64,000 bases of DNA. It comes from a virus. The stretch's first letter is position 1; the number at the start of each line of letters is the position of its first letter. The DNA is taken from IMG/VR virus record IMGVR_UViG_3300006990_004842, positions 34,635 to 98,634 of that record, one strand, 5' to 3'. A program made the translations under genes and the position numbers. This document shows positions 1 to 64,000 of the stretch, one piece after another. Under the pieces are notes generated by a model, which was given only the letters and a program-made list of their open reading frames with translations, was not told the DNA's origin and made no database searches.

Positions 1-387
1 TTCGTTAGATGCAAAACTTGCAAGTTGAATATCACGTGCATTATTGCTTGAATTTTTAGCCACATCTGATTGAATCCATAAGCCGCCAAGTGTTGCAACT
101 GGTGTTGCAAGTACTTTAGCCCAACTTAGTGCTTGGTCTTCAATATATTGTGGGGCGATTGTAGCATCCTTGCTCATTGCAATAGCCATCGTGGCCACTG
201 CTTTTGATGCCGCGTCACCAGAGTTTGCAATAGTGGCTAACGCCCTATAACGTGCTTCGGATTGTGCGGCTTGTGCTTGTGCTGACTGTTGCACTGCGAG
301 ATAGTAGTCTGACCTAGCACCAGAATTGGCACAGGCAGATACTAATACAGTGGCAGTTAACACAAACAATAGTCTAACTACGTTCAT
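1..387 (-). CDS. predicted lipoprotein, 3' end beyond the window
   Basis: Only the first 129 codons are visible; the gene runs off the left edge. The ATG at 387 follows a good AGAGGA ribosome site. Residues 1-19 are a signal peptide ending in the lipobox LVSAC, so Cys19 should be lipidated and the protein anchored in an envelope membrane. Residues 25-60 are rich in Ala and Gln and look helical. A weakly hydrophobic stretch with Pro and Gly lies around residues 98-115. It has its own sigma70 promoter with a leader of about 100 nt. I do not recognise the family. A spanin-like or surface role is possible, but nothing here proves it. Confidence 0.75.
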   Translation of the reverse strand, partial: MNVVRLLFVLTATVLVSACANSGARSDYYLAVQQSAQAQAAQSEARYRALATIANSGDAASKAVATMAIAMSKDATIAPQYIEDQALSWAKVLATPVATLGGLWIQSDVAKNSSNNARDIQLASFASNE

Positions 388-493
388 GATTGTATCCTCT
401 TTGTTTATATAAACTACTCGTCAAAGTATTCCTCAACGAAACACTTTGAAAGTAACTCAAACAATGCATGATACCACTGTACATTGAAACAAC

Positions 494-521
494 ATTATAT
501 AACATGCCAAGTAATTGTCAA
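494..521 (-). promoter_or_regulatory. sigma70 promoter for the lipoprotein gene
   Basis: Reading the minus strand, TTGACA (516-521), a 16-nt spacer and TATAAT (494-499) match the bacterial sigma70 consensus exactly. It drives the lipoprotein gene starting at 387 and suggests early expression by the host polymerase. Confidence 0.8.
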
Positions 522-552
522 CCTATATATGCTGTGTAAAGGTATTTATTGT

Positions 553-560
553 AGTAAATA
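553..560 (+). promoter_or_regulatory. late promoter-like AGTAAATA
   Basis: AGTAAATA differs by one base from the NATAAATA late promoter of this genome and ends 5 nt before the ATG at 566. If it is used, the transcript would start at or near the start codon. Confidence 0.45.
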
Positions 561-565
561 ACATT

Positions 566-1711
566 ATGCAAGATAATTTGAACAGAAATATAACTGCTAT
601 GTACGGGTCAGTAATAGACACAGTACACATTAAAAAGCCTGTGCTATATCATTGTTTAATAAGACAAAAGGATTATGATGCACTAGACTTTAATCCACAT
701 GACGGCACAACGTATGTGCCAAAATTTGATTTCAGTGGTATATGGAGTAAGCAGGAAATTAGACAAATAGTGTTTTCTAAGGGTGCTGTAATTGTTGATT
801 TTTCCGGAGAAAATTATCATGATAATCTTGATGTATGTAAAGGTGTCGTTGATGCGTTAGGTGAACTAGGAATACCTGGTAATCAAGTAATATATCTCAG
901 TGGTAAACACAATGAAGCATCTATAAGAAAAACATCTGCGTATGTTTTACACTTGCCTGTGTTTGATTATTACATGAGAAAAAGATACAACGACAGTGTA
1001 GATCGGGTAAAATTTTTGCAGGATAATACACAAGAAAAATTATTTGTATGCCCGATGCGTAGACTGCACAGTCTTAAAACATTTCGCACTAGAATGTTAC
1101 TTGATATGTATGATGCTGATTGTATACAACATGGCATGATATCACATATGAGTATGCCTGAAAATTACAGACGTTTTTTTACAGATGAAGAATGTAAAAA
1201 ACTAGACAGTATTCTACCTTTGTGGATCGATTATAATATGGATGACACACACGGAAGTGAAATATCACACGATCCTTATAAGGGTAAAGGTTACTTATCA
1301 CCATATTCAGACATGATGGTAAACACATATTTTCATGCTACTGTTGAAACCTGGATAGATCAATTCTTCATAACAGAAAAAACATTTAGGCCAATGTATC
1401 ACAAGATGCCTGTGCTTATATTAGGTGGCGTAGGATCAAACACAAAAATACAAGAGTATGGATATAAGACATACGAAGACTGGTTTGATTTGAGTTGGGA
1501 CAACGAGCCTGATGATAACAAAAGAATTAAATGCTATGTTAAAGAAATACAACGTGTATGCAACTTGCTAAAAAATATGTCTGTGCAAGAACGCATAGAT
1601 TGGAGTACAAAAAATTTAGAAGTGTTAGAACACAATTACAATAACATGAAACAATCTAATTTTTTAGAGAACCAATTTGCCAAATTAGCAGACTATGTGA
1701 ACCAACTATGA
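566..1711 (+). CDS. GT10-like glycosyltransferase (first of a tandem pair)
   Basis: The protein has 381 residues. Its C-terminal half holds ITEKTFRPMYHKMPVLILGG, which resembles the donor-binding motif of GT10 (fucosyltransferase-like) enzymes. The end (YKTYEDWFDLSWD) is nearly the same as in the next gene, so the pair arose by duplication; a third relative lies at 44395-45468. A role in putting sugars on host or phage surface structures is inferred. I chose the ATG at 566 because the longer frame would need a TTG at 515, and a late promoter-like box sits just before 566. No ribosome site is visible. The stop overlaps the next start (ATGA). Confidence 0.6.
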   Translation: MQDNLNRNITAMYGSVIDTVHIKKPVLYHCLIRQKDYDALDFNPHDGTTYVPKFDFSGIWSKQEIRQIVFSKGAVIVDFSGENYHDNLDVCKGVVDALGELGIPGNQVIYLSGKHNEASIRKTSAYVLHLPVFDYYMRKRYNDSVDRVKFLQDNTQEKLFVCPMRRLHSLKTFRTRMLLDMYDADCIQHGMISHMSMPENYRRFFTDEECKKLDSILPLWIDYNMDDTHGSEISHDPYKGKGYLSPYSDMMVNTYFHATVETWIDQFFITEKTFRPMYHKMPVLILGGVGSNTKIQEYGYKTYEDWFDLSWDNEPDDNKRIKCYVKEIQRVCNLLKNMSVQERIDWSTKNLEVLEHNYNNMKQSNFLENQFAKLADYVNQL

Positions 1712-2886
1712 ACAAATGGCAGATAGGTAAAGACGCTTCAAATGAATCTTTGAGAACTTTTGACATTGCATTAAATGGTTTGTCGTTTGAGCAATTCTTA
1801 TACCCTATTATGGGCGAAGGTGAATATGACTTGCAAACAATCGCAAAGTCCAGTATCTTGCCTTTAGATCAAGGTGATATATCACAGCCAACCCATTATA
1901 AAGACCTATTTGTAAAACCCAAAAAAGGTTATACAAGATTACCAACATTGCAATTATTCCTAGGCGTATGGAATCACAAGTATACAAATTATTTTTCAGC
2001 AATATCACCTGCTGTATTACAAATGTTAAAAAACAAAGGAGTAGTGATTGTGTTCAACAACTTCAGTGAAGCATGGCCGCATGACATGTATAACATTCCT
2101 ATTGCTATAGAAAATGAAGCAATTAAATATGGCTTTCCATTAGAAAACATTGTTTACATTTCAGGTAATATGTACGACCGTGAACGTTATATAAAGGAAA
2201 GTATATATAAAACACTAAATGTAGTCAGCATTTCTTACTGGCATGTGATGACACATTTTAATAATCACAACTTTGATCATTATAAAAAACCTGCTACATA
2301 CAATAAAATATATGCTTGTTTGATGAGGAAAAACAGAATACACAGAAAAAAATTGCTAGACATGCTCGAAGAGAATAACTTATCTCAACATGGCTTGATT
2401 TCCTTTCCAGATGTTCATCAAATTGATCAGCCATTACACAGTGTACAGTTTCTCAATACACTAGAACACATACATCAAGATTGTATGTTTAGTATTACAG
2501 CAGAAACACATCATAACAGCACAGTTTACACAGAAAAAGTTATCAAACCAATGTTATGCAGAATGCCACAACTGATAATCGGCAATGTGAATGCAAACAG
2601 AGATCTCAAATTAGCAGGTTATAAAACGTATGAGGACTGGTTTGATTTAAGTTGGGATAGCGAAAACGACTTAGAAAAGAGGCTTCATTGTGCTGTTGAA
2701 GAAATTAAAAGTGCTGTAAGACGGTTATACGCACTCACAGACACCGAAAAGCATGCCTGGGTGAACAAAAATACAGAAGTTTTAGAACATAATTATCAAC
2801 AAACAGTTAATAATAATGCTTGTAAAAAAGAACTAATTAGGCTTTTGAATGTCTTGAATACTGATCCAGTAAAGCCTGACCAGTAA
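1708..2886 (+). CDS. GT10-like glycosyltransferase (second of a tandem pair)
   Basis: A protein of 392 residues, co-translated with the previous gene through an ATGA overlap. It carries a related motif, YTEKVIKPMLCRMPQLIIGN, and the block YKTYEDWFDLSWD at about residues 310-322. The N-terminal half has diverged from the first copy, so the two may use different acceptors. The last 50 bases overlap a convergent gene on the minus strand. Family assignment rests on the motif only; donor and acceptor are unknown. Confidence 0.6.
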   Translation: MNKWQIGKDASNESLRTFDIALNGLSFEQFLYPIMGEGEYDLQTIAKSSILPLDQGDISQPTHYKDLFVKPKKGYTRLPTLQLFLGVWNHKYTNYFSAISPAVLQMLKNKGVVIVFNNFSEAWPHDMYNIPIAIENEAIKYGFPLENIVYISGNMYDRERYIKESIYKTLNVVSISYWHVMTHFNNHNFDHYKKPATYNKIYACLMRKNRIHRKKLLDMLEENNLSQHGLISFPDVHQIDQPLHSVQFLNTLEHIHQDCMFSITAETHHNSTVYTEKVIKPMLCRMPQLIIGNVNANRDLKLAGYKTYEDWFDLSWDSENDLEKRLHCAVEEIKSAVRRLYALTDTEKHAWVNKNTEVLEHNYQQTVNNNACKKELIRLLNVLNTDPVKPDQ

Positions 2887-3112
2887 GTCTTTCACCAAAA
2901 ACATGTATAAGTTTTCCGGCCTTATACCTTTCTATGACCCCATTGTTATAGGCACGGTCTGTAACACATTGGTCACCTTCTGTGTCTTGTGGTCTATCAT
3001 CATACCACATACTACTCAATGAATGTACATGAAGGTCTTTAAGACCTTTTGCCCACTCTTCTGCTTCAAGTAATAATCTTTGCCTTTCCACTGCTTTATT
3101 ATGTTCAGTCAT
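2837..3112 (-). CDS. conserved phage protein of unknown function
   Basis: A small soluble protein of 91 residues beginning MTEHNKAVERQRLLLEAEEW. I start it at 3112 because that ATG overlaps the exonuclease stop (ATGA). The N-terminus looks helical and charged, followed by a region with His and Trp (HVHSLSSMWYDD). It resembles small proteins I know from T4-like marine phages, without a known function. It is translationally coupled to the exonuclease, and its 3' end overlaps the convergent glycosyltransferase gene by 50 bases. Confidence 0.6.
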   Translation of the reverse strand: MTEHNKAVERQRLLLEAEEWAKGLKDLHVHSLSSMWYDDRPQDTEGDQCVTDRAYNNGVIERYKAGKLIHVFGERLTGQALLDQYSRHSKA

Positions 3113-3648
3113 CTTTCTAATACTCCAAAGTGTGCAAATGTTTGCTGAACACATACTGCTTGATAGTATGCATCGGCGTCTGCACTGTGTAAATCTTGTT
3201 GTATGGCTTTACGTGGGTCAACTGGCATCATATTAAAGATTGTTCTACAATCTTGTACTTGCCAAAATGCCCAACGTCTATGATGATCAAATTGTTTGAA
3301 CAAGTCCTCAAGAATTACCATATCAAATTGTGGACCTTGACACCAAATTTTGTCAACGTCCCATAACCATTTATTTAAGTCCTTAAAAAATTCATCTAGT
3401 GGCAGTCTACCTTCTTCGCTGAATGCTTCGTCTTGGATATGCTGTGGTAACTTTGCCCACCATTCTAATGTGCTTTCTAACACACTACGTCCAGATTCCA
3501 TTTGTTCATCAGCACTTGGGCGCCACAATGTTTTAGTATGCGGTTCTTGTGAAGTGTAAGGATTAAACTTAACAGCACCAACAGATAAGACAACACAATC
3601 AGGTTCTGTGCCTAGTGTTTCTATGTCTATCATAGCATGTGTAGCCAT
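3109..3648 (-). CDS. DnaQ-like 3'-5' exonuclease (DEDDh type)
   Basis: The 179-residue protein begins MATHAMIDIETLGT: Asp8 and Glu10 form the first exonuclease motif. A middle Asp lies in GPQFDMVILEDL, and the last motif is in LHSADADAYYQ (His then Asp). This is the RNase H-fold DEDDh set, like T4 DexA and the Rv2179c group. It likely degrades single-stranded DNA or RNA, or edits ends during replication or host DNA breakdown. The start has a GGAG ribosome site and a perfect sigma70 promoter, so it is probably early. Confidence 0.8.
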   Translation of the reverse strand: MATHAMIDIETLGTEPDCVVLSVGAVKFNPYTSQEPHTKTLWRPSADEQMESGRSVLESTLEWWAKLPQHIQDEAFSEEGRLPLDEFFKDLNKWLWDVDKIWCQGPQFDMVILEDLFKQFDHHRRWAFWQVQDCRTIFNMMPVDPRKAIQQDLHSADADAYYQAVCVQQTFAHFGVLER

Positions 3649-3671
3649 ACGATTACTCCATTAAAAGTAAT

Positions 3672-3700
3672 ATTATACTATGTTATGAGAGAATTGTCAA
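3672..3700 (-). promoter_or_regulatory. consensus sigma70 promoter for the exonuclease gene
   Basis: On the minus strand TTGACA (3695-3700), 17 nt and TATAAT (3672-3677): a perfect consensus. Its -35 box lies in the last codons of the upstream SGNH gene, an economical overlap. Confidence 0.88.
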
Positions 3701-4390
3701 GAATTGTGCCGCAAAATATTTATGGCCTTTTGCAGATATATGTCCATCATGTGTTTCTCCAAACCGCATTGCCGCACCTGTCATTGTAAAAGGCATAGAT
3801 ATATTATTCCAATGTGGGTTGCTTATGTGTGTGTAATTCCAAATTTGGTTAGAAAATTTTACTTCTGACAACATTTCATATTCTGGTACCAATGGTACCG
3901 CTGTGTGGATAATTTTATTTACACCTATATTTTTCAAGTATGTATCCACATGATTCATATACAAAAGTGTGTTTATAAAACCATCAGTAGAATTATGAAG
4001 ATTACTGTAATAACTAATTACTGGTTCTTCCTCCAGCCATGGGCCAATGGTATAGATATCACTTTGGTATATGTCAACAGAAGAATCATCTGATGTTCTT
4101 GTTTCAGGATAACGATCAGGTGTATATGCATCAGTGAGTATGCTTACTCTATCTGGGAACGACCAACAAAGTATTACTGTGTCATCTTTTTTGTGCTCTG
4201 AGTTTAAGACAACATGCCAAATATGTTTGTTACCAATTCCACAACATGCTCTGTTAGAGCAATCAAAATTTAATGACTTTGCTAATATATACGGCCACGA
4301 ATTTTTGTCTGGTATTTCTGGACTTAGGTCATCTAGATCTAGACCTTGTCCTACAGTAAAACTATCGCCGTAAGCAACAATCCTAGACAT
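3683..4390 (-). CDS. SGNH/GDSL-family hydrolase
   Basis: The 235-residue protein starts MSRIVAYGDSFTVGQG. The GDSF block supplies the nucleophile Ser10, and the C-terminal DGHISAKGHKYFA fits the Asp-x-x-His block V. SGNH enzymes are esterases or deacetylases, often acting on acyl groups of polysaccharides. Here it sits next to glycosyltransferases, which suggests surface sugar modification (inference). It starts directly after the stop of the gene at 4392. Related proteins lie at 20290, 21110 and 42590. No signal peptide is visible. Confidence 0.7.
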   Translation of the reverse strand: MSRIVAYGDSFTVGQGLDLDDLSPEIPDKNSWPYILAKSLNFDCSNRACCGIGNKHIWHVVLNSEHKKDDTVILCWSFPDRVSILTDAYTPDRYPETRTSDDSSVDIYQSDIYTIGPWLEEEPVISYYSNLHNSTDGFINTLLYMNHVDTYLKNIGVNKIIHTAVPLVPEYEMLSEVKFSNQIWNYTHISNPHWNNISMPFTMTGAAMRFGETHDGHISAKGHKYFAAQFLTILS

Positions 4391-4391
4391 T

Positions 4392-5255
4392 TTACAAGAC
4401 TAATTTTTCTTCGTCAGCAATCTTGTTTTTATTAGCATTTACTGAACTGAGCTGACCAGCACCTTTAACACCTTCAGCCCAAACCATTTTTTCAAATGGA
4501 TCTTGTTCGCCTGTTTTGACTCTTTCCCAAAATTCAGACTTTTGTCCTATTCTTTCTAAGAACCAAGAAATCTTGTATGCACTACGCACTCTGGCATTTT
4601 GCATATCAGGATGACCAAAGTCTCTGGGATCGTCTGGATTACCTTCCATGTACTTTCTATTTTGGAAAGTTTCGTCATCATTGTTGCCTGTGATATCAGC
4701 TCTATCGTGAATAAACTCTACATCAATTCTTTCAAAGATATCCAGCATGTATGCAATGTGACTAAGCCAAGCATCGTTCTGTGCATTTTGGCTGAGATGA
4801 TCCATTAAGCGGAACCAATCTTTAGGCACAATAGGTAGAATAGCATATGGGTGTCCACCATGATTATCTCTAGGTGCTAGTAATTTGAATTGACCATTAT
4901 ACTTGGTAATTTCATCGTCCCAATTATCACTAACCATTAATGCATCATCATTCCAAAAGAATAACCATTCTCCAGTAGAACTTCCTGCTAGTGTGTTCAC
5001 ATAGGTGTGCAGATTTTCATATCCAAGAGGTTTGAAAATATTTGCTCTACATTCAATTTCATGTTCACGCAAATAAGGAGCAATTTCATCTTCAATGTAT
5101 TTTTTTACATCGTTATCGTCTTCATCTAATCCTAAGATGATCTCTATTCGTTTAGTTACTCTTGCCTTTGATACTAAAGTTTCTAAACTTGTTTTTAATA
5201 CTTCTGTTCTCCCTCTTGTGGGTAACAGTACCGTGATTATTGTTTCATCACTCAT
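4392..5255 (-). CDS. GT2-like (GT-A fold) glycosyltransferase
   Basis: A 287-residue protein starting with the typical family 2 opening ITVLLPTRGRTEVLKTSLE, then a second strand IEIILGLDEDDND and a GEWLFFWNDDALM segment in the place of the DxD metal/nucleotide-sugar site. It should transfer a sugar from an activated donor; donor and acceptor cannot be told. It overlaps the neighbouring glycosyltransferase by 4 bases (ATGA) and precedes the SGNH gene, forming a sugar-modification operon. A cytoplasmic location is likely as no membrane segment is seen. Confidence 0.72.
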   Translation of the reverse strand: MSDETIITVLLPTRGRTEVLKTSLETLVSKARVTKRIEIILGLDEDDNDVKKYIEDEIAPYLREHEIECRANIFKPLGYENLHTYVNTLAGSSTGEWLFFWNDDALMVSDNWDDEITKYNGQFKLLAPRDNHGGHPYAILPIVPKDWFRLMDHLSQNAQNDAWLSHIAYMLDIFERIDVEFIHDRADITGNNDDETFQNRKYMEGNPDDPRDFGHPDMQNARVRSAYKISWFLERIGQKSEFWERVKTGEQDPFEKMVWAEGVKGAGQLSSVNANKNKIADEEKLVL

Positions 5256-6151
5256 TGAGGATTACCTGTAAATAGTTTTCTGATATTGCCACGGAATGTG
5301 TAATGTCCTACATGGCTAAGTGCTGTACGTGGATCTAAATAAACTTTACCACCCATTTGTTGCCACAGTCTACAGAATGTGTAGTCCTCTGACAAATAAC
5401 GTCTTGTATCAGGATCAATCATTGTGTCAAACAATGCATACATAAATGGTTCAAACTTTTGATCTACGTTGATGTCATTGTTGTATTTCATCTCTGGGTG
5501 AGCATCAAACATTTGTTGTATAGTATCTTTACGGATACACATAAATCCTGTACCAGCATCTTTGAGTTCTATCAAGTTGTCTGTGATTTGAACCTGTGTT
5601 GTTTTTTCGCCTTTATCATTTTTCATAAAGTCAAAATTTACAACATAGTTTGAACTATGTCCCTCAATAGTATTTTCATTCTCTTCTGGATTGGCTCTAG
5701 CCGCACCAATAATACTTTGCCAGTTAATTGCTTTTTTAGGATAAGCACCAACCACAACAGGTTTATCATATGCTACCATGCGTAACATATCTTCAGGATT
5801 GAATTCAATGTCAGCATCAACAAAAAATAAATGTGTTGCTTCTTTGTTTTCCATAAAGAAACTTGTTAGTGTGTTTCTTCCTCTGGTAACTAAACTTTCA
5901 TTTGCAAGTGTACTAACAGTATAAGGAATATCATACTTGCCAAAAAGAATAGCAAGTCTCATCATACTTCTAAAGTAAGGTTCACCAATTTGTCCACCAT
6001 AACAAGGTGTAGCAATAAAGATATGTTTTTGTCTTAATAATCCTACTGGTATTTCGATCTTTTGATCAAGTAATTTATGCATTACAGATTCGTCATTCTT
6101 TGGGTTCTGTTTTGCAGGTGGTTTTTGTTTTGCTTTTTTCTTAGCCGGCAT
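5252..6151 (-). CDS. GT-A fold glycosyltransferase
   Basis: The 299-residue protein has a Lys/Pro-rich N-terminus (residues 1-22), then KHIFIATPCYGGQIGEPYF and THLFFVDADIEFNPEDMLRM. DAD is the DxD metal-binding motif of GT-A enzymes. The layout resembles glycosyltransferases of T4-like marine phages. The ATG at 6151 has a CAGGAC ribosome site. The stop overlaps the next glycosyltransferase (ATGA), so the two are coupled. The substrate is unknown. The basic N-terminal tail is unusual and may serve localisation. Confidence 0.7.
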   Translation of the reverse strand: MPAKKKAKQKPPAKQNPKNDESVMHKLLDQKIEIPVGLLRQKHIFIATPCYGGQIGEPYFRSMMRLAILFGKYDIPYTVSTLANESLVTRGRNTLTSFFMENKEATHLFFVDADIEFNPEDMLRMVAYDKPVVVGAYPKKAINWQSIIGAARANPEENENTIEGHSSNYVVNFDFMKNDKGEKTTQVQITDNLIELKDAGTGFMCIRKDTIQQMFDAHPEMKYNNDINVDQKFEPFMYALFDTMIDPDTRRYLSEDYTFCRLWQQMGGKVYLDPRTALSHVGHYTFRGNIRKLFTGNPQ

Positions 6152-6189
6152 GTGTATGTCCTGTAATTTATATCTATACTTAGTTAGTA

Positions 6190-6211
6190 ATTACTATTGT
6201 TTAGTAGTAAT
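6190..6211 (-). terminator. hairpin after tRNA-Ser, possible processing signal
   Basis: A 7-bp perfect stem (6190-6196 with 6205-6211) begins 2 nt after the tRNA-Ser CCA end. No run of T follows, so it may aid 3' processing or give weak termination rather than a full stop. Confidence 0.35.
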
Positions 6212-6212
6212 C

Positions 6213-6302
6213 TGGCGGAGAGTGAGGGATTCGAACCCTCGATACAGTTACCCGTATAACACCTTAGCAGGGTGCCGCTTTCGACCACTCAGCCAACTCT
6301 CC
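6213..6302 (-). tRNA. tRNA-Ser (GCT)
   Basis: On the minus strand a 7-bp acceptor stem GGAGAGT/ACTCTCC, a long variable arm, the T-loop GTTCGAATC and an encoded CCA fold as a class II tRNA. The anticodon loop CTGCTAA gives anticodon GCT, reading AGC and AGT. Only 5 nt separate it from tRNA-Gly upstream, so both come from one transcript. Confidence 0.93.
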
Positions 6303-6307
6303 GAAAT

Positions 6308-6382
6308 TGGAGCGGATACCGAGAATCGAACTCGGATCTAAACGTTGGCAACGTCTTGTAATAGCCGTTATACTATATCCGC
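6308..6382 (-). tRNA. tRNA-Gly (GCC)
   Basis: The acceptor stem GCGGATA/TATCCGC, an anticodon stem AGACG/CGTTT around loop TTGCCAA, the T-arm GTTCGATTC and an encoded CCA are clear. Anticodon GCC reads GGC and GGT. The D arm is slightly short. A sigma70-like promoter lies about 60 nt upstream inside the oxygenase gene. Confidence 0.92.
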
Positions 6383-6389
6383 AACATAA

Positions 6390-6974
6390 TTATTTAACGA
6401 ACGTGACCAAATTATTCTCATAAGTTTGGTTAGTATCTATTGTAGCATTAGATATGTGAATGTCAAGAGTTAATCTCAAGGTATTATTGTCAGGTACACG
6501 GACCTTGTGCTTGATATGACCACTGTGAATTATCAGTCTATTGTACATATTGTGAAAGTATTGGTCTTCTAAAAACAAGCCAGAGTTTTTATCTTTGTCT
6601 AATGGATTTAGAAACAATGTAGATGACACATAAAATGTATCATCATTAACACCAATAAAATCTTGGTGCTCAGAAACTTTACTGCCATGAGAAAAAATTG
6701 GCATGTCTGATTTTACTTTCTGAGATAATGTTGCACGTGGTTCATATTCTGTGAGATAATCTGTAAACCAATGTTGCAATAAAAAAGTTTGTTGTAGAGT
6801 ACCTTGTTTTACGGGCATGCCAAAATGAATATGTTTAGATTCTCCATATTCTTTGTAGTAATTAGTAAAATTTGCTTTGGTTTTAATCCACGTTTGTATG
6901 GATTCTAAATGTTGGGCAGGAATAGCATTGTCTATAATATGTACAGGACTATTTTTAATTTTTGTTTTAATCAT
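6390..6974 (-). CDS. 2OG-Fe(II) oxygenase-like protein
   Basis: The 194-residue protein has the iron-binding set of the double-stranded beta-helix oxygenases: HxD in SEHQDFIGV, the distal His in SGHIKHKVRV, and the 2-oxoglutarate-binding Arg in LRLTLDIHI. Such enzymes hydroxylate proteins, nucleic acids or small molecules; the target is unknown. The gene sits inside the tRNA cluster. Its ribosome site (AGG) follows the CCA of tRNA-Ala by a few bases, so tRNAs and protein are cut from one RNA. Another oxygenase lies at 57833-58327. Confidence 0.65.
   Translation of the reverse strand: MIKTKIKNSPVHIIDNAIPAQHLESIQTWIKTKANFTNYYKEYGESKHIHFGMPVKQGTLQQTFLLQHWFTDYLTEYEPRATLSQKVKSDMPIFSHGSKVSEHQDFIGVNDDTFYVSSTLFLNPLDKDKNSGLFLEDQYFHNMYNRLIIHSGHIKHKVRVPDNNTLRLTLDIHISNATIDTNQTYENNLVTFVK
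6439..6466 (-). promoter_or_regulatory. sigma70-like promoter inside the oxygenase gene, before tRNA-Gly
   Basis: TTGACA (6461-6466), 16 nt, TACAAT (6439-6444) on the minus strand, inside the oxygenase 3' end. It would give a separate early transcript of tRNA-Gly and tRNA-Ser. Confidence 0.6.
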
Positions 6975-6983
6975 AATCCTACC

Positions 6984-7059
6984 TGGTGGAGCCGACAGGG
7001 GTCGAACCTGCGACCTTCTGGATGCAAACCAGACGCTCTCCCAACTGAGCTACGGCCCC
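6984..7059 (-). tRNA. tRNA-Ala (TGC)
   Basis: The acceptor GGGGCCG/CGGCTCC (one G-T pair), D-arm GCTCAGTTGGGAGAGC, the anticodon loop TTTGCAT with TGC, T-arm GTTCGACCC and an encoded CCA form a canonical tRNA. It reads GCA and, by wobble, other GCN codons. Confidence 0.94.
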
Positions 7060-7064
7060 GAATT

Positions 7065-7140
7065 TGGAGCTCGTAATCGGAATCGAACCAATGACCTACT
7101 GATTACAAATCAGTTGCTCTACCTGCTGAGCTATACGAGC
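7065..7140 (-). tRNA. tRNA-Thr (TGT)
   Basis: The acceptor GCTCGTA/TACGAGC, D-arm GCTCAGCAGGTAGAGC, anticodon loop TTTGTAA with TGT, T-arm GTTCGATTC and an encoded CCA. It is first in the tRNA cluster and lies 11 nt below a TATAAATA late promoter. Confidence 0.94.
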
Positions 7141-7151
7141 ATAACAGTTTT

Positions 7152-7159
7152 TATTTATA
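7152..7159 (-). promoter_or_regulatory. late promoter TATAAATA before the tRNA cluster
   Basis: An exact T4-type late box on the minus strand, ending 11 nt upstream of the 5' end of tRNA-Thr. It would let the tRNAs and the oxygenase be made late, with almost no 5' leader. Confidence 0.7.
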
Positions 7160-7168
7160 GTTCAGTGA

Positions 7169-7336
7169 TTACCTTTCGTTTGGCTTTTTGGATACAAATT
7201 CATTTAGACGTTCGGCTTCTTTGAGTACGTCTTCAGTGGTAGGCATGTCCTCAGGATTTTTTGCTCTAGCCTGTAGGATTTCTCTTGCCTCGCGAACTAG
7301 ATCAAGTCTAATCTCATATGGTGTTTTATTGGACAT
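7169..7336 (-). CDS. small conserved phage protein, 55 residues
   Basis: A short gene: ATG at 7336, stop TAA at 7169. The protein begins MSNKTPYEIRLDLVREAREI and is charged and helical, ending FVSKKPNER. An AAAGGAA ribosome site and a GATAAATA late promoter at 7369-7376 support it. The opening TPYEIRLDL is like small proteins of T4-like cyanophages whose function is unknown. It precedes the tRNA cluster on the same strand. Confidence 0.75.
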   Translation of the reverse strand: MSNKTPYEIRLDLVREAREILQARAKNPEDMPTTEDVLKEAERLNEFVSKKPNER

Positions 7337-7368
7337 TTATTAATTTCCTTTACAAATTATTATAAACA

Positions 7369-7376
7369 TATTTATC
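7369..7376 (-). promoter_or_regulatory. late promoter GATAAATA
   Basis: Late box on the minus strand, 32 nt before the ATG of the 55-residue protein, leaving room for its ribosome site. Confidence 0.7.
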
Positions 7377-7412
7377 AGTATCTAAATAATTAGTTAACAC
7401 GAGCTTTAAGTT

Positions 7413-7420
7413 GATAAATA
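7413..7420 (+). promoter_or_regulatory. late promoter GATAAATA
   Basis: Late box on the plus strand, 20 nt before the ATG at 7441; an AAGGAG ribosome site lies between. Confidence 0.75.
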
Positions 7421-7440
7421 GAACATCAACAAGGAGAGAA

Positions 7441-7647
7441 ATGCCTATAAAATTTAAGCCCTCACAAAAAACATTCGTAAAAGGACGAGGAACTAGAATT
7501 GAGCATTTCTACATCAAGAACACATCGACTAAAGAACTTATTGAGTACATCAATAAAGGTCAAAAACCAAAAGTAAAACAAAAGTGTCGTAATGAACTCG
7601 ATCGTAGAGGTGTAAATTTAGTTTGGGTTCCAGTAACGTCTGACTAG
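7441..7647 (+). CDS. small basic conserved phage protein
   Basis: A 68-residue basic protein beginning MPIKFKPSQKTFVKGRGTR. The frame extends further up, but the ATG at 7441 has AAGGAG 5 bases before it and a late promoter, so I start there. Homologues of this kind occur in T4-like marine phages with no known function; the charge suggests binding to nucleic acid or acidic protein (inference). Its last 30 bases overlap the convergent metallopeptidase gene. Confidence 0.75.
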   Translation: MPIKFKPSQKTFVKGRGTRIEHFYIKNTSTKELIEYINKGQKPKVKQKCRNELDRRGVNLVWVPVTSD

Positions 7648-8016
7648 TTTGTATTCTAAACCGTACGCCTCAACTTCACGTTGATCTCTGCCTTTGTGGC
7701 TTTTCCTAGATTCAAAAGTACACCCTTCTATAAGTTGTTTTGCATGAACTAATTCATGTGCAAAGGTCACAACAACTTCATCAAAGTCATACCTTTCGTA
7801 TTCATAACCTATGTTGGTGCCTCTTGCTAATTCTATAATAATAGATTCGTTGTCTCCTAAACAATAACCCATAGCACCATCCAGATGTTTTTCAGATCTT
7901 ATTTCTATATCAACGTCGTGATCGATGTCTTTACACAGATGATTTAGAACATCTTGACCAAACTGTTCTAGTTGACGCTTCTGCTGGAGTTGTCCTGTAA
8001 AGAAAAAGTGAATCAT
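7618..8016 (-). CDS. putative zinc metallopeptidase (HExxH)
   Basis: The 132-residue protein contains VTFAHELVHAKQL: His87, Glu88 and His91 make the zincin active site. The protein is small, of the minimal type found in phages, with an acidic region before the motif. A third metal ligand cannot be fixed; Glu in REVEAYGLEYK near the C-terminus is a candidate. The target is unknown. The start overlaps the PP-loop gene stop (ATGA), so it is coupled to it. There is no export signal. Confidence 0.65.
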   Translation of the reverse strand: MIHFFFTGQLQQKRQLEQFGQDVLNHLCKDIDHDVDIEIRSEKHLDGAMGYCLGDNESIIIELARGTNIGYEYERYDFDEVVVTFAHELVHAKQLIEGCTFESRKSHKGRDQREVEAYGLEYKLVRRYWNPN

Positions 8017-9077
8017 ATGTCTGTACCAATCCTATTAGAATTTTGTATATCCTTATCTTTGACATAGTCATTAAAAATTTCAAGCAAAGGTTCAAAGTTG
8101 TGAAACTTTGGAGCAAGTTGATACTGTCTTTTATTATACCAATCAGTTAGTTCATTGTACTTAACCAATGGTTTTCTGTACAGGGTATTAAAATAATCTA
8201 AATTGCCAGATTGTTTCATATAGTGTATACGAAGTAATTCAAAACCTGTTTCTTTTCTAAATGGTACTTTGTATTCTGCCCAATCAAATGCTTTGTAATA
8301 TTTTATTTTGTAATCATACTGATCATATCTAAACATTTTATCATTGAGCATGTAAGGCATTTCATGATATTGTTTGATTACACGCATATTATTATAGTAT
8401 GCAAGATATAAAATTTCACTACTCATATAGAAAGGGTCAACAATCAAATCTATATTATTTTTATTTGCAAAATTTAACCATGGCACATATCTTCTTTTAT
8501 AAAGATCTTTATCCTGCTCGATCCTCATATCAGTAGATACTGGATTTGGTTTATAACCTGGAGGATAACATTTGCCATCAAAGTAACCTATGTGTTGAGC
8601 CTCGCCACCTATTACAAATGTACTGTCATCTAAATTGTCTAATATGCATTTAGCCTGTGTTGCAATTTGAGGACTGTTAAAATAATATTCCTTAGCAAAA
8701 TCTAACACATGATTGTCTTCTATGAAATCACGCAAATCAAAATCAACGTATGTGTGGTCAGCACCCATATGGTCTGCAAATATTTTACTAGATACTACAT
8801 CGCCTGGGTTGACCACACTGTCGTCCCACATAAATCTAAAGGTTATACATTTTACATTATTACAGTACCTATTAAACACATTAAAAGCAAACTGGCTGTC
8901 TATGCCGCCACTTAGTAACAATGTAATGGGTTTATCTTTGTAAGGTTCTAATGCTTTTTTGAAATGATGTTGTATGTCATAATTGGTTGGCTCTTGTATA
9001 TAGACGTTGGATACTCCTTCAGAAAAATCAAAAGAAAATGATTTAGAGTCACCAAAAGATAGAGCGTTTGTTGCCAT
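8013..9077 (-). CDS. PP-loop ATP pyrophosphatase (asparagine synthetase-like)
   Basis: The 354-residue protein carries the PP-loop SGGIDS at residues 56-61, the site that adenylates a substrate in asparagine synthetases and related amidotransferases. There is no N-terminal glutaminase domain, so ammonia or sulfur must come from elsewhere. The rest does not match a tRNA-modification enzyme I know. Possible roles are amidation of a sugar, protein or base. An AATAAATA late box ends 6 nt before the ATG, suggesting a leaderless late transcript. It is divergent from the subtilase gene. Confidence 0.65.
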   Translation of the reverse strand: MATNALSFGDSKSFSFDFSEGVSNVYIQEPTNYDIQHHFKKALEPYKDKPITLLLSGGIDSQFAFNVFNRYCNNVKCITFRFMWDDSVVNPGDVVSSKIFADHMGADHTYVDFDLRDFIEDNHVLDFAKEYYFNSPQIATQAKCILDNLDDSTFVIGGEAQHIGYFDGKCYPPGYKPNPVSTDMRIEQDKDLYKRRYVPWLNFANKNNIDLIVDPFYMSSEILYLAYYNNMRVIKQYHEMPYMLNDKMFRYDQYDYKIKYYKAFDWAEYKVPFRKETGFELLRIHYMKQSGNLDYFNTLYRKPLVKYNELTDWYNKRQYQLAPKFHNFEPLLEIFNDYVKDKDIQNSNRIGTDI

Positions 9078-9083
9078 ACAATG

Positions 9084-9091
9084 TATTTATT
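9084..9091 (-). promoter_or_regulatory. late promoter AATAAATA
   Basis: Late box on the minus strand, 6 nt from the ATG at 9077. It lies 12 bases from a late box on the other strand, forming a divergent pair. Confidence 0.5.
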
Positions 9092-9103
9092 CTAGTAAAA
9101 TAT

Positions 9104-9111
9104 GATAAATA
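9104..9111 (+). promoter_or_regulatory. late promoter GATAAATA for the subtilase gene
   Basis: Late box on the plus strand, 47 nt before the ATG at 9159; the leader contains a CTGGAG ribosome site. Confidence 0.75.
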
Positions 9112-9158
9112 CTTATTAGAAATATCCATACATTTAGGACATTACTGGAGCAAATAAA

Positions 9159-10733
9159 ATGGCAAAATATTTAATATCGTTAGATAGTGAAGTATATGCT
9201 GATAATGCGGCTGGTGCTACAGCCATTACTGATACGGGTGCATCAATTTACACTACGTTTAACTTACCGTTAACGTATGAAATTGAAGCAACGCCAGAGC
9301 AAATGAACGACATCAGTAATATTACATTACAAGAATATTCAACACTTTCAACGCAAATTATACCTCAAGGTGCAACATTTAGTTTAGCACACTTGAATTA
9401 CACTCAAGATCCGCAAGGAAACATTACGTATCAAAACGTACAAAATGGTGCAGGAGTAGATGTATTCTTGATTGATACAGGAATCAACCCATCTCACCAA
9501 GAATTTACAACTGCAAACATTTCCAACTTGTGGTCAAATTTTTCAGATGATAGCGAAATAGATGATTACCTCGATGTTGTTGGGCATGGAACAGCAGTTG
9601 GAAGTTTAATTGCAGGTGGTAACATTGGCGCGGCTCCAGGCGCACAAATTCACAATGTTAAACTGTTTAATGCAGTTGACGGTAATGTCACTATAGGTCA
9701 AATTGTAAACAGTCTAGATGCTGTATATAACTATCACCAAAGCAATGATAACACAAAACCTAAAATTGTTTGTACACCATGGGTAATCAGCCAAAACAGT
9801 TTTGTTGATGCAAAGATTCAACAGATGAATCAGAACAACATGATTGTTGTTGCATCAGCCGGTAACAATGGACAAGACGTAAACATGTATTCACCAGCAG
9901 GAAATGATTTTGCAATCACTGTAGGTGCATTTAACAGCAGTAATGAAGTAACAACATTTACTAATGGTCCTACAACAGACGGTAGTAGTGGTTTTGTAAA
10001 CTATGGTTCGGCACTAGATTGTTTTGCACTAGCAGTAGATATTAGTGTTGCTGATAGCAGTAATGTTGCAAACTATAATACGTCAACAGGAACAAGTTTA
10101 GCGGCAGGTATTGCGGCAGGTGCTCTTGCAGGTTATGCTCAACGTGATACTGATCTAAGTGCTCCAGAACTTAAAGAAAGATTCTTAGCAGAAGGTCACA
10201 TGTGGGGAGTCAACGACTTAACATATGATAATGCCAATGTTAACTATAGCACAGTTTACAAATCAATGGTAACAACCATAAGTAATCAAACACCAGTTTT
10301 GTTTGCAGAACAATCAGGTAGAATTAAAAACGTACAACATGGTACAACTACAACTTTTGATTTAGGCAAAGTTGCCAACTCTGCAGAAATTGCAGTACTA
10401 GACTTTGCTCCTTTACCACCGTGGATCAGTTTAGATGTAAACACAGGTATTGTGACAATTGATGGCACTCATGCAGACTGTAGTGCAGATTTAGCACCAG
10501 GTGTATATATCTTTGCTGTCAAAGGCACAGTGTCACCTACAGCAGATTCTGCAGACAATGTTATTGTTGTTGAAGAATACAGTGTTGGTTTATATACAAC
10601 AAATGAATCAGAAGTGGATGGCAGTGGTGACGGTGCAATCAGTTCATACTACTATGATAATAGTAATAACGAATATGATGAAGTTGTAAACTATCAAGTT
10701 GCTCCTTCAAGTACACCATCATTTAAGCACTAA
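9159..10733 (+). CDS. subtilisin-like serine protease (peptidase S8), probable virion protein
   Basis: The 524-residue protein has the S8 catalytic set: Asp106 in LIDTGI, His143 in GHGTAV, the oxyanion Asn in SAGNNG near 236, and Ser313 in GTSLAAG. The N-terminal 100 residues could be a propeptide or a virion-anchoring domain; no signal peptide is seen. Residues 380-470 resemble a beta-sandwich domain found in surface proteins, and the end is Asp/Asn/Tyr-rich. A late promoter and the lack of export suggest a structural or packaged protease acting during assembly or entry. Processing of phage fibres or host surface proteins is inference. Confidence 0.82.
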   Translation: MAKYLISLDSEVYADNAAGATAITDTGASIYTTFNLPLTYEIEATPEQMNDISNITLQEYSTLSTQIIPQGATFSLAHLNYTQDPQGNITYQNVQNGAGVDVFLIDTGINPSHQEFTTANISNLWSNFSDDSEIDDYLDVVGHGTAVGSLIAGGNIGAAPGAQIHNVKLFNAVDGNVTIGQIVNSLDAVYNYHQSNDNTKPKIVCTPWVISQNSFVDAKIQQMNQNNMIVVASAGNNGQDVNMYSPAGNDFAITVGAFNSSNEVTTFTNGPTTDGSSGFVNYGSALDCFALAVDISVADSSNVANYNTSTGTSLAAGIAAGALAGYAQRDTDLSAPELKERFLAEGHMWGVNDLTYDNANVNYSTVYKSMVTTISNQTPVLFAEQSGRIKNVQHGTTTTFDLGKVANSAEIAVLDFAPLPPWISLDVNTGIVTIDGTHADCSADLAPGVYIFAVKGTVSPTADSADNVIVVEEYSVGLYTTNESEVDGSGDGAISSYYYDNSNNEYDEVVNYQVAPSSTPSFKH

Positions 10734-10763
10734 AAATTATATCAAGAATTTTTTAATTCTTTG

Positions 10764-10808
10764 AAACCTCATTATAAATACTAGCAACAGTAAATTATAA
10801 TGAGGTTT
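10764..10808 (+). terminator. terminator hairpin that also holds a late promoter and the next ribosome site
   Basis: A perfect 14-bp inverted repeat (10764-10777 with 10795-10808, loop 17 nt) followed by T residues ends the subtilase transcript. The 5' arm contains the late box TATAAATA (10773-10780) and the 3' arm contains TGAGG, the ribosome site for the ATG at 10813. Read-through RNA would hide that site; late RNA lacks the 5' arm and would expose it. Confidence 0.75.
10773..10780 (+). promoter_or_regulatory. late promoter TATAAATA
   Basis: Exact T4-type late box inside the 5' arm of the hairpin, 32 nt before the ATG at 10813. Confidence 0.75.
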
Positions 10809-10812
10809 TTTT

Positions 10813-11841
10813 ATGGAACTTGACTTAACAACAAAGAACAATGTTTTTAATGCAGTTGGCTCTCAGGGGCAATGGTTTCAACACAGATGGGGTAAACGTT
10901 CTTACCCAAACTTAGAGCTCGACTTTGACGACGTAAAGAAAATTGTTTCTAAACTTGGCAAAGATGAATCTGTATATGCAAAATCAGTATACGGTGATTC
11001 CATGCAATGGGAAAACATTGCCGATTTAGCAAAGTTGTTAGGCGAAAAACTTATTATCACAACATACGGTATGGCTGGCGAAGACCAAATAGAAGCCATT
11101 AATAAAACTGGTGCATTTGTGCATGTCATGTTAGATGGCATAGATGATTTATGTGGTAAAGTTTTTCTTAGAGCAAAATGGTCTAAGATAGATAAATTTA
11201 TCGAAACATGCAATAACAGACTAATTGAGTTTTATGTGTATGAGCATAACAAACATCAAATTCCAGATCTTATTAAGTACTGTCATAACAAAGACATTTT
11301 CCTAAAACTATCACCTGGCACAGCAAAAGATGCAGTTGGTAGTGCAATCATTGATCAAATGGGAGAGTGGCTATATGATGTTATGCCAGAGGCAGTAAAC
11401 ACAGACTTTAAGGGGCCTGGATATTGGACTGACGAACTTGAAGATTATGAAAATATCAAACCTATTGAACTTCAACGTAACACAGAAAATCACACATCAT
11501 TAAGAACTTTTATGACCAGTCCTGAAGGACGAAGTGTGCTAGAAAAGCCACTGGTATCATCATTCATTCCCAACGAAGATTATTTTGATGACTTTGCTGA
11601 TGAGTACAAAGAAGAAACATCAGATAATTGCTATATTGCAGTGTCTGGTCATGTGTTTAAGAACCATGAAGAATACACAATGTTTTCTCAAATGCTCTCA
11701 CCTGATTGGGACGTATCTACCGAAACTTGTAAAACAGATGCAGTAACACATAATTTATTTGCACAAAAAGTTTTATGGTACGCCAAAAGATTCGATGAAG
11801 AATACATCAACGAAATCGAAATAGATAAAGTCTTTTCTTAA
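10813..11841 (+). CDS. conserved phage protein, distantly radical SAM-like
   Basis: The 342-residue protein is not one I can name. The stretch LLGEKLIITTYGMAGEDQ and the following YCHNKDIFLKLSPGTAKD have the look of the alternating strands and helices of radical SAM TIM barrels, but the CxxxCxxC cluster motif is missing. It may be a degenerate relative, or another barrel protein. Its expression is set up by a late promoter inside a terminator hairpin. The stop overlaps the convergent PAAR gene by 4 bases. Confidence 0.6.
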   Translation: MELDLTTKNNVFNAVGSQGQWFQHRWGKRSYPNLELDFDDVKKIVSKLGKDESVYAKSVYGDSMQWENIADLAKLLGEKLIITTYGMAGEDQIEAINKTGAFVHVMLDGIDDLCGKVFLRAKWSKIDKFIETCNNRLIEFYVYEHNKHQIPDLIKYCHNKDIFLKLSPGTAKDAVGSAIIDQMGEWLYDVMPEAVNTDFKGPGYWTDELEDYENIKPIELQRNTENHTSLRTFMTSPEGRSVLEKPLVSSFIPNEDYFDDFADEYKEETSDNCYIAVSGHVFKNHEEYTMFSQMLSPDWDVSTETCKTDAVTHNLFAQKVLWYAKRFDEEYINEIEIDKVFS

Positions 11842-12125
11842 ACTAACCCAACGTATGTATTAGGAGACCCTGTTGATACAGGGTGTCCACACGTGGCTAA
11901 TGCGCCGATATGTGCAGGTGGTAATCCAGAACACCTAACTCTTGGAGCACCTTGTGCAATAAATGAAACTGTGTGAGGAGGTTCGCCGTGGGCTGATATT
12001 GCATCACCCAAAAGGCTTACAGGAATACCATTTACATTAACTCCAAAAGGAGGTATAGCACCAGGGCCAACAATGACTCCTAGTGTAACTAAATCTCCTA
12101 TTTTTGAAATTGGTACGCCTGGCAT
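11838..12125 (-). CDS. PAAR-domain spike tip protein
   Basis: The 95-residue protein begins MPGVPISKIGDLVTLG and has the glycine-proline-rich PAAR pattern with SAHGEPPHTVSF and LATCGHPVSTGSPN. PAAR proteins cap the central spike of contractile tails (T4 gp5.4 role) with a metal-bound point made of His and Cys. I start at 12125 since the family starts just at this Met; a longer frame to 12185 would overlap the upstream gene. GATAAATA ends 5 nt before this ATG, so the mRNA is probably leaderless. Confidence 0.85.
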   Translation of the reverse strand: MPGVPISKIGDLVTLGVIVGPGAIPPFGVNVNGIPVSLLGDAISAHGEPPHTVSFIAQGAPRVRCSGLPPAHIGALATCGHPVSTGSPNTYVGLV

Positions 12126-12129
12126 GCAA

Positions 12130-12453
12130 TTATTTATCTTCAGTAGAATCGGAGCCTTGCAACTCCATCTTAACTTCTTGATCAATCATGTCTTTATAAT
12201 CATTTGCAGTAAGTTCTAAACTCTCTGCCAGTGTAAATATTTCTCTTGTACTTAATATAAGTTCTTGAGATGGTGAGGTTAGTAAGAAAGGTAGTAAGAC
12301 AACATCTTCTTGATTAACATAAACTACTTTAGGTCTATCAACAGTGAGATACTTTTTATCTTCATCAACACCATTTAGTTTACATATAATCTCTTGTCCG
12401 TTGTTAGTACGAATAGTAACAACTTTACCTATTAGGTCAACAACGTTGTACAT
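12130..12453 (-). CDS. conserved phage protein with an Sm-like N-terminus
   Basis: The 107-residue protein begins MYNVVDLIGKVVTIRTNNGQ, a pattern like the small beta-barrel of Sm/Lsm proteins (GKxVxIxxxxG, then LNGVDEDKKYLTVDRP). The C-terminal half is acidic and helical. Function is unknown; RNA binding or a baseplate role are both guesses. It overlaps the glutaredoxin stop by one base (TAATG). Its final codons GAT-AAA-TAA contain the late promoter for the PAAR gene. Confidence 0.55.
   Translation of the reverse strand: MYNVVDLIGKVVTIRTNNGQEIICKLNGVDEDKKYLTVDRPKVVYVNQEDVVLLPFLLTSPSQELILSTREIFTLAESLELTANDYKDMIDQEVKMELQGSDSTEDK
12131..12138 (-). promoter_or_regulatory. late promoter GATAAATA for the PAAR gene
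   Basis: The box is formed by the last two codons and stop of the upstream gene and lies 5 nt from the PAAR start codon. Confidence 0.7.
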
Positions 12454-12695
12454 TAGATATCACCTAATTTGCTAGTATCCAGTAATGCTTTGAACTCAGT
12501 GTAGCCGCCAATCTTTTCACCGTCAACAATAATTTGCGGAAAAGTTCTTGCTCCTGGAAATGTTTCCATTAGTGTTTCTCTGTCAAAGTCCTCGTCTAAC
12601 ATTTTGTATGTTAGTTCGTGTCCTTCTCTTTCTGCTAATGCTTTTGCCTGTACGCAAAAAGGACATTGCGGTTTGCTGTATATTTCTACTATCAT
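12453..12695 (-). CDS. nrdC: glutaredoxin
   Basis: An 80-residue thioredoxin-fold protein with the redox motif CPFC at residues 11-14, TFPQIIVDG (cis-Pro loop) and GGYTEFKALL (glutathione-binding end). It reduces the phage ribonucleotide reductase after each turn, as T4 NrdC does. It is placed directly behind nrdB with overlapping stop and start (TAATG), so the three nrd genes are one operon. Confidence 0.9.
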   Translation of the reverse strand: MIVEIYSKPQCPFCVQAKALAEREGHELTYKMLDEDFDRETLMETFPGARTFPQIIVDGEKIGGYTEFKALLDTSKLGDI

Positions 12696-13777
12696 TATAA
12701 ACTTAATCCCTTAAATGTGTCTTCAGTTACATCTTGTTTAGTGCCACCAATAACATAACTGCTGATCTCTGTCTCTTGTGGTGCAACTTGTACTTCGCCA
12801 CCGCTTATCCATTTTTGTGTCCACGGTAACGGATTACTTGCACTAACACTATATGGTGCAGTTAATCCAACTGCTCTCATACGTTTTGCACCAATCCATT
12901 CTACATAGTCTTTGAGAAGTTGTGCATTTAGTCCAATCATGGAACCATCTTTGAACAAATACTCTGCCCAATCTTTTTCTTCTCTGATTGCACTCATAAA
13001 CATTTCAATACACTCGTTCTCACATTCTGCTTTAATTTTTGCAAAGTCTTTATCGTCTTGTGGCAAAAACTTCAGCATCTGTTGAGTACTAGCCAAATGT
13101 ACATTTTCGTCTCTGGCTATCAATTTAATTATCTTGGCATTACCTTCCATTTTCTTTAATTCGGCAAACGCCCAACTACAAGCAAATGACACATAAAAGC
13201 GAACACCTTCTAAAATGTTTACTGCCATTAGTGCTAACCATAATGCCTTTTTATGTTCATAACTACCAAACTCTTTGTCCTCAACATCATTCATATCCAT
13301 GAGGTTATCATAATACTTGCTGATGCTATCACTACATTTTACAATTTCTTTGATGTCTAGTAATTCATCAAACACTTTACTTGGATCAGAATAAATGTTT
13401 CTAATAATATGAGTGTAACTTCTGCTGTGAATAGTTTCTGAGAATGCCCATGTTTCTATCCATGTTTCTAGTTCAGGTAAACTCACAATAGGCAATAGTG
13501 CTAAATTAGGAGAACGTCCTTGTACACTATCTAGCAATATCTGTCTTTTGAGATTGCTTGTAAAAATATGTTGTTCATGTTCAGTGAGATCTTTGAAATC
13601 TTTACTATCTCTACTAATATCAACTTCTTCAGGTCGCCAAAAGAAACCCAACTGTTTGTCAGTTAATTTATCAAACTGTCTATACTTTAATGTGTCGTAC
13701 CGTTGAATATTTACACCACCATCAAAGAACATTTTGTTTTTAGTGTGGTCTGTTTTTTTAGCATTAAATACTGTCAT
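12695..13777 (-). CDS. nrdB: ribonucleotide reductase class Ia, small subunit NrdB
   Basis: The 360-residue protein supplies the di-iron tyrosyl radical. Metal ligands are visible in TSNLKRQILLDSVQGRSP, FSETIHSRSYTHI (with the radical Tyr in SYTHI) and ARDENVHLAST. It works with NrdA to make dNDPs for phage DNA synthesis. I start at the ATG at 13777, two bases after the nrdA stop; the longer frame to 13801 would run into nrdA. No clear ribosome site, so coupling to nrdA is likely. Confidence 0.95.
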   Translation of the reverse strand: MTVFNAKKTDHTKNKMFFDGGVNIQRYDTLKYRQFDKLTDKQLGFFWRPEEVDISRDSKDFKDLTEHEQHIFTSNLKRQILLDSVQGRSPNLALLPIVSLPELETWIETWAFSETIHSRSYTHIIRNIYSDPSKVFDELLDIKEIVKCSDSISKYYDNLMDMNDVEDKEFGSYEHKKALWLALMAVNILEGVRFYVSFACSWAFAELKKMEGNAKIIKLIARDENVHLASTQQMLKFLPQDDKDFAKIKAECENECIEMFMSAIREEKDWAEYLFKDGSMIGLNAQLLKDYVEWIGAKRMRAVGLTAPYSVSASNPLPWTQKWISGGEVQVAPQETEISSYVIGGTKQDVTEDTFKGLSL

Positions 13778-13779
13778 AG

Positions 13780-16080
13780 TTAAATTTTGCAACTGTCGCA
13801 ATCCTCATCATCTGTGATAGTTTGTGACAAAGGAGTTTCTGATTCATTAGATTCAATATCTAACTCACCTTGTCCATCAAACGTGTTATTGTAATATAAT
13901 TGTTTGCCACCATATTTGTAAAACATGATGATATGTTGTAACAAAACACTCATTGGAATCTTTTCATCTTCGTAGTGTTCTGGATTGTATGAAGTATTTA
14001 CCGAAATACCTTGATCTATGTACTTTTGTAATACAGCACAAATTTTCAAATAACCTTCTGGGCTCTTTTGATCCCATAATAAATCATACTTGTTTTTTAA
14101 TTTAGCATACTGCGGCACTACCTGTTTGAGTACTCCATGTTTGCTTTGTTTAACACTTACAAAACTACGTGGTGGCTCAATGCCGTTTGTGCTGTTACTA
14201 ATTTGTGCAGATGTTTCTGCAGGCATAAGTGCCATTAATGTACTGTTTCTAATACCAGTTTCTTTTAATTGCTTACGTAATCCTTTCCAATCCATACGCT
14301 CTTTGTGTTTAACAAGTTCGTCAATGTCTTTCTTGTATGTTTGATTAGGAGTAATACCCTGTCCATATTTTGTTTCGTGATTACCAGGTATACAGCCTTT
14401 TTCAAGTGCTAGATCTGCACTGGCTTTGATCAAGTAATAACTCCATGCTTCTGCCCATTCATCAACAAGTTCCAAGTTAGGATCTTGATAGTTTGTATCA
14501 TTTTTAGCCAACCAAAATGCAAAGTTAATAATGCCAATACCTAAAGGTCTGCGTTTCTCAGTTGCTAACTGTGCCGCAATAACCGGGTACTTCTGGTAGT
14601 CTAGCAGTGCGTCTAAGCCTCTTACAGCAAGTTCGCAAGGCTTCTGGAAGTCTTGTGTTGCTTTAATCCTACCCCAGTTAATTGCACTTAAAGTACACAA
14701 TGCAATTTCACCATCTTCGTCGTTTGCACTCATTAATGGCTTCGTTGGTAGATTGATTTCACAACAAAGGTTGCTCATTCTAACAGGTGCTTGTTCTTCT
14801 ACAAAACTACTATGTGTGTTAGCATGATCAACATTCATCAAGTATATTCTACCTGTGTCTTTACGTTCTGTTACAAACGCAGAAAACAAATCAATTGCTT
14901 TGATAGACTTCTTTTTAATACGTGTATTACGTTCTGCTGTTTCGTATAACTCTTTGAACCTGTCCTGATCTGCGTAGAATGCATCATATAATCCCGGCAC
15001 ATCATGCGGAGAAAACAATGTAATATCACCGTTACCTAATAATCTTTCATACATTAACTTGTTAAATTGCACACCATAATCCATGTGCCTTACACGATTT
15101 TCTTCTGTGCCTTTGTTGTTCTTTAACACCAGCATGTCTTCAATTTCTAAGTGCCAAATAGGATAGTATAGTGTAGCGGCTCCGCCTCTTACACCACCTT
15201 GGCTACATGACTTAACTGCTGATTGAAATAATTTATAGAAGGGGATAACGCCTGTGTGAGTTGCATCTCCACTCCTGATAGGTGAACCAATTGCTCTAAT
15301 ACTTCCTGCACCAATACCAATACCTGCTTTTTGACTTACATACTTAACAATACTACTGGTAGTAGCATTAATACTATCAAGGCTATCGTCGCTCTCAATG
15401 AGAACGCACGAACTGAACTGACGTTGCGGAGTTCGTACACCAGCCATGACAGGAGTAGGAAGAGAGATATAGTGTAAACTAATTGCATCATAATACTCCT
15501 TGATCCATTGTAATCGAGTTTCTGCTGGATAATCTGCAAACAGTGTTGCTGATATCAGCATGTATGCAACTTGTGGTGTCTCAAATATCTCACCTGTTGC
15601 TCTATTTTGTACTAGATACTTGCCGCGGAATTGTTCCATAGCCGCATAAGTCAATTCTTCATCACGAGTGTGATCAATATATTCACTAAGCTCGTTGATT
15701 TCTTCTTTGCTAAACTTTTCTAATATTTCTGCATCATAAAATCCTCTGTCAATATTATCCTGAATAATATCGCATAAGCAAGGAGGATCAAAAGAAGTAT
15801 ATACTTGCTTTCGTAAATGATAGTTAATAAGCCTACCAGCAACAAACTGGTAGTTGGGTGTTTCTTCTGTGATTAGATCTGCGGCACTTTTAATCAGTGT
15901 TTCTTGAATATCCGAACTTGTAATGCCACTATAGAATTGAATGTGGCTTTTGATTTCTACTTCACTTGCACTGACACCGGTAATACCATCACATGCATGA
16001 AAGACAACTTTATGGAGTTTATCTAAATCTAAATCCTCTTTACGGCCGTCTCTCTTTGTAATCTGTATGTGTTTTGACAT
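13780..16080 (-). CDS. nrdA: ribonucleotide reductase class Ia, large subunit NrdA
   Basis: The 766-residue catalytic subunit has an N-terminal ATP-cone (residues 1-90, with KRDGRKEDLDLDKLH), the SSCVLIESDDSLDSI and GIGIGAGSIRAIG blocks, SQGGVRGGAATLYYPIW, and the C-terminal redox pair in DCDSCKI. The ATP cone suggests overall control by dATP. It starts at ATG 16080 behind AAAGGAA and a sigma70 promoter with about 50 nt of leader. With nrdB and the glutaredoxin gene it forms a complete early dNTP operon. Confidence 0.96.
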   Translation of the reverse strand: MSKHIQITKRDGRKEDLDLDKLHKVVFHACDGITGVSASEVEIKSHIQFYSGITSSDIQETLIKSAADLITEETPNYQFVAGRLINYHLRKQVYTSFDPPCLCDIIQDNIDRGFYDAEILEKFSKEEINELSEYIDHTRDEELTYAAMEQFRGKYLVQNRATGEIFETPQVAYMLISATLFADYPAETRLQWIKEYYDAISLHYISLPTPVMAGVRTPQRQFSSCVLIESDDSLDSINATTSSIVKYVSQKAGIGIGAGSIRAIGSPIRSGDATHTGVIPFYKLFQSAVKSCSQGGVRGGAATLYYPIWHLEIEDMLVLKNNKGTEENRVRHMDYGVQFNKLMYERLLGNGDITLFSPHDVPGLYDAFYADQDRFKELYETAERNTRIKKKSIKAIDLFSAFVTERKDTGRIYLMNVDHANTHSSFVEEQAPVRMSNLCCEINLPTKPLMSANDEDGEIALCTLSAINWGRIKATQDFQKPCELAVRGLDALLDYQKYPVIAAQLATEKRRPLGIGIINFAFWLAKNDTNYQDPNLELVDEWAEAWSYYLIKASADLALEKGCIPGNHETKYGQGITPNQTYKKDIDELVKHKERMDWKGLRKQLKETGIRNSTLMALMPAETSAQISNSTNGIEPPRSFVSVKQSKHGVLKQVVPQYAKLKNKYDLLWDQKSPEGYLKICAVLQKYIDQGISVNTSYNPEHYEDEKIPMSVLLQHIIMFYKYGGKQLYYNNTFDGQGELDIESNESETPLSQTITDDEDCDSCKI

Positions 16081-16115
16081 GTGTTTCCTTTATGGTGTGA
16101 ATGATTGCACAATAG

Positions 16116-16144
16116 TATTTTATACTACTATACTTATCTTGTCA
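16116..16144 (-). promoter_or_regulatory. sigma70 promoter for nrdA-nrdB-grx
   Basis: TTGACA (16139-16144), 17 nt, TAAAAT (16116-16121) on the minus strand, about 36 nt before nrdA. A TATAAA two bases further up is an alternative -10. Confidence 0.75.
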
Positions 16145-16150
16145 AGCATT

Positions 16151-16579
16151 TTAGTTATCTAGTGCTATATTATACTTGGAAAAAACGGTACAGTTATCGA
16201 GGGCATACTGGTCATCGACAAGTTGATCTGCAATAAAATTATAGCACTTGCCTTCGTGGAAAAATACTGCACCATCCACTCCGTTTATATGATTACTTAT
16301 GCCTCTGAAAATTAAATTTTCTTGATTAATGAAACCTAATTCTTTGAGAGTATGTGCAAGAATATAACTGATTCCGGACTGGCAAAAATAGCCTTCTGCT
16401 ACAATTTCAAACACATTAGGCCAGTCTTTACAATTATAGTAATCTAAGTATCTTGGAAGTATTTTGATTTGGGAAAAGGTCTCGAGTACGTCTTCAACAG
16501 TTCCATCACTGGGGAAATCATTTCTGTATTGGCGCCAAACTCTTAATCTATCCGAGCTCGAATGTGTGGGTAAAAACAT
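16151..16579 (-). CDS. conserved T4-like marine phage protein, unknown function
   Basis: The 142-residue protein starts MFLPTHSSSDRLRVWRQYRN and contains FCQSGISYILAHTLKELGF and ISNHINGVDGAVFFHEG. The pattern matches a protein I know as conserved in T4-like cyanophages, with no assigned role. Its ATG follows the stop of the tail-fibre-like gene directly, so it is probably translated with it and may be an assembly partner of that protein (inference). Confidence 0.65.
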   Translation of the reverse strand: MFLPTHSSSDRLRVWRQYRNDFPSDGTVEDVLETFSQIKILPRYLDYYNCKDWPNVFEIVAEGYFCQSGISYILAHTLKELGFINQENLIFRGISNHINGVDGAVFFHEGKCYNFIADQLVDDQYALDNCTVFSKYNIALDN

Positions 16580-19500
16580 TTATGATGTACTTGACCAACG
16601 TCTAATAATATACTTTAATCTCAACTCTGCACCAATGTTGTGTGCAGTATAAGTAAATGGTGTAACATTCGGATCTACAATTTGATTTTGTAATTTAAGT
16701 TCTACTTCGTCGCCATTTAACACTGCTTCAAACTGTGGTTCTACTACAGGGTCACTTGAACTAATCTCGTATGAACTAGAGAATGTATCATTTAATACTA
16801 CAGCATTTGCTGGGTCACTGAAATCAGTCCTTGCAGACACAGTCATAGTACCAATTCTCATATACTTGTTTGCAGAGCCTGCCTTCTCAGTTAATGTATA
16901 GTCTAATACAAAACTGTTAAACACACCAACACCAACACTAAACAAGGCGTCTCCAGCACTGTCGCTTAACAGTATTGGTTCAATTGTCAAAGAGTTATAT
17001 GTTGTTGTAGTTTCGCCAAATGCCGCGGCTTCTCTGGTCTGTAATTCTAAATTTGTTTTTAGATTTAATAATCCTTTAGTACCATCAGATGTATCAGTTT
17101 CTCTGTCTATTGGACTTTGATTATAAATTTTATTTGACAACTCATTAAAATAACCTGCTTCTTCTCTGGTAGCAAAAGTTATTTCATTGTATGTTGTATC
17201 TATAACTAAATCAAATGAATCTGCTAAGTTATTATTAATATGTGTTAATCCACTTGCATACAAAGGACCGCCTGTGAATACATCAACAAACATATTAACA
17301 TCTCTGTCTTTAATTAATCCATCTAACCAAGTTTCTAATTTTGCTCTAACAGTATTATTTGCTCTGTCATACTCGCCCGGTGTTAAACCCAAAACACTTA
17401 AAGTTGGTCGAGTACTATCTTCATATAATGTGAACGGTATACCACCTGCCGCTACACTGGATAAACTTGGTCTTTGCGATACATACAATTTATTCAAACT
17501 GCCATCTTCTTGCAAACTCCAATTCATTGTTGGGAAAATACTGGTGTTTGCACCTGTTGCTGTTGTCTGAACTAATGATCTATTAAGTGTAACAATCGCA
17601 TCTTGCACACTACTAGCACTTGATAAATCAACTGATAATACTGGTGCTACCTTTGTTGTTCCTGTGTATGAAGAACCTAACACAGGCATCATTCCATTAG
17701 CACCATTAGAACCTTTTAATGCGGAAGTATCTGAACGCATTGAACCGTTAGTAACAAATACAGTATTTGCTGTTGTTTGATCTGCATCAATAGTTGATGT
17801 AGTGTTTACTATTGTTCCGTCGTTGTCAACTGTTATAATAACACTTGTGACTAAACTTGTAAATCCATTATCTTCTGATACCAGTCTAAAACTAGTATCA
17901 ACGTTTGCTGAGCCAACGCCGTGATCTATAAATCCAACATTAGCAATATTTGCAGTCATGGTTGCTGTGTTACCACCAAGTATACCATTCTGTATTTCAA
18001 TCAAGAAAGAATTATTAGCAGTAGACACTTCTTGTACTTCAAAAATAGCATCATCTAGTGTGCCTGCATCAACCATTCTCACATAATTACCTACTGCAAG
18101 TCCTTCAATAAAATTGCTGTCTGCACTAGAGATTGATACATTGGTTTCACCTGCTTGACTAGTAACTAAATTAGCCTCGCCATATCTAACCAAATTCCAT
18201 GATGTTTGTGGTATGGTAATATCTAATGTTTTTGCTGTGTCATTAATATTATGCACATTAAACATTTTGTTGTTGAGATAATCGTTTACATTAGGTGTTT
18301 TTACTTTTGCTTTATTATAACGATATGTTCCGCTGTCAACACTAAAGATTGAATTGAAGTTTGCATTATCAAACTCAACAGTATATTTTGTAGGTGTACT
18401 TGTACCTGAATGATACGTGCTAACATTACCTGTTACATCAGCATCATAAAATTGATCTTCTCTGCCAATAATGAATGAACCTAATTGTAATGGACTTGGC
18501 AATGCAACAATATTTGCACCTTCTGCATATACTGCAATATGTTTATTTTCTAATGCAAAAAATCCAGTACCAGAACTTGTACTTACTCTGATATTCTGTT
18601 CTGGTATTTTTCTATGATGCGGAATACTGTATGCATCATAAAAACTATTTGCTTGGTTTGTTGCAGAAATATTTCCGTTAACACCTGTTAATGCTAAATT
18701 TACATTTGCGTTACCGTAATAGCAAACTGAAACATCGTCTGTTACATTTGGTGCTGTTCTCAATGTTAAAGTATGATAACCAGTAGAAGTAATATTGCTA
18801 CCATTAAATGTATAATCTGAATTTGCACTTGGTATTGATAGCACAGAAGCATTGGATTCTGGTATTAGTTTAATACCATTTTTTCTCACAATAACATCAG
18901 TACTCTTAAATGTATCAGTGTTATGGTTATTAACAATGTTGTTAGGTATAAATTCTATATTGGAGTTTTGAGTTAGTGTTTGAGCTCTATTCAATGTAAT
19001 TGTATAATTGTTAAAACCATCATTTACAATATTGAGAAGTTTAACTTGGTCTCCAGTAATCTCTGGACCAGTTAAAAAATCACCTATACGTACACCATCA
19101 AAGTCTGCAGGATTTCCTGCATTATTAATCACAAAAGTATCAGAACCATTTACATCTGCATTTGCTAATAAATGTACACTGTTAGTTGTTTCGGTACTGA
19201 ATACAGGAAAGTCAGAACTCATATTGTAGAATTCTGTTTTAACACCTGCACTTGAACCTGTTAATAAAGAACGTACTTCTTTTGCTTCGATAGAATCTGA
19301 AAATTGTGTACCATCAAACTCTCCCTTTTTGATAAAGTAAAAAGGAACTGTAAATGCAATAATGTTATTGTTTGAAATACTTATTACATGGTCTCTGGCA
19401 CTTACGGTGTTCTCAATAAAACTAGTGGTACTAAGATCAACAGAATTAGGATTATCAGGATCATGCCCAATATATACTTGCTTACTATCAACAGCCAAAC

Positions 19501-19594
19501 CAATTTCACCTGGTCGCAAAGGCTGTGGGAGATCTTGTTTAAGTCCTCTTCTGTGTTGTATTCTAGATACTATAGTTTTATCGTTTTCTGCCAC
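16580..19594 (-). CDS. large tail fibre-like structural protein
   Basis: The 1004-residue protein opens with IQHRRGLKQDLPQPLRPGE and DSKQVYIG, the trimer-forming N-terminal pattern of phage fibres and major tropism determinants. The rest is Ser/Thr/Asn/Asp-rich repeats of beta strands, as in fibre shafts. It should be attached to the baseplate or tail and touch the host. Start is GTG at 19594 with TTGGAGAC before it; a late promoter lies at 19620-19627. The C-terminal host-binding region has no recognisable domain. Confidence 0.75.
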   Translation of the reverse strand: MAENDKTIVSRIQHRRGLKQDLPQPLRPGEIGLAVDSKQVYIGHDPDNPNSVDLSTTSFIENTVSARDHVISISNNNIIAFTVPFYFIKKGEFDGTQFSDSIEAKEVRSLLTGSSAGVKTEFYNMSSDFPVFSTETTNSVHLLANADVNGSDTFVINNAGNPADFDGVRIGDFLTGPEITGDQVKLLNIVNDGFNNYTITLNRAQTLTQNSNIEFIPNNIVNNHNTDTFKSTDVIVRKNGIKLIPESNASVLSIPSANSDYTFNGSNITSTGYHTLTLRTAPNVTDDVSVCYYGNANVNLALTGVNGNISATNQANSFYDAYSIPHHRKIPEQNIRVSTSSGTGFFALENKHIAVYAEGANIVALPSPLQLGSFIIGREDQFYDADVTGNVSTYHSGTSTPTKYTVEFDNANFNSIFSVDSGTYRYNKAKVKTPNVNDYLNNKMFNVHNINDTAKTLDITIPQTSWNLVRYGEANLVTSQAGETNVSISSADSNFIEGLAVGNYVRMVDAGTLDDAIFEVQEVSTANNSFLIEIQNGILGGNTATMTANIANVGFIDHGVGSANVDTSFRLVSEDNGFTSLVTSVIITVDNDGTIVNTTSTIDADQTTANTVFVTNGSMRSDTSALKGSNGANGMMPVLGSSYTGTTKVAPVLSVDLSSASSVQDAIVTLNRSLVQTTATGANTSIFPTMNWSLQEDGSLNKLYVSQRPSLSSVAAGGIPFTLYEDSTRPTLSVLGLTPGEYDRANNTVRAKLETWLDGLIKDRDVNMFVDVFTGGPLYASGLTHINNNLADSFDLVIDTTYNEITFATREEAGYFNELSNKIYNQSPIDRETDTSDGTKGLLNLKTNLELQTREAAAFGETTTTYNSLTIEPILLSDSAGDALFSVGVGVFNSFVLDYTLTEKAGSANKYMRIGTMTVSARTDFSDPANAVVLNDTFSSSYEISSSDPVVEPQFEAVLNGDEVELKLQNQIVDPNVTPFTYTAHNIGAELRLKYIIRRWSSTS

Positions 19595-19619
19595 TGCTAA
19601 GTCTCCAATTGCTTAACAG

Positions 19620-19627
19620 TATTTATC
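19620..19627 (-). promoter_or_regulatory. late promoter GATAAATA for the fibre-like gene
   Basis: The box uses the TGA stop of the upstream nuclease gene (TGATAAATA). It lies 25 nt before the GTG start. Confidence 0.75.
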
Positions 19628-20300
19628 ACTTTTGTTCATAATAATCCAGCAGACGTTTGCCCCACTTCTCACAATACTCGTCAAACTCGTCACCTTCAAT
19701 TACAAAATCTTTATATTGTCCTTCTCTGTCTACCATTAAGATAGCAACTTGTTTGATGTTTGTACCAAACATTTCATTGTGTGCTAGTGCATATGCACAA
19801 CCTTGCATAAAGTAATCTTCAATCCATTCTCTTTTCTTGATCTTTTTAGCAGTCTTAAAGTCAATAATTGCAGGTTTGCCGTTCCACATGCCTATTGCAT
19901 CACTGGTACCTGCATAAAGTCCTTCGCTGATCAATGCTACTTCAACACCCCACAATTCATCAATTTGGCTCATGCCATCTCTGACCATTTTGTCTACCAT
20001 TTGTTTAGCCATAATACTGATTAAATTGTTTCCAGTAATTTCCCATGTTTCGCCTAATACATATTTTTCTAATGCATTATGCACTTTAGTTCCTAGGCCT
20101 GCGGCTTCTCTGCTCACACGGTTTGCTTCTTCCTCACCAACACGTTTACGCCATGCTATGAGAGCAGTTTTATCTCCTGTATCAGAAAGTATTGTTGTTA
20201 CACTAGGCACCGGTTTATTGTCTTCGCCTGTGTATTGACGTTGTCCTGATTTTGCTGTTACCCTTTTTAATGTAGGGTATTCATATTTTTCAACTAGCAT
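19626..20300 (-). CDS. PD-(D/E)XK nuclease, Cas4/RecB-like
   Basis: The 224-residue protein has YAGTSDAIGMWNGKPAIIDF followed by KTAKK: the Asp and the DFK give the PD-(D/E)XK active site, and an early helix (AAGLGTKVHNALEKYVLG) supplies the His motif of RecB-type nucleases. It likely trims or resects DNA in recombination, repair or host DNA breakdown. No Fe-S cysteine cluster of the Cas4 type is seen. Its start overlaps the SGNH gene by 11 bases, and its stop is part of a late promoter. Confidence 0.75.
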   Translation of the reverse strand: MLVEKYEYPTLKRVTAKSGQRQYTGEDNKPVPSVTTILSDTGDKTALIAWRKRVGEEEANRVSREAAGLGTKVHNALEKYVLGETWEITGNNLISIMAKQMVDKMVRDGMSQIDELWGVEVALISEGLYAGTSDAIGMWNGKPAIIDFKTAKKIKKREWIEDYFMQGCAYALAHNEMFGTNIKQVAILMVDREGQYKDFVIEGDEFDEYCEKWGKRLLDYYEQK

Positions 20301-21120
20301 CTAGTATCTCCAGTAATTTATTAGCCATTTGATCATGGCAATGTAGGTTAGGGTGAAATTGGCAAGGGTGTATATATTCTTTATGAATTGGATGGGATTT
20401 ATTAACTCTGAATTCAACTGCTTGATATTCATTTTCGGTTGTGCCTTTTGTTATCGGCATTCCCAATATATCAACATAATTTGTTCCGGTTGTCAAACCA
20501 AAAAGTGTATCTGTTTTTTTGATAAGCCAGCATTCATCGGGTACTAAATTTATTTCTTCAGATATGTGTATTGGTCCCCACACGTTAAAAATATAGAACT
20601 TTATATTATGTGCTTTACATACGGAATACATTTCATTTATTGTTTTAGTTGATTCATACTCACTAAAAGGAATAAGAGGTCTGAGCTTGTCTTTGAAAAA
20701 CACTTTGTGGCGTTCTGCATGTCGTTGAATGTTTTGATGATAGTGACAAAGGTCTTCTTCAGTTCTAGCAAAATCTCTGCTTTGTGCAGTAGTACTTAAA
20801 AAAACTATATTATTATGCTCTAACTCTTTTGGATACTTTTTAATCCACTCATACAGATTATACAAAGCAAACGATATACTGCCGCCACTAAATCCAAAAT
20901 TCCAATGTTTTGCACCAATTGTATCACTTACTTTTCTTCCAAAAACAAAATTAGGCATGTTATAACCAAATGTAGCATTAGGAACATATTTTGGAGAAAC
21001 ATAGGCATTTGCAAAACCGCCTGTCTCTGGATCTCCACTACCATTCCTGAACCTAGGCTCTTTGTAAAGTTCGGAACCAATAACCCAACTATCACCAAAC
21101 CATAAATGATTAGTTTTCAC
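20290..21120 (-). CDS. SGNH-like hydrolase (tandem copy 1)
   Basis: The 276-residue protein starts (GTG at 21120, after GGAGG) with MKTNHLWFGDSWVIGSELY; GDSW is block I with the nucleophile Ser. NFGFSGGS fits block II. The C-terminal HPCQFHPNLHCHDQM holds candidate catalytic His. It shares its opening with the next gene (FGDSWVIG), so the two are a tandem duplicate. An esterase or deacetylase acting on surface sugars is likely, but no substrate can be named. Confidence 0.6.
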   Translation of the reverse strand: MKTNHLWFGDSWVIGSELYKEPRFRNGSGDPETGGFANAYVSPKYVPNATFGYNMPNFVFGRKVSDTIGAKHWNFGFSGGSISFALYNLYEWIKKYPKELEHNNIVFLSTTAQSRDFARTEEDLCHYHQNIQRHAERHKVFFKDKLRPLIPFSEYESTKTINEMYSVCKAHNIKFYIFNVWGPIHISEEINLVPDECWLIKKTDTLFGLTTGTNYVDILGMPITKGTTENEYQAVEFRVNKSHPIHKEYIHPCQFHPNLHCHDQMANKLLEILDAS

Positions 21121-21868
21121 TGAGGGCCTCCATTAACTTAATATGCATCTGTTTGTGCCCTGATATATTGAGGTGGTAATCATTTATATAATTTGCATTG
21201 ATATCATTGTTTTCATCGTTCCAAACATCATATATTTCAGCACCAAATGTTTCATTAAATAAGGTACCTGGGAGCAAGTAGTGTGTTGATAAATTAAAAA
21301 CATCAATATGTTTTAATGTTGTTATTTGCTCCCAGGTAGATAGTAAATGTAGTTTTACATTGTAATTTTTACAGAGTGCAACTACTTGATTTAGAATTCT
21401 AGTGTTGTTGTATTCAAAAAATACAGGTACTTCCCATTTATCTGTTAAAAAATTATGTTCGCTTTCTTTACTTAATTGTCCTTTAGGGTGTACATGGTAT
21501 TCTTTATGCTCTATATCATCAATAAAAAATGCTCGTGTGTTTCCACTAACACAAAAAAAGATTGTGTAATTAATGTTAGGTTGATAAATGTTCTTGAAAA
21601 ATTTTGTCAATTGGACTAATTGAAACTCTATTGAACTACCAGGGAAAGCAAAATTAATGTATTCAACATCTCTTTCTTTACTGGTCAAACTTGCAAAAGA
21701 ATACTCAGGGTGCGACCAATCTCTCGTTAAATTTGGAAAACGCCCTGTGTGTTTTAATTCTTGATGATGTAATTCTGGTGTTTTAGATTTATCTTGTTGG
21801 TATATTTCGTCATACAAACCTGTACCAATGACCCAACTATCACCAAACCATACGTCTGTTTTATTCAT
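21110..21868 (-). CDS. SGNH-like hydrolase (tandem copy 2)
   Basis: The 252-residue paralogue of the previous gene begins MNKTDVWFGDSWVIGTGLYD. It has NFAFPGSSIE (block II), FCVSGNTRAFF (block III Asn) and DYHLNISGHKQMHI (block V Asp and His), so its catalytic set looks more complete than that of copy 1. A GATAAATT late-like sequence lies just before the ATG (21872-21879). The two overlap by 11 bases and are coupled. No signal peptide is seen. Confidence 0.62.
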   Translation of the reverse strand: MNKTDVWFGDSWVIGTGLYDEIYQQDKSKTPELHHQELKHTGRFPNLTRDWSHPEYSFASLTSKERDVEYINFAFPGSSIEFQLVQLTKFFKNIYQPNINYTIFFCVSGNTRAFFIDDIEHKEYHVHPKGQLSKESEHNFLTDKWEVPVFFEYNNTRILNQVVALCKNYNVKLHLLSTWEQITTLKHIDVFNLSTHYLLPGTLFNETFGAEIYDVWNDENNDINANYINDYHLNISGHKQMHIKLMEALSEN

Positions 21869-21930
21869 AATAATTTATCAACCACTACTAATATATAGTA
21901 GTTGTACGGTTTAATTTAATTAATTATTGA

Positions 21931-22245
21931 TTACCAGGCAACGTTCCAGATTATGGTTTGAGTATCATTCTGTTTGATGTTTACTCCGTAACCTAAATCT
22001 GTAAAGTATTTTTTGACGTAATTTATTTGATCTACTTTTGCGGCGTCAGTTGTAATACTAAAGTATGCCTTGTAAAAAGCATTACTATCAGTCATTGTTG
22101 TACCGCTTGACACGTTTGCATACAACACACCAGCAGATACATTTGCTAGAATAGCACTTTCTATACTACGAACTTCGCCATGTATAGTTACATTGTTCCT
22201 AGTATCTATTCTTGCATCTTTAGCATTTGTAAATATGTTTGCCAT
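21931..22245 (-). CDS. conserved phage protein, probable virion gene
   Basis: A 104-residue protein beginning MANIFTNAKDARIDTRNNV, with ILANVSAGVLYANVSSGTTM in the centre and YFTDLGYGVNIKQND near the end. A similar pattern occurs in small proteins of T4-like marine phages without known function. It is one base downstream of the gene at 22247 and is last in the long virion operon. Confidence 0.55.
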   Translation of the reverse strand: MANIFTNAKDARIDTRNNVTIHGEVRSIESAILANVSAGVLYANVSSGTTMTDSNAFYKAYFSITTDAAKVDQINYVKKYFTDLGYGVNIKQNDTQTIIWNVAW

Positions 22246-22246
22246 A

Positions 22247-22594
22247 TTAATTCGCCTTTATATCACTTAGTGCTTTGTCGCCTGCCATTTTACCAACATC
22301 AACTGTAGGTTCTGCATCAGTGTCAACATCGCCACTTAATTCATCTGCAGGCACAATTTTTTCTGAATCTGCACTACTTGCAAATCCTGAATCTCTTACT
22401 TTTTTAACAAGTGTGTCTATGTCAATTAAATGTCCTTGTTTTGCTAACAAGTCCTGAAATAATTCTGTAGGTATAGACTTTGCATCCATTCTAGTCATCA
22501 CTTCAGACGATAGCAAGTCACCGATAGCATCATCCATTTCGCTATCTGCTGTTTTTTGTGCATACTCCAGCAATGTGACTTCGCGAATTAACAT
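22247..22594 (-). CDS. unknown acidic protein with capsid-targeting-like N-terminus
   Basis: The 115-residue protein begins MLIREVTLLEYAQKTADSEM. The first ten residues resemble the capsid-targeting leader of T4 internal proteins, with LLE as a possible prohead-protease site. The C-terminal half is acidic (DELSGDVDTDAEPTVDVGK). Its ATG overlaps the stop of the 440-residue gene. Function is unknown. Confidence 0.5.
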   Translation of the reverse strand: MLIREVTLLEYAQKTADSEMDDAIGDLLSSEVMTRMDAKSIPTELFQDLLAKQGHLIDIDTLVKKVRDSGFASSADSEKIVPADELSGDVDTDAEPTVDVGKMAGDKALSDIKAN

Positions 22595-23916
22595 TAAATT
22601 TCAGCTCTGCCCAATGGCTCCTCTTCAGGACCAGCACTTGCAGGAATATTATCTTCTAAGTCACCCTCAGGTTCGCCTAGTCCCATATCGCCAGTATCTA
22701 AATCGTCGCCGCCTAAATCACCAGTGTCAGCCATTGCTCCACCTGCTACAAAACCTTCTCCTGAAAGTTCTGCAACTGCTTGATCAAAGCCTGTTTTAAT
22801 TGCTTTTGTTGCTTCTAAGTGCTGAGACAACAATCCGTTAATGTTATCTGAAAAACTAACTGCTTTGTCTCCGCCCATTTCGCCACGTACTTGATCAGCA
22901 ATAGCAGGCAAGTCTTCGTTCATCATACGACCTAATCTTTCTACTTGATCTTGAATATCATCTGCTAATGCACGTACAGCCATAACAACTTCTGCTTCTT
23001 CAACGTTTACTTCTTCAGAAATCATTTCACTTAAGATATCATCAAACATGCTATTAAATTCTTCTTTAACGTTTGATTTTTTTGATTCTGTTTTATTCAT
23101 TGCATCTGTAACTTCTTCAGGTTTCATACCTAATTCTTTAGCAATGTCTTCGATACTTTTTCCGTCTTTCTTTAGTTTATGCATGTATTGAATACTGTCA
23201 TTTAATTTTCTTTCTGCAATTTTGCGACCAAACATTTGAATACCACTTACAACTGCATCTTCTTCGAGACCATTAAGGAAACCAACCACTGAGTCTCTGC
23301 TTTTACCTGATACTTCTGCAAATTTACCTAACGTTTCTTCGATAGCATCGTAACTGCTAGTGTCAACAATTTCAACACCAATCTCTTTAGCAAGTTCTGA
23401 TAATAGACGTTCATTAAGATCGCTGTCTATACTTTCTGCACTTGCCATAACAGCACCGCTACCACATTCATCCATGTAGTCTTTTGCCGCTTTGATAACA
23501 ATAGTCTTTGCTGTGTCATCGTCGTAAGCAAAACGATTGTCCATTCTGTAACGGTTCATGCATTCTGTACATGCTTCATCCATTGTATAACCGCTGTCCA
23601 TAAGTTGTCTTACACTGTCAGAAATCATGCCTTTCATTTCCATATATGCAGGTGATTCTGCATACATGCCTTCTGCTAACATGACGTCTATTGCATCTCT
23701 AATACCTAAAAATTTTGCATATTCAGGTTCTAGTTGAAACTTTTTATTGCTGTTGCGAAGTTTGACTACGGCCAAATTAGCAGTTTCTTTTAACTCAAGC
23801 AACTTTCTCTTTGGCAAAAATGCCTTCTTAAAAGAAACACCAAACTCTTCGCCCAACACTTTTGATATTTTGCCTAGTTTGGAACTAGGTGTTGGATTTA
23901 ATTGATTTAATAACAT
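22594..23916 (-). CDS. conserved virion-cluster protein, 440 residues
   Basis: The protein begins MLLNQLNPTPSSKLGKISKV and is mostly helical, with many charged residues, a segment KDGKSIEDIAKELGMKPEEV that reads like a helix-turn-helix, and a Gly/Asp-rich acidic tail (residues 390-440). A late promoter (23949-23956) and an AGGAAAC ribosome site mark it as the head of a late sub-operon. I know similar proteins in T4-like cyanophages as large hypothetical proteins. A packaged or scaffold-like role is inference. Confidence 0.55.
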   Translation of the reverse strand: MLLNQLNPTPSSKLGKISKVLGEEFGVSFKKAFLPKRKLLELKETANLAVVKLRNSNKKFQLEPEYAKFLGIRDAIDVMLAEGMYAESPAYMEMKGMISDSVRQLMDSGYTMDEACTECMNRYRMDNRFAYDDDTAKTIVIKAAKDYMDECGSGAVMASAESIDSDLNERLLSELAKEIGVEIVDTSSYDAIEETLGKFAEVSGKSRDSVVGFLNGLEEDAVVSGIQMFGRKIAERKLNDSIQYMHKLKKDGKSIEDIAKELGMKPEEVTDAMNKTESKKSNVKEEFNSMFDDILSEMISEEVNVEEAEVVMAVRALADDIQDQVERLGRMMNEDLPAIADQVRGEMGGDKAVSFSDNINGLLSQHLEATKAIKTGFDQAVAELSGEGFVAGGAMADTGDLGGDDLDTGDMGLGEPEGDLEDNIPASAGPEEEPLGRAEI

Positions 23917-23948
23917 AGTGGTTTCCTATTCATAACTGTAATAGTACT

Positions 23949-23956
23949 TATTTATC
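23949..23956 (-). promoter_or_regulatory. late promoter GATAAATA
   Basis: Late box on the minus strand, 32 nt before the ATG at 23916. Confidence 0.75.
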
Positions 23957-23981
23957 ATTTTATTGAGAATTGTGAAAGGAC

Positions 23982-24434
23982 TTAGAATAGGTTTTGTACA
24001 TTGCTTAAGGCATATTTCTGCCTTAATACAGTTTCTATGAGTCTGTGACGTGTGGCTTCAAACTTAAAAGCGTCTTTTGTGGTCTTCATAGTGTGTCTAT
24101 AAAACATGCATTCGTTTTTTGCATCAACATATTTGTTTATAAGCTCTTGTGGCTTTCTAAACATACCACCGTCTCTAATAGTCTGTTGGTGCAATTTCTT
24201 GCTGTTTAGACGCACACAGAGCACGTTAGCAAGTTTTTTAGTGGGAATGTAGGTCAATACTACCCTTTTGGTTATAGCCTCTAAAATTTGATACATTTCT
24301 ATGGACTTGTCATAGGAAATCACAAAGACACCACGTTTAGCAACATTTTGTGCTATCTTGTCTAACTTTTTACCTATAACTCTTTTATTCAATTTTACTT
24401 TTTTGTGGGTAGACCTTGAAACCAACGATATCAT
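23982..24434 (-). CDS. conserved basic phage protein, unknown function
   Basis: I begin this gene at ATG 24434, giving 150 residues that open MISLVSRSTHKKVKLNKRVI. It overlaps the upstream 74-residue gene by 50 bases, and a longer frame to 24503 is possible. The protein is basic with MKTTKDAFKFEATRHRLIE near the end, a pattern I associate with T4-like marine phages. There is no known role; the charge would suit nucleic acid binding. Confidence 0.55.
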   Translation of the reverse strand: MISLVSRSTHKKVKLNKRVIGKKLDKIAQNVAKRGVFVISYDKSIEMYQILEAITKRVVLTYIPTKKLANVLCVRLNSKKLHQQTIRDGGMFRKPQELINKYVDAKNECMFYRHTMKTTKDAFKFEATRHRLIETVLRQKYALSNVQNLF

Positions 24435-24609
24435 TTTTTCTGACCTTTTGTAGTATGTTTCTACAATACATGTCTTCTGCCATGTATCTTGTTCTCTCGT
24501 CAAATTTATTTATTGGACAAAACTTTTCAAAATCTATTTTATTGAACAGGCGAGTCTCATCTCTGGTGATGAAACTTAAATTACCATTTTTGCATTTAAC
24601 TGCTTTCAT
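24385..24609 (-). CDS. small phage protein, unknown function
   Basis: A 74-residue protein, MKAVKCKNGNLSFITRDETR onward, that starts two bases after the stop of the gene at 24612. It has two Cys in the middle but no clear metal site. The 3' end overlaps the next gene in another frame by 50 bases, so one of the two starts may be misplaced. Confidence is moderate. Confidence 0.5.
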   Translation of the reverse strand: MKAVKCKNGNLSFITRDETRLFNKIDFEKFCPINKFDERTRYMAEDMYCRNILQKVRKNDIVGFKVYPQKSKIE

Positions 24610-24611
24610 GT

Positions 24612-25166
24612 TTAACCGCCGGCATGCATTGCGGCCATATGTGCTTTATATTTTTTAGTGCCTTTCTTATGTGGGCTTTTACCTTCGTCTAAACCTAATT
24701 CTGCTATAGCATCTTCTATTGCTTTTCCTGTGTCTCTGCCACGATAAAACTCTGGCATGTTATCAGACATAAATGATTCTATTTCATCTTTGCTTTCGAA
24801 GTTATCTAAACCTTTTTCATTAACTAATGCAACTAATATACTTACAGCCTGTTCTCTTTTGGGATTGCTTTCAGACACTTTCTTTTTCTTAGAAAACACA
24901 GAAGGATTTTGGCGTCTGTGCAGTTTGCCCATTGGCATGGCAAAACTTCCTATTGCTCCGGCTACTGTTTCTTTTAATGATTCTACGATTTCAAAATCAT
25001 CATCTGATGTACCACTATAACGTGATGCTCCTACAGCACCTGATTTGATCCTGGCCTTTTGTTTGGCACTATTGTCGCTCATAGCCGTAACATGATATAC
25101 TTTACCAGTTTTTTTATGCTTTACTTTGTAGTGCTTAAATGATTCTGTTAGGTCTGAAATCTTCAT
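24612..25166 (-). CDS. probable capsid-targeted protein with a short basic C-terminal module
   Basis: A 184-residue protein starting MKISDLTESFKHYKVKHKKT. The opening resembles a capsid-targeting leader with LTE as a possible cleavage site. The end SPHKKGTKKYKAHMAAMHAG is a module that I recognise as recurring at the ends of proteins in T4-like marine phages. Start at 25166 rather than a TTG at 25181 because GATAAATA lies 5 nt before it. A role inside the head or after DNA entry is inferred. Confidence 0.6.
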   Translation of the reverse strand: MKISDLTESFKHYKVKHKKTGKVYHVTAMSDNSAKQKARIKSGAVGASRYSGTSDDDFEIVESLKETVAGAIGSFAMPMGKLHRRQNPSVFSKKKKVSESNPKREQAVSILVALVNEKGLDNFESKDEIESFMSDNMPEFYRGRDTGKAIEDAIAELGLDEGKSPHKKGTKKYKAHMAAMHAGG

Positions 25167-25171
25167 AATAG

Positions 25172-25179
25172 TATTTATC
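25172..25179 (-). promoter_or_regulatory. late promoter GATAAATA
   Basis: The box includes the TGA stop of the upstream vWA gene and ends 5 nt before the ATG at 25166, predicting a leaderless mRNA. Confidence 0.7.
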
Positions 25180-26344
25180 AATCATAAGATACGTTGGGAA
25201 TAGAATAACCTAAACTGTTTAAGCCGTTAATAACTTGGTTTGCATAGTATGTAGCATTTGCTCCAGCAATCACATCAGTTTCAACACGTACTTCTACGTT
25301 TGCTCTATCACTAAGTCCTGCTGTACCACTGTAATTACCAGTACCATTTATAACAGCATTAACATAATCTTTATATCCGCCATAACTACCAGGCCCTGTG
25401 TTTACTTGGAACAACACACTTCTAAAATATGAACTGCTATTTGCTGTTTCTGCAGTTGCTATTGTACTTCTCAGTGAAGTAATATCAGTGGTATGTTGAG
25501 TAGTTGGGTTAGTTGGATACGTACTAGTTGCACCATACGGTGAGTTTTCATCTGAGAATACCAAATTAATGACCTGCGTAACATTTGAATTTGAACCCAT
25601 TGTTTCCATTTGGCTCCATACTCTTTCATTGCCTTCTTCTGTGAATGAAACATTATTATCATAAGCATCACCGTCGTCATCATAAAAAGGTAATAATGCA
25701 TTTTTAAGTACATCATTTTTCATAGTACGTAAAGGTGTTAACGAACTATTCATACTACCACTGCTGTCAAAGAATATATTGATTTCTGTTTGCGTATCAA
25801 TTTGATTTTGCGGTGCGGCAAACAATGTGCCACCTGAATATAAAATCATTACTCTTGCTGTACCCGAAGTTGCACCACCTTGTGTTACTGTGCTTCTCAA
25901 TGTTGTTCTATTACTGTAAAGATAGTTTGTTTCATCAACTGTAGAAACTGTGGGATCAAAATGTGTAAACAATCTATCAGGATCTGCACTATCACCAATA
26001 GTAATATTTGTATTAGCATCAGCACCAGCCCAATTTGTTAATGCTTCTATACTAACACTTAAAACTGTTGTGTTAGCAGGAACAACTATCATATTAGTAG
26101 TACTGCTATCATAAGAAATAACGTTGCTAAATGTTCTATTAATGTTTATACTTTCCAATTGAGAAAGTGTTTGTGCCTGGTCTGCATTTTCACCGGGTGC
26201 TACTTTTGCTCTGTTGAGATCGTTGTTTCTATCAAACAGAGAAATGTCATCATCACTGGAAACAATAGTTGCTTGATATTCTCTACCAAGTTCAATATTT
26301 CCACTTACACCAGTTATGCCATAATTTTTAACTGAATCTACCAT
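25178..26344 (-). CDS. virion protein with a von Willebrand factor A domain
   Basis: The 388-residue protein has INIFFDSSGSMNSSL at about residues 188-202: DxSxS is the metal-ion-dependent adhesion site of vWA domains. Residues 1-180 are a beta-rich Ser/Thr/Asn region typical of phage structural proteins. Such a protein could help bind host or tail partners through Mg ions. It overlaps the ParB-like gene by one base and ends inside a late promoter. It lacks the capsid-targeting-like leader of its neighbours. Confidence 0.7.
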   Translation of the reverse strand: MVDSVKNYGITGVSGNIELGREYQATIVSSDDDISLFDRNNDLNRAKVAPGENADQAQTLSQLESININRTFSNVISYDSSTTNMIVVPANTTVLSVSIEALTNWAGADANTNITIGDSADPDRLFTHFDPTVSTVDETNYLYSNRTTLRSTVTQGGATSGTARVMILYSGGTLFAAPQNQIDTQTEINIFFDSSGSMNSSLTPLRTMKNDVLKNALLPFYDDDGDAYDNNVSFTEEGNERVWSQMETMGSNSNVTQVINLVFSDENSPYGATSTYPTNPTTQHTTDITSLRSTIATAETANSSSYFRSVLFQVNTGPGSYGGYKDYVNAVINGTGNYSGTAGLSDRANVEVRVETDVIAGANATYYANQVINGLNSLGYSIPNVSYD

Positions 26345-26922
26345 TATTTTTTCTTCCCACCTTTCATGTTAGCACACCAGTGATACATTTTACCACGTTC
26401 ACCACTGTACTTTTTTGCTTTTGCTCTTAAACTTGTTACAGAACCTTTACAACTGGCTCCTGCTTTTTTAACTCTGCCCGGTCTGCTTTTGCCTTTTTTC
26501 TTACCGTCAGCAAAGTTTTCGTCTAATTTACTTGCGTCTATATACCAAACTTTTGCTTTGCCTTTTGTACTAATAAGTCCTATAAGTCGTGTGTTGCCTG
26601 CTATAAGTTCTAATTTACCGTTTGGCATTTTCATCACAATAGGCATTTCTATTGTACCTGACTTCATTGCTTTTTTCAATCTTTGAACTTTTTCAGGTTC
26701 TAAATCTGCAAGTGTCTCTGATCCATCTGCGCCAGTGTTGCCTATCTTCTTTACAATATTACTATTTACATTAGCAACTTTACCAGTCTGTGCTAATTCT
26801 ATCCATCCATCTTTACCTAACTTGTCTAAGAACGGATAGCGATTTGCTTCTTCCCATTCTAGATCAAACTGTGGCTCAGCAAAGTTTTCATCTAGTATAC
26901 TTATAATTTCACTTATCAGCAT
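26344..26922 (-). CDS. ParB-fold protein with capsid-targeting-like leader
   Basis: The 192-residue protein begins MLISEIISILDENFAEPQFD; ILDE fits a prohead-protease site. Residues 90-130 (IEMPIVMKMPNGKLELIAGN then TRLIGL) match the ParB/sulfiredoxin-like fold, which binds nucleotides and in some members cuts DNA. The C-terminus is basic with SGERGKMYHWCANMKGG, a short Cys module seen in other marine phage proteins. A packaged nuclease or CTPase is possible. It overlaps its neighbours on both sides. Confidence 0.6.
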   Translation of the reverse strand: MLISEIISILDENFAEPQFDLEWEEANRYPFLDKLGKDGWIELAQTGKVANVNSNIVKKIGNTGADGSETLADLEPEKVQRLKKAMKSGTIEMPIVMKMPNGKLELIAGNTRLIGLISTKGKAKVWYIDASKLDENFADGKKKGKSRPGRVKKAGASCKGSVTSLRAKAKKYSGERGKMYHWCANMKGGKKK

Positions 26923-27640
26923 CGTCGATGTCCTTTTTCAAATCATCTAAGTCTGCTTCTATATCATATAGTCTAAACTTATTTACTTTGTCTTCTTGTC
27001 CTGGTTTTAACTCAGGATGAAATTTCATTTCAACTATTCTAGCATCTTTCTTTATAGACTTACCATCCACTAATACTTCAACTTCAAATGGTACATGTTT
27101 TTCATACCAATATGCCATCTCATATCCGCCATCGTCTAATAATTTTACTAATAGTCCTCTGTCGTAATCTTTTTCTTCTGCTTTGAGTACTTTCATTTCA
27201 CCACGTGGTAAATTCAAAGCAATGTTCCTATCACCTGATGTAGGTTTATCTTCTTTTACTTTTTCATTTTTGACACAGTTAGGCACACGTTTTCCAAACA
27301 TGGTTTTCATGCCCTTCTTCTTGTAGCCTTTCCAACATTTTTCAACTATTGTTTCTACAATGCTTGGGTCTATTTCTTGTGCTGTAAATTGTTGCATCAA
27401 TTCAACAATGTCATCATCGTGATCTAAAATTTTATAATCAGCATCAACTATGAGTGCTACATTGTCTTCGTAACCATGATTCTCACCACTAAGTACATGC
27501 ATTCCATTACTTAATTCTATATGGTCTTCTTGGTTGACCCATTGATGAATAACTGATTCTACTTCTTCATGTGGCAGTTTACCTAACTTAGGTGCTGTAT
27601 TAAGAGTAGTTAAATCTTCTATGATTTCGTTAATAAGCAT
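26909..27640 (-). CDS. probable capsid-targeted protein, unknown function
   Basis: The 243-residue protein begins MLINEIIEDLTTLNTAPKLG, close to the opening of the ParB-fold neighbour (MLISEI). In the middle it carries CWKGYKKKGMKTMFGKRVPN followed by CVKNE, a Cys-Lys module I recognise from several T4-like marine phage proteins. The C-terminal third is strand-rich and then acidic. No enzyme motif is visible. It starts 4 bases after the stop of the gene at 27645. Confidence 0.5.
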   Translation of the reverse strand: MLINEIIEDLTTLNTAPKLGKLPHEEVESVIHQWVNQEDHIELSNGMHVLSGENHGYEDNVALIVDADYKILDHDDDIVELMQQFTAQEIDPSIVETIVEKCWKGYKKKGMKTMFGKRVPNCVKNEKVKEDKPTSGDRNIALNLPRGEMKVLKAEEKDYDRGLLVKLLDDGGYEMAYWYEKHVPFEVEVLVDGKSIKKDARIVEMKFHPELKPGQEDKVNKFRLYDIEADLDDLKKDIDDADK

Positions 27641-27644
27641 GTTA

Positions 27645-28799
27645 CTACATCATGTCCTTGTACTTGTCTTTGAATATTTTCCAAGACTCTTGTTCATCAT
27701 ACATCCATTTAGGATCTTTGCGTTTTTCTTGAAACCAATGTGTAAAGTTTTCAATAGGACTCTGGTTTCGATTATATTTCCATTCATTATCTAATTCGCG
27801 TCTAGCAGGTACCATAACATCTAACATGCCATCTCCCGAGTCTTTTCTAGGATTCTTAAAGATGTCATGATTTCTCTGAAACGTTTGGCTTCTACCCCTT
27901 CTAGGATTATTAGATCTTTTGTAAGTTTTGATATCTTCAGCAGTGTGTGCAAAAGTTTCCATTATGGAATCTAACTTTGCTTCAACCTTGATTGCTTTTA
28001 CATACTTTTTATTTAATTCTAAGACAACATCTAATCTATGGTGACCGTTTATTAATACATTGTTTTCATCAATTATTAAAGGGTCGTAATTATTACTAGT
28101 AATTTTTTCAAATGCCTTTTTATGCATTTTTTTAGATCTGTCTTTTTGTACAGTGACTATACTTTCAGTTTTTATAAAACCTTTTTTATATGATATGTTT
28201 GCATCTAGTAAATCTTGTTCATTAATTTGAGGCATGTCTTTTCTTTCATACACGCCTTTGCCAAAGTCAAATCCACTGCTTGATTTCTTTTTCTTCTTTT
28301 TCTTTTTAGAATTTTTACTAGGACGTAATCCATAAGCAAAAAAGTGTCCTACGCCACGTGGTTCTGCAGTAGGGGTGGAGTCAGGGGAATTCGAATCGCC
28401 AGTATCGGCAACTCCGGAATCTGCAGACCCGCTGTCTCCACTTGAACCTGTTGAACCGCCATCACCACCAGCACTTGCACCAGCACCAGCACCAGCACCA
28501 GCACCAGCACCAGCACCAGCACCCGCACCACCGCCTCCGGCTTCAGCATCTATACGTGATTGCGAACGTACTTGTTGCTTATTTTCTTGTTCCCAACGTT
28601 GAATAAGTGCTCTTGCATCACGTGCCATAACATGGAATCTTGCTTGAAGCTCACGTTGTATTTGTACTTTACCCATGCCTCGTTGTACAAGTTTTGATAT
28701 TACATCGGTGTACACCGAATAATCATGCATTCCGTACTTGTCGTAAGTGAGGTCTGGAAACCTCATATCGCCTTCTCTAAAAAATTCGTTTAATTTCAT
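27645..28799 (-). CDS. ParB-fold protein with low-complexity linker and capsid-targeting-like leader
   Basis: The 384-residue protein begins MKLNEFFREGDMRFPDLTYD. A long Gly-Ala and Gly/Ser/Asp linker (residues 86-145) is coded by a 6-base repeat, followed by a run of eight Lys. Residues 215-265 hold LIIDENNVLINGHHRLDVVL, the ParB/sulfiredoxin-like GxxR site. This is the second ParB-fold protein of the cluster. The linker suggests two modules with freedom to move. Overlaps the SOD gene by 4 bases (ATGA). Confidence 0.6.
   Translation of the reverse strand: MKLNEFFREGDMRFPDLTYDKYGMHDYSVYTDVISKLVQRGMGKVQIQRELQARFHVMARDARALIQRWEQENKQQVRSQSRIDAEAGGGGAGAGAGAGAGAGAGAGASAGGDGGSTGSSGDSGSADSGVADTGDSNSPDSTPTAEPRGVGHFFAYGLRPSKNSKKKKKKKKSSSGFDFGKGVYERKDMPQINEQDLLDANISYKKGFIKTESIVTVQKDRSKKMHKKAFEKITSNNYDPLIIDENNVLINGHHRLDVVLELNKKYVKAIKVEAKLDSIMETFAHTAEDIKTYKRSNNPRRGRSQTFQRNHDIFKNPRKDSGDGMLDVMVPARRELDNEWKYNRNQSPIENFTHWFQEKRKDPKWMYDEQESWKIFKDKYKDMM
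28477..28523. repeat. tandem 6-bp repeat coding for Gly-Ala
   Basis: About seven copies of GCACCA in phase, coding alternating Gly and Ala on the minus strand. Such a repeat can change length by slippage without breaking the frame. Confidence 0.8.
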
Positions 28800-29341
28800 T
28801 CTGATAACCTTATAACCCCACAGCCAACTCTGTCACCAGCGTTTCCTGTTTTCAAACTTTCCTCGTCACCACCTTTGCCTAAATCATCTACATCAGCATG
28901 TACAACTATTGCTCTGCCTACAACACTTCGATCGCCATGTAAATCAACACGTGGTAATACTAAATCTATTTTTGCAACACCACTATCATCTGCAACAATA
29001 TTGCCTAAGTCGCCTACATGGCCTTCTTTGATATTGCCATGATCGACTCCGTCTGGATTGTAGTGTGGTCCTGCACTTGCACAACCGTCACTTAAATCAC
29101 CAAACTCATGTATGTGAAATCCATGCTCACCAGGTTCAAGTCCACTTACTTCACCCACTAACATTGTAGGCTGACCTGGATTTTGCTTAAACAAAAAATG
29201 TCCTACAACATCACCCTCTGTGTGTTCTAGTTCGCATTTTGCTTTGATTGTTTGTTCTGCTTCTTGTAAACCTTTGATACCTGCACAATCACAACCTTTT
29301 GCTTTTGTTCTAGGGCAACTTTTTACTTGTGAAAATTTCAT
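28796..29341 (-). CDS. sodC: Cu/Zn superoxide dismutase with capsid-targeting-like leader
   Basis: The 181-residue protein has all metal ligands: His76 and His78 in FHIHEFGD, His93 in GPHYNP, His101, His108 and Asp111 in the zinc loop, and His148 in VVHADVDD. The disulfide pair is Cys87 and Cys174, and Arg171 guides the substrate. It should turn superoxide into peroxide and oxygen. The N-terminal 27 residues do not belong to the enzyme: they begin MKFSQVKSCP, hold Cys-rich GCDC and end in LQE, like a leader removed by a prohead protease. There is no secretion signal, so packaging into the head is proposed. Confidence 0.88.
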   Translation of the reverse strand: MKFSQVKSCPRTKAKGCDCAGIKGLQEAEQTIKAKCELEHTEGDVVGHFLFKQNPGQPTMLVGEVSGLEPGEHGFHIHEFGDLSDGCASAGPHYNPDGVDHGNIKEGHVGDLGNIVADDSGVAKIDLVLPRVDLHGDRSVVGRAIVVHADVDDLGKGGDEESLKTGNAGDRVGCGVIRLSE

Positions 29342-32300
29342 TATACTGTTCCCTTATTAAGTGTTAACTGTGCCCATTGCTCTCTACCAGCACCTGCCTG
29401 TGTAGGTATAATACTGATGCTTGTAGAATTAGCATGTCCACTTCTTCTAAATGCAATTAAATCTTCTGGCGTTCTAATCATTCCGGTTTTTCTATTTGGT
29501 ATATGCATTAACAACAATGCATCAAAATGATCTCTGTCTTGGTACCAACGTAAATTTTGTGCCAAGTAAGAATCTTCAATTGCAGTTAAATCCTGGCTGG
29601 TTGCTATTGTATCTATTACAGGACCTGCAAAATTCTCTAAATCCATAACTAATAATTCTGTAGCAATAGCCTTTCTAACTTTTTGATTGTTTACATCTGT
29701 TGGAGGTAAATCAATATTAAGTGCTTTTACAAATGCAGGCAAACCTAAACTTCCACCTACTCCGCCAATGCTTTGCATTACTGTTGGAATACTTTCAGCA
29801 TATTTGTCCAACACTGCACGTTTGGCTTTTTGGCTACCGCCGCCATATCCAATACGGCCTCCGCTACTAGATAATGCCGCCTTGAGCTCAACTTTACCAA
29901 TGCCCTCAATTTCCAAGTCACCTTCACCTTCTGCTAAACGTATTTGATTACTCAAACATGCAAGAGCATATTCACCTGGACCTTTTTGTTTTTTACCCAC
30001 ACCATAATCTGCCAATGCAATAAATGCATTAATTGCTGTATCATCACCGAACACACTTTGGAATGTGTTAATTGGCTGTGCTAATTCTTTTAGGTTTACA
30101 ATAGTACCAGTTGTTTCTAGTCTCTTTAAGAACTTGTTCATGGTGCCATAGTCGCTGTCTATGCCGCCAATTATTCTAGTCATGTCTTGAATAACTTTTG
30201 CTTTTTCTTTTTCTGGCATAAGTTCGTCTGCAACACCTTTTTGGAATGCAACACCCATTGTACTATCAATATGTTCGCTATTGAGCAGTTTATAAATTCT
30301 ATCTAATAACTGTGCATGTGCTTCGTTGCTGGCATCCAATCCGCTGATTGTTTTAATGATATTTTCTTTTTCAGAACCTAAATCATCATACTCATTGACA
30401 GTGATATATCTGTTTTCTTTGAGAGACTTTTTCAATCTCTTTTGATCGTCTTTGTGTAACATATCCATATAACCTTTTACTATGTGTCTGAGATCAGCAT
30501 TATCACCATTTTGTGCTCTGGCAGTTTTGAAATCTCTTATCATTGAAGGGACTGGCAACACAAAATAAACTTCCATTTGTGCTTTCAGGTCACTTGCTAG
30601 TATAGGTTCTTTTAATAATTTTGTCAACTTATGTATTTTATCATTGTTAGGCACACTTTCGCCTAAGTCTATTTTTTGTAAAGGTAAGTCTGTAAAGCCA
30701 CCTCTGTTATATGCATCAACTAATGCGTTTGCTAGTTCTATTGCAGATGCTCCCAAGTCTTCTGCTTTTCCATTGAGCACACCTACCATATGTCCTACTT
30801 TACCGTTTTCACTTGGTATAACCACAAACTTGTCAAAATTTTGTCCTGGTGCAATTTTTCTACTAACAGGAACATCAACTGCTTTGTGATATTTGTCTTT
30901 GCCTTTTTGTGCTCTACGTCTATCTAACGAATTACTAACATCGCCTTCGTTTTTCTTTTTACCAGCACAATGAGCCTTTTGACTAAACCCTTTTGGATTT
31001 GAACAATTGATACTATTCTTATACTTTTTGCTCCATGCTTCATTTATTTTGTTAGCATCTACTTTGTCTAACAACTGTAATTTTTCAATCAGTGGTAACT
31101 TATCAAATTTAGTAAATACACTTTCCCATGTCATGGCGTTTCTACCTAATTCTAATGCTTGTTGTATGTCTACTGGTTCTCTTCTACCTGCACCAGTTGC
31201 ATTCTTTTTCATGGCTCGCAATACTGAAAGTTTATAATTCTCACTAAAGCCACCAACCAAAAATTTGACTAGTCTATTTACATCTGCTTGTACCATATAG
31301 TTTTGCATGCCGTTTTGCATCATCTCATCAAATATTTCGTAGTTGCCTCTGGCTTCTTGATAACTGGTATCAGTGAGTTCAATGCTGTCTAGTTCTCCAA
31401 CATTAGCACTTGATCTGTTAGTGTACAAACCGCCAATGTCATCGCCTGGCTTACCCTCTGCATCTTTTCTAAAATAGTTTCCGCCACTTACCATATAATT
31501 TTGTTCAATATATTGCTTGGCTAATTTAACTGCAGATACAAATCTTTCCATGCCAAATCCTTCGGCACCTGGCATATCATTGCTGTTATATGAATCAGTA
31601 ACTCTCTTTAACAAATTTATACCTTGTTTTTCAACACCAGCATCAATTTTGAGATAATTTGCTAATTGTATATAGTTAGCATACTGTTCTATAGTATTAG
31701 AACTTGAACCTTCGTAGTCTAAAACATCTGCATGGATAGGTATTTGTCTCTCTATACTGTTGAGATACTCTTGCTCTTTTGCTTTTGCCTTACTTGCTAG
31801 TTTAGGATTATTAACTTTCCATGATACTGCGGAAGAAGGGCTAAACGGTTCACCAAAAGGTCCCTGCATGTCATCTGATGGTAATAACGGATCAGGTCCC
31901 ATACCAGTTCTACCATCGCCCAAATTTTTATCAATATTGACTCTGGCATCTTTTAATTTTTGTTTTAGATCTTCTTTATTGATATCAACAAAGTAATCAT
32001 CAATTTGCTGAAAGTGAACAGAATACAAGTCCCTGAATTTGTCTAGTATATTTTTTGCAACACTTTCTCTCCAAGTACCTTTATAATTGTCACTCTTGCT
32101 CACCTCATACGCATCAAGTGCTGTAAAGTAATGAGCATTAGGTATTACTAATACATCTCCTCGTTCACTGCGATATGAGTTCCTTCCAGGTTCAGTATAA
32201 CGATATATGGTTCGATCATCGATATTTGTGCCTCTTTTCAAATCGCTGGCAAATGAATTACTAATAAAAACATTGCCGCCAAAATCATATGTATTAATAG

Positions 32301-35300
32301 TGCCTACATATTTTGCACCATGCTTTTTCTTGAATTCTTTTTCTTTGTCATCTAATTTACGTTTTTGATCAAGTGCTTTTTGTTGGCTATCAAAACCTAA
32401 CTTTTGTGAAATCTTGTCAAATTCTTCTAAGAACTCTTGTATAACATCTAATCTGCCTTGAACAAGTGCTTGTACAGGACGAACCTTATCGTAATAGTCC
32501 TTACCGTGCCTTATTTTATTAGTGTAATATCTTTCAAATGAACTTGAAATATAATTTTGAATATTGTCTCTTAATCTATGTGCAACAGGTTCGCCAAAAG
32601 GATCTGGTCGATTTATAGCATCTAATGCATCAGTTAAGTTATTTGCTACTCCTCTACGCATACCCAAAAATTCTGGACCGTCATAATCATCTTTGAATTC
32701 TGTATCTTCAATACCTTCTCCTGCCATTATTTCTGCCAGTTTATCATCTGTATCGGCTTTGTTCATGTCAATAAGATATTCCACCAAGTCACCAATTTCT
32801 TTCATAGTGTCGTGGTATACTGAAGGATTTTCTTCTTTGATATCTTCCAGGTGTTCCCAACGCATTCTCAACTTTTGCATGATTTTACTCAATGCATTTT
32901 CTCTATAACTATCATCGCCGGTTAAATTAGGATTATGTTTTCTTGATACTGGGTGGTTCCATTCTGGATACTGCTTGAGGTGATCCATGAATTTATTAAA
33001 TGCTTTTTTATTATATGGTGTTCCTGGTTCAAATAAAGGACCATAACTATAAGAACCACTTACCAGGTGTCTATGAAACTCTTTGTATTCCCTACCAATA
33101 GTACCCATATCATCTAGCATAATAGCCAATCTATCTTGCTTAGAGTCAGTGTTAGTGCCAGGCATTGCATCAGCACCCATCTTAATAAACTGTTTTGACT
33201 GCTCACTGTCTTTGATTTCTTCACTGTTTACAGCATGCCACATACCTTGTATTGCACGTTCTACATGTGATATGCTTATGTACTCAGGTTCTTTAAGAAC
33301 ATCCTTCTTGAATAATCGATCAACTCCGTTTTTGATTCTTTGAAAACGTTGACTGGGTTTAATTTTTGTATGTCTATCTGCACTAATTGTAATTTCGTCC
33401 TCAACATCTTTCATTATCTTATCAAATTGTTGATAGTTAAGTTCAAAGTCTTTTAATGTGTTTCTCAATATACCAATTGTCTTTGCATTTACAGGTTTAC
33501 GATTTAGATTTTGACTTAGATCATATCCTGCTTGAGCAACACTTAACACAAATCCTCTTTGTGCTTTGCTTAAATAATATGGTGCATTTCTGCTTGGTGC
33601 TGTTGCATCAGGTTTCATGTAACCTCTTATAGGTTCACCTTCTGTAACTTCTTCTATCTCAACTTTTTCACCAGTGGCTTTTTCATAATCTGCAATCTTT
33701 TGTTTCCACTTTTCATCTGCACCCGGTGCTGATGCTTCTTTGTATCTTTCAAGCATTTCAAATGCACCAGTAAGATAATGCATGTACTTGACAAAATTTT
33801 CTTTACCAAAGAAATTTTTCAATGCATCTATTGCAGGATGATCAACTTTACCCTTTACACTTTCCTCATCGTCTGCAGATATTTTACCAACATTATTAAT
33901 TAATCTAAACAGTGCTTTGACATAATCACCTTTATATGCTGTTTCGCTGTATGCCGCAGATAATGTTGTAGCATAACGTACAACTGCTTTCATGGTAGTT
34001 GGAAAATCATTATGATAGTCATGTCCGCCACCAATTCTAAATTCTATAAGTTGATTTTTTGTATCGCCGTCTAATTGGTCTTTGAAATTTATAGCAGTAA
34101 ATTTGTCACCCTGAATACCTGATGCTAAAATTTGTTCTATATTTTGAATTGTTTTGACATTATCAGGGTCTGCTTTTAACTTGTAGGCTAATTTTTCCAA
34201 ACTGGCCATTTGACTTTTTGCATAACTGTTACCCTTTCTGCCAAATGTACTGAGTAGATATTTGTCACCTAATAATATTGCTAACTTAACTTTATTAACA
34301 GTGATGCCGTTTGCATAGTCGTCATCATTCTTGCCTGCATAACTCATAGTGACATGCAAACCTGTTGAATTGTTTGTTTCTACATTATTTTGCTGTAGCA
34401 TATCAAACAAACTTTTCATTTCTGTAAGCATTGTACGTGGTGTTTCGTACACAGGAGAAATAATTTCTGCACCTGTGCCGTAACTGTCAATAGAGCTATC
34501 AGATTCTACACGCCAATATGTTTGATTAGCACCATAATAACTGTGATAATCTCCGTATCGTACTTCACTGCGTTCACTATTGTCATCAGCCCAAGTTTCT
34601 ACGTATTCAGAAACTTCTGCAAGGCCGCGGCCTTCCCCATCAGGATTACTCAAATAGTAACCATGTTCACTTAGTGTACTACTCCAACTACCATATTCGT
34701 CATTAGCCCAAGTATCTATGTCGTTTTCTTCACCTGCAATTTCATAGGCTCTGTCCATTGCTTCGCCTTCATCACGAATTGTTTCTTCAAGCCAATCTAG
34801 ATATTCTGCTTCGTATTCTTCTTCTACAAATTCTCTGACCCAGTTCATATAATTCCAACCATCTTCTTCGCGGTTTTGGAATTCTACAGGATCGTCTTCT
34901 TCAAATTCTGCTTTGTATTGTTCTACTGCTTCACTGCTGGGACCACTAGAACTATCTATAAAATCATTTAACTCATTTTCTTCTTCTTTGCGATCTGCTA
35001 CTAATTCGTCTATGACATCTTGCTCGTAATCCATGGCTTTTTCACCGAGCCATTCTTGATAACTTTCGTTTATCTCTTGTACAGCACGGCGGCCCTCTTG
35101 GTCATTAAGAAAATCTTCAATGTCATACCAATTATATTCATATAACCAATCGTCTTCATCGTTGGTATCTGATATGCCTTCCCAACTAGTTTCTGCTTCA
35201 AAGCCACACTTGATCGGCAAGTCTAATGCTTCTTTGGCAAGTTTTTTGTTGTTGAAATTAATTTCAAACAGTTGTTCTTTGCCTTGCTCTATGAGTTTAT

Positions 35301-35775
35301 TTTTACGTATTAATTTTTTGATTTTTCTGTGTAAACGATTTTTCTTGTCTGTTTTGTTTAACAGTTTGTTTATTTTGCTACTGCTTTCTTGTGCATAATC
35401 TGGATTATTGATATTCAATTCGTCGTCTGCATCTACAACAGAATATTTTTTATTCTTTGGATCTTGTACAACAACTGCGTCTGGATTTGGTCCATCGCCA
35501 ATTGAAGTTTTTACAACACCTAATTCATTGCCTTTATCATCATAGTATGAATCACCTTGTCCTAGTTCTCCTGCTTTTGCAGGCACAAATGGTTGTATAG
35601 GATCTTTAGGTTGAACGCCTGTGGTTACAGGACTAGATTTAGGTGGATTTGTATTTGGACTTTTTGCTTTAGGTTTTTGACTTGCTGTGCCACCTTTGTT
35701 ATAGGTAGGTGCTCCTGGCGTTGCACCATATTCTTTAAGAACGTGTTCTATTGTTTTAATATTCCTAAATTTCAT
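29341..35775 (-). CDS. giant virion-associated protein with amidoligase-like and nuclease-like regions
   Basis: The 2144-residue protein begins MKFRNIKTIEHVLKEYGATP, a capsid-targeting-like leader with LKE. From about residue 195, KCGFEAE, later WRVESDSSI, GTGAEIISP and STGLHVTMS follow the order of putative amidoligases (glutamate-cysteine-ligase superfamily). Near 1940, GDLEIEGIGKVELKAAL and GGRIG fit a PD-(D/E)XK core. Around 1620, CSNPKGFSQKAHCAGKKK is a short Cys module common in marine phages. The rest is helical. It could be injected with the DNA to modify host proteins or wall. Overlaps both neighbours (ATGA upstream, one base downstream). Confidence 0.6.
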   Translation of the reverse strand: MKFRNIKTIEHVLKEYGATPGAPTYNKGGTASQKPKAKSPNTNPPKSSPVTTGVQPKDPIQPFVPAKAGELGQGDSYYDDKGNELGVVKTSIGDGPNPDAVVVQDPKNKKYSVVDADDELNINNPDYAQESSSKINKLLNKTDKKNRLHRKIKKLIRKNKLIEQGKEQLFEINFNNKKLAKEALDLPIKCGFEAETSWEGISDTNDEDDWLYEYNWYDIEDFLNDQEGRRAVQEINESYQEWLGEKAMDYEQDVIDELVADRKEEENELNDFIDSSSGPSSEAVEQYKAEFEEDDPVEFQNREEDGWNYMNWVREFVEEEYEAEYLDWLEETIRDEGEAMDRAYEIAGEENDIDTWANDEYGSWSSTLSEHGYYLSNPDGEGRGLAEVSEYVETWADDNSERSEVRYGDYHSYYGANQTYWRVESDSSIDSYGTGAEIISPVYETPRTMLTEMKSLFDMLQQNNVETNNSTGLHVTMSYAGKNDDDYANGITVNKVKLAILLGDKYLLSTFGRKGNSYAKSQMASLEKLAYKLKADPDNVKTIQNIEQILASGIQGDKFTAINFKDQLDGDTKNQLIEFRIGGGHDYHNDFPTTMKAVVRYATTLSAAYSETAYKGDYVKALFRLINNVGKISADDEESVKGKVDHPAIDALKNFFGKENFVKYMHYLTGAFEMLERYKEASAPGADEKWKQKIADYEKATGEKVEIEEVTEGEPIRGYMKPDATAPSRNAPYYLSKAQRGFVLSVAQAGYDLSQNLNRKPVNAKTIGILRNTLKDFELNYQQFDKIMKDVEDEITISADRHTKIKPSQRFQRIKNGVDRLFKKDVLKEPEYISISHVERAIQGMWHAVNSEEIKDSEQSKQFIKMGADAMPGTNTDSKQDRLAIMLDDMGTIGREYKEFHRHLVSGSYSYGPLFEPGTPYNKKAFNKFMDHLKQYPEWNHPVSRKHNPNLTGDDSYRENALSKIMQKLRMRWEHLEDIKEENPSVYHDTMKEIGDLVEYLIDMNKADTDDKLAEIMAGEGIEDTEFKDDYDGPEFLGMRRGVANNLTDALDAINRPDPFGEPVAHRLRDNIQNYISSSFERYYTNKIRHGKDYYDKVRPVQALVQGRLDVIQEFLEEFDKISQKLGFDSQQKALDQKRKLDDKEKEFKKKHGAKYVGTINTYDFGGNVFISNSFASDLKRGTNIDDRTIYRYTEPGRNSYRSERGDVLVIPNAHYFTALDAYEVSKSDNYKGTWRESVAKNILDKFRDLYSVHFQQIDDYFVDINKEDLKQKLKDARVNIDKNLGDGRTGMGPDPLLPSDDMQGPFGEPFSPSSAVSWKVNNPKLASKAKAKEQEYLNSIERQIPIHADVLDYEGSSSNTIEQYANYIQLANYLKIDAGVEKQGINLLKRVTDSYNSNDMPGAEGFGMERFVSAVKLAKQYIEQNYMVSGGNYFRKDAEGKPGDDIGGLYTNRSSANVGELDSIELTDTSYQEARGNYEIFDEMMQNGMQNYMVQADVNRLVKFLVGGFSENYKLSVLRAMKKNATGAGRREPVDIQQALELGRNAMTWESVFTKFDKLPLIEKLQLLDKVDANKINEAWSKKYKNSINCSNPKGFSQKAHCAGKKKNEGDVSNSLDRRRAQKGKDKYHKAVDVPVSRKIAPGQNFDKFVVIPSENGKVGHMVGVLNGKAEDLGASAIELANALVDAYNRGGFTDLPLQKIDLGESVPNNDKIHKLTKLLKEPILASDLKAQMEVYFVLPVPSMIRDFKTARAQNGDNADLRHIVKGYMDMLHKDDQKRLKKSLKENRYITVNEYDDLGSEKENIIKTISGLDASNEAHAQLLDRIYKLLNSEHIDSTMGVAFQKGVADELMPEKEKAKVIQDMTRIIGGIDSDYGTMNKFLKRLETTGTIVNLKELAQPINTFQSVFGDDTAINAFIALADYGVGKKQKGPGEYALACLSNQIRLAEGEGDLEIEGIGKVELKAALSSSGGRIGYGGGSQKAKRAVLDKYAESIPTVMQSIGGVGGSLGLPAFVKALNIDLPPTDVNNQKVRKAIATELLVMDLENFAGPVIDTIATSQDLTAIEDSYLAQNLRWYQDRDHFDALLLMHIPNRKTGMIRTPEDLIAFRRSGHANSTSISIIPTQAGAGREQWAQLTLNKGTV

Positions 35776-36050
35776 CGATTTAACATTCTCAATCTACGAC
35801 TTGCTGAACTAAACTTTTTAGTCCTTTGGGATTTTCTAGCCATCCTGCCGCCAAACTTTGCTTTGTTTCTTTTCAACGTCAAACGTTTTTTCATATTGAT
35901 AGGAGCACTACACTGACTTGCTGTTGCTACTACGCGGCCTTTGCGTCTGCCACTAGTACATCTTACAGCACGTTTAATTTTATTACCAACTTTACGCCAT
36001 ACCATTCTGGCTTCTAATAGATTTTCTTCTGTTAGTTGTTCGTACTTCAT
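35772..36050 (-). CDS. small very basic protein with capsid-targeting-like leader
   Basis: The 92-residue protein starts MKYEQLTEENLLEARMVWRK; LTE and LLE are possible prohead-protease sites. Residues 22-92 are strongly basic, with RCTSGRRKGRVVA and a Lys/Arg-rich end (KKRLTLKRNKAKFGGRMARK). It probably binds DNA, like T4 internal proteins that are packed in the head. I start at 36050, where the ATG overlaps the upstream stop; a longer frame to 36128 overlaps the membrane protein gene. Confidence 0.65.
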   Translation of the reverse strand: MKYEQLTEENLLEARMVWRKVGNKIKRAVRCTSGRRKGRVVATASQCSAPINMKKRLTLKRNKAKFGGRMARKSQRTKKFSSASRRLRMLNR

Positions 36051-36298
36051 CCCATCATTCTCATTATTAATCCACCTACTGTTGCAAGTAAAGTGGTAAC
36101 TGTAATGCCTACAATAGCAACAATCCAACTTTCTAATTTATTGAACCTTGCCTTACTATCCTCTTTGAATTCTCTTAATTCAGTTGTGATATTTTCTATA
36201 CGCAACATATCAGCAATGATGTGTGCTTCTAAATTACCATTCTCGATATATTTTGGCTCTTGTTCAACTTTAATCTTTGGTTCTGCTTTGCGTGGCAT
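36047..36298 (-). CDS. small membrane protein, XhlA/holin-like
   Basis: The 83-residue protein has a charged N-terminus, a coiled coil (residues 28-57, RIENITTELREFKEDSKARF) and one membrane segment WIVAIVGITVTTLLATVGGL at the C-terminus. This order matches XhlA-type membrane proteins of phage lysis modules. No endolysin is next to it, so a lysis role is only a possibility; a virion or anchoring role could also fit. The ribosome site is AGGATAA. Confidence 0.55.
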   Translation of the reverse strand: MPRKAEPKIKVEQEPKYIENGNLEAHIIADMLRIENITTELREFKEDSKARFNKLESWIVAIVGITVTTLLATVGGLIMRMMG

Positions 36299-36306
36299 AA
36301 CTTATC

Positions 36307-36711
36307 CTATAATAATTCTTGTTTAGTGAATTCCATATTAACTGAACTCGTTGTGTCTACTGTGCCATCATTTAGAACTATACCATCAAGTTCATTTTTT
36401 AATGTATCAATTGTGTGTACGTCTTCCCTTTCAAAAGCAAACTTAAAAATCCAGCCTGCTCCTGTTAAAGAAGGTGCTCCAAAATTTTCTAATACATTTG
36501 CACCAACACCATTTAATTCTACTGGATTATTCATCACAACTGGTTGAGCTCTTAATCCAATTACTTGAACAACACTTTCAAAATCCTTTTGTGTGTCGTC
36601 CGCATAATTACCTGTGCGTGTGATGTCTAATTTTGTAAACAATGAATAAAACTGAATGTTACCTGATACCACTTCAGAACTTCCCATTGCTCCGCTTCTT
36701 TGTCCAACCAT
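36307..36711 (-). CDS. probable virion structural protein
   Basis: The 134-residue protein begins MVGQRSGAMGSSEVVSGNIQ and is strand-rich with no enzyme motif. It has a late promoter (36732-36739) and an ACAGGAG ribosome site, and stands below the strong terminator at 36772. A similar small protein belongs to T4-like marine phages; it is probably a head or tail component. Confidence 0.55.
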   Translation of the reverse strand: MVGQRSGAMGSSEVVSGNIQFYSLFTKLDITRTGNYADDTQKDFESVVQVIGLRAQPVVMNNPVELNGVGANVLENFGAPSLTGAGWIFKFAFEREDVHTIDTLKNELDGIVLNDGTVDTTSSVNMEFTKQELL

Positions 36712-36731
36712 ATGTGTCTCCTGTATTACAC

Positions 36732-36739
36732 TATTTATC
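36732..36739 (-). promoter_or_regulatory. late promoter GATAAATA
   Basis: Late box on the minus strand, 20 nt before the ATG at 36711. Confidence 0.75.
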
Positions 36740-36771
36740 AGATCTGAATCAAGAAAAGACAGCCAAAAGAA

Positions 36772-36790
36772 AAGGGTCTAAACGACCCTT
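36772..36790 (-). terminator. rho-independent terminator
   Basis: A 7-bp stem AAGGGTC/GACCCTT (36772-36778 with 36784-36790) followed on the minus strand by TTTTCTTTT, just after the small structural gene ending at 36846. Confidence 0.8.
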
Positions 36791-36845
36791 CTCAAATTTG
36801 TGCATAACGCACGATCCCTAAGGTATTAGGATTTGTTTAGTAATC

Positions 36846-37088
36846 TTAACTAAATGTTGCGATTACTGTAGTACCTGTGATTGAAGGTGTTGCGCCTGCG
36901 CCTTGTACAGCGATATGACTACCACTTACTAAACCTTCTACTGCTACAACTACGAAGCCTTCGTTTTGTGCTTCAGCACATGCCGCTTCAACTGTTACTG
37001 CTGTTACGTCATCTACTTCTAAGATGTGAGTTGTACCTACGAAACCGTTTGCCGCTCTAACTGCCGCGTTTGGATTTGCTTGTGCCAT
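36846..37088 (-). CDS. small abundant-type virion protein (twin 1)
   Basis: The 80-residue protein begins MAQANPNAAVRAANGFVGTT and is rich in Ala, Val, Thr and Gly strands, like decoration or fibre subunits. It has its own late promoter, a 5' hairpin, an AGGAGAATAAAA leader and a terminator: the marks of strong, separate expression. The next gene up has the same leader. Function is inferred only from this layout. Confidence 0.6.
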   Translation of the reverse strand: MAQANPNAAVRAANGFVGTTHILEVDDVTAVTVEAACAEAQNEGFVVVAVEGLVSGSHIAVQGAGATPSITGTTVIATFS

Positions 37089-37115
37089 TTTTATTCTCCT
37101 GAAAATGTTTTAATT

Positions 37116-37132
37116 GAGTAAAAATATTACTC
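37116..37132 (-). promoter_or_regulatory. 5' leader hairpin, possible mRNA stabiliser
   Basis: A 6-bp stem GAGTAA/TTACTC lies about 10-26 nt below the late promoter, at the very start of the mRNA, where such hairpins protect RNA from decay. Confidence 0.4.
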
Positions 37133-37141
37133 TGTTACACT

Positions 37142-37149
37142 TATTTATC
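37142..37149 (-). promoter_or_regulatory. late promoter GATAAATA
   Basis: Late box on the minus strand serving the 80-residue gene, with a leader of about 50 nt. Confidence 0.78.
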
Positions 37150-37162
37150 TTTTTAGTCAAAA

Positions 37163-37188
37163 AAATACCCGCTATATAGCGGGTATTT
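37163..37188 (-). terminator. rho-independent terminator
   Basis: A perfect 13-bp palindrome (AAATACCCGCTAT and its complement) followed on the minus strand by a run of T. It lies 16 nt after the stop of the gene at 37205 and isolates the two twin genes. Confidence 0.88.
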
Positions 37189-37204
37189 AATTAATTTTTT
37201 TAAC

Positions 37205-37465
37205 TTAAAATGAGATATCTGCAATAACGTGACCTGCAATGTCGCCGTTTGCTAAATTGTCTGCGCCTTCAAGTATCATGTTTACTACAGCACCGTTTAC
37301 TGCGCCTACTTTTAATACTGAAAGATTTAAGTTTTGAACTGAGCTAACCAATGCTGTGTATTGAGTTGCTGAAATGTTTCCTGATTGCTGAGTAAAACTC
37401 TTAAGAAATACATCCTTACCAATAAACTCGCCAGCCTCTGCCGCTCTTCTATCTACTTGTGCCAT
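37205..37465 (-). CDS. small abundant-type virion protein (twin 2)
   Basis: The 86-residue protein begins MAQVDRRAAEAGEFIGKDVF at ATG 37465, right after AGGAGAATAAAA; a longer frame to 37489 lacks this signal. Strands with Val, Ala and Asn dominate, as in small capsid or tail decorations. Promoter, 5' hairpin and terminator make it a one-gene transcription unit. The leader and first three residues match twin 1, although the proteins differ. Confidence 0.6.
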   Translation of the reverse strand: MAQVDRRAAEAGEFIGKDVFLKSFTQQSGNISATQYTALVSSVQNLNLSVLKVGAVNGAVVNMILEGADNLANGDIAGHVIADISF

Positions 37466-37488
37466 TTTTATTCTCCTAAATAAATGCA

Positions 37489-37501
37489 AGTGCTTTGCAC
37501 T
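37489..37501 (-). promoter_or_regulatory. 5' leader hairpin, possible mRNA stabiliser
   Basis: A stem AGTGC/GCACT with a 3-nt loop at the predicted 5' end of the 37205 gene mRNA. Confidence 0.4.
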
Positions 37502-37510
37502 CTATACATA

Positions 37511-37518
37511 TATTTATC
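37511..37518 (-). promoter_or_regulatory. late promoter GATAAATA
   Basis: Late box on the minus strand, 45 nt before the ATG at 37465. Confidence 0.78.
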
Positions 37519-37527
37519 AAAAATTAA

Positions 37528-38115
37528 CTATTTTTTAGGAGGAGGAGTAAGATTTTTCTTTGCCTTTCTATAGGCATCAATACCTAGGGCGGCTAACTTG
37601 GAAGGAGTTCTACGAATTACGCCTTTGCTTTTATCATCTGCATCTTGTTTAACTGCATCGGCACCTTTACTAATTAAATCAGTAACTGTTTTAACAGGGC
37701 TACCAAATGCCTTATCCACACCATAAGATCTGTAAGGGCCTTGTGGGTTAGCTCTGTCCAACTGATTTAATGATGCTGACTTATTGGATGAGAATTTTTT
37801 ATCCTGTCGTGTACGTATAGTACTGGGTTTATCTTTTTGAGCAGTTGAGCCCGAACCCGAACCCGTTCTAAGATGGCCGTGTGTTTGATCTGACCAACCG
37901 CCTGCTCCCTTGTTTCTTAATTTTTTATCTTCTAATTCTCTGTACCTATCACGTGCTAATTCAGCGGCAACGTCCCATGGTACATTAGCCTTTTGTAATT
38001 CGGCTTGGATAAGATTTGCAAGAACAGTAGATTTTTTATCACCAGCGGCTCGCATTCTATTAAGAATTGGCAAATGCTCGGGCCTTATTGCTTCTGTGAT
38101 CTCGTAAATCTTCAT
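37528..38115 (-). CDS. basic protein with capsid-targeting-like leader
   Basis: The 195-residue protein starts MKIYEITEAIRPEHLPILNR, very close to the T4 internal-protein opening MKTYQEFIAEA; ITE is a possible cleavage site. The rest is basic, Ser/Gly/Lys-rich and partly disordered, ending KNLTPPPKK. A head-packaged DNA-binding protein fits. Ribosome site AGGAAAAC; a late promoter lies in the upstream gene at 38170. It overlaps that gene by 4 bases. Confidence 0.6.
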   Translation of the reverse strand: MKIYEITEAIRPEHLPILNRMRAAGDKKSTVLANLIQAELQKANVPWDVAAELARDRYRELEDKKLRNKGAGGWSDQTHGHLRTGSGSGSTAQKDKPSTIRTRQDKKFSSNKSASLNQLDRANPQGPYRSYGVDKAFGSPVKTVTDLISKGADAVKQDADDKSKGVIRRTPSKLAALGIDAYRKAKKNLTPPPKK

Positions 38116-38828
38116 ACTGTTTTCCTAGACCAAAACTTTTCTATTTTAGAAATACTTGGCTTACTACTGTATTTATCAACAACTGGTTTGGGCTTAGGTG
38201 CCTGCGTCGGCTTTGCTTTAGCAACTGGTCTGTTGATTGCGTCTAGTGATATTAATAATTCACTACCTCTGCCAGTACCACCTCCCATAACACGTAATTC
38301 ATTTTGAAAACGTCTAACCAATGCTCTTCGATTTTGATCATTAAGTCTAGGCCAATCTAATACAGAACGTCTCCAAGTTTTATATCTGCCGTCTGTGATA
38401 CCGAGTTGAGATTCTAACCTAAACAAGTATGTGGTAAGTTCACTGCCATCTACATAGTCTCTTTGTATTCTACGCAAAAAATTGATATGCTTATCTTTAC
38501 TGAATTGCAATCTATCTAAAAACTTTTTGCTGTTTATAGGATCTTTAATGTTGAAGTTATCGTTATCTGGATGGCATATTTGATATGCTAACAAATACAT
38601 ATCAGTGGCATGTGTTCTAAACAGTGAATAAGTGCTGTATTGTGCTGTAGCACTTGCATACTGCTTTGCTGTTTTGTTAAAATCTTTATCTAAGTACAGC
38701 ATAGCCATAATTAAATTGTTCAAGTACATGAGATTAGCAATGTCTTTGCCAGTAAGAGTTGCAAATCGTCTAGTACTTCTAAACAATCTTGATTCTGATA
38801 ATTCTTGATCAATTAATTGGAAGTCCAT
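38112..38828 (-). CDS. conserved virion-cluster protein, 238 residues
   Basis: The protein begins MDFQLIDQELSESRLFRSTR; LSE fits the prohead-protease pattern. Most of it is helical with many Arg/Tyr (KTWRRSVLDWPRLNDQNRRA), followed by a Pro/Lys-rich tail (residues 205-238). No known domain. It starts on the last base of the ligase-like gene, and its 3' end contains a late promoter for the next gene. Confidence 0.5.
   Translation of the reverse strand: MDFQLIDQELSESRLFRSTRRFATLTGKDIANLMYLNNLIMAMLYLDKDFNKTAKQYASATAQYSTYSLFRTHATDMYLLAYQICHPDNDNFNIKDPINSKKFLDRLQFSKDKHINFLRRIQRDYVDGSELTTYLFRLESQLGITDGRYKTWRRSVLDWPRLNDQNRRALVRRFQNELRVMGGGTGRGSELLISLDAINRPVAKAKPTQAPKPKPVVDKYSSKPSISKIEKFWSRKTV
38170..38177 (-). 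promoter_or_regulatory. late promoter GATAAATA inside a coding region
   Basis: Late box in the 3' end of the 238-residue gene, 54 nt before the ATG at 38115. Confidence 0.6.
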
Positions 38829-40096
38829 TATGAGCCCGGCTTTCCTGTACCAAAGTTTATTCTGCTAAACTCTAATCTATCTACTAACTTCAAGCCGTTG
38901 CCCATTCTGTCAATTGCTACAAAACCTTCATCGTTTGTTACACGGAACTCATCACCGTCTTGTGCAAACTTTTGCATGCCACTTAGTGCATTTAATTTTT
39001 GCACTATAATAACTTTAGCATGTATAATCTTCAAATACAAATCATATACTGCAACAATTTCTTTAGCATGTTCTTTAATAAATTTAACGCCTGCAATCAT
39101 TTTTTCTGTTTTAGCGTCTTTGGTTTCTTGTCTTTTAACTTTGTCTATTTCTTTTGTCCAGTAACCAATATATTTTTGCACAAAGCCATTAGCAAAAATT
39201 TCAGGTTCGTCAAATGCTCCTGCACGTATTGCATTGTTTACATGTGCTTTTAATTGTGGCAAGAATTGCTCAACTTCATTTTTAGCAGATTCTAACCATG
39301 TAAAAGTGCTCTTGTCAATCTGTTTGAGATAATTGTTAGCATCTGTGATAGCACCTAACACTGTAGCACTTTCGTCGTCAGTCATACTCACTGTACCACT
39401 AACATCATCTATTGTGGCATCTGCTAACCATACATCATTAGAATTACCTAAACTTTTTGCATTAAAGCCAAAATTTGCCTGCATGTCATTGATAGTAGGG
39501 CCACCAGTGTATTCTGTATGCCATACAATACCCATGTCAGTTGATAAAATTTTATTTGCTAATTCACTGTCTTTGGGAATAGCATACATAATTGTGTTTG
39601 GTTTGAATGCAATAAGTTTTTCGCCTTCCCATTCAATTTCTTGGATGTCTTCTTTGCTGTACATAAAGTCACCTTGTACAACTCTGCCATTCCAATTAAG
39701 TTTACCAAGTTTTGCTAATGCTAATTTTAATTTTTTATTTAGGCCCTCACCAGGATGATTGTTATCAATGTCTCTGCCTGTGAAATTCAGTTTTGGTGTT
39801 TTAGCAAACACACCTTTTGTACCCACAAAGAATCTATTACTTTGAGGATCAATGCCAGCAATTACAGCAGGAGCACCATCCCACTTGAGAGTCATGTTAA
39901 ATTTTTGTTTGCTGTTACCTTCTAGCATTTGATGTAAACTGTATAGATAGTCTACTGCTTCTTTGGCACCTGCATAGCCTTTGTTGAAGATGTGATCTTC
40001 AAGATGTTCCATGTGAGTGTTTTGTTCTGCTTCTGCAAGAAAACTTTCACTGAGTATTTGTGTTATTAGTGGTTTTGAAACTTCAACAAATCTCAT
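38828..40096 (-). CDS. nucleotidyltransferase (ligase)-like protein with capsid-targeting-like leader
   Basis: The 422-residue protein starts at ATG 40096 (AAGGAAATCAAC before it) with MRFVEVSKPLITQILSESFL; LSE and LAE are possible leader cleavage sites. Residues 70-76, LKWDGAP, look like the KxDG adenylation motif of DNA/RNA ligases, followed by FFVGTKGVF, VVQGDFMY and LIAFKPNTIMYAI at motif III-V-like places. A covalent nucleotidyltransferase is therefore possible, unproven. Lysine 71 would be the nucleophile. Confidence 0.55.
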   Translation of the reverse strand: MRFVEVSKPLITQILSESFLAEAEQNTHMEHLEDHIFNKGYAGAKEAVDYLYSLHQMLEGNSKQKFNMTLKWDGAPAVIAGIDPQSNRFFVGTKGVFAKTPKLNFTGRDIDNNHPGEGLNKKLKLALAKLGKLNWNGRVVQGDFMYSKEDIQEIEWEGEKLIAFKPNTIMYAIPKDSELANKILSTDMGIVWHTEYTGGPTINDMQANFGFNAKSLGNSNDVWLADATIDDVSGTVSMTDDESATVLGAITDANNYLKQIDKSTFTWLESAKNEVEQFLPQLKAHVNNAIRAGAFDEPEIFANGFVQKYIGYWTKEIDKVKRQETKDAKTEKMIAGVKFIKEHAKEIVAVYDLYLKIIHAKVIIVQKLNALSGMQKFAQDGDEFRVTNDEGFVAIDRMGNGLKLVDRLEFSRINFGTGKPGS

Positions 40097-40106
40097 GTTG
40101 ATTTCC

Positions 40107-40928
40107 TTAAATGCCTGGCATTTCTTGTTGTTGAGGGTCGCTAGGATCGGCTTTTTTAAGAGACAAACCGAGGCCGCCTGCAAGAATACTTGCTACTGCT
40201 TGTTTCTGTTGCGGCGATAAGTCTTTTAGATCATTAATTAACTCAGGGTCAACACTTCCTTTCGCTTTGGCAATAGCATCTACAGAATTTTTAGAACCAT
40301 AATAATTACCATGGTAGTCAGTTGCCTTTTGTGCTATTTTCAAAAACACAGAACCTAAGTACTTGTTTAATAATCTTGGATTATCAAAAACCTTTATAGG
40401 GTCAATTTTTGGCACATCTGGATACATGCCTTTTGCAATTTTGTCAATGGTGCCTTCTCTAACACCGTTGTCTTTGAGATATTTTCTTATCTTGCTAAAA
40501 TAATATCCGCCGCCAACTTTAAGATCTTGTGTTTCAACATTGGGATTAAGAACTTCTTGATGAAACCATTGTGTTTTGAGGTTTGCTATTTGTTGATCAA
40601 GATTTGCTGATGCATCTTGTTTATCTGCGTCCGAACCATCTGCAGGAAGTCTAAAATTTTGTGATTTTTGTTTTGTTGCTAACTGAGCTACACTCTTCTT
40701 GAAAGTACTTGTACCTCCATTACCAAACTGTACAGGTTGCCTTGTTTTAACATCTTGTATTACATCATTTGCTGGGTTAGGTAATTTAATACCTTTTTGA
40801 TTAGCAACTTTAAGCCAATCATCTAACAAAGATTTGCCTAAATCTTTTCCAAGTTTTTTACCTTGTGCGGCCGCCCCGCCTTTGAATAAATCTGTAATAA
40901 AATTTTCTGAAACTTCGTTAACTTTCAT
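40107..40928 (-). CDS. unknown protein with capsid-targeting-like leader
   Basis: The 273-residue protein begins MKVNEVSENFITDLFKGGAA; VSE would be the cleavage site. The middle is Gln/Asp/Lys-rich and linker-like, then a helical domain (residues 140-230). The end is LSPQQKQAVASILAGGLGLS and a short acidic tail. No known motif. It overlaps the 88-residue gene by 11 bases and is co-expressed with it from the late promoter at 41212. Confidence 0.5.
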   Translation of the reverse strand: MKVNEVSENFITDLFKGGAAAQGKKLGKDLGKSLLDDWLKVANQKGIKLPNPANDVIQDVKTRQPVQFGNGGTSTFKKSVAQLATKQKSQNFRLPADGSDADKQDASANLDQQIANLKTQWFHQEVLNPNVETQDLKVGGGYYFSKIRKYLKDNGVREGTIDKIAKGMYPDVPKIDPIKVFDNPRLLNKYLGSVFLKIAQKATDYHGNYYGSKNSVDAIAKAKGSVDPELINDLKDLSPQQKQAVASILAGGLGLSLKKADPSDPQQQEMPGI

Positions 40929-41184
40929 CGTTATCTCGTTGGCTTTCTTTTATAATTTTTTTAATGCCACGAGAAAATTTCATTGCGTCTCTGCCGCGAA
41001 TGCTGTTAACCAATCTATTTTGCAAATCTTTTGCTACATCTGCATCATAATATCTATCAATTTGTTCTAATAAATTGATTGCACTCTTAATTACATGCTC
41101 GCCACGATTTTCAACCACATGATTTCTATCTCTGTCGACAGAAATTTGGTTTAATTCCTCTAAAATACTTCGTGTTTTACGCAC
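40918..41184 (-). CDS. small conserved phage protein
   Basis: An 88-residue helical protein beginning (GTG at 41184) MRKTRSILEELNQISVDRDR and ending KKIIKESQRDND. A GAGGAAA ribosome site stands 8 bases before the GTG. I recognise the pattern from T4-like cyanophages, without function. It is first in the late virion operon after the helicase gene. Confidence 0.62.
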   Translation of the reverse strand: MRKTRSILEELNQISVDRDRNHVVENRGEHVIKSAINLLEQIDRYYDADVAKDLQNRLVNSIRGRDAMKFSRGIKKIIKESQRDNDES

Positions 41185-41211
41185 TGTAAATTTCCTCTAA
41201 GGTTATGCAAG

Positions 41212-41219
41212 TATTTATC
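41212..41219 (-). promoter_or_regulatory. late promoter GATAAATA at the helicase stop
   Basis: The box uses the TGA stop of the helicase gene (TGATAAATA). It is the border between the replication genes and the virion operon. Confidence 0.78.
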
Positions 41220-42597
41220 ACTTTTTATTCTTTATAAAGTTCATTAACTCTAGAGATTGCTGTACAGTGTTGTCTGCATTGTCGCTGTCTGCTTTTATAC
41301 TATTGCCTCTTTTCAATTGATCTACTAATCCTGCTGTGGTTACTGTGAGTGCATCTTCTTCATCTTCGTTGAGATCTTCGATTTTCAATGTATCTGGATC
41401 AAACTTCAAGTCTACTTTACTACCAACACCACTACTTGAACGTGTTTTCATAAACTGTATTTGATATCTACCACGTTCTCGCATAGCATTACTTGTAAAA
41501 ATACCCACAACATTATCTGCTGTTTGTATTTTACTAATACCACCTGCAATATGACTGTGATCAAATTCTATTTCTTCTACTGCCGCTCTGTTTAACTGCG
41601 ATGCAGTTACCATTAACAAGTTACGTTCTGCCGCTAAGTTACGCAATTCTTCTGATACAAACTTGTCTTTGATAAATGTATTTTCAGCACTTACCTTGCC
41701 ACTGATAGGCATCATTAAGTCTAAGTAGTCAACCAGCAAACAGTCGACTTTTACACCGCTTTGTATTTCATATTCACGTAAGAATGCACGTATGTCGTTT
41801 GCAGTAATACCACTTGGCATGTACTTAACACGAAACTTACCAGCACTTTTGGATTTCATTTTCACTTTTAAGTGTACGTCATCCATGTTCTTCATGATTT
41901 CTCTAGCGGCATAACCACTAACCATGCTGTCAAGACGCATACTAATAAGTTGTTCACTGAGTTCTAAACTAATGTAAACAACATTAAGTCCTGCTAAACT
42001 CCAATTCACACCAAAGTTTTGCAAGAATAAACTTTTACCTGCGCCGGAGCCTCCTGCGAAAATCGTGATTTCGCCTCTGTTCAGTCCACCGTAAAGTTTT
42101 TGATCTATCGCTTTCCACCCCGTTGACACGGCGCCGCTTTGCTGTTTTATCCATTCCAATCTCTCCTTTGGATTTTCAAAGTATTCTAAGCCCAAGTCTT
42201 TTACTAGGCCTGTTTGTACGGCATCTTTGATTTTGCTTTCAACTGTGCCATAATCCTGTTTTTCTAGCAAGTCTGTGCTTTCAATGATTGCTTTTTCTAA
42301 TGCTTTATGTCTACAAAAAGTTTCAAACTCATCCATAAACCAGTTTTGATGATCTGGCGTTATGTTGGGCACAGGTTCAATTGGAACTTTGCTGATTGCG
42401 TTTAGTTGTTCTAATGTAGGCAGTGAATTATAATGTTCACTATGACTCAACAGCAATTCAATTGCTGGTTTATATTTTGTGTTAAAGTGGTCTGGATGCA
42501 CAATGTTTTGGCATCTTGAAAATAGATCAGGATCACTGATCAAGAACCTTACAAACAGTTCTTGTATTTCTTCGTTATATTCTTTTATATCACTCAT
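41218..42597 (-). CDS. 41: replicative DNA helicase (T4 gp41/DnaB type)
   Basis: The 459-residue protein is near T4 gp41 in length. Walker A is GGSGAGKS, followed by VVYISLELSEQLISMRLDSM (RecA-like core), Walker B region VDCLLVDYLDLMMPISG and ASQLNRAAVEEIEFD. N-terminal helical domain is residues 1-150. It unwinds DNA at the fork as a hexamer and moves with the primase encoded two genes upstream. It overlaps the SGNH gene by 8 bases, so is coupled to it. Confidence 0.9.
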   Translation of the reverse strand: MSDIKEYNEEIQELFVRFLISDPDLFSRCQNIVHPDHFNTKYKPAIELLLSHSEHYNSLPTLEQLNAISKVPIEPVPNITPDHQNWFMDEFETFCRHKALEKAIIESTDLLEKQDYGTVESKIKDAVQTGLVKDLGLEYFENPKERLEWIKQQSGAVSTGWKAIDQKLYGGLNRGEITIFAGGSGAGKSLFLQNFGVNWSLAGLNVVYISLELSEQLISMRLDSMVSGYAAREIMKNMDDVHLKVKMKSKSAGKFRVKYMPSGITANDIRAFLREYEIQSGVKVDCLLVDYLDLMMPISGKVSAENTFIKDKFVSEELRNLAAERNLLMVTASQLNRAAVEEIEFDHSHIAGGISKIQTADNVVGIFTSNAMRERGRYQIQFMKTRSSSGVGSKVDLKFDPDTLKIEDLNEDEEDALTVTTAGLVDQLKRGNSIKADSDNADNTVQQSLELMNFIKNKK

Positions 42598-43399
42598 CGG
42601 GTTTGTGTATCCAGTTTAATAAATCAAGTCTTTTCCAAATACAGTCAGCCATATACTTATAGCCCATTCTGTTTGGAGTAATAAAATCGTGATTGTCAAT
42701 TAAGTCATGATCAATCAAGTCTTCTTTGTCGGACAGGAAATCGTCAGTAGTAATTGCATTGGAAATAATATGTCGCTCGGTTATCCAATTGTATGTAGAA
42801 GAAAAACGATGATATAAATCATCCCATGGCAACCTAGACTGATTTGCAGTTATAGTAAGTAATCTCATTTTACGTCTGTTGACCCATTCTTGCATCATAA
42901 TACAAGATTCAAAAAACTTATTGTTTACATACTTTGCAGAGTAATGTTTGTCTGCTTCTCTAAAATATTCCAATGCATCATCTGCAATTTTTTGAATGTG
43001 TGGTGGACAATCTATGTGGTAATCTATATCGTCTATGAAAACTTTATCTTGTATGTAATCATACTGTAACCAAAAATTATAATCTGCATTATGCAATTCA
43101 TTATTACGAGGATGTGACATTTGCCAAATAACAATATGATTTTGAGCATGGTCTTCATTTACAGATTCTAATGATTCTATTACTTTTCTAACAGACCTAG
43201 TATTAGATGCTCCTGCCATTGACATATTATGCACAGAAGAATAATATGCTTCGTAGTGTCGTGACCACGTATGTTTGCTAATAATACTTTCAAGACCAGG
43301 CCCATGAACTTGTTTACCTATGTATTCTCTTTGGACTCCTTGAGATAATGCATCGCCTACTATTGTTAATGTTGTATGATCTTGTTGGGTATACTTCAT
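42590..43399 (-). CDS. SGNH-fold protein lacking the catalytic serine
   Basis: The 269-residue protein has TIVGDALSQG at residues 12-21: this is block I with Ala17 in place of the Ser nucleophile. NMSMAGASNTRS (block II/III-like), IVIWQMSHPRNN and DFITPNRMGYKYMA (block V-like, no clear Asp-x-x-His) follow. It may bind rather than cut its ligand. It lies between helicase and primase, a place where I would not expect a sugar esterase. The start shares the AAATTATT-ATG context of the 21110 SGNH gene. Confidence 0.55.
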   Translation of the reverse strand: MKYTQQDHTTLTIVGDALSQGVQREYIGKQVHGPGLESIISKHTWSRHYEAYYSSVHNMSMAGASNTRSVRKVIESLESVNEDHAQNHIVIWQMSHPRNNELHNADYNFWLQYDYIQDKVFIDDIDYHIDCPPHIQKIADDALEYFREADKHYSAKYVNNKFFESCIMMQEWVNRRKMRLLTITANQSRLPWDDLYHRFSSTYNWITERHIISNAITTDDFLSDKEDLIDHDLIDNHDFITPNRMGYKYMADCIWKRLDLLNWIHKPDE

Positions 43400-44370
43400 A
43401 ATAATTTACTTTTAACCTGTGCCTTTATTTTGTTTGCTGTAGCATAACTTAGAATACTTTGTAAAGTTCCTAACCGTGTATATTTATTTACTGCATCAGC
43501 GGCATCTTTGCAATCATGATGCCACGGTGGAAAACTTACTTCCCAACCCAAAGCAATAGCCTGATCAATTAATTCTTTACCTGCACTATCTCTGTCAGGA
43601 CACAGTATAACACGTTTGCCTAACTTTTCAATTAAGTGTGCTTGTTCTGGTGTAACACTGTTTCCTAATACACTAACACCATCTATCAGTATAGCATCAA
43701 ATACACCTTCGGTAACAATTACAACATCTCTGTCTGTGTCTGCAAACTTATCTATATTAAACACATAGCCTTTTTGCATATTATGTAGATACTTTGGTGT
43801 CTCCTTGTCTGGTGGATTAATATGTCTAGCAGTCCAACCTACCAATTCATTATTGTAAGTAAATGGAACTACCAATCTCTGCTTGTACAAACTTTCGTTA
43901 ATGTGTAACAATGGATATATGCCCAGTAGTCCTCTTTGTTTTGCATACTGTTTTACAGGATGATTCTCAGGTAAGTGAGATACACTTTCTACTGTTTTAG
44001 GTAATTGTACAGCATCAAATTTTGCCATTGAATAAACATAATCTGTTTCTGTTGTTGCAGATAACTCTTCACTATGTTTTAATAATTCTAATTGTACAGC
44101 ATGTACATCTGCTGAACTTGCACCTAACTTTTCACAGAGATCTTTGTAACGTTTACCCATATGAGGACTCGGTGTCCAGCCAGTAGTATAATTACAATTA
44201 AAACAATGATAACTTATTTTAGTGCCATTTGTGATAATACCACCACGTTTTCTTGTGTCACTGCACATAGGACAATCCATGGTAATCCAACCACTAGGAG
44301 TTTTGTTAGTTTTAATAGGTAAATTACTAACCACTAAGTTGTGTACTGAGTAAACAATCTCATCAATCAT
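43396..44370 (-). CDS. 61: DNA primase (T4 gp61 type)
   Basis: The 324-residue protein has an N-terminal zinc site (Cys33, Cys36, Cys56, Cys59 in MDCPMC and YHCFNC) and a TOPRIM domain with VIVTEGVFDAILIDG and LCPDRDSAGKELI. It makes RNA primers for lagging-strand synthesis with the gp41 helicase. I start at ATG 44370, not the GTG at 44385, since the -10 box of a strong promoter covers 44377-44382. The mRNA would start on this ATG. Stop and next start overlap (ATGA). Confidence 0.9.
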   Translation of the reverse strand: MIDEIVYSVHNLVVSNLPIKTNKTPSGWITMDCPMCSDTRKRGGIITNGTKISYHCFNCNYTTGWTPSPHMGKRYKDLCEKLGASSADVHAVQLELLKHSEELSATTETDYVYSMAKFDAVQLPKTVESVSHLPENHPVKQYAKQRGLLGIYPLLHINESLYKQRLVVPFTYNNELVGWTARHINPPDKETPKYLHNMQKGYVFNIDKFADTDRDVVIVTEGVFDAILIDGVSVLGNSVTPEQAHLIEKLGKRVILCPDRDSAGKELIDQAIALGWEVSFPPWHHDCKDAADAVNKYTRLGTLQSILSYATANKIKAQVKSKLL

Positions 44371-44376
44371 GTGTTT

Positions 44377-44405
44377 ATTATACACTCTAAATGTCTATAA
44401 GTCAA
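44377..44405 (-). promoter_or_regulatory. sigma70 promoter for primase; predicts a leaderless mRNA
   Basis: TTGACT (44400-44405), 17 nt, TATAAT (44377-44382) on the minus strand. The predicted first RNA base is the A of the ATG at 44370. The -35 overlaps the end of the upstream gene. Confidence 0.8.
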
Positions 44406-45468
44406 GACAATTATAGTTTCTTTTTCTTGCTGATGTTAGCCTAGCCAAAGCTCGTTTATTGGAAAGTAACCTAGGAAATAACTTTTGATATAGTGCTTCT
44501 AAATTTTCTCCTGATAAAAATTTAACTGCCTCAACTGGGTCTGCAGGAAAGTCTGCTTCAAAAGTGTAAAAACCTAATTCACGTAACTTGGCATGTGTAG
44601 TAGTTTCTCCTACAACCATGAAAGGTCTCATTCCTATAATTGGTTTGTAAGTTTTTTCTGTGAGCAAAGGTATGTAGTGATCGTCACGTTGTTCGCCTAA
44701 TGTTTCAGTTACAATACATAAAAAACTTTTTTTCCAAATATCTGAAATACCCAGACTGAATGCATCTGCAGGAATTTGATATTGGTCGTCATCACCAGAC
44801 ATAAGGGAGTTCATGCCATAATTGTTTTCATCAAAATTTCTATAGTGAGGAGGCTTTCCTTCCCAAGTTTCATAATCTTTGGTTTGTACTCCCATAGTAA
44901 ATACACCCTTATCTAAAAGGTTGTTCTGCATGAATTCGTATTGTAATTTAACTCTGTGAGCACTGGGCTTTCTGTTATAACAAAGATAGGTATTTGTAAA
45001 AGTGTCATATGGCTTGATTTCTTCATCTGTGTATTTTTTGAAGAATGTATCACATGCAAGAAACCAATAAGGTATGTACTCGGCATTGAATTCATCACTT
45101 GCTACATTGCCAACTACTTTTACATTATTGGCGCCTAAGCGATCAATGCAATACTCAAATGTGGACCACCAATTATCTAAATGCATTTTATCAAAAAACT
45201 CATAGAACATTATGCATTGTATGTCAGGATTACCATCTAGTAGTTGTTTGACTTGTTGGTATTTAGGTACATTTGATACACCTAATTCTTGCATGTTTCT
45301 ATTGTTGTTTACAGGATCAAATTCCCACATGGTATTAACTTTGATTCCAGAACGTTTACCAAAGTAAGTAGTGTACAATCTATCAGAAAGTTCAATGTCA
45401 AAATTAAATGTTGTAGATTCGGGGTTTGGATAACCGGCACCAAAAAGGTCGTAATGTATGTGTGTCAT
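44395..45468 (-). CDS. GT10-like glycosyltransferase
   Basis: The 357-residue protein begins MTHIHYDLFGAGYPNPESTT and carries TYLCYNRKPSAHRVKLQYEF (typical central strand) and PLLTEKTYKPIIGMRPFMVV, the same TEKT motif as in the tandem glycosyltransferases at 566-2886. It is therefore the third member of this family in the window. The C-terminal helices end in KRNYNCLDL. It starts 9 bases after the structural gene stop without a clear ribosome site. A sugar-transfer role to surface or DNA is inferred. Confidence 0.58.
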   Translation of the reverse strand: MTHIHYDLFGAGYPNPESTTFNFDIELSDRLYTTYFGKRSGIKVNTMWEFDPVNNNRNMQELGVSNVPKYQQVKQLLDGNPDIQCIMFYEFFDKMHLDNWWSTFEYCIDRLGANNVKVVGNVASDEFNAEYIPYWFLACDTFFKKYTDEEIKPYDTFTNTYLCYNRKPSAHRVKLQYEFMQNNLLDKGVFTMGVQTKDYETWEGKPPHYRNFDENNYGMNSLMSGDDDQYQIPADAFSLGISDIWKKSFLCIVTETLGEQRDDHYIPLLTEKTYKPIIGMRPFMVVGETTTHAKLRELGFYTFEADFPADPVEAVKFLSGENLEALYQKLFPRLLSNKRALARLTSARKRNYNCLDL

Positions 45469-45477
45469 TGTGTGCTA

Positions 45478-46278
45478 TTAATTTCTTAACAACACTTTGT
45501 CAATTGATCCTGATTCCGGCTTACTTAAAATTCTTACCCAATTACAATTAATATTAAAATTCGTGTGGGAAATGGACGATGTATTACTTAGGTCAATGTT
45601 TTTAACATCAAACCAATCGGTACTTGCATCATCATTGTCAGGCACTGCTGTTAAACAACTTGCCTGAATTGTAACTTGTCCTGTGTAAGTGTTTGGATAT
45701 ATTGCCATAGTGTGTTGTGCATTAGCAAAGTTTCTATCTAAATTTCCGTAGAGTGCGTTTGTAACAAAAGTATTAGATGCATCGCCAATCATTGTGTTGC
45801 CTGTTTGTAAAAAAGTATTTTGAGTTTGTGTTGGAATTGGTGTTAGGCCCAGTTGGTCTGCAATTTCTATATCAAACGCAACATTGTTATTTTGATCACT
45901 GTACACAGGCCTGTCTTGTACTTCATCTTCTGACATAGTTATATAAATTTTATATAAGCCTGGGTTGATACCTGCTAAGTCTCCTTCAGATAGTGTTAAT
46001 TTAAGAACACCAATGTCTGAAGTATGTTCTAGTATACGTGATACCAATCTTTTTTTAGTAGTAGGACTAACTATGTATGCTCTTAATGTATGTGCAAAAA
46101 CATTCTGTTTTTTCCTATCTCTGTCACGCACATTTAGAAAAATGTCGTTTGTAACGCCCTTATGGGCAACTATTCGTCTGTTATTCATAGGTCTATTATC
46201 CAAGTTCAGACTGTCTCCGCCGATTACATAATCTATATGCTGTTCATATAGATACAGTCTGTTATTCAAAATACTCAT
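45478..46278 (-). CDS. virion structural protein, probably tail or baseplate
   Basis: The 266-residue protein starts MSILNNRLYLYEQHIDYVIG. The N-terminal half has the fold pattern of tail attachment proteins (FLNVRDRDRKKQNVFAHTLR, then strands) and the C-terminal half is a beta-sandwich with CNWVRILSKPESGSIDKVLL. I chose ATG 46278 since GATAAATA ends 5 nt before it; a longer frame to 46335 would cross that box. Likely late and part of the tail, near the fibre genes in function. Confidence 0.62.
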   Translation of the reverse strand: MSILNNRLYLYEQHIDYVIGGDSLNLDNRPMNNRRIVAHKGVTNDIFLNVRDRDRKKQNVFAHTLRAYIVSPTTKKRLVSRILEHTSDIGVLKLTLSEGDLAGINPGLYKIYITMSEDEVQDRPVYSDQNNNVAFDIEIADQLGLTPIPTQTQNTFLQTGNTMIGDASNTFVTNALYGNLDRNFANAQHTMAIYPNTYTGQVTIQASCLTAVPDNDDASTDWFDVKNIDLSNTSSISHTNFNINCNWVRILSKPESGSIDKVLLRN

Positions 46279-46283
46279 AACTA

Positions 46284-46291
46284 TATTTATC
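46284..46291 (-). promoter_or_regulatory. late promoter GATAAATA (minus)
   Basis: Late box 5 nt before the ATG at 46278. Faces the plus-strand box at 46306, giving a divergent late promoter pair. Confidence 0.7.
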
Positions 46292-46305
46292 TGTCTTTCA
46301 AGATT

Positions 46306-46313
46306 GGTAAATA
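46306..46313 (+). promoter_or_regulatory. late promoter-like GGTAAATA (plus)
   Basis: One-base variant of the late box, ending 6 nt before the ATG at 46320. Confidence 0.5.
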
Positions 46314-46319
46314 TGTTTA

Positions 46320-46685
46320 ATGTCAGAAAACCCATATCAACAATTAGAATTCTTAACAGGAATATCGTACGCTGGTGAAGAATACGTTGGCATAGTAGTG
46401 AACCAAGATAACCAAATCATAACATTTTATGATGTACAATCAATCCCATCCAATGAGGCAAGAAAGGACTTCTTGGAGTATGGAGAACTTTGGTGGTGGG
46501 AAAGCAATAGACAGATACCAATAGATGTATTTTTGCATCATGAGATGAAAACATTTTTACCTGCTATAAAGACTTTTGCTATGAAGGATGTAGAAATATT
46601 GTTTGGTCCTGTAACTAGCCTACAAAAACTAATTAGAAAAAGAATTAAAAGACGTACTGTCCAACTAGTACGTAAAACTGACTAA
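46320..46685 (+). CDS. conserved T4-like phage protein, unknown function
   Basis: The 121-residue protein begins MSENPYQQLEFLTGISYAGE and ends in a basic stretch (LIRKRIKRRTVQLVRK). The centre has LWWWESNRQIPIDVFLHHEM. I recognise the layout as a conserved hypothetical in T4-like marine phages. A late box sits 6 nt before the ATG, and there is no ribosome site. Ends 4 bases into the convergent gene. Confidence 0.6.
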   Translation: MSENPYQQLEFLTGISYAGEEYVGIVVNQDNQIITFYDVQSIPSNEARKDFLEYGELWWWESNRQIPIDVFLHHEMKTFLPAIKTFAMKDVEILFGPVTSLQKLIRKRIKRRTVQLVRKTD

Positions 46686-47257
46686 CCCAACTGCTCAACT
46701 ATTAAATTTAACTGTGCTATAATAGCAATAGCATATCCATAACTGTGACTTTTCTTAAAGAAGTAAGTGTCGTCTTGTGGCTTTACCCAAACATCGGCCT
46801 CAATTTCTTGCCATGTCTTGCCAACTAAATGTCTTTTACCAGGTCGGATCATTGCTAGTATCATTGCTAGTTGATCTACACTTGTAGGAGGATATTGTTT
46901 TACAATATCCCAATGGTTGTTGATGTGAAATAATTGCTCTACAATGTCTTGATGTTCAAACAATTCCCAAATAGGTTCAGCATCTATTAGACTTTGTAAA
47001 TGGCTTTCACTTTTTACATCTTTGTATATGTGATTATTAAGGAAGTCGACCTTGAACCAACCTTGCTCTTCTGCATCTTTATAATCAATGGTGCTGTATC
47101 CTTCTATTGGAAGAAAAGGAATGTTCTGAAAGTACACGCCAGTATTGTGTTTTGTGTATTCACCGTTCTTCAATATACTAGCAGGAGTTGTCTTAACTAA
47201 TTTTAAGAACTCATCTCTGTTAAACATATCGATGTCTACATCAAAATCAATCTTCAT
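46682..47257 (-). CDS. conserved phage protein resembling a DnaE segment
   Basis: The 191-residue protein starts MKIDFDVDIDMFNRDEFLKL. Residues 125-190, with QLAMILAMIRPGKRH and YFFKKSHSYGYAIAI, recall two blocks of bacterial replicative polymerase DnaE (YRPG and FNKSHAAAY). A full polymerase is absent: catalytic Asp residues are not visible. It might be an ancient fragment kept as a binding domain. The operon contains gp62-like and UvsW, so a replication role is plausible. Overlaps the MazG-like gene by 11 bases. Confidence 0.55.
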   Translation of the reverse strand: MKIDFDVDIDMFNRDEFLKLVKTTPASILKNGEYTKHNTGVYFQNIPFLPIEGYSTIDYKDAEEQGWFKVDFLNNHIYKDVKSESHLQSLIDAEPIWELFEHQDIVEQLFHINNHWDIVKQYPPTSVDQLAMILAMIRPGKRHLVGKTWQEIEADVWVKPQDDTYFFKKSHSYGYAIAIIAQLNLIVEQLG

Positions 47258-47504
47258 CGCTGAACAACATACTCCACTTCATTAATTTTTCTTTTTTCTC
47301 TTTCATTCTATCTGTGATTTGTTCATTGGTGACGAGACCACTCATTTTCATTATCTCAATCATGGTCATAACGTCACCAATTTCGTCTTGGAGATTACGC
47401 AAATACTTTGTTTTGCCTTTAGTACGGATTACTTTACTACAGGCTTGTATTAACTCGCCACATTCTTCCATAGTAATGACTAACATTTCTTCGCGTTTTT
47501 TCAT
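47247..47504 (-). CDS. MazG-like nucleotide pyrophosphohydrolase
   Basis: The 85-residue protein has EECGELIQACSKVIR and LQDEIGDVMTMIEIM, the ExxE and ExxD metal-binding helices of the MazG/dUTPase-like all-alpha fold. It probably hydrolyses a nucleoside triphosphate to the monophosphate. Next to thyX, a role in dUTP removal or dNTP balance fits (inference). It is coupled to thyX by ATGA. Confidence 0.72.
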   Translation of the reverse strand: MKKREEMLVITMEECGELIQACSKVIRTKGKTKYLRNLQDEIGDVMTMIEIMKMSGLVTNEQITDRMKEKKEKLMKWSMLFSDED

Positions 47505-48160
47505 ATCTCTTTTCCTTTGAACTCTTCTGCTAATGGAAATATCTCTGCTATAACATCTGCCACAGCATGAGCAATATCCATATGCTCTTGTTGTGTGCCA
47601 TTAGCACCACGTAATTCAATATAATGAATCCAACTACGCAACGTACCATTAACGTACAAGCGGCTTAGTGTGTTTCCTTCCGGAAGTACTGCTCTTGCCT
47701 GCTCTTTGGCAATACCGTTGCTTACAGCGAAGTTATAAGCGTCTAAGGCGGCATCTATAACAGACTTTTGCATTTCCTGCCATGATAGTTCTAATGCAGG
47801 ATCATCACTAGGAATACTATTTTGCCTATTTTTAGGGTCTTGCATTCTTGCTTCACGTAATTCAAATTCTAAATCTTTTGTTGGGTCAGCATAACGTTGA
47901 CTAAACTCTTGGAAACTAAAACTCCTATGACGTAACAGTTGTCTTGCTATGTCTCTGGTTGTTTCTACTTCCATGCACACTGATACCATTTCAAGTGGTG
48001 ACCAATGTTTGTGTTTCATCAAATACTTCACAAGTTTTTCGCTTGTTTCTTTGTTGTTTTGATTATCTGGATTACTTACTCTGGCACAATAGGCCACTAA
48101 GTCTAATGCTGACTCATTGTAATCTGGTGCTTGTGAGTGACTAATTAATTTTACTTTCAT
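47501..48160 (-). CDS. thyX: FAD-dependent thymidylate synthase ThyX
   Basis: The 219-residue protein contains RHRSFSFQEFSQRY, the ThyX signature RHRxxSxxxxSxR. It makes dTMP from dUMP with FAD and methylene-tetrahydrofolate, a reaction needed for AT-rich phage DNA. Other conserved pieces are WSPLEMVSVCMEVETTRDIA near the start and SWIHYIELRGANGTQQEHMD near the end. Part of the uvsW-metK-thyX operon. Confidence 0.93.
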   Translation of the reverse strand: MKVKLISHSQAPDYNESALDLVAYCARVSNPDNQNNKETSEKLVKYLMKHKHWSPLEMVSVCMEVETTRDIARQLLRHRSFSFQEFSQRYADPTKDLEFELREARMQDPKNRQNSIPSDDPALELSWQEMQKSVIDAALDAYNFAVSNGIAKEQARAVLPEGNTLSRLYVNGTLRSWIHYIELRGANGTQQEHMDIAHAVADVIAEIFPLAEEFKGKEI

Positions 48161-48873
48161 TATATACCTGCTTGTTCACATGTGTCTTTAATTGCTTGAA
48201 CCTCATCTGGATTCTTTGCAAATACTTTAAGCCAAAATTGAGCATCAATAACATGCTCAATCATTTTGACTTGTTCACTGCTAAACCTTGTTAGCAATTG
48301 GTCTCCAGTGTTGCTCAAATAGATCAACCATGGGGATATTTTTACAGCTCTGATATCATGAACTGCTCTTGGAGCACTAACTAGTGTAAAATATTCAGTC
48401 CAATCAGCATCATTATCATTCGCCCACTCAGTGAGATAAATTACACTACGTTCTAATGCTCTCAATCCTGGTTCTTTCTTTACATACTGTAACAAGAACT
48501 CATCATACAGTTTATCTTTACTCCAGTCTGCTAATTTCTTAGCATTCTTAATCAACCATTCTGCAAACTTTTCTGGTTCTAAATATTCATTGCGAATACA
48601 ACTACGACCAAACTTAGTAAAACCTTCATAGTATTGGCTACGGATAAAGTCTTCCATAGTCTTTGGCTTACTTACAGTTGTGTTCAACTCATAGAACATT
48701 TGAAATACACGATAACCTAATCTAACGTGTGTCATATCTTTGTCTGCCCAACGTCTTTTACGTGGACACATGTGAGCGGCTAGTGTGCGTTCGCTACGAA
48801 AAGTTTTTTCGCACCACTTACACTTATTATCACTTTCCAAAGATATCTTTGATTGCTTTGTCATCGTAACCAT
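48160..48873 (-). CDS. zinc-finger phage protein, unknown function
   Basis: The 237-residue protein has CKWCEKTFRSERTLAAHMCP at residues 18-37, a C2HC-type zinc finger, followed by a helical domain with MEDFIRSQYYEGFTKFGRS. I recognise the family as conserved in T4-like marine phages. It lies between gp62-like and thyX, so a part in replication or late transcription is possible. The start overlaps gp62-like by 44 bases; the second ATG at 48864 is an alternative start. Confidence 0.6.
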   Translation of the reverse strand: MVTMTKQSKISLESDNKCKWCEKTFRSERTLAAHMCPRKRRWADKDMTHVRLGYRVFQMFYELNTTVSKPKTMEDFIRSQYYEGFTKFGRSCIRNEYLEPEKFAEWLIKNAKKLADWSKDKLYDEFLLQYVKKEPGLRALERSVIYLTEWANDNDADWTEYFTLVSAPRAVHDIRAVKISPWLIYLSNTGDQLLTRFSSEQVKMIEHVIDAQFWLKVFAKNPDEVQAIKDTCEQAGI

Positions 48874-49300
48874 GTGCTTCTGCTAATTGTTTTAATTCAT
48901 CTTTAGTGTTTATATCTAATATCATTTCCAACTCATCTGATTTGAGTGTGGGAAACAAGTCTGATAAAAACTCTGTAACCTTGTTCTTTTTCTTTCTGCT
49001 GTTTGGTGGCTTGATGTAAGGATGAAATTCTATCTTACCTGTGCCACACATACTCATCAACATCCATTGCAATTCTGGGTGCTTGTAAATCTCTTCAAAA
49101 TTTTTGTTTACAAGTTCATTAACCATAAAAATAAAATGTGCGGCATTCTTGCCTTGCACACTACTTGCATATCTCATCATCATCCATGTGCTAAATGCTT
49201 TTGTCTGTTCAGCATTTAGTCTATTATACCAACCTTTGTCTCTTTTGTCAATGGCGGCCATAACAGTTTTCAATGGCAATGCTGGTTGCTTCTTAGGCAT
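48830..49300 (-). CDS. 62: gp62-like clamp-loader small subunit
   Basis: The 156-residue protein starts at ATG 49300 (MPKKQPALPLKTVMAAIDKR) and has a helical pattern with VNELVNKNFEEIYKHPELQW and HPYIKP, resembling the clamp loader small subunit of T4-like cyanophages. It would join a gp44 ATPase (not in this window) to load the sliding clamp. Similarity to T4 gp62 itself is weak. The start overlaps the nucleosidase gene end by 8 bases. Confidence 0.55.
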   Translation of the reverse strand: MPKKQPALPLKTVMAAIDKRDKGWYNRLNAEQTKAFSTWMMMRYASSVQGKNAAHFIFMVNELVNKNFEEIYKHPELQWMLMSMCGTGKIEFHPYIKPPNSRKKKNKVTEFLSDLFPTLKSDELEMILDINTKDELKQLAEAHGYDDKAIKDIFGK

Positions 49301-49820
49301 GATAGTCCTTGTAGATTGTAATAAAGTGTTCTTCGCCCTTTGCAACATTGTCTAGCCAACTTGTATCTGCACTGTCGTCTGCATTGTCGCTTACATACTT
49401 GTAACATTTGAAATCAATGCCTCTTTGCTGACAGGCTTTTGCAATAGCAAATGCCTCCATATCAACAACGTGAGCTGGTATTTCTAAATCTGGATCTGTA
49501 ACAAAGTTATCTCCTGTGCTACATGTATACCCAATACCATTTGAAATAGTAATTGGATCTTTTGGTAACATCATTTCTATTGCCTCAGGACACTTGCCTT
49601 TATCTCGTTCAACAAAGTTAACCATTTCATGGCATCCTTCTTTTAACACAATACCACCTGCTGTTCCAAAATTCCAAACTCTAATTGGCTTGAACTTCTG
49701 TATTAACCTAGCGGCTGTTAGTGCGGCATTGATTTTACCTACACCAGTAAAAAATACATTATCCCATTTGGCCATGTTAGGTGCCTCATGTTCTAATGCT
49801 ATTAAAATTAAGTCTTTCAT
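49293..49820 (-). CDS. MTA/SAH nucleosidase-like enzyme
   Basis: The 175-residue protein begins MKDLILIALEHEAPNMAKWD and has FFTGVGKINAALTA, FGTAGG, VDMEAFAIA and KYVSDNADD, the usual sites of the PNP/UDP phosphorylase family and closest to MTA/SAH nucleosidases (MTAN/Pfs). It likely cleaves S-adenosylhomocysteine or methylthioadenosine to adenine. It is short for the family (about 230), mostly in the centre. Coupled to apt by ATGA, and metK is two genes above, so the three fit one cycle. Confidence 0.75.
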   Translation of the reverse strand: MKDLILIALEHEAPNMAKWDNVFFTGVGKINAALTAARLIQKFKPIRVWNFGTAGGIVLKEGCHEMVNFVERDKGKCPEAIEMMLPKDPITISNGIGYTCSTGDNFVTDPDLEIPAHVVDMEAFAIAKACQQRGIDFKCYKYVSDNADDSADTSWLDNVAKGEEHFITIYKDYHA

Positions 49821-50347
49821 TCGTTTATATCCATGACGCTGAATGTTTCCACTCCGCAATAGTCCTTTAGTTTAGCAGTTCCTTCTAAGAAAGTCAAGTC
49901 TATTATGCAGGCATAATTTATATCATATCCTCCTGCTTGTTTAATTAATTCTACCATAGCATTAGCAGTACCACCTGTAGCACTTACATCATCTACAATG
50001 CATATTCTATCAGTGTATGCAAACTGAACACTGTCTAGCATTTCTAAAGTTTCTTCACCGTACTCTAATGTGTATGAATATGACTTTACTTTGCCCGGCA
50101 ATTTACCAGGCTTACGAACAATGTGTAAAGGGATGCCTAATGCTAGTGCAACAGGAGCACCCCATATAAAGCCACGAGCATCGGGTGCAACAATCTGTGT
50201 TGCTTTGATACTTCTGCAATATGCAACGACCTTATCTACAGTGTACTTAAATGCTTTTGGGTCTTCGAGTATGCTTGATATATCTTTGAACATGACTCCC
50301 TCTATTGGGAAGTCAGGTACAGTACGGAGTATTTTATTGAGATCCAT
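49817..50347 (-). CDS. apt: adenine phosphoribosyltransferase
   Basis: The 176-residue protein starts MDLNKILRTVPDFPIEGVMF, the usual Apt opening, and has VVAPDARGFIWGAPVA and the PRPP-binding loop ICIVDDVSATGGTA. It makes AMP from adenine and PRPP. Beside a nucleosidase that frees adenine, it completes recycling of the base. I start at ATG 50347 which overlaps the lipoprotein stop (TAATG); a longer frame to 50374 would extend into it. Confidence 0.9.
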   Translation of the reverse strand: MDLNKILRTVPDFPIEGVMFKDISSILEDPKAFKYTVDKVVAYCRSIKATQIVAPDARGFIWGAPVALALGIPLHIVRKPGKLPGKVKSYSYTLEYGEETLEMLDSVQFAYTDRICIVDDVSATGGTANAMVELIKQAGGYDINYACIIDLTFLEGTAKLKDYCGVETFSVMDINE

Positions 50348-50832
50348 TACTGAGGGAACACCCTTAGAGGACAATTTTGAGAATACCTTCTCTTTTGAAT
50401 ATGTCCACTTAAAATAACTTTGTCTCCTGTGGTAAATGTGTAATCACCTGCTTCTTGTGATACACTGATTCCTGACCCACCATTGTGTATATCTACAAAC
50501 AACATCACACCTGGTCTCGACATACCTTGTCCAACTCTATTACCAATTGCATTTCCTATTGCGACACCTGCTCCTGTTGCAAGTACTTTTGCTAATTCGC
50601 TTTCGTCCTTTGCAACACGATTACCAACGTAACCACCAGTAATAGCACCTGCGGCTTGTGCTGTTTCAACATCGCCTTCTATGATAATATCCTTAACAGA
50701 TATAACTGTACCGGTTACAAACGGACATGGCTCTCTGGCCTCATCACGTTTAGTTACTTCAGGTTTAAGACTGCCACCAACCGCACAACCTGTGAGTGCT
50801 AAAATTAACAACGTACTTAATAATACTCTCAT
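50347..50832 (-). CDS. outer-membrane lipoprotein, SlyB/glycine-zipper type
   Basis: The 161-residue protein has a signal peptide ending in lipobox LTGC (Cys16) and two Gly-zipper segments (GAITGGYVGNRVAK and ATGAGVAIGNAIGNRVGQ), as in the 17-kDa antigen/SlyB family of outer membrane proteins. The rest is beta-like, with GDKVILSGHIQKRRY. Phages rarely carry such a host-type envelope protein; it may stabilise the envelope or block other phages. AGGAGA ribosome site. It lies between metK and apt in the operon. Confidence 0.8.
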   Translation of the reverse strand: MRVLLSTLLILALTGCAVGGSLKPEVTKRDEAREPCPFVTGTVISVKDIIIEGDVETAQAAGAITGGYVGNRVAKDESELAKVLATGAGVAIGNAIGNRVGQGMSRPGVMLFVDIHNGGSGISVSQEAGDYTFTTGDKVILSGHIQKRRYSQNCPLRVFPQ

Positions 50833-50840
50833 AATATCTC

Positions 50841-51941
50841 CTAGAACAAATTAACTTGTTCCCAAGGTAAATCTGCTTTACCAAAATGACCATAATTAGT
50901 TGTGGTCGTTAAATCTAGACCAAACAAGTCAAACCTATCAATGATACCTTTGGGTGTTAAGTCTACTAATTGTTGAATTTCGTGTGCTAAGTCAGTTCTA
51001 ACTTTGCCATCTGCATACACATAAACACTAGTTGGTTCTTTGATACCAATAGCATAACTTAATTGTACTGTGGCATTCTGTGCTTTACCACTTGCTACAA
51101 TGTTCTTAGCCAAGTAACGTGCCATGTAAGCCGCACTTCTGTCTACCTTGGTACAGTCTTTGCCACTGAATGCTCCGCCACCGTGCGGTGCGTAACCGCC
51201 GTAAGTATCAACAATAATCTTTCTACCAGTTAATCCTGTGTCACCATCTGGACCACCAACAACAAACTTGCCAGTTGGATTGATCAAGTATTCAGTATTC
51301 TCATCAATTGGTGCATTACATTCTTGTAATGCTTTTACTACTAATTGTCTAATAGCATCACGAGTGTGTTCAAGTGGATAGTCTTCTGTGTGCTGACTGC
51401 TACAAACAACTTTGCTAATTCTTAGAGGTGTATTAATGTCTGCATATTCCATAGTGACTTGACTTTTGCTGTCTGGTCCTAACCATGTACTTGCTTTATT
51501 TCTTTCTTGCTCTAAAAATTTTAGAATCTTGTGACTGTAATAAATTGCACTAGGCATGTAATCTTCTGTTTCATTACATGCATATCCAAACATCAGTCCT
51601 TGGTCACCAGCACCAAACGTGTCTGTGCCTAATGCAATATCAGGTGATTGTCCGTGTAGTTCATTGTAAACTGTTAGTGTAGCCCAATGGAAGCCATCTT
51701 GCTCGTAACCAATTTCTTTTACTACGTCTCTGACAATTTTTTCAATTGCCATTTTGTTAAATTTATCACTCTTGTACTCACCTGCCAATGTAACCATGTT
51801 GGTAGTAACCAGTGTTTCTACAGCCGCTCTGTGGCTTAGTTTTCCATCAATTAAAAATGTTGCTACAGCATCTGAAATATGATCTGCAACTTTATCCGGG
51901 TGTCCAATACTTACACTTTCGCTAGTAAATTGGTAACTCAT
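50841..51941 (-). CDS. metK: S-adenosylmethionine synthetase
   Basis: The 366-residue protein has GHPDKVADHISDAV, GAGDQGLMFGYACNET, the loop GGPDGDTGLTGRKIIVDTY and GGGAFSGKDCTKVDRS: the full MetK signature set, length near the normal 384. It makes SAM from methionine and ATP. In a phage this would support DNA or protein methylation, or refill SAM used up by host or phage. It overlaps the upstream gene by ATGA, with AGGAGA before the ATG. Confidence 0.95.
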   Translation of the reverse strand: MSYQFTSESVSIGHPDKVADHISDAVATFLIDGKLSHRAAVETLVTTNMVTLAGEYKSDKFNKMAIEKIVRDVVKEIGYEQDGFHWATLTVYNELHGQSPDIALGTDTFGAGDQGLMFGYACNETEDYMPSAIYYSHKILKFLEQERNKASTWLGPDSKSQVTMEYADINTPLRISKVVCSSQHTEDYPLEHTRDAIRQLVVKALQECNAPIDENTEYLINPTGKFVVGGPDGDTGLTGRKIIVDTYGGYAPHGGGAFSGKDCTKVDRSAAYMARYLAKNIVASGKAQNATVQLSYAIGIKEPTSVYVYADGKVRTDLAHEIQQLVDLTPKGIIDRFDLFGLDLTTTTNYGHFGKADLPWEQVNLF

Positions 51942-52435
51942 ACTAAATCTCCTATGTCTAAATCTGATACCTTGTTAAACTCCTTGACAAAAAATGCACA
52001 TCTGGGTTTCGGCTTATCCTCTAATGGTATTGCTAGTAAATGACCATTTTTTAGTTTAGGAAAGTACCATTTTACATCTTGGTAAATGTTCGTTATACTT
52101 ATTTCAAAACTGTCTGGTATCTTGTTACTTAATGGATTCATTGCTAATGCTCTAAACCCTCTATTGTTGAGACTTGTCAACGGCAAACATTCAACGCCGC
52201 CATAGTCCTCGTCACATAAAAGTATACTCCAATCCATTGGCATCTGTACATTATAATCACCAATCTGTAAACAAATTGCTGGGGCATAAAAACTTTCTAA
52301 AAAGATCAATGGTAAAAAATAAAAATCAACATCATCTGAATCACTGGCATCTAATGCACAGTATCGTAAATCATCAATTTCTTCTGGCACCGTATCTAAA
52401 TCATACGGCAGATTTTCAATAGTTAATATCTTCAT
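51938..52435 (-). CDS. conserved phage protein, unknown function
   Basis: The 165-residue protein begins MKILTIENLPYDLDTVPEEI, contains CALDASDSDDVDFYFLPLIF and ends KEFNKVSDLDIGDLV. It is acidic and strand-rich. I recognise no motif, but a protein of this type next to uvsW is a known pattern in T4-like marine phages. It overlaps uvsW and metK by ATGA on both sides. Confidence 0.58.
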   Translation of the reverse strand: MKILTIENLPYDLDTVPEEIDDLRYCALDASDSDDVDFYFLPLIFLESFYAPAICLQIGDYNVQMPMDWSILLCDEDYGGVECLPLTSLNNRGFRALAMNPLSNKIPDSFEISITNIYQDVKWYFPKLKNGHLLAIPLEDKPKPRCAFFVKEFNKVSDLDIGDLV

Positions 52436-53889
52436 TTATACTCCACTTTGGTTACAGTGTGACGAAAGTTCTGCTCCTTGTAATATGTCTTTCTTTTAGT
52501 TAGGTGTCGTCTACTGTATTTTAAGTTACTTGTTATGTCAATTATGTTAACATAATCTTTATCTTCTGCTTTTCGAATACCCCTTCCGATACTCTGTATG
52601 ACTCTTACAAAACTTTTACCTGGCTCTAATAGAACCAAATTAAATATCCTTGGTATATTAATACCAACTGCCGCAACGCCATATGTTGCAACAATAACCT
52701 TATTGTTCATCTCAGATATTTCATCATACTCAGATTGTCTATCCTTGACTTTCATACCACCACTAACAAATGCCCAATCAGGATTCATCTCAGAAAATAT
52801 TTCTCCAGTTTTAATTCTATCAATTAATACTAGTGTGTTTCCATGAGTAGACAACTCTTTAATCACAGTTGAGAGATGTGTGAGTCTATCAATGTCAGTT
52901 GTGAGCCACTTTAATTCTTGTGCATAACTGTTGAATCCTAGAGGACCATCTTGCATTTGTAATATACTAATGTCGAGGTCTGCTAGTACGCCCATATCTT
53001 GTAACTCTTTACTACTGAGCTCTCCTATAACTGGACCTAATGCACATACACAACCAACTGCTTCATGTTCATCCTTTGGTATTGTTCCAGTAAGTCCCCA
53101 ACGAATAGGAACGTTCTTAAACATACCACTCAACTGATCTCTGAGTACATCTGCTTTGGCTTTGTGTACTTCGTCTACCATAATGCAAACTACGTCCTCT
53201 AAGAATACATCTAGGTCAACTTCGGCTTCACCAGCCTTTGTTTTCTTTTCTAATACTGCAAGACTTTGCCATGTACAAATTGTATGTGTCTTGTCATATT
53301 CTTTTCTGTCACCAAACAGTACACCAACATCCATACCTAAATTCTTATAATCTTTTTCTGTTTGTACAACCAAGTCTTTGTTAGGTACAATAACAATAGT
53401 CCTGCCATAGTCTTGACACTTGTGACTAAGTACAGCAGTGATTAAAGTTTTACCTGCACCAGTTGCAATTTGTTGCAAACATTGAGGATTAGAAAGGAAT
53501 CTATTAATTGCTTCTACTTGATAGTCTCTTAATATAATAGGCAAGCCTTCTGCTGGATGATTCTTTGGCCACGCAATGTGATCAAAACTACTTGCTTCAA
53601 CAGGTTCAAAGTTGAAATCCCAACTCTGTCTATTATCAACTACCTCAACATTGTAACCTTCTTTGGTTACTATTGGTAGCAGTTGATCAAGTAGGTTGAG
53701 ATATGTTCTACCGCCTATATCGCAAAATCGAACACAACCATCCCATCTACCTAATTTGTATGCTGGCATATGATAAGCATACGGCAAAAAGTATTTCACT
53801 GCATCTGAAATCTTGCGTCTTGTTTTAACATCAAGTCCAACAAATTTAACGTTGACTTCGTCTCTAATTTCTAAAGTTACTTTTGCCAT
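52432..53889 (-). CDS. uvsW: UvsW-like DNA/RNA helicase
   Basis: The 485-residue superfamily 2 helicase has Walker A IATGAGKTLITAVL, the DEVH box MVDEVHKAKAD, motif III WGLTGTIPKDE and late motifs VIQSIGRGIRKAEDKDY. T4 UvsW (503 residues) remodels R-loops and forks and turns off early origins. The promoter TTGACT-N17-TAAAAT starts RNA one base before the ATG, so there is almost no leader. It heads a nine-gene operon down to about 46.7 kb. Confidence 0.9.
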   Translation of the reverse strand: MAKVTLEIRDEVNVKFVGLDVKTRRKISDAVKYFLPYAYHMPAYKLGRWDGCVRFCDIGGRTYLNLLDQLLPIVTKEGYNVEVVDNRQSWDFNFEPVEASSFDHIAWPKNHPAEGLPIILRDYQVEAINRFLSNPQCLQQIATGAGKTLITAVLSHKCQDYGRTIVIVPNKDLVVQTEKDYKNLGMDVGVLFGDRKEYDKTHTICTWQSLAVLEKKTKAGEAEVDLDVFLEDVVCIMVDEVHKAKADVLRDQLSGMFKNVPIRWGLTGTIPKDEHEAVGCVCALGPVIGELSSKELQDMGVLADLDISILQMQDGPLGFNSYAQELKWLTTDIDRLTHLSTVIKELSTHGNTLVLIDRIKTGEIFSEMNPDWAFVSGGMKVKDRQSEYDEISEMNNKVIVATYGVAAVGINIPRIFNLVLLEPGKSFVRVIQSIGRGIRKAEDKDYVNIIDITSNLKYSRRHLTKRKTYYKEQNFRHTVTKVEYK

Positions 53890-53896
53890 ATACTAT

Positions 53897-53925
53897 ATTT
53901 TATCTTATCTCAATGAAAAAGTCAA
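53897..53925 (-). promoter_or_regulatory. sigma70 promoter for uvsW; predicts a leaderless mRNA
   Basis: TTGACT (53920-53925), 17 nt, TAAAAT (53897-53902). The predicted RNA start is at 53890, next to the ATG at 53889. The -35 lies in the last codons of the receptor gene. Confidence 0.75.
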
Positions 53926-55521
53926 GAAGATTTTTTGTCCACCGACATTATATCCTGGAAGTATTTCAGTTACATCATCAAGTAAGTCTTGTACTGTTAA
54001 AGAAACTTCAAACTTGTCTGAAACTTTTCTTGTTAGCACAAAGTCTATTGAGGATATATCTTCTAATACTGCACCATCATATGGCCCAGGTTCTCTTTCA
54101 AACTGCCCACGGTATCTAAGTTCAGCAGTTGAATTTCCAAAACTTGCAAAATATGACACACTGCCTTTGTACTCAGGTACTCTAGGTTGATCTGTATCTG
54201 TGTATGCTAAGAATACATTTAGACTTCCATATGGTACTGGATACGTATCTTGGAACCTAATACCTTTTGTGTCGTACTTTCCTGTGTTTACATACTGGCT
54301 AATAGTTCCGTCATAGTCAATGTTTTCTTCAAACTTGTAACTGAACAATGAGAAACCTATGTAACCAAGTTCAATACCCATACCTTCTTCTGGTTGTAGA
54401 TTTGGATTTGGTTGTACCCATGAATCTCCATACTGCTGATACAATGTTGGATTTCTATAACTAGTACTGAAGTTACCATAAAGCCCTTCTAACTCATACC
54501 CAACACGATAAACTGTTGCATCTTCACTAATACGAGCACCAACTTGAAAAGTATCTCTAAAGTTAATAGTTGCATAACCACTAACATTATCTTGGTTTTC
54601 ACCAGCGTATTCTTCTTTGTCGTAAGTAATACCTGCAATAAGTTTTGCTGGTGGATAACCTAGTTCAAAAGATTCTCTGGCATCAAAGTAATAACGTTTT
54701 GCATCACTTTGCCAAGTGCTAACACCTTCAGTGAAGTATTCGCTATCTGTGTTACTGTAACCAAGAGTTAGATTGTTATTTCTAATACTGATATCAGTTT
54801 TCTCGCCGGACTGTAAACAATCATTTGACTGTGAAAACGATGCAGTATAGCAGTTGTCATAGTCATAATCATAATCAACATGTGACATTGCCACTGTGAA
54901 TCCTAGCACATCTTTAACTGACTTAATGGTTGTGTTTTTGTAATCATCTTGTTCAGTGTTATCATTACGCACACTGTCATTGACTACATCAAACGATGTA
55001 ATACTAATTGCATCAAACAGTGCTACATTTAGCAATCGGTGATCTTCACCAATTCTTACAACACCTTGATTTGATATCTCATCATTAATAAACACAGTAC
55101 CACCAAGACTACCAGAGCCATAAAGAACACCGTTTGGTCCACTAACAACTTTTACTGATTCCAACCCACTAACAATATCATGTGCAAAGTCATACCAACC
55201 TGCACCTGCATCATTAACCGGGACACCATTTCTGTAAACAGTTGTGTGTACTGTTTGAGCACCACGCTCATTGAATAATGCCGCACCGCCATAACCACCT
55301 GCAACAAATGATGTTGCTGGCATTAATGTTTCAATCAAAGAAAGATCCTGGGATACATCAGTTGCGTCTAGTATTTCTAAACTACCGACAACCACAATTT
55401 CTTCTATGTAGTCATTATTATTTTCTTCTGCCTTTAGATCAAATGCAATCATCATCACTAACATAATAAATGCCGTTATATATAATGGCATAAAGTTTTT
55501 ATCAAAATTTCCTAGTTTCAT
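53905..55521 (-). CDS. TonB-dependent outer-membrane receptor homologue (BtuB-like)
   Basis: The 538-residue protein has a signal peptide (1-31), a TonB box EEIVVVG at 40-46, a plug domain (50-150, with VKVVSGPNGVLYGSGSLGG), then a 22-strand-type barrel. SYRNPTLYQQYG and NPNLQPEEG match the receptor family signature near the BtuB group; the end is IFLTFSLR. The Cys pair in DNCYTASF and NDCLQSG may close a loop. It would sit in the outer membrane and take up a TonB substrate, bind another phage, or mask a receptor. AGAGGTAAA ribosome site. Very unusual in a phage. Confidence 0.88.
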   Translation of the reverse strand: MKLGNFDKNFMPLYITAFIMLVMMIAFDLKAEENNNDYIEEIVVVGSLEILDATDVSQDLSLIETLMPATSFVAGGYGGAALFNERGAQTVHTTVYRNGVPVNDAGAGWYDFAHDIVSGLESVKVVSGPNGVLYGSGSLGGTVFINDEISNQGVVRIGEDHRLLNVALFDAISITSFDVVNDSVRNDNTEQDDYKNTTIKSVKDVLGFTVAMSHVDYDYDYDNCYTASFSQSNDCLQSGEKTDISIRNNNLTLGYSNTDSEYFTEGVSTWQSDAKRYYFDARESFELGYPPAKLIAGITYDKEEYAGENQDNVSGYATINFRDTFQVGARISEDATVYRVGYELEGLYGNFSTSYRNPTLYQQYGDSWVQPNPNLQPEEGMGIELGYIGFSLFSYKFEENIDYDGTISQYVNTGKYDTKGIRFQDTYPVPYGSLNVFLAYTDTDQPRVPEYKGSVSYFASFGNSTAELRYRGQFEREPGPYDGAVLEDISSIDFVLTRKVSDKFEVSLTVQDLLDDVTEILPGYNVGGQKIFLTFSLR

Positions 55522-55547
55522 TTTACCTCTTATTGTTATAATAAAGT

Positions 55548-55573
55548 ACCCCCCGAAGTTATCTCCGGGGGGT
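55548..55573 (-). terminator. strong GC hairpin, likely terminator
   Basis: Stem ACCCCCCG/CGGGGGGT (55548-55555 with 55566-55573) after the AAA+ ATPase gene and before the receptor gene. The T run after it is weak, so some read-through into the receptor gene is likely. Confidence 0.65.
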
Positions 55574-55602
55574 TTGTGTTGCTACACTATTGTGGGAGAA
55601 TG

Positions 55603-56625
55603 TTATGCAACACGTTTCATACAGGTTGATTCTGCAAGTTCTTTCCAAGTGTCTGGACTCATTTGTCGTAAGTCAGCAATCTTGAGAACCATCCTGAGTG
55701 AAATTTCACGTAATCTTGCACTCTTCAATAACATGAAGTCTACAATTTCAGTATTCTCATCTGGTGTCCAACCATATTCATCGAGCATACCATCACGTAC
55801 AATTTGATTGATTCTTATGAAACGATCTTCCACACTATCCATTTCCAAATCAATGTAGTGACAACGTGACATCAAAGCCGCTAAGTGATCTTGAATCTTC
55901 TTAGAACGAACATTCTCAAAGTTCACGTTAGTGATAAAGATCACGCCACCTTTGAAGTCAAACCTATCAGGTATACCTTCCCTACGCAAAGCCACTGATT
56001 CTGATTTCCAAGAAATAGTTCTCTTCTTACCGGAGTCAAGTACTGCCTTCAACATGTTCAAGCAAACCTCGTCAAACAAGATGCTGTCACAGTCGTCAAA
56101 CACAAGGATGTCACCTTTTGCTGAATTGTTGTAAAGAGTTTGAAACAAACCAATTGGTGTCATTGAGCCTTTGACAACTTCAGTTCTAGGCGGCTTGTTA
56201 GACAATTTTTGCATCATGTCATATTCGTCTAGAATCTTTTCAACACCAAAGGACTTACCAACTCCAGGAGGGCCACTTACAATAAGACCTCTAACAACAC
56301 CGTTTGCCACAGCATCAGTCATCTCATCGAGGATATTGAATCTACGTTTGATTCTATCCATAGCCTCTTCTACAGTTTCTTTTTTCTCAGCCTTTACAGG
56401 AGTTTCCTCAGCAACCTCACCAACATACTCAACATGTTTTGGATCTTCGAGTAAAACTCTAATAGCAGTTTTGTCTGGACCTAATACCTTGCTGGCATCT
56501 ACAGTTACAAACAAACCTTTCTTACCGAATGTACTAGGCTTGACCAACGGAAACACAGTATCAGTGATAGGTGCATTTCTGTAAGTGCCTTGGATAATTC
56601 GAACTTGCTTTTGCGTATTTTTCAT
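55603..56625 (-). CDS. AAA+ ATPase of T4-like marine phages
   Basis: The 340-residue protein has Walker A GPPGVGKS, Walker B ILVFDDCDS, a sensor-1 stretch GVIFITNVNFENV and a C-terminal arginine finger region. It is a MoxR/clamp-type AAA+ protein but lacks the marks of gp44. It might remodel a replication or assembly complex. I start at ATG 56625, with GGGAGG before it; 56640 lacks this. A sigma70 promoter lies at 56663-56690, so expression is early. Confidence 0.75.
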   Translation of the reverse strand: MKNTQKQVRIIQGTYRNAPITDTVFPLVKPSTFGKKGLFVTVDASKVLGPDKTAIRVLLEDPKHVEYVGEVAEETPVKAEKKETVEEAMDRIKRRFNILDEMTDAVANGVVRGLIVSGPPGVGKSFGVEKILDEYDMMQKLSNKPPRTEVVKGSMTPIGLFQTLYNNSAKGDILVFDDCDSILFDEVCLNMLKAVLDSGKKRTISWKSESVALRREGIPDRFDFKGGVIFITNVNFENVRSKKIQDHLAALMSRCHYIDLEMDSVEDRFIRINQIVRDGMLDEYGWTPDENTEIVDFMLLKSARLREISLRMVLKIADLRQMSPDTWKELAESTCMKRVA

Positions 56626-56662
56626 AATTTTGCCTCCCACAGCAATTAATTAATATACATAT

Positions 56663-56690
56663 AGTATAACATCTTTTAGGATGTTGTCAA
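56663..56690 (-). promoter_or_regulatory. sigma70 promoter for the AAA+ gene
   Basis: TTGACA (56685-56690), 16 nt, TATACT (56663-56668) on the minus strand. Confidence 0.75.
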
Positions 56691-56695
56691 CCTTT

Positions 56696-57202
56696 TTATG
56701 CTACCTGTTTGTTAGATTCAAACCACTGAGTAAGTCCTGCATAGTTTACAGACTGCTGGTTGTCCATCAAGAACGTTTGAGCATAATCCTTCTGCTCACC
56801 ACCCCTTGCCATAGTCCACGACTCTGTCTTCTTGAGGATTTCACGACGCATGTAGCCCATGTCACCGTTATCAGAAACACGAACAGCATTCCACAACTTG
56901 CTCTCTGTGTCGAAGAACATAACAATGGGAGATTCCCATTCTTCGCATACAACTGCATCATCTTCTTCGATGCTCCAGTCCAGGATGTACTCCTCAAACA
57001 TCTCGCTCTTGCTCTCAATGAGCAGGCTCAATGTAGGGATACCGTGCTGAGCAATCTTGTTGACTGCCTTGCCACTAAGACCCTCGACAACATACGTGTT
57101 GCCACCCTTGAACTTCCAGTACTGAGGACATTCGCCCTCACCGTCCCAATCATGGGCACCGTAGTTCTCTTTGTGTTGGGTTTGAATAACTAACTTTGAC
57201 AT
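56696..57202 (-). CDS. conserved phage protein, unknown function
   Basis: The 168-residue protein begins MSKLVIQTQHKENYGAHDWD and continues GECPQYWKFKGGNTYVVEG, an N-terminal pattern found widely in phages without known role. The middle is acidic and helical. It has its own sigma70 promoter (57238-57265), separate from that of the AAA+ gene, and is likely early. Confidence 0.65.
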   Translation of the reverse strand: MSKLVIQTQHKENYGAHDWDGEGECPQYWKFKGGNTYVVEGLSGKAVNKIAQHGIPTLSLLIESKSEMFEEYILDWSIEEDDAVVCEEWESPIVMFFDTESKLWNAVRVSDNGDMGYMRREILKKTESWTMARGGEQKDYAQTFLMDNQQSVNYAGLTQWFESNKQVA

Positions 57203-57237
57203 ACCTTTCTACTCCTGTTTTCTCAAACTATGCATAT

Positions 57238-57265
57238 ATTATAGCAAATTTACAGGTTTTGTCAA
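57238..57265 (-). promoter_or_regulatory. sigma70 promoter for the 168-residue gene
   Basis: TTGACA (57260-57265), 16 nt, TATAAT (57238-57243) on the minus strand: perfect hexamers. Confidence 0.8.
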
Positions 57266-57302
57266 CCGGATTATTTCACTAGTAGAATCAATGACTTAGA
57301 GG

Positions 57303-57377
<75 letters not shown>

Positions 57378-57384
57378 AAAAATA

Positions 57385-57406
57385 ACCCCCAGTTGCTTCT
57401 GGGGGT
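57385..57406 (-). terminator. rho-independent terminator
   Basis: Stem ACCCCCAG/CTGGGGGT (57385-57392 with 57399-57406), loop 6, followed on the minus strand by TTATTTTT. It ends the transcript of the small Cys protein gene. Confidence 0.75.
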
Positions 57407-57597
57407 GCTACTCTTATGCACTATTTTGAGAGTCCAAGTGCTGTTGACTCGCAAGTTGTGGCTTTGTTGTTTCTCTTCTGTTCAAACCTCCACGCAACAT
57501 GGGAAAATCAGAAGTTATTATTATTTGCTGTTTGCAGTACACTTAGGGAATTTACAGGACTATATCCAACCCAATTTACGAAATACCACTCGGGCAA
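57407..57597. other. 191-base gap without a clear gene
   Basis: Between the Cys-protein stop and the terminator there is no convincing frame on the minus strand. It would be transcribed from the promoter at 57801, so it may carry a 3' UTR or a small RNA ending at the terminator. No clear structure was found by eye. Confidence 0.4.
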
Positions 57598-57780
57598 TCA
57601 GCAACCGTGTGTCATGTGTTCGTATGCATCATTGCAATCTTCCAACTGCTTTCCGCAAACACATTCTTCACTTTCTTCTAGTGAAGGCGCACCAACTAAA
57701 CTACGAACTTGGTCTTCACGCAATTTCTTGCGTTCTGCGTCTGCCCAACCACTTTCTATGTGTAATCCAACTGGTCTCAT
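57598..57780 (-). CDS. small Cys-rich protein, possible zinc binder
   Basis: The 60-residue protein begins MRPVGLHIESGWADAERKKL and ends CVCGKQLEDCNDAYEHMTHG then Cys: the CxC, Cys and CxxH-like spacing near the C-terminus suits a zinc site. It has its own near-consensus promoter and a GTGAGG ribosome site, so it is probably an early protein that binds host factors. No homologue is known to me. Confidence 0.6.
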   Translation of the reverse strand: MRPVGLHIESGWADAERKKLREDQVRSLVGAPSLEESEECVCGKQLEDCNDAYEHMTHGC

Positions 57781-57800
57781 ATATACCTCACTAAAACATT

Positions 57801-57828
57801 AGTATAGCATCAAAGATATGTTTGTCAA
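57801..57828 (-). promoter_or_regulatory. sigma70 promoter for the small Cys protein gene
   Basis: TTGACA (57823-57828), 16 nt, TATACT (57801-57806) on the minus strand. Confidence 0.75.
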
Positions 57829-57832
57829 CCTT

Positions 57833-58327
57833 TTATTTCCATTGTGGGCCATATAGCCAAGTCACAAGGGATAATCTAGAACCTGTTTTTACAGGTGCAA
57901 CAGAATGAGGAAGGTAACTTGGAAATATTACAGCATCGCCTTTTTCTATTTCCATGACCTCTCCCATAATTTCTAATTCGCCGCCAGTGAAATCATCTGT
58001 AATAAGTATAGACATACTGAGCTTTCTTACATCATCTTGTGAGTAGTAAACGTCTTGGTGCAATCCATAATTGCCGGCGTCTTCTTCGCGATATAAAATT
58101 AGTTGACTCTCAAATTTGTTATTTGTATCTACATTGTTGTAGTATTCAAACAACGGTTTCACAACTGCTTCTACAAGTGAATTGCTTGTCATGCTTTCAG
58201 CCCAACATCTGCGTATTGTAGAAATAGACTCGTTGTTTATTTGAGCACGTTTCCAATCAATTGGTATTTCTATTATGTGATCTAAAAAACTTTGTGGTAC
58301 TGCGTTATGGACTACTATTGGTGTCAT
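57833..58327 (-). CDS. 2OG-Fe(II) oxygenase, prolyl-hydroxylase type
   Basis: The 164-residue protein has the iron site HxD in YGLHQDVYY, the distal His in LPHSVAPV, and Arg in SRLSLVTWL for 2-oxoglutarate. GGELEIMGEVMEIEKGDAVI is typical of the PKHD/hydroxylase group. It might hydroxylate a protein or base. The start is coupled by ATGA to the UvsY-like gene. A second oxygenase is at 6390-6974. Confidence 0.75.
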   Translation of the reverse strand: MTPIVVHNAVPQSFLDHIIEIPIDWKRAQINNESISTIRRCWAESMTSNSLVEAVVKPLFEYYNNVDTNNKFESQLILYREEDAGNYGLHQDVYYSQDDVRKLSMSILITDDFTGGELEIMGEVMEIEKGDAVIFPSYLPHSVAPVKTGSRLSLVTWLYGPQWK

Positions 58328-58785
58328 TCTATTACAATATCTTCCATACCAGCAGTTCTCAGTCTAGTAATGTGACCAATTTGCCATTGCTTGGTATCTA
58401 ACCCCTTCATTATTCCAAGATATTGGTTTCTTAAAAGGGCGTATTGGTTTGATAGGTGGGTTAGAGTTATAACAGAATCTTCACCATCAACAAACTTTTC
58501 AGCATCTCTACTGCTGAGTTGTCTATTGTAACTCTCTAGATATTTTCTAAAGACTTTACTGCGTTCTCTGCGTAACTCGATATTTAAGTGTTCTAGTATT
58601 GCTTCAATCTCTTGTAGTTGATTAAAACGATACTCAGTAATACCAGGTAGGGCAGAGCTGGATCTCTCCAGACTGCCCTTGATCCTGCATTCGTACCGGG
58701 CTTCTTGTAATTCATTCTCAAAGTATTGTATTGAATCAACAATACTACCTAGATCTTCAACTACTTTATTATACCAAGTACTCAT
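58324..58785 (-). CDS. UvsY-like recombination mediator (tentative)
   Basis: The 153-residue helical protein begins MSTWYNKVVEDLGSIVDSIQ and ends LDTKQWQIGHITRLRTAGME, whose GHITRLR recalls the end of T4 UvsY. It stands two genes below uvsX in the same operon, where a mediator loading UvsX on gp32-covered DNA is expected. Charge and length fit, but similarity is weak; another recombination accessory is possible. Confidence 0.5.
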   Translation of the reverse strand: MSTWYNKVVEDLGSIVDSIQYFENELQEARYECRIKGSLERSSSALPGITEYRFNQLQEIEAILEHLNIELRRERSKVFRKYLESYNRQLSSRDAEKFVDGEDSVITLTHLSNQYALLRNQYLGIMKGLDTKQWQIGHITRLRTAGMEDIVIE

Positions 58786-58791
58786 AGTTTT

Positions 58792-59034
58792 TTACCATTC
58801 TTCGCTATCTTCATCATCGAATTCGTCATCAAGTCCTTCATCATCATAATAACTTACTATAGCAGTTTTCATAACTTTGTCAAACTCATGTTTGTAAATT
58901 TCGATTTCGCTAATGTCAATAGACTCGTCAAATAGTCGTAGCATACTGTCTGCTACGTGTAGGCGATCCTTCGCGGAAATATGTGGTTTCACTAATTCCC
59001 ACGACTCGCTTAGAAGTGCAACTTCAGGACTCAT
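58792..59034 (-). CDS. small acidic protein behind uvsX
   Basis: The 80-residue protein starts (ATG 59034, overlapping the uvsX end) MSPEVALLSESWELVKPHIS and ends in a strongly acidic tail (DDEFDDEDSEEW). A DNA-mimic or a binding tail for a basic partner is possible. It is conserved in place in T4-like marine phages. A longer frame to 59058 exists but lies deeper in uvsX. Confidence 0.6.
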   Translation of the reverse strand: MSPEVALLSESWELVKPHISAKDRLHVADSMLRLFDESIDISEIEIYKHEFDKVMKTAIVSYYDDEGLDDEFDDEDSEEW

Positions 59035-60133
59035 CGACTGTCTCCTCAGATAAATCATTATAAGTGTCTAGGTCATCATCAAGATCTACTGCTTCTTTTT
59101 GTGCAATAGGATTTTGACCCCACTCATCTATAATTACCTGAAGTTTGTCTCCTGTCCAGCCTTTTCTGAACTCCTTTATTTCTTCACCTGTTACTGGTGA
59201 GACATAAGAGAGTTTGTTGCCGACTTTTTCTACAATACCTTTTGATTCAAGCATTTCCAATAGGCCACTATATGGATCCATGCCTGTTTCATATGGTATT
59301 TTAATTTGAACGCCTTCAAACGGTTTGCTGTAACGTGACTTCATCACTTTACATGCGGCTCTAATACCTTGTACTGTTGATACTTTGTTGCCATCTAAAT
59401 CCTCTTTGAGTTTTAGTTTCTTCATTGCAACAACAATACTACTTGCGTATATAAAGCCCTGTCCACCACTGATTTTGTCATCTGGGTCAAACATGTCCTG
59501 TGATGCGTATGTGTGGTTAGTAGCGATCAATGCAATTGGAAAAGGAGCAATCTGGTTAACAGTGTTTCTAACCAAAGCAGTTAATGCCTTAGGTTTTCTA
59601 CCCATGTCACCTTTCATGTCACCTTTTTCAAATTGTGCTACATCAGTGGGTGTTAATAACATACCTAAACTGTCAATTACGAAAACAAGTTTAGGCATTT
59701 CATCGTATTCCAAGTCACCATAATTAGACTTGTAGTCTTTCATGAATTCCGAAATGGCTTTTGCTACATCGTCAATCATGGAAACTGAAATACGCAATAG
59801 TTTTTCTGGACTAGTATCAACATCGAGTGCTTGTAACCATTCTTCATCAAGAGCATTCTCTGAATCGAACAGTACAACCTGACAGCCCATTTCCTGGGCT
59901 GACTTTACAATGTTGCCTGAACAGATAAACGATTTACCAGAACCTGACTCACCTGCGAACACACTGACTTTTCCTAATGGAATGCCTTTATTGAAATCCT
60001 GAGATATCAAATAGTTTAGTGTGTAATTGCCAGTGCTGATCCAATCCTTAGGGTCGAAAAAGCCAGCACTAATGCCTGTGATGCTTTTAGTCAGTCCAGT
60101 TCTGAACTTAGTTAAGTCAAAAGGTTTCTGCAT
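59024..60133 (-). CDS. uvsX: RecA-like recombinase UvsX
   Basis: The 369-residue protein has Walker A VFAGESGSGKSFICSG, Walker B region LVFVIDSLGMLLTPTD and the RecA-type loop FDPDDKISGGQGFIY. T4 UvsX is 391 residues. It forms filaments on single-stranded DNA and drives strand invasion for recombination-dependent replication. It starts 9 bases after the gp32-like gene with AAGGAG, so both share a promoter. Confidence 0.92.
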   Translation of the reverse strand: MQKPFDLTKFRTGLTKSITGISAGFFDPKDWISTGNYTLNYLISQDFNKGIPLGKVSVFAGESGSGKSFICSGNIVKSAQEMGCQVVLFDSENALDEEWLQALDVDTSPEKLLRISVSMIDDVAKAISEFMKDYKSNYGDLEYDEMPKLVFVIDSLGMLLTPTDVAQFEKGDMKGDMGRKPKALTALVRNTVNQIAPFPIALIATNHTYASQDMFDPDDKISGGQGFIYASSIVVAMKKLKLKEDLDGNKVSTVQGIRAACKVMKSRYSKPFEGVQIKIPYETGMDPYSGLLEMLESKGIVEKVGNKLSYVSPVTGEEIKEFRKGWTGDKLQVIIDEWGQNPIAQKEAVDLDDDLDTYNDLSEETVDES

Positions 60134-60142
60134 GGTAACTCC

Positions 60143-61144
60143 TTAGTTCTGTCTAGAACGGATCATGCTGAGGATATCCTCTGCTGATTTTTTACCGGAA
60201 TCAACCTCTGCACTAGGTGCAGGTGCGACTTCAGCAACTGGTGCTGGAGCAGGCGTACTTGCAACTGTAGGTGCAACTGGTGCAGGTGCAACTGGTGCCG
60301 CTGGTGCTGGTGCTTGTTGAGCAGGAGCACTTGTAGCAGGTGTTGCTGTGCTTGGAACTTCTACGCCATATGGCTTGTAAAAGTTACCCCATTTTGCAGG
60401 ATCATAAAGATCGCCTTCGACACTTGCGTGGAACATTTCTGCAATGGCTTGGTAGCCTTCAGCAGTAGGTTGTGTAGGCAAGAAGTCTTTCAAGTTGAAC
60501 AATCCATGTTGATCAACTGCCGCAAGTTGCACTTCATCTAATGCACTCTCTTTACGAGCCCATTTTGAAGTACTATAATCAGCATACTGTCCTTTAGTAG
60601 TTTTAGTAATTCTAAAGTCAGTACCATTAACGTAATCAGTTGGAATGTTTTCCATATCTGGGTCCATTAATGATGCTTTAATAATGTTAAAGATCTGAGG
60701 TGAGATAACAAACCTTCTGATTGGATTCTCTGGTGATTCCTCAGCCAAAGGATTCTCAGTAACAAAGCCTTGGAAAATGTATGAACGTTTTTTCCAATAC
60801 TTTCTGCCCATGTCTTCAAGACTTGCATCTTTGAACCAAGGACGTACTTCAGTGAGAACAGGACATGTGTCACCATACATTTCACCGCATGGTACTTGTA
60901 CTGTTACAGGTTTATTTTCGCCACCAACAACACCTGGGAAGGTGAGTCGGATCATTTGTCGTTCTACCCAAAAGAACGCATTGTCAGTATCAGAGTCAGG
61001 TAAGAACCTCAGTGTTGCTGAAGTACCTTCATCGATATTCCAATGTGGGTAGATTGCTTTGTCGCTCTGTTGTGAGCTATTGGATCCAGGCTTGGATTCC
61101 ATTTGTGCTAGTTTCGCACGGATTTCATCTAATTTAGAAGCCAT
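60143..61144 (-). CDS. 32: single-stranded DNA-binding protein (T4 gp32 type)
   Basis: The 333-residue protein has a basic N-terminus, a core with VQVPCGEMYGDTCPVL (Cys pair like the gp32 zinc site), and a long Pro/Ala linker (residues 265-310) before the tail GKKSAEDILSMIRSRQN. It coats single-stranded DNA in replication and recombination. AAGGAGAAAAC ribosome site. A 5' hairpin and a small upstream frame in its leader suggest control of translation, as in T4. Confidence 0.9.
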   Translation of the reverse strand: MASKLDEIRAKLAQMESKPGSNSSQQSDKAIYPHWNIDEGTSATLRFLPDSDTDNAFFWVERQMIRLTFPGVVGGENKPVTVQVPCGEMYGDTCPVLTEVRPWFKDASLEDMGRKYWKKRSYIFQGFVTENPLAEESPENPIRRFVISPQIFNIIKASLMDPDMENIPTDYVNGTDFRITKTTKGQYADYSTSKWARKESALDEVQLAAVDQHGLFNLKDFLPTQPTAEGYQAIAEMFHASVEGDLYDPAKWGNFYKPYGVEVPSTATPATSAPAQQAPAPAAPVAPAPVAPTVASTPAPAPVAEVAPAPSAEVDSGKKSAEDILSMIRSRQN

Positions 61145-61185
61145 AATGTTTTCTCCTTATATGTGCCATATTTGCCATGTTCGTA

Positions 61186-61202
61186 ATACACAACATGTGT
61201 AT
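61186..61202 (-). promoter_or_regulatory. 5' hairpin in the gp32 leader
   Basis: A 7-bp stem ATACACA/TGTGTAT (61186-61192 with 61196-61202), loop 3 nt, about four bases from the predicted RNA start. A second small stem (ATATG/CATAT) lies just before the ribosome site. T4 gene 32 is autoregulated through a leader structure, so this is a candidate site. Confidence 0.5.
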
Positions 61203-61211
61203 CACTATTCT

Positions 61212-61240
61212 ATTATAATGCCTAGATAGAAAAAAGTCAA
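61212..61240 (-). promoter_or_regulatory. sigma70 promoter for the gp32-uvsX operon
   Basis: TTGACT (61235-61240), 17 nt, TATAAT (61212-61217) on the minus strand. Confidence 0.8.
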
Positions 61241-61280
61241 CCTTTTTGTTAAACTTTTTTTCTAACAATGTTATTTATGA

Positions 61281-61305
61281 AAAAACCCGCATAAAGCGGG
61301 TTTTT
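61281..61305 (-). terminator. rho-independent terminator
   Basis: Stem AAAAACCCGC/GCGGGTTTTT (61281-61290 with 61296-61305), loop 5, with T runs on both sides, so it works in both directions. It ends the transcript of the 419-residue gene and isolates the gp32 operon. Confidence 0.9.
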
Positions 61306-61330
61306 CTGGTTAGTTTAATAAGCCCAATAA

Positions 61331-62590
61331 TTATAGTATATCGAACTGTTCTAAAAACCGTTCGTATCTAGATTCTGCACTTTCTGCTACACTAGTTTTC
61401 ATACGAGGTTCGTTTGCACTTAATAAACAACTTTTGATAGTTGAATATTCAAATTGATTTAGCGATTGACCGCCGTGCAATTTCTTACTGATGCCGTTGA
61501 GATAGTTTCCTAACATGGCATCATTTGATGCTATGCTCATTTGACCTACTTGGTATCCTAATTTTGCATGTGGTGTAGTAAAATCCAAACTGTCATTTTC
61601 ACTAATCAAATCCTTCAGGCCACTAAAAGATTCTTTTGCGATTGCTTCTTGTATTCTACTTTCGAATGATTTTCTTCTTGCCATTGCATTCTTGATAGTA
61701 CCAACTACCCCAGATACTCTATCATCAAAATGAGTTTCAGTAAATTTGCTTTCTAAATCTATATCATCCTCTAAAATTTCTACAGAGTTGCGATGCTCTA
61801 CTTCGTTAACAGTACTTGCATAAGTTTTAGTACCTGCAAGTTTCTTAAACGTTCCTCTTATAGAAGATATATTTTCTAAAGCAATATTGACAAACTCTTC
61901 GTTAGTTTCATTAATTAAATTTGCTGATCTTACGTATCTAACAAACTCTTGTAACTTACGATATTCTCTTGCCATTTCAGTGATGTTTGTTCCGATTGCA
62001 TCAAAAGTTTCACCACCTTTTTGTATATGACGAGCCATTGCTCTTGCGGCTGATAAATTATTCTCTGACATCTTGAATCTTTCATCGCCACGTTGGATAA
62101 AGATGCTGTGAATATTTCTACTTCTAGCACCTCTGATTTCTTCATTGACTGGCTTTTTGTGTTTTACAACTATCTTAACATTATCAAGACCTTGATAACT
62201 TGTTTTGGAACTACCAGTCATTGTACCGAAACCTTCCATTACATCTGCCATATCTTTCTCCGATGACTGAACTATATCTATTTTTTCAGCCTTTGGTTTT
62301 ATAGTTTTATTAAAAATTCTAAAATCGAATGTTAATAAAAAATCATTTGCTATTTCTTTTAGACTTCCTCGTAAACTATCATGGTCTACTGAGTCGCCCA
62401 CTGCTAATGCAATTTCTTTTGTATTGGCATCTAGTCGTACTAGCAAATTTGGTTCTGCGACTGCAAATCTTGTTGCTTCTTGTGGATCAGTTACTAGTTC
62501 ACCGTTTTTGTTAAAACTTTTCACTACATATCCTTTACCTTTCAGTAAATTGAATATTTTTTCTGATACCACTTCTGTATTTACAGCCAT
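61331..62590 (-). CDS. conserved marine phage protein next to terL, unknown function
   Basis: The 419-residue protein starts MAVNTEVVSEKIFNLLKGKG at ATG 62590, after GAAGGAG; a frame to 62605 is not supported. It is mostly helical, with VAEPNLLVRLDANTKEIALA near the start and DNVKIVVKHKKPVNEEIRGA in the middle. A late promoter and its place by terL suggest a head or packaging protein. The family is conserved in T4-like marine phages. Confidence 0.6.
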   Translation of the reverse strand: MAVNTEVVSEKIFNLLKGKGYVVKSFNKNGELVTDPQEATRFAVAEPNLLVRLDANTKEIALAVGDSVDHDSLRGSLKEIANDFLLTFDFRIFNKTIKPKAEKIDIVQSSEKDMADVMEGFGTMTGSSKTSYQGLDNVKIVVKHKKPVNEEIRGARSRNIHSIFIQRGDERFKMSENNLSAARAMARHIQKGGETFDAIGTNITEMAREYRKLQEFVRYVRSANLINETNEEFVNIALENISSIRGTFKKLAGTKTYASTVNEVEHRNSVEILEDDIDLESKFTETHFDDRVSGVVGTIKNAMARRKSFESRIQEAIAKESFSGLKDLISENDSLDFTTPHAKLGYQVGQMSIASNDAMLGNYLNGISKKLHGGQSLNQFEYSTIKSCLLSANEPRMKTSVAESAESRYERFLEQFDIL

Positions 62591-62608
62591 TGAATTCTCC
62601 TTCAATAC

Positions 62609-62616
62609 TATTTATC
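62609..62616 (-). promoter_or_regulatory. late promoter GATAAATA
   Basis: Late box on the minus strand, 18 nt before the ATG at 62590. Confidence 0.78.
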
Positions 62617-62629
62617 TTCTTGTATAGGT

Positions 62630-64000
62630 TTAGAGGTATGGCATGGGTTCATCATACTCGTCTTCGGGTATCATGATTTCTGCATTTGTGAGATTACTAT
62701 TGACTATGTTATATACTTCATCTTCAAAGGTTGATATATACGATATCATTCTCACGCCTAATAAGAATGACATAACCAGGTCATCGTGTTCTCCTGGTTT
62801 AGCACAAAAACTATTTCCTTTTGCAACAAAGTTTTTAAGTTCGCTAATTAATGCTTTACTGTTTAACTTAAACTTGTCTTGTTCTATAAAACGTTTTAAT
62901 TGTACACATGATTCTACTTTTGTTCTATGACTGGTATGGAAACCTTTGCGACCTTTCTGCCCTTGTATCTTCTTTGGTTCATGTAGCATGTCTCCTGGAA
63001 AACTTTCTTCGCCTGTGTCTCTGATCACTACCAGTGCCGCTTCACCAATACTATTATTCTCTACACTCCAATAAATTTGCTGTACTTGTAATTCTTTGAG
63101 ATATTGTAGTATCTCCATCATAGTACGCATTTGTCCTTCTACTGGAGTTCTGTTGTGTTGCCACTCAGCAATCTGTGTCATTGTGGGCAATTCTATTACT
63201 TGTATTGCACTGTAATCTCCACCTGTTCCTGCACTAGGATCTAAACTTACAACATAAGTGCAATTAGGATGTGGATGTTTATACCAACGAACTTGTCCCA
63301 TTTGACGTATAGGATCTATGCCATGTAAGTCAACCAATTTCAAAGGAGAAATTAATGTTTCATCATAGATAACAAATTCACAATCATGTTCACGTCTAAA
63401 ACGTTCAGTGCCAATACTGGACTTTTCTTGTAACGCCCAAGCCTCATCACGTTCTGGGTGTTCGTCCCATTTTGCTAAGAAAGGCTTAAAGCCATTAACA
63501 CCAACTTCTTGTTCATTGCCGTGTTCATCAAACATTTTATTTGCACCACGCCAAATAGTTGCAAACTGATCATCATCATTGTTTGGTGTTGATGTTACAA
63601 TAGCCTTACCACCTGTTGCTAGTGTGGGTGACAAGGAAGTCCAAAACTCTTTCGCAATAGTATTACGCACAAACGCAAACTCATCACAATATATAAGTGT
63701 TAAGGACATACCACGTCCAGTGTTTTCTGTTGTTGTACTACTAACAATACGTGAACCATTATCAAAGGTTATACTGCCTTTGTTGTATTCTGCAACACCT
63801 GCTCTTATATAATCGGGTACATTCTCATAAGCATAACGTATACGTTGCATGATTTCACTTGCACCTGCCGCTTTGTGTGCCGCAACTAATATTGTACTAT
63901 CAGGCTTAAACATAGCATACCACAGCAAGTATCCTGCGGCTACAGTAGTTTTACCCATCTGTCTACCCAGCATGTTTATACTGTATCTGTAATTATTATA
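62630..64000 (-). CDS. terL: terminase large subunit gp17, N-terminus beyond the window
   Basis: 456 residues are visible; the frame stays open to the right edge (NNYRYSINMLGRQMGKT), so the true start lies outside. Walker A is GRQMGKT, Walker B LIYCDEFAFV. The nuclease domain has VVSLDPSAGTGGDYS and CAKPGEHDDLVMSF for metal binding. It cuts and pumps DNA into the head. Length and motifs match T4-type terminases. Confidence 0.93.
   Translation of the reverse strand, partial: YNNYRYSINMLGRQMGKTTVAAGYLLWYAMFKPDSTILVAAHKAAGASEIMQRIRYAYENVPDYIRAGVAEYNKGSITFDNGSRIVSSTTTENTGRGMSLTLIYCDEFAFVRNTIAKEFWTSLSPTLATGGKAIVTSTPNNDDDQFATIWRGANKMFDEHGNEQEVGVNGFKPFLAKWDEHPERDEAWALQEKSSIGTERFRREHDCEFVIYDETLISPLKLVDLHGIDPIRQMGQVRWYKHPHPNCTYVVSLDPSAGTGGDYSAIQVIELPTMTQIAEWQHNRTPVEGQMRTMMEILQYLKELQVQQIYWSVENNSIGEAALVVIRDTGEESFPGDMLHEPKKIQGQKGRKGFHTSHRTKVESCVQLKRFIEQDKFKLNSKALISELKNFVAKGNSFCAKPGEHDDLVMSFLLGVRMISYISTFEDEVYNIVNSNLTNAEIMIPEDEYDEPMPYL

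Follow-up and report, generated by a model that had tools for sequence, protein, structure and literature searches.

What does a small protein that looks like a piece of DnaE, the replicative DNA polymerase, do in a phage? The question is raised by an open reading frame (ORF) of 191 codons at 46,682-47,257 on the minus strand of the window, that is, of the whole stretch of 64,000 nucleotides analyzed here (positions 34,635 to 98,634 of the IMG/VR virus record IMGVR_UViG_3300006990_004842). The initial annotation had called it a relic or mimic of DnaE and had pointed to two blocks, IRPGKRH and FFKKSHSYGYA. The ORF and both blocks are indeed present, and the blocks follow the order seen in DnaE. 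On the evidence of sequence profiles and a predicted structure, the 191-amino acid (aa) protein, of family phrog_11778, is one half of a minimal DNA polymerase III (Pol III) alpha subunit that is split in two: the C-terminal half, predicted to bind the metal and the template. It is referred to below as half 2.

PMC7824862 (2021) describes a split minimal DNA polymerase III alpha in the group 2.2 jumbo phages, one of which is listed as Atu_ph07. There, an N-terminal NTP-binding subunit and a C-terminal subunit that binds Mg2+ and the template are encoded by separate genes, in phages that have a family B polymerase as well, and the split enzyme is argued to model the ancestral Pol III. In two earlier genome papers, the 172-aa CBB_328 is called a truncated alpha subunit (PMC5259590), and gp316 of Atu_ph07 is called the alpha subunit (PMC6102473). 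The literature search turned up no experimental test of the split enzyme; preprints and subscription journals lay mostly outside it.

The two-gene division seen in the related phages is the same as the one in PMC7824862, with nothing essential different, although the carrier here is an uncultivated phage and the pair of genes also occurs in 141-kb phages, below jumbo size. The finding is thus mainly a confirmation, since the split enzyme has already been published. Beyond what the accessible parts of PMC7824862 contain, the present analysis adds the exact split site, an inventory of residues, and the loss of the thumb and mid-fingers, as well as a link to the clamp loader across viral contigs and the presence of the pair in two circular 141-kb phages.

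A phage protein family related to DnaE

Half 2 matches phrog_11778 (“DNA polymerase” in PHROGs) with an E value of 3.2e-69, residues 4-189 aligning to positions 6-194 of the 197 in the profile, and matches the DnaE family phrog_405 more weakly (E 2.7e-5). Scans of the protein against Pfam and NCBIfam gave no match; among three relatives scanned, that of XacN1 passes the PF17657 cut-off (E 6e-5), and the other two fall below it. A phmmer search of the Protein Data Bank (PDB) with the single sequence returned chance-level matches only. With the half-2 profile, the matches to PDB sequences are weak (best E 0.071), and all seven rows are Pol III alpha.

A comparison of alignments is more telling. 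When the half-2 family was compared by hhalign with a six-sequence DnaE alignment, the E value was 2.2e-8 (score 68.5) with 16 rows and 4.4e-7 (score 59.4) with 36 rows, over a span that corresponds to E. coli residues 509-642 and includes the RPG block. The controls stayed far lower, at 21.6 or less for 25 column shuffles of each alignment and at 23.7 and 23.0 for the reversed alignments. At the level of sequence, then, the resemblance to DnaE that the initial annotation had pointed out is beyond chance.

The predicted fold agrees. An AlphaFold2 model of half 2, built from the 36-row alignment, has a mean pLDDT of 91.6, and its best 11 rows in VIA, with Z from 9.9 down to 6.2, all belong to Pol III alpha; the next row has Z 3.6. 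The top match, 3e0d_A, covers 188/191 residues at 3.5 Å with Z 9.9. Although a Z near 10 is moderate, the match carries weight because no other family appears among the first 11 rows and the score then drops to 3.6. The structural match that the initial annotation had proposed as a check was thus obtained. Foldseek alone gives a weak best E value of 4e-3, with rows 1-10 again all Pol III alpha. PolC does not appear among the VIA matches listed for half 2, an absence that is not informative.

Relatives of half 2 are present in 63/50,697 phage records searched by tblastn. The carriers are largely jumbo phages of the kinds of Atu_ph07, RaK2, PBECO4, PA5oct, and XacN1, and they infect many host genera. 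The Atu_ph07 counterpart is 54% identical to the protein of the window. A scan of viral contigs confirmed 151 relatives, 80 of which were kept. Half-2 genes were also seen on 13 contigs assigned to bacteria and archaea of unrelated phyla in metagenome-assembled genomes; a cellular origin was considered for these and rejected, as they are most likely misbinned phage contigs. The gene is under strong purifying selection in the two close pairs whose synonymous sites are unsaturated (dN/dS of about 0.02 and 0.08); these alone are quoted, since dS exceeds 1 or has reached saturation in most of the pairs compared.

The initial annotation had stated that the protein has no catalytic Asp, and this does not hold. 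The N-terminal “..DFDVDIDM..” pairs with the E. coli palm strand that holds D401, D403, and D405, so that the D6-x-D8-x-D10 motif (47,228-47,242, minus strand) would supply these metal ligands. Further on, “GWFKVDFL” pairs with the DnaE sequence “GLVKFDFL” at the third catalytic Asp, K69-x-D71 (47,045-47,053, minus strand) corresponding to K553 and D555 in the hhalign alignment. D6, D8, D10, and D71 are identical in 62/62 distinct homologous ORFs, in 16/16 sequences down to 40% identity, and in 36/36 chosen sequences. The pairing of residues is our own, taken from the hhalign and profile alignments. The register of the D-x-D motif was set by conservation, the profile alignment being shifted by two with the E. 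coli protein and not shifted with the M. tuberculosis chain; D6 is paired with D401 because D4 is not conserved.

Other residues that are invariant in the six-sequence DnaE alignment, from which the DnaE invariants were defined, are retained as well. H511 (H37 in half 2), G514 (G40), K553 (K69), L557 (L73), R639/P640 (R138/P139), and H760 (H171) are kept in 62/62, and E547 (E63), F609 (F110, 58), G641 (G140, 57), F756 (F167), and Y764 (Y175) in 57 to 61 of 62. Three are altered: N757 to K168, Q610 to H111 (His in 58/62), and L562 to Y78. Within the finger helix, RPGK (46,835-46,846, minus strand) corresponds by hhalign to the DnaE FRPGP block from residue 638, with R138, P139, and K141 invariant. 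The second finger block, FKKSHSYGY (46,733-46,759, minus strand, with H171 invariant), corresponds to FNKSHSAAY from residue 756 through a weak profile alignment. Separately, phrog_405 positions 776-809 are matched in several relatives with a best E of 0.001, and in the window's own record with an E of only 0.34. This block lies outside the hhalign stretch and inside the structural match.

Like E. coli DnaE, then, half 2 has the palm residues D401, D403, and D555, as well as K553 and the RPG and KSH finger blocks. Unlike that single chain of 1160 residues, the phage protein is one of two chains and lacks the PHP, thumb, mid-finger, clamp-binding, OB, and C-terminal domains. Superimposed on E. 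coli 2hnh, the half-2 model spans residues 397-780, and since its 191 residues span 384 of DnaE, about half is missing. By the matched blocks, what is lost is the thumb (433-510 by the domain limits of the Pol III structure) together with the mid-fingers, most of 646-755. The missing mid-finger block includes Y686-QEQ and R709 of DnaE, which are invariant in the six-sequence alignment.

The second gene and the site of the split

The part of the palm that half 2 lacks is found elsewhere in related phages. In 9/11 records searched, the DnaE profile phrog_405 picks up a second small ORF at profile positions 340-437. This is half 1, a separate gene for about 170 aa that belongs to phrog_11127 (“DNA polymerase”) and carries a GxGRGS motif in the C-terminal pattern “..GxGRGS....EFLK.” It is already annotated as a DNA polymerase in RaK2, Paride, and Atu_ph07. 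Four half-1 proteins were scanned: three match phrog_11127 with E values of 2e-50 to 3e-85 and the fourth with 4.5e-36, and PF07733 is above the Pfam cut-off in 4/4. All of 55 chosen half-1 sequences have GVGRGS without variation, and GxGRGS is invariant in a comparison of nine. Membership of the two halves in their PHROGs families is clear, with no difference from them.

The half-1 model (pLDDT 85.7) matches Pol III alpha and PolC folds with Z 12.7 to 8.2 over 16 entries and aligns to E. coli 271-393. Against PDB sequences, the half-1 profile gives an E of 3e-4, and Foldseek alone gives 0.065 at best. For neither half does a family other than Pol III alpha (for half 1, also PolC) reach a comparable profile or fold score.

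With half 1 on 271-393 and half 2 on 397-780, it follows that DnaE is divided between residues 393 and 397; in the models, the GRGS helix lies on one side of the split site and the first catalytic strand on the other. With one ORF truncated by a contig end left out, 92/92 half-1 ORFs with a complete 3' end stop within 5 residues of the model's end, 78 of them exactly there. No fused form was found among 117 half-2 and 93 half-1 ORFs; one contig of that comparison, L230, carries both halves as separate genes, with gp44 between them. Another phage DnaE in two ORFs, gp20 and gp18, is that of Rossellomorea phage phiT1 (L241). It differs in that its neighboring ORFs, separated by an ORF of 150 bases, jointly match 91% of E. 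coli DnaE, and in the place of the split.

The two halves occur together. By tblastn, half 1 is found in 60 phage records, and comparison of accessions places all 60 among the 63 with half 2. The three negative records are two 141-kb Alishewanella phages, in both of which an HMM search detects half 1 (E 1.5e-18 and 1.0e-18), and one 109-kb unverified RaK2-like record, which is negative by tblastn and HMM. Both halves are thus in 62/63 named phage records, although many of these phages are near-identical and the independent cases are far fewer. The two circular 141-kb phages with the pair are Slicko01 and Slickus01; the usual limit for a jumbo phage is 200 kb.

Among IMG/VR records, half 2 was found in 5 of the 13 searched and in 3 of the 11 chosen for half 1; the eight records with half 1 but no half 2 may be fragments, with lengths of 65-159 kb. 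Searched for half 1 and for a family B polymerase (PolB), the 98.6-kb record of the window itself has neither and is taken for a fragment; both are present in a 250-kb relative (G001) and in 8/8 named phages. Across three sets, PolB was found in 9/11, 9/13, and 4/4 records (8/8 and 4/4 of the named phages). In Atu_ph07, Paride, and Slicko01, the PolB match is spread over two open frames. A search of nine half-1 records with phrog_405 at E values up to 10 found no Pol III alpha domain beyond the two halves, except in Phosso, where a match with E 0.01 lies in an ORF that by eye resembles a cysteinyl-tRNA synthetase. The half 2 of PBECO4 itself falls below the phrog_405 limit, so a weak further domain could be missed by this search.

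Replication genes around the two halves

Immediately downstream of half 2 in the window is a convergent ORF of 121 aa (46,320-46,685, plus strand; phrog_11637, unknown function in PHROGs), whose 3' end overlaps that of half 2 by 4 bases. A relative comes right after half 2 in 79/80 IMG/VR loci. All eight named phages viewed have an annotated convergent ORF at this place, although in XacN1 a small ORF intervenes.

Further downstream are a DNA primase (43,396-44,385, minus strand) and a DnaB-like replicative helicase (41,218-42,597, minus strand). In the IMG/VR loci, the primase is downstream of half 2 in 70/80 and the helicase in 49/80, always on the same strand as half 2; the loci were cut at 5 kb, so these and the other neighbor counts are lower bounds. 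A primase and/or replicative helicase is also found just downstream of half 2 in 7/8 named phages viewed, XacN1 being the one that differs, and in PBECO4 an “AAA family ATPase” comes after the primase.

On the other side is a 237-aa protein (48,160-48,873, minus strand; phrog_11058) with a C2H2 zinc-finger match below the Pfam cut-off, a neighbor of half 2 in 64/80 loci, and then a 172-aa protein (48,830-49,348, minus strand). The initial annotation had placed the DnaE-like gene beside gp62-like and uvsW genes, which is loosely put. There is a UvsW-type DNA helicase (52,432-53,889, minus strand; “DNA helicase” in PHROGs), but it is nine same-strand ORFs away, and the supposed gp62-like protein at 48,830-49,348 has no matches but phrog_11758 and phrog_18447, neither of which has a known function. 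A gp62-like role is hinted at only by similar-looking ORFs near gp44 in contigs L230 and L242, judged by eye. UvsW or another helicase is annotated upstream of half 2 in RaK2, PBECO4, XaC1, and Paride.

Several genes of other kinds lie in the same window. Between UvsW and half 2 are those for S-adenosylmethionine synthetase (50,841-51,941), a phosphoribosyltransferase (49,817-50,374), and thymidylate synthase (47,501-48,160), all on the minus strand. A 538-aa protein (53,905-55,521, minus strand) has TonB-dependent receptor plug and barrel domains above the Pfam cut-off, and the ORF at 28,796-29,341 (minus strand) has a copper/zinc superoxide dismutase domain (PF00080, E 4e-44), both in a phage genome.

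Half 1 has its own replication neighbor. A gp44-type clamp loader is found no more than 4 kb downstream of half 1 in 51/57 loci, each with at least 3 kb of downstream sequence. On contig L230, half 1, the clamp loader, small ORFs (identified by eye), the zinc-finger-like protein, and half 2 all lie within 6.8 kb. Slicko01 has the clamp loader three genes away from half 2, with half 1 about 11 kb upstream. The two halves are about 11 to 224 kb apart in named phages and do not form an operon.

A probable two-chain polymerase and the alternatives

From the computed homology, fold, residue retention, co-occurrence, neighborhood, and purifying selection, we infer a heterodimer, its catalysis, and its role along the following lines. 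Two polypeptides would make up a minimal DNA polymerase of family C (Pol III alpha type), with half 2 as its C-terminal subunit. Half 1 would provide the nucleotide-phosphate-binding part of the palm through GxGRGS, and half 2 the metal-binding Asp residues, a Lys that is conserved, and the finger helices that bear RPG and KSH. Once associated, the subunits would form one Pol beta-like active site and add nucleotides by two-metal catalysis. Because it has lost the thumb, mid-fingers, PHP, clamp-binding, and C-terminal domains, the enzyme would probably make only short patches and so assist the family B replicase in repair, in filling gaps, or in extending primers. It may be positioned by the clamp-loader, primase, and helicase machinery encoded nearby. 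That two chains rebuild one palm and synthesize short patches of DNA in support of the B-family replicase is, in our judgment, probable. A bolder version is conceivable but doubtful: a thumb-less family C core of two subunits and about 350 residues that is active alone, serves with the gp44-type clamp loader as the second polymerase of the replisome beside the family B replicase, and is possibly near the ancestral bacterial Pol III.

The main doubts about a polymerase concern the missing thumb and mid-fingers, whose loss could mean that polymerisation has been lost too; this leaves open a scaffold or a non-templated transferase. The altered DnaE invariants, the distance between the two genes, the IMG/VR records with half 1 alone, and the lack of half 1 and PolB in the window's own record also count against the polymerase. 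In the case of a scaffold, the split palm fold would be a catalytically dead scaffold or adaptor in the phage replisome. The location near replisome genes would fit such a subunit, and there is a precedent in inactivated polymerase homologues that are conserved as such, the inactivated B-family polymerases of archaea reportedly being one. Yet a scaffold has no need of the metal-binding Asp residues, the Lys, and GxGRGS, which are invariant, and this explanation is given a small chance. A nucleotidyltransferase that is active, works in end modification, nucleotide signaling, or priming, and does not polymerize on a DNA template would be consistent with what is left, namely, some of the fingers and the Pol beta-like core, the more so as the loss of the thumb speaks against processive templated synthesis. 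It is improbable given that the finger helices with RPG and KSH are kept and conserved and that the neighborhood is one of replication.

The two readings of the initial annotation fare much worse. A decoy for the host clamp or host Pol III parts could look like half 2, a DnaE piece without the other domains. The structural match, however, ends at E. coli residue 780 of 1160, before the clamp- and tau-binding regions; conservation is centered on the active site, the carriers are phages of many host genera, and no result points to binding of the host clamp or host DnaE. A mimic of this kind is very improbable. As for a decaying relic of a phage DnaE, the protein is shorter than DnaE, as a relic would be, but it is under purifying selection, its catalytic residues are invariant, and it has been kept over many phage genera. 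The relic has next to no probability and, given the invariant active-site residues and the purifying selection, is rejected as a general reading. Against both relic and mimic also stands the second conserved gene of related phages, which holds the missing part of the palm.

The two-chain polymerase thus remains the favored reading. With the invariant residues and the exact split site in hand, it is directly testable with two small proteins. If the halves form a working enzyme, it would be a remarkably small Pol III-type polymerase and would show how much of DnaE catalysis needs. It would also mean that a B-family and a C-family polymerase are present together in one phage replisome.

Follow-up and report, generated by a model that had tools for sequence, protein, structure and literature searches.

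A BtuB-like TonB-dependent receptor encoded by a T4-like phage lineage, a candidate importer of nutrients early in infection

The window analysed here is a stretch of 64,000 nucleotides, covering 34635-98634 in a virus record of 98,634 bp. Its minus strand carries an open reading frame for a TonB-dependent receptor (TBDR) at 53905..55521 (-), which encodes 538 amino acids from an ATG start preceded by AAGAGGT and has no internal stops. The gene sits among phage genes, as the original prediction had said. On its left flank, upstream, lies the gene of a T4-type AAA+ ATPase (AAA; 55603..56640 (-); phrog_1250, 285 bits), and on its right flank, directly downstream and 15 bp beyond the TBDR stop, that of a UvsW-type helicase (52432..53889 (-); phrog_16, 234 bits). 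The run continues with a phrog_11279 protein (51938..52435 (-)) that overlaps the end of uvsW, an S-adenosylmethionine synthetase (MetK; 50841..51941 (-)), a 161-aa putative lipoprotein with an ILALTGC lipobox and no family match (50347..50832 (-)), an adenine phosphoribosyltransferase (APRT; 49817..50374 (-); NCBIfam PRK02304.1-5, 184 bits against a cut-off of 125), and an MTA/SAH-nucleosidase-like protein (MTAN; 49293..49859 (-); Pfam PNP_UDP_1). The nearest solved proteins to this last product are MTA/SAH nucleosidases, and its score falls below the NCBIfam cut-offs. All of these genes, from TBDR to MTAN, are tightly packed. The putative lipoprotein, which has a glycine-rich zipper-like stretch, would be a second envelope protein within the TBDR gene run.

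Judged by its domains and predicted fold, the product is a complete TBDR, and the original claim of a full-length receptor is borne out. The putative signal peptide (residues ~1-31, 55429..55521 (-)) has a basic n-region and a hydrophobic core and ends in DLKA before EE. The leader reads MKLGNFDKNFMPLYITAFIMLVMMIAFDLKA and the TonB box comes after it; comparable leaders are seen in all full-length relatives. The TonB box IEEIVVVG (residues 39-46, 55384..55407 (-)) occupies columns that are conserved in an alignment of 37 phage relatives, with E41 invariant. The plug domain (residues 49-146, 55084..55377 (-)) matches Pfam Plug (PF07715) over residues 61-142 at 45.6 bits against a cut-off of 23.9, and is the most conserved domain of the protein, with low divergence. 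The remainder, residues 147-538 (53908..55083 (-)), matches TonB_dep_Rec_b-barrel (PF00593) at 50.3 bits against a cut-off of 27 and ends in GGQKIFLTFSLR. An AlphaFold2 model built on the alignment of the 37 relatives (pLDDT 86.7, pTM 0.84) contains a plug, and its DSSP assignment gives a count of 22 strands in the barrel. Two extracellular loops carry invariant residues: loop 2, DSVRNDNTEQ (54949..54978 (-)), with D187, N188 and E190, and loop 3, YDYDNCYTASFSQSNDCL (54814..54867 (-)), with Y219, D220, D222, C224 and C235. The cysteine pair C224/C235 of loop 3 is a probable disulphide. From sequence and model, the product is almost certainly a functional phage-encoded TonB-dependent transporter.

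The gene appears well equipped for transcription by sigma-70 RNA polymerase. A sigma-70-type promoter, TTGACA-16-TATACT with TG before the -10, is predicted at 56663..56690 (-), upstream of AAA and TBDR, and a site of this type precedes AAA in 73 of 78 related loci, compared with 9.8% of random 400-base stretches. A terminator-like hairpin with an 11-bp stem (55548..55573 (-), z = -3.7) separates AAA from TBDR. Relatives have analogous hairpins between these two genes, with stems that differ in sequence. Where the AAA-TBDR spacer is longer than 105 bp, every locus (39/39) has, after the hairpin, a near-perfect sigma-70 promoter of the form TTGAC[AT]-N-TATAAT that would serve the TBDR alone. 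Elsewhere in the window, 57238-57265 (-) and 49223-49251 (-) are perfect 12/12 matches to the sigma-70 promoter, and in both TG precedes the -10; the early promoters of this phage seem to keep to a strict consensus. No cobalamin riboswitch, an element that often precedes btuB in bacteria, was found upstream of the TBDR, and an Rfam scan of window positions 44-64 kb returned one tRNA only.

Among receptors of solved structure, BtuB is the closest. A profile of 37 phage members finds BtuB in the PDB with E = 1e-21, the match spanning residues 40-528, and the 13 best Foldseek matches in the PDB are all BtuB (E. coli, Bacteroides BtuB3), with a best TM-score of 0.77. The NCBIfam model TonB-B12 (TIGR01779) matches 36 of the 37 members, more than any other model does. 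The window protein scores 55.3 bits against it, far below the equivalog cut-off of 599.7 bits, so homology to BtuB is no basis for assigning the ligand. Like BtuB of E. coli and BtuB1/BtuB3 of Bacteroides, the phage protein has a TonB box, a plug and a 22-strand barrel and aligns from end to end; loops 2 and 3 are acidic in both, and the C-terminal signature is similar, that of BtuB being ETVYGYQTAGREYTL. The two differ in length (614 amino acids in BtuB, 538 here) and share ~20-25% identity, and the phage family has a loop 3 cysteine pair, WYDFAHDI and YDYDNC signature motifs, no riboswitch and a distribution confined to phages. We therefore regard these receptors, on their sequences, as a phage-only sister family that is BtuB-like and not BtuB. 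In BtuB, loops 2 and 3 hold a calcium cage of five aspartates, by which the affinity for cobalamin is tuned (PMC7360065). Invariant acidic residues of the phage family lie in loop 2 and at its edge (D187, E190, D192) and in loop 3 (D220, D222), their residue-level alignment to BtuB being unsure.

That the protein imports a nutrient is probable from its sequence and model. The original prediction had named iron and cobalamin as examples of a possible cargo; the import-type receptor stands, with cobalamin the best supported of the ligands named and iron the weaker one by both sequence and fold. A corrinoid (vitamin B12 or a relative) is the likeliest ligand, a proposal that we hold to be roughly evenly balanced. 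The same machine, resembling BtuB in general fold only, could also carry something else, such as an iron siderophore, haem, another metal chelate or an organic nutrient. This is a lesser possibility, to which the low identity to BtuB, a score far under the equivalog cut-off and a conserved loop 3 cysteine pair with no counterpart in BtuB all lend weight, and haem and hemoglobin families also score weakly against the phage family in NCBIfam. Set against it, the siderophore and haem receptors in the PDB, which are the next matches of the profile, come near the threshold (PhuR at 0.003, Cir at 0.004), whereas BtuB is matched over its full length at the E value given above and is ranked first by Foldseek.

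The gene shows signs of both constraint and exchange. In pairs with measurable divergence, dN/dS of the TBDR is 0.08-0.25, as expected of a gene under purifying selection. Synonymous divergence is at odds with that of the neighbours in several pairs of contigs: the TBDR dS is 0.72 compared with 0.09 in both flanks (L009/L010), 1.12 compared with 0.03 in AAA (L084/L036), and 0.50 compared with 0.98-1.45 in the neighbouring genes (L018/L019). TBDR alleles thus appear to be swapped between phages independently of their flanks. Over 28 genomes, mean identity is 46% for the TBDR, 80% for UvsW and 73% for AAA. The best-conserved barrel segments are the loops L2, L3 and L9 (mean identity 0.72, 0.76 and 0.81), compared with 0.38-0.69 for the strands. 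In allele pairs the loops differ by 0.20 and the strands by 0.25, so a test for the hypervariable loops of a decoy receptor was negative, the loops of these pairs diverging no faster than the strands. Conserved loops that diverge little are to be expected if the ligand is shared, and speak against an antigenic decoy.

These data also bear on superinfection control or remodelling of the cell surface, in which the TBDR would compete for TonB or alter the outer membrane and so bar TonB- or BtuB-dependent phages and colicins. TBDRs, BtuB included, are common phage receptors (PMC8624392, PMC10504331), which speaks for such a role, and alleles swapped by recombination are what balancing or diversifying selection on a surface gene would produce. 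We nevertheless consider it quite unlikely. The loops are not hypervariable, L2 and L3 are among the best-conserved parts of the surface, dN/dS does not exceed 0.25, and a decoy receptor for the phage's own virions would harm the phage. Superinfection control or receptor replacement, put forward in the original prediction, fits poorly with extracellular ligand loops that are conserved and not variable, and because a blocking receptor needs no full transporter with an intact TonB box.

Relatives of the TBDR are widespread in uncultured viruses. A first IMG/VR scan gave 41 and a profile-based scan at least 291 contigs. Two contigs with other metagenome sample ids (L002 and L003) have the gene order of the window and proteins that are 100% identical. 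Among the 80 best uvsW relatives, two could not be judged; the TBDR lies directly upstream of uvsW in 62 of the 78 informative ones, and AAA is directly followed by uvsW in the other 16. Homologues thus do occur at the same locus in other viral genomes, and the outcome is the opposite of a gene never found beside phage genes in relatives: the order AAA-TBDR-uvsW is found again in dozens of contigs, with UvsW identities of 55-91%. Another set of 77 loci gave 72 in which the TBDR was scored at the uvsW site. In four of the five exceptions uvsW is in place, and the TBDR call was probably lost through overlap by a long uvsW ORF. The set includes a second phage subfamily, with UvsW ~55% identical and an extra, conserved gene of 350-380 amino acids between AAA and TBDR (e.g., L146:2931-4046 and L186:4925-5977), whose stop overlaps the TBDR start in several contigs and which matches no PHROG family. 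Contigs are shared between these scans, so the locus counts are not independent.

The family was not found in the isolated phages and cellular genomes that were scanned. A tblastn search of 50,697 GenBank phage records gave no credible TBDR relatives; two Salmonella records among the matches (AFYI01000005 and AGRM01000004) carry btuB and 16S rRNA, look like bacterial contigs and were set aside, and Acinetobacter 'phage MD-2021a' records (btuB_1) match the TBDR at 23% over 77%. The original description of the gene as very unusual therefore holds for isolated phages and fails for uncultured ones. None of 84,980 bacterial and archaeal genomes (GTDB) has a relative with the phage signature motifs. 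A second GTDB scan, by plug motifs, recovered three generic TBDRs, one of these genomes matching the profile weakly and in part, at 25 bits, and neither scan revealed a bacterial parent of the gene. By its distribution among the genomes scanned, the family appears to be phage-only. An auxiliary metabolic gene is of host type and is carried and retained by a lytic phage; the TBDR is retained by phages under purifying selection, and the GTDB scans revealed no bacterial source for it. Although TBDRs are normally bacterial, the chance that a bacterial gene was joined to phage contigs by mis-assembly or chance transfer is negligible, since the same junctions recur in many independent contigs, both close and widely diverged, the gene is under purifying selection and no cellular genome scanned has a relative with the phage motifs; a join artefact is ruled out by the same gene order in independent contigs, and a chimeric contig was rejected on this synteny, which includes the two contigs with identical proteins.

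The isolates nearest in terminase (58.6%) and UvsW (55.7%) are the Pseudomonas jumbo phages PA5oct and Paride and their kin (Arenbergviridae), followed by Atu_ph07 and Phosso. By these proteins, the TBDR carriers form a T4-like lineage related to Arenbergviridae. Paride shares the order TerL-structural-SSB-UvsX-...-UvsW-...-primase-DnaB with the window phage; unlike it, Paride lacks AAA-TBDR before uvsW and has a 154-aa hypothetical gene there instead. A 250-kb IMG/VR relative (G004) contains exactly one plug domain, at the uvsW site. The nature of the related records and the literature suggest that the carriers are probably marine. The relatives in which AAA is directly followed by uvsW (L059, L060, L065-L069, L071, L072, L074, L091-L094, L097 and L099) may represent an ecological group, freshwater as against marine.

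TBDR alleles occupy two or more genomic positions. In ~10 contigs the gene lies directly behind an MTA/SAH-nucleosidase-like gene, with a gap of 1-2 bp, between baseplate genes. In G004 the homologous baseplate genes keep the same order and lack the nucleosidase-TBDR pair, the TBDR of this phage being the one at uvsW. A maximum-likelihood tree places the nucleosidase-site copies within those of the uvsW site and shows two or more changes of position. Three further groups of contigs have more distant copies elsewhere, one of them beside gp46/gp47-like genes (names given from reading the sequences). The sigma-70 site found at the uvsW locus is absent from the nucleosidase-TBDR pair. In L206-L234 there are TAAATA-type motifs in both directions upstream of the nucleosidase gene; if these are T4-like late promoters, this copy of the TBDR may be expressed late instead of early.

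There is a straightforward way in which such a gene could work. Host sigma-70 RNA polymerase would transcribe the TBDR early in infection, Sec would export the protein, and BAM would fold it into the outer membrane. Energised by host TonB-ExbBD, the receptor would then draw a ligand in short supply across the outer membrane of the infected cell, and once in the periplasm it would be taken up by the host's own inner-membrane transporters. Taken as a whole, the proposal that a T4-like phage lineage encodes its own BtuB-like TonB-dependent transporter for nutrient import early in infection, likely of a corrinoid, seems to us about as apt to hold as to fail.

A use for the corrinoid can be suggested. 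B12-dependent methionine synthesis feeding the SAM pool is plausible because the phage also encodes MetK, an MTAN-like protein and APRT downstream of the TBDR. This link to the SAM cycle, which draws on the neighbours in the window and on the nucleosidase-TBDR pair, is tentative. Co-occurrence of MetK, APRT and MTAN with the TBDR was considered as a link and found not to be specific: all three are missing from 12 TBDR loci in the second subfamily and from 9 in the first, and four of six TBDR-less loci keep MetK and APRT. G004 has the TBDR without MTAN. A search of the virus record for CobS returned none at E 0.001, and a need for B12 by a class II ribonucleotide reductase was rejected, the phage genes being class I (NrdA and NrdB), so an obvious B12-dependent phage enzyme is absent. 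A full module for corrinoid piracy, in which a B12 importer confined to phages has an early promoter to itself and is linked to SAM recycling, so that infection of B12-limited marine bacteria would raise the methionine and SAM supply for the virus, is doubtful.

Phages with TBDR genes were known before. A SusC-type TBDR, proposed as an auxiliary metabolic gene, has been described in the marine megaphage Mar_Mega_1 and its relative LR745206 (PMC9723777). SusC-type glycan transporters are large, with an extra N-terminal domain and a SusD partner, whereas the window protein is 538 amino acids of Plug and barrel domains only and has no SusD-like neighbour. The Mar_Mega_1 gene is of this large type and lies at another locus, and the passage that describes it gives neither a conservation study nor dedicated promoters (PMC9723777). 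In BFVD our protein has a single good match, the SusC encoded by an uncultured marine phage (E 6e-11, 805 aa, 11% identity). Pelagiphage Skadi-1, with a podovirus-type genome, has a 'TonB-dependent receptor protein' between tail-tube and capsid genes, which its authors read as a hint to the adsorption receptor (PMC10504331). It too is named as a TBDR, here in a marine phage genome; it differs in that location, and the isolates contain no credible tblastn match to the window protein. Searches of the open-licence literature found nothing on this BtuB-like family. What is new is a phage-only BtuB-like family with dedicated promoters at one locus of much of a lineage.

So far TBDRs have been the doors that phages use. 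Here a large lineage of uncultured phages keeps such a gene conserved, under selection and equipped with promoters, which makes nutrient uptake across the outer membrane a viral function and suggests that cells infected by these viruses gain an importer of nutrients on their surface. Should the ligand be a corrinoid, the phages would be direct competitors for B12, a vitamin that is limiting in the sea. The family offers a clear target: one protein, with one predicted class of ligand.

Two other groups of genes in the window caught our attention. Proteins encoded at 3683-4390, 20290-21120 and 21110-21868 (-) start with a GDS motif (xxGDSxxxG) and look like proteins of SGNH/GDSL hydrolase type; similar GDS-motif proteins occur near the TBDR in L028 and L031. 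Immediately upstream of AAA/TBDR, many related contigs encode distant homologues (20-30% identity) of the protein encoded at 515-1711 (+), which may therefore come from a family of phage genes that are mobile or present in several copies.
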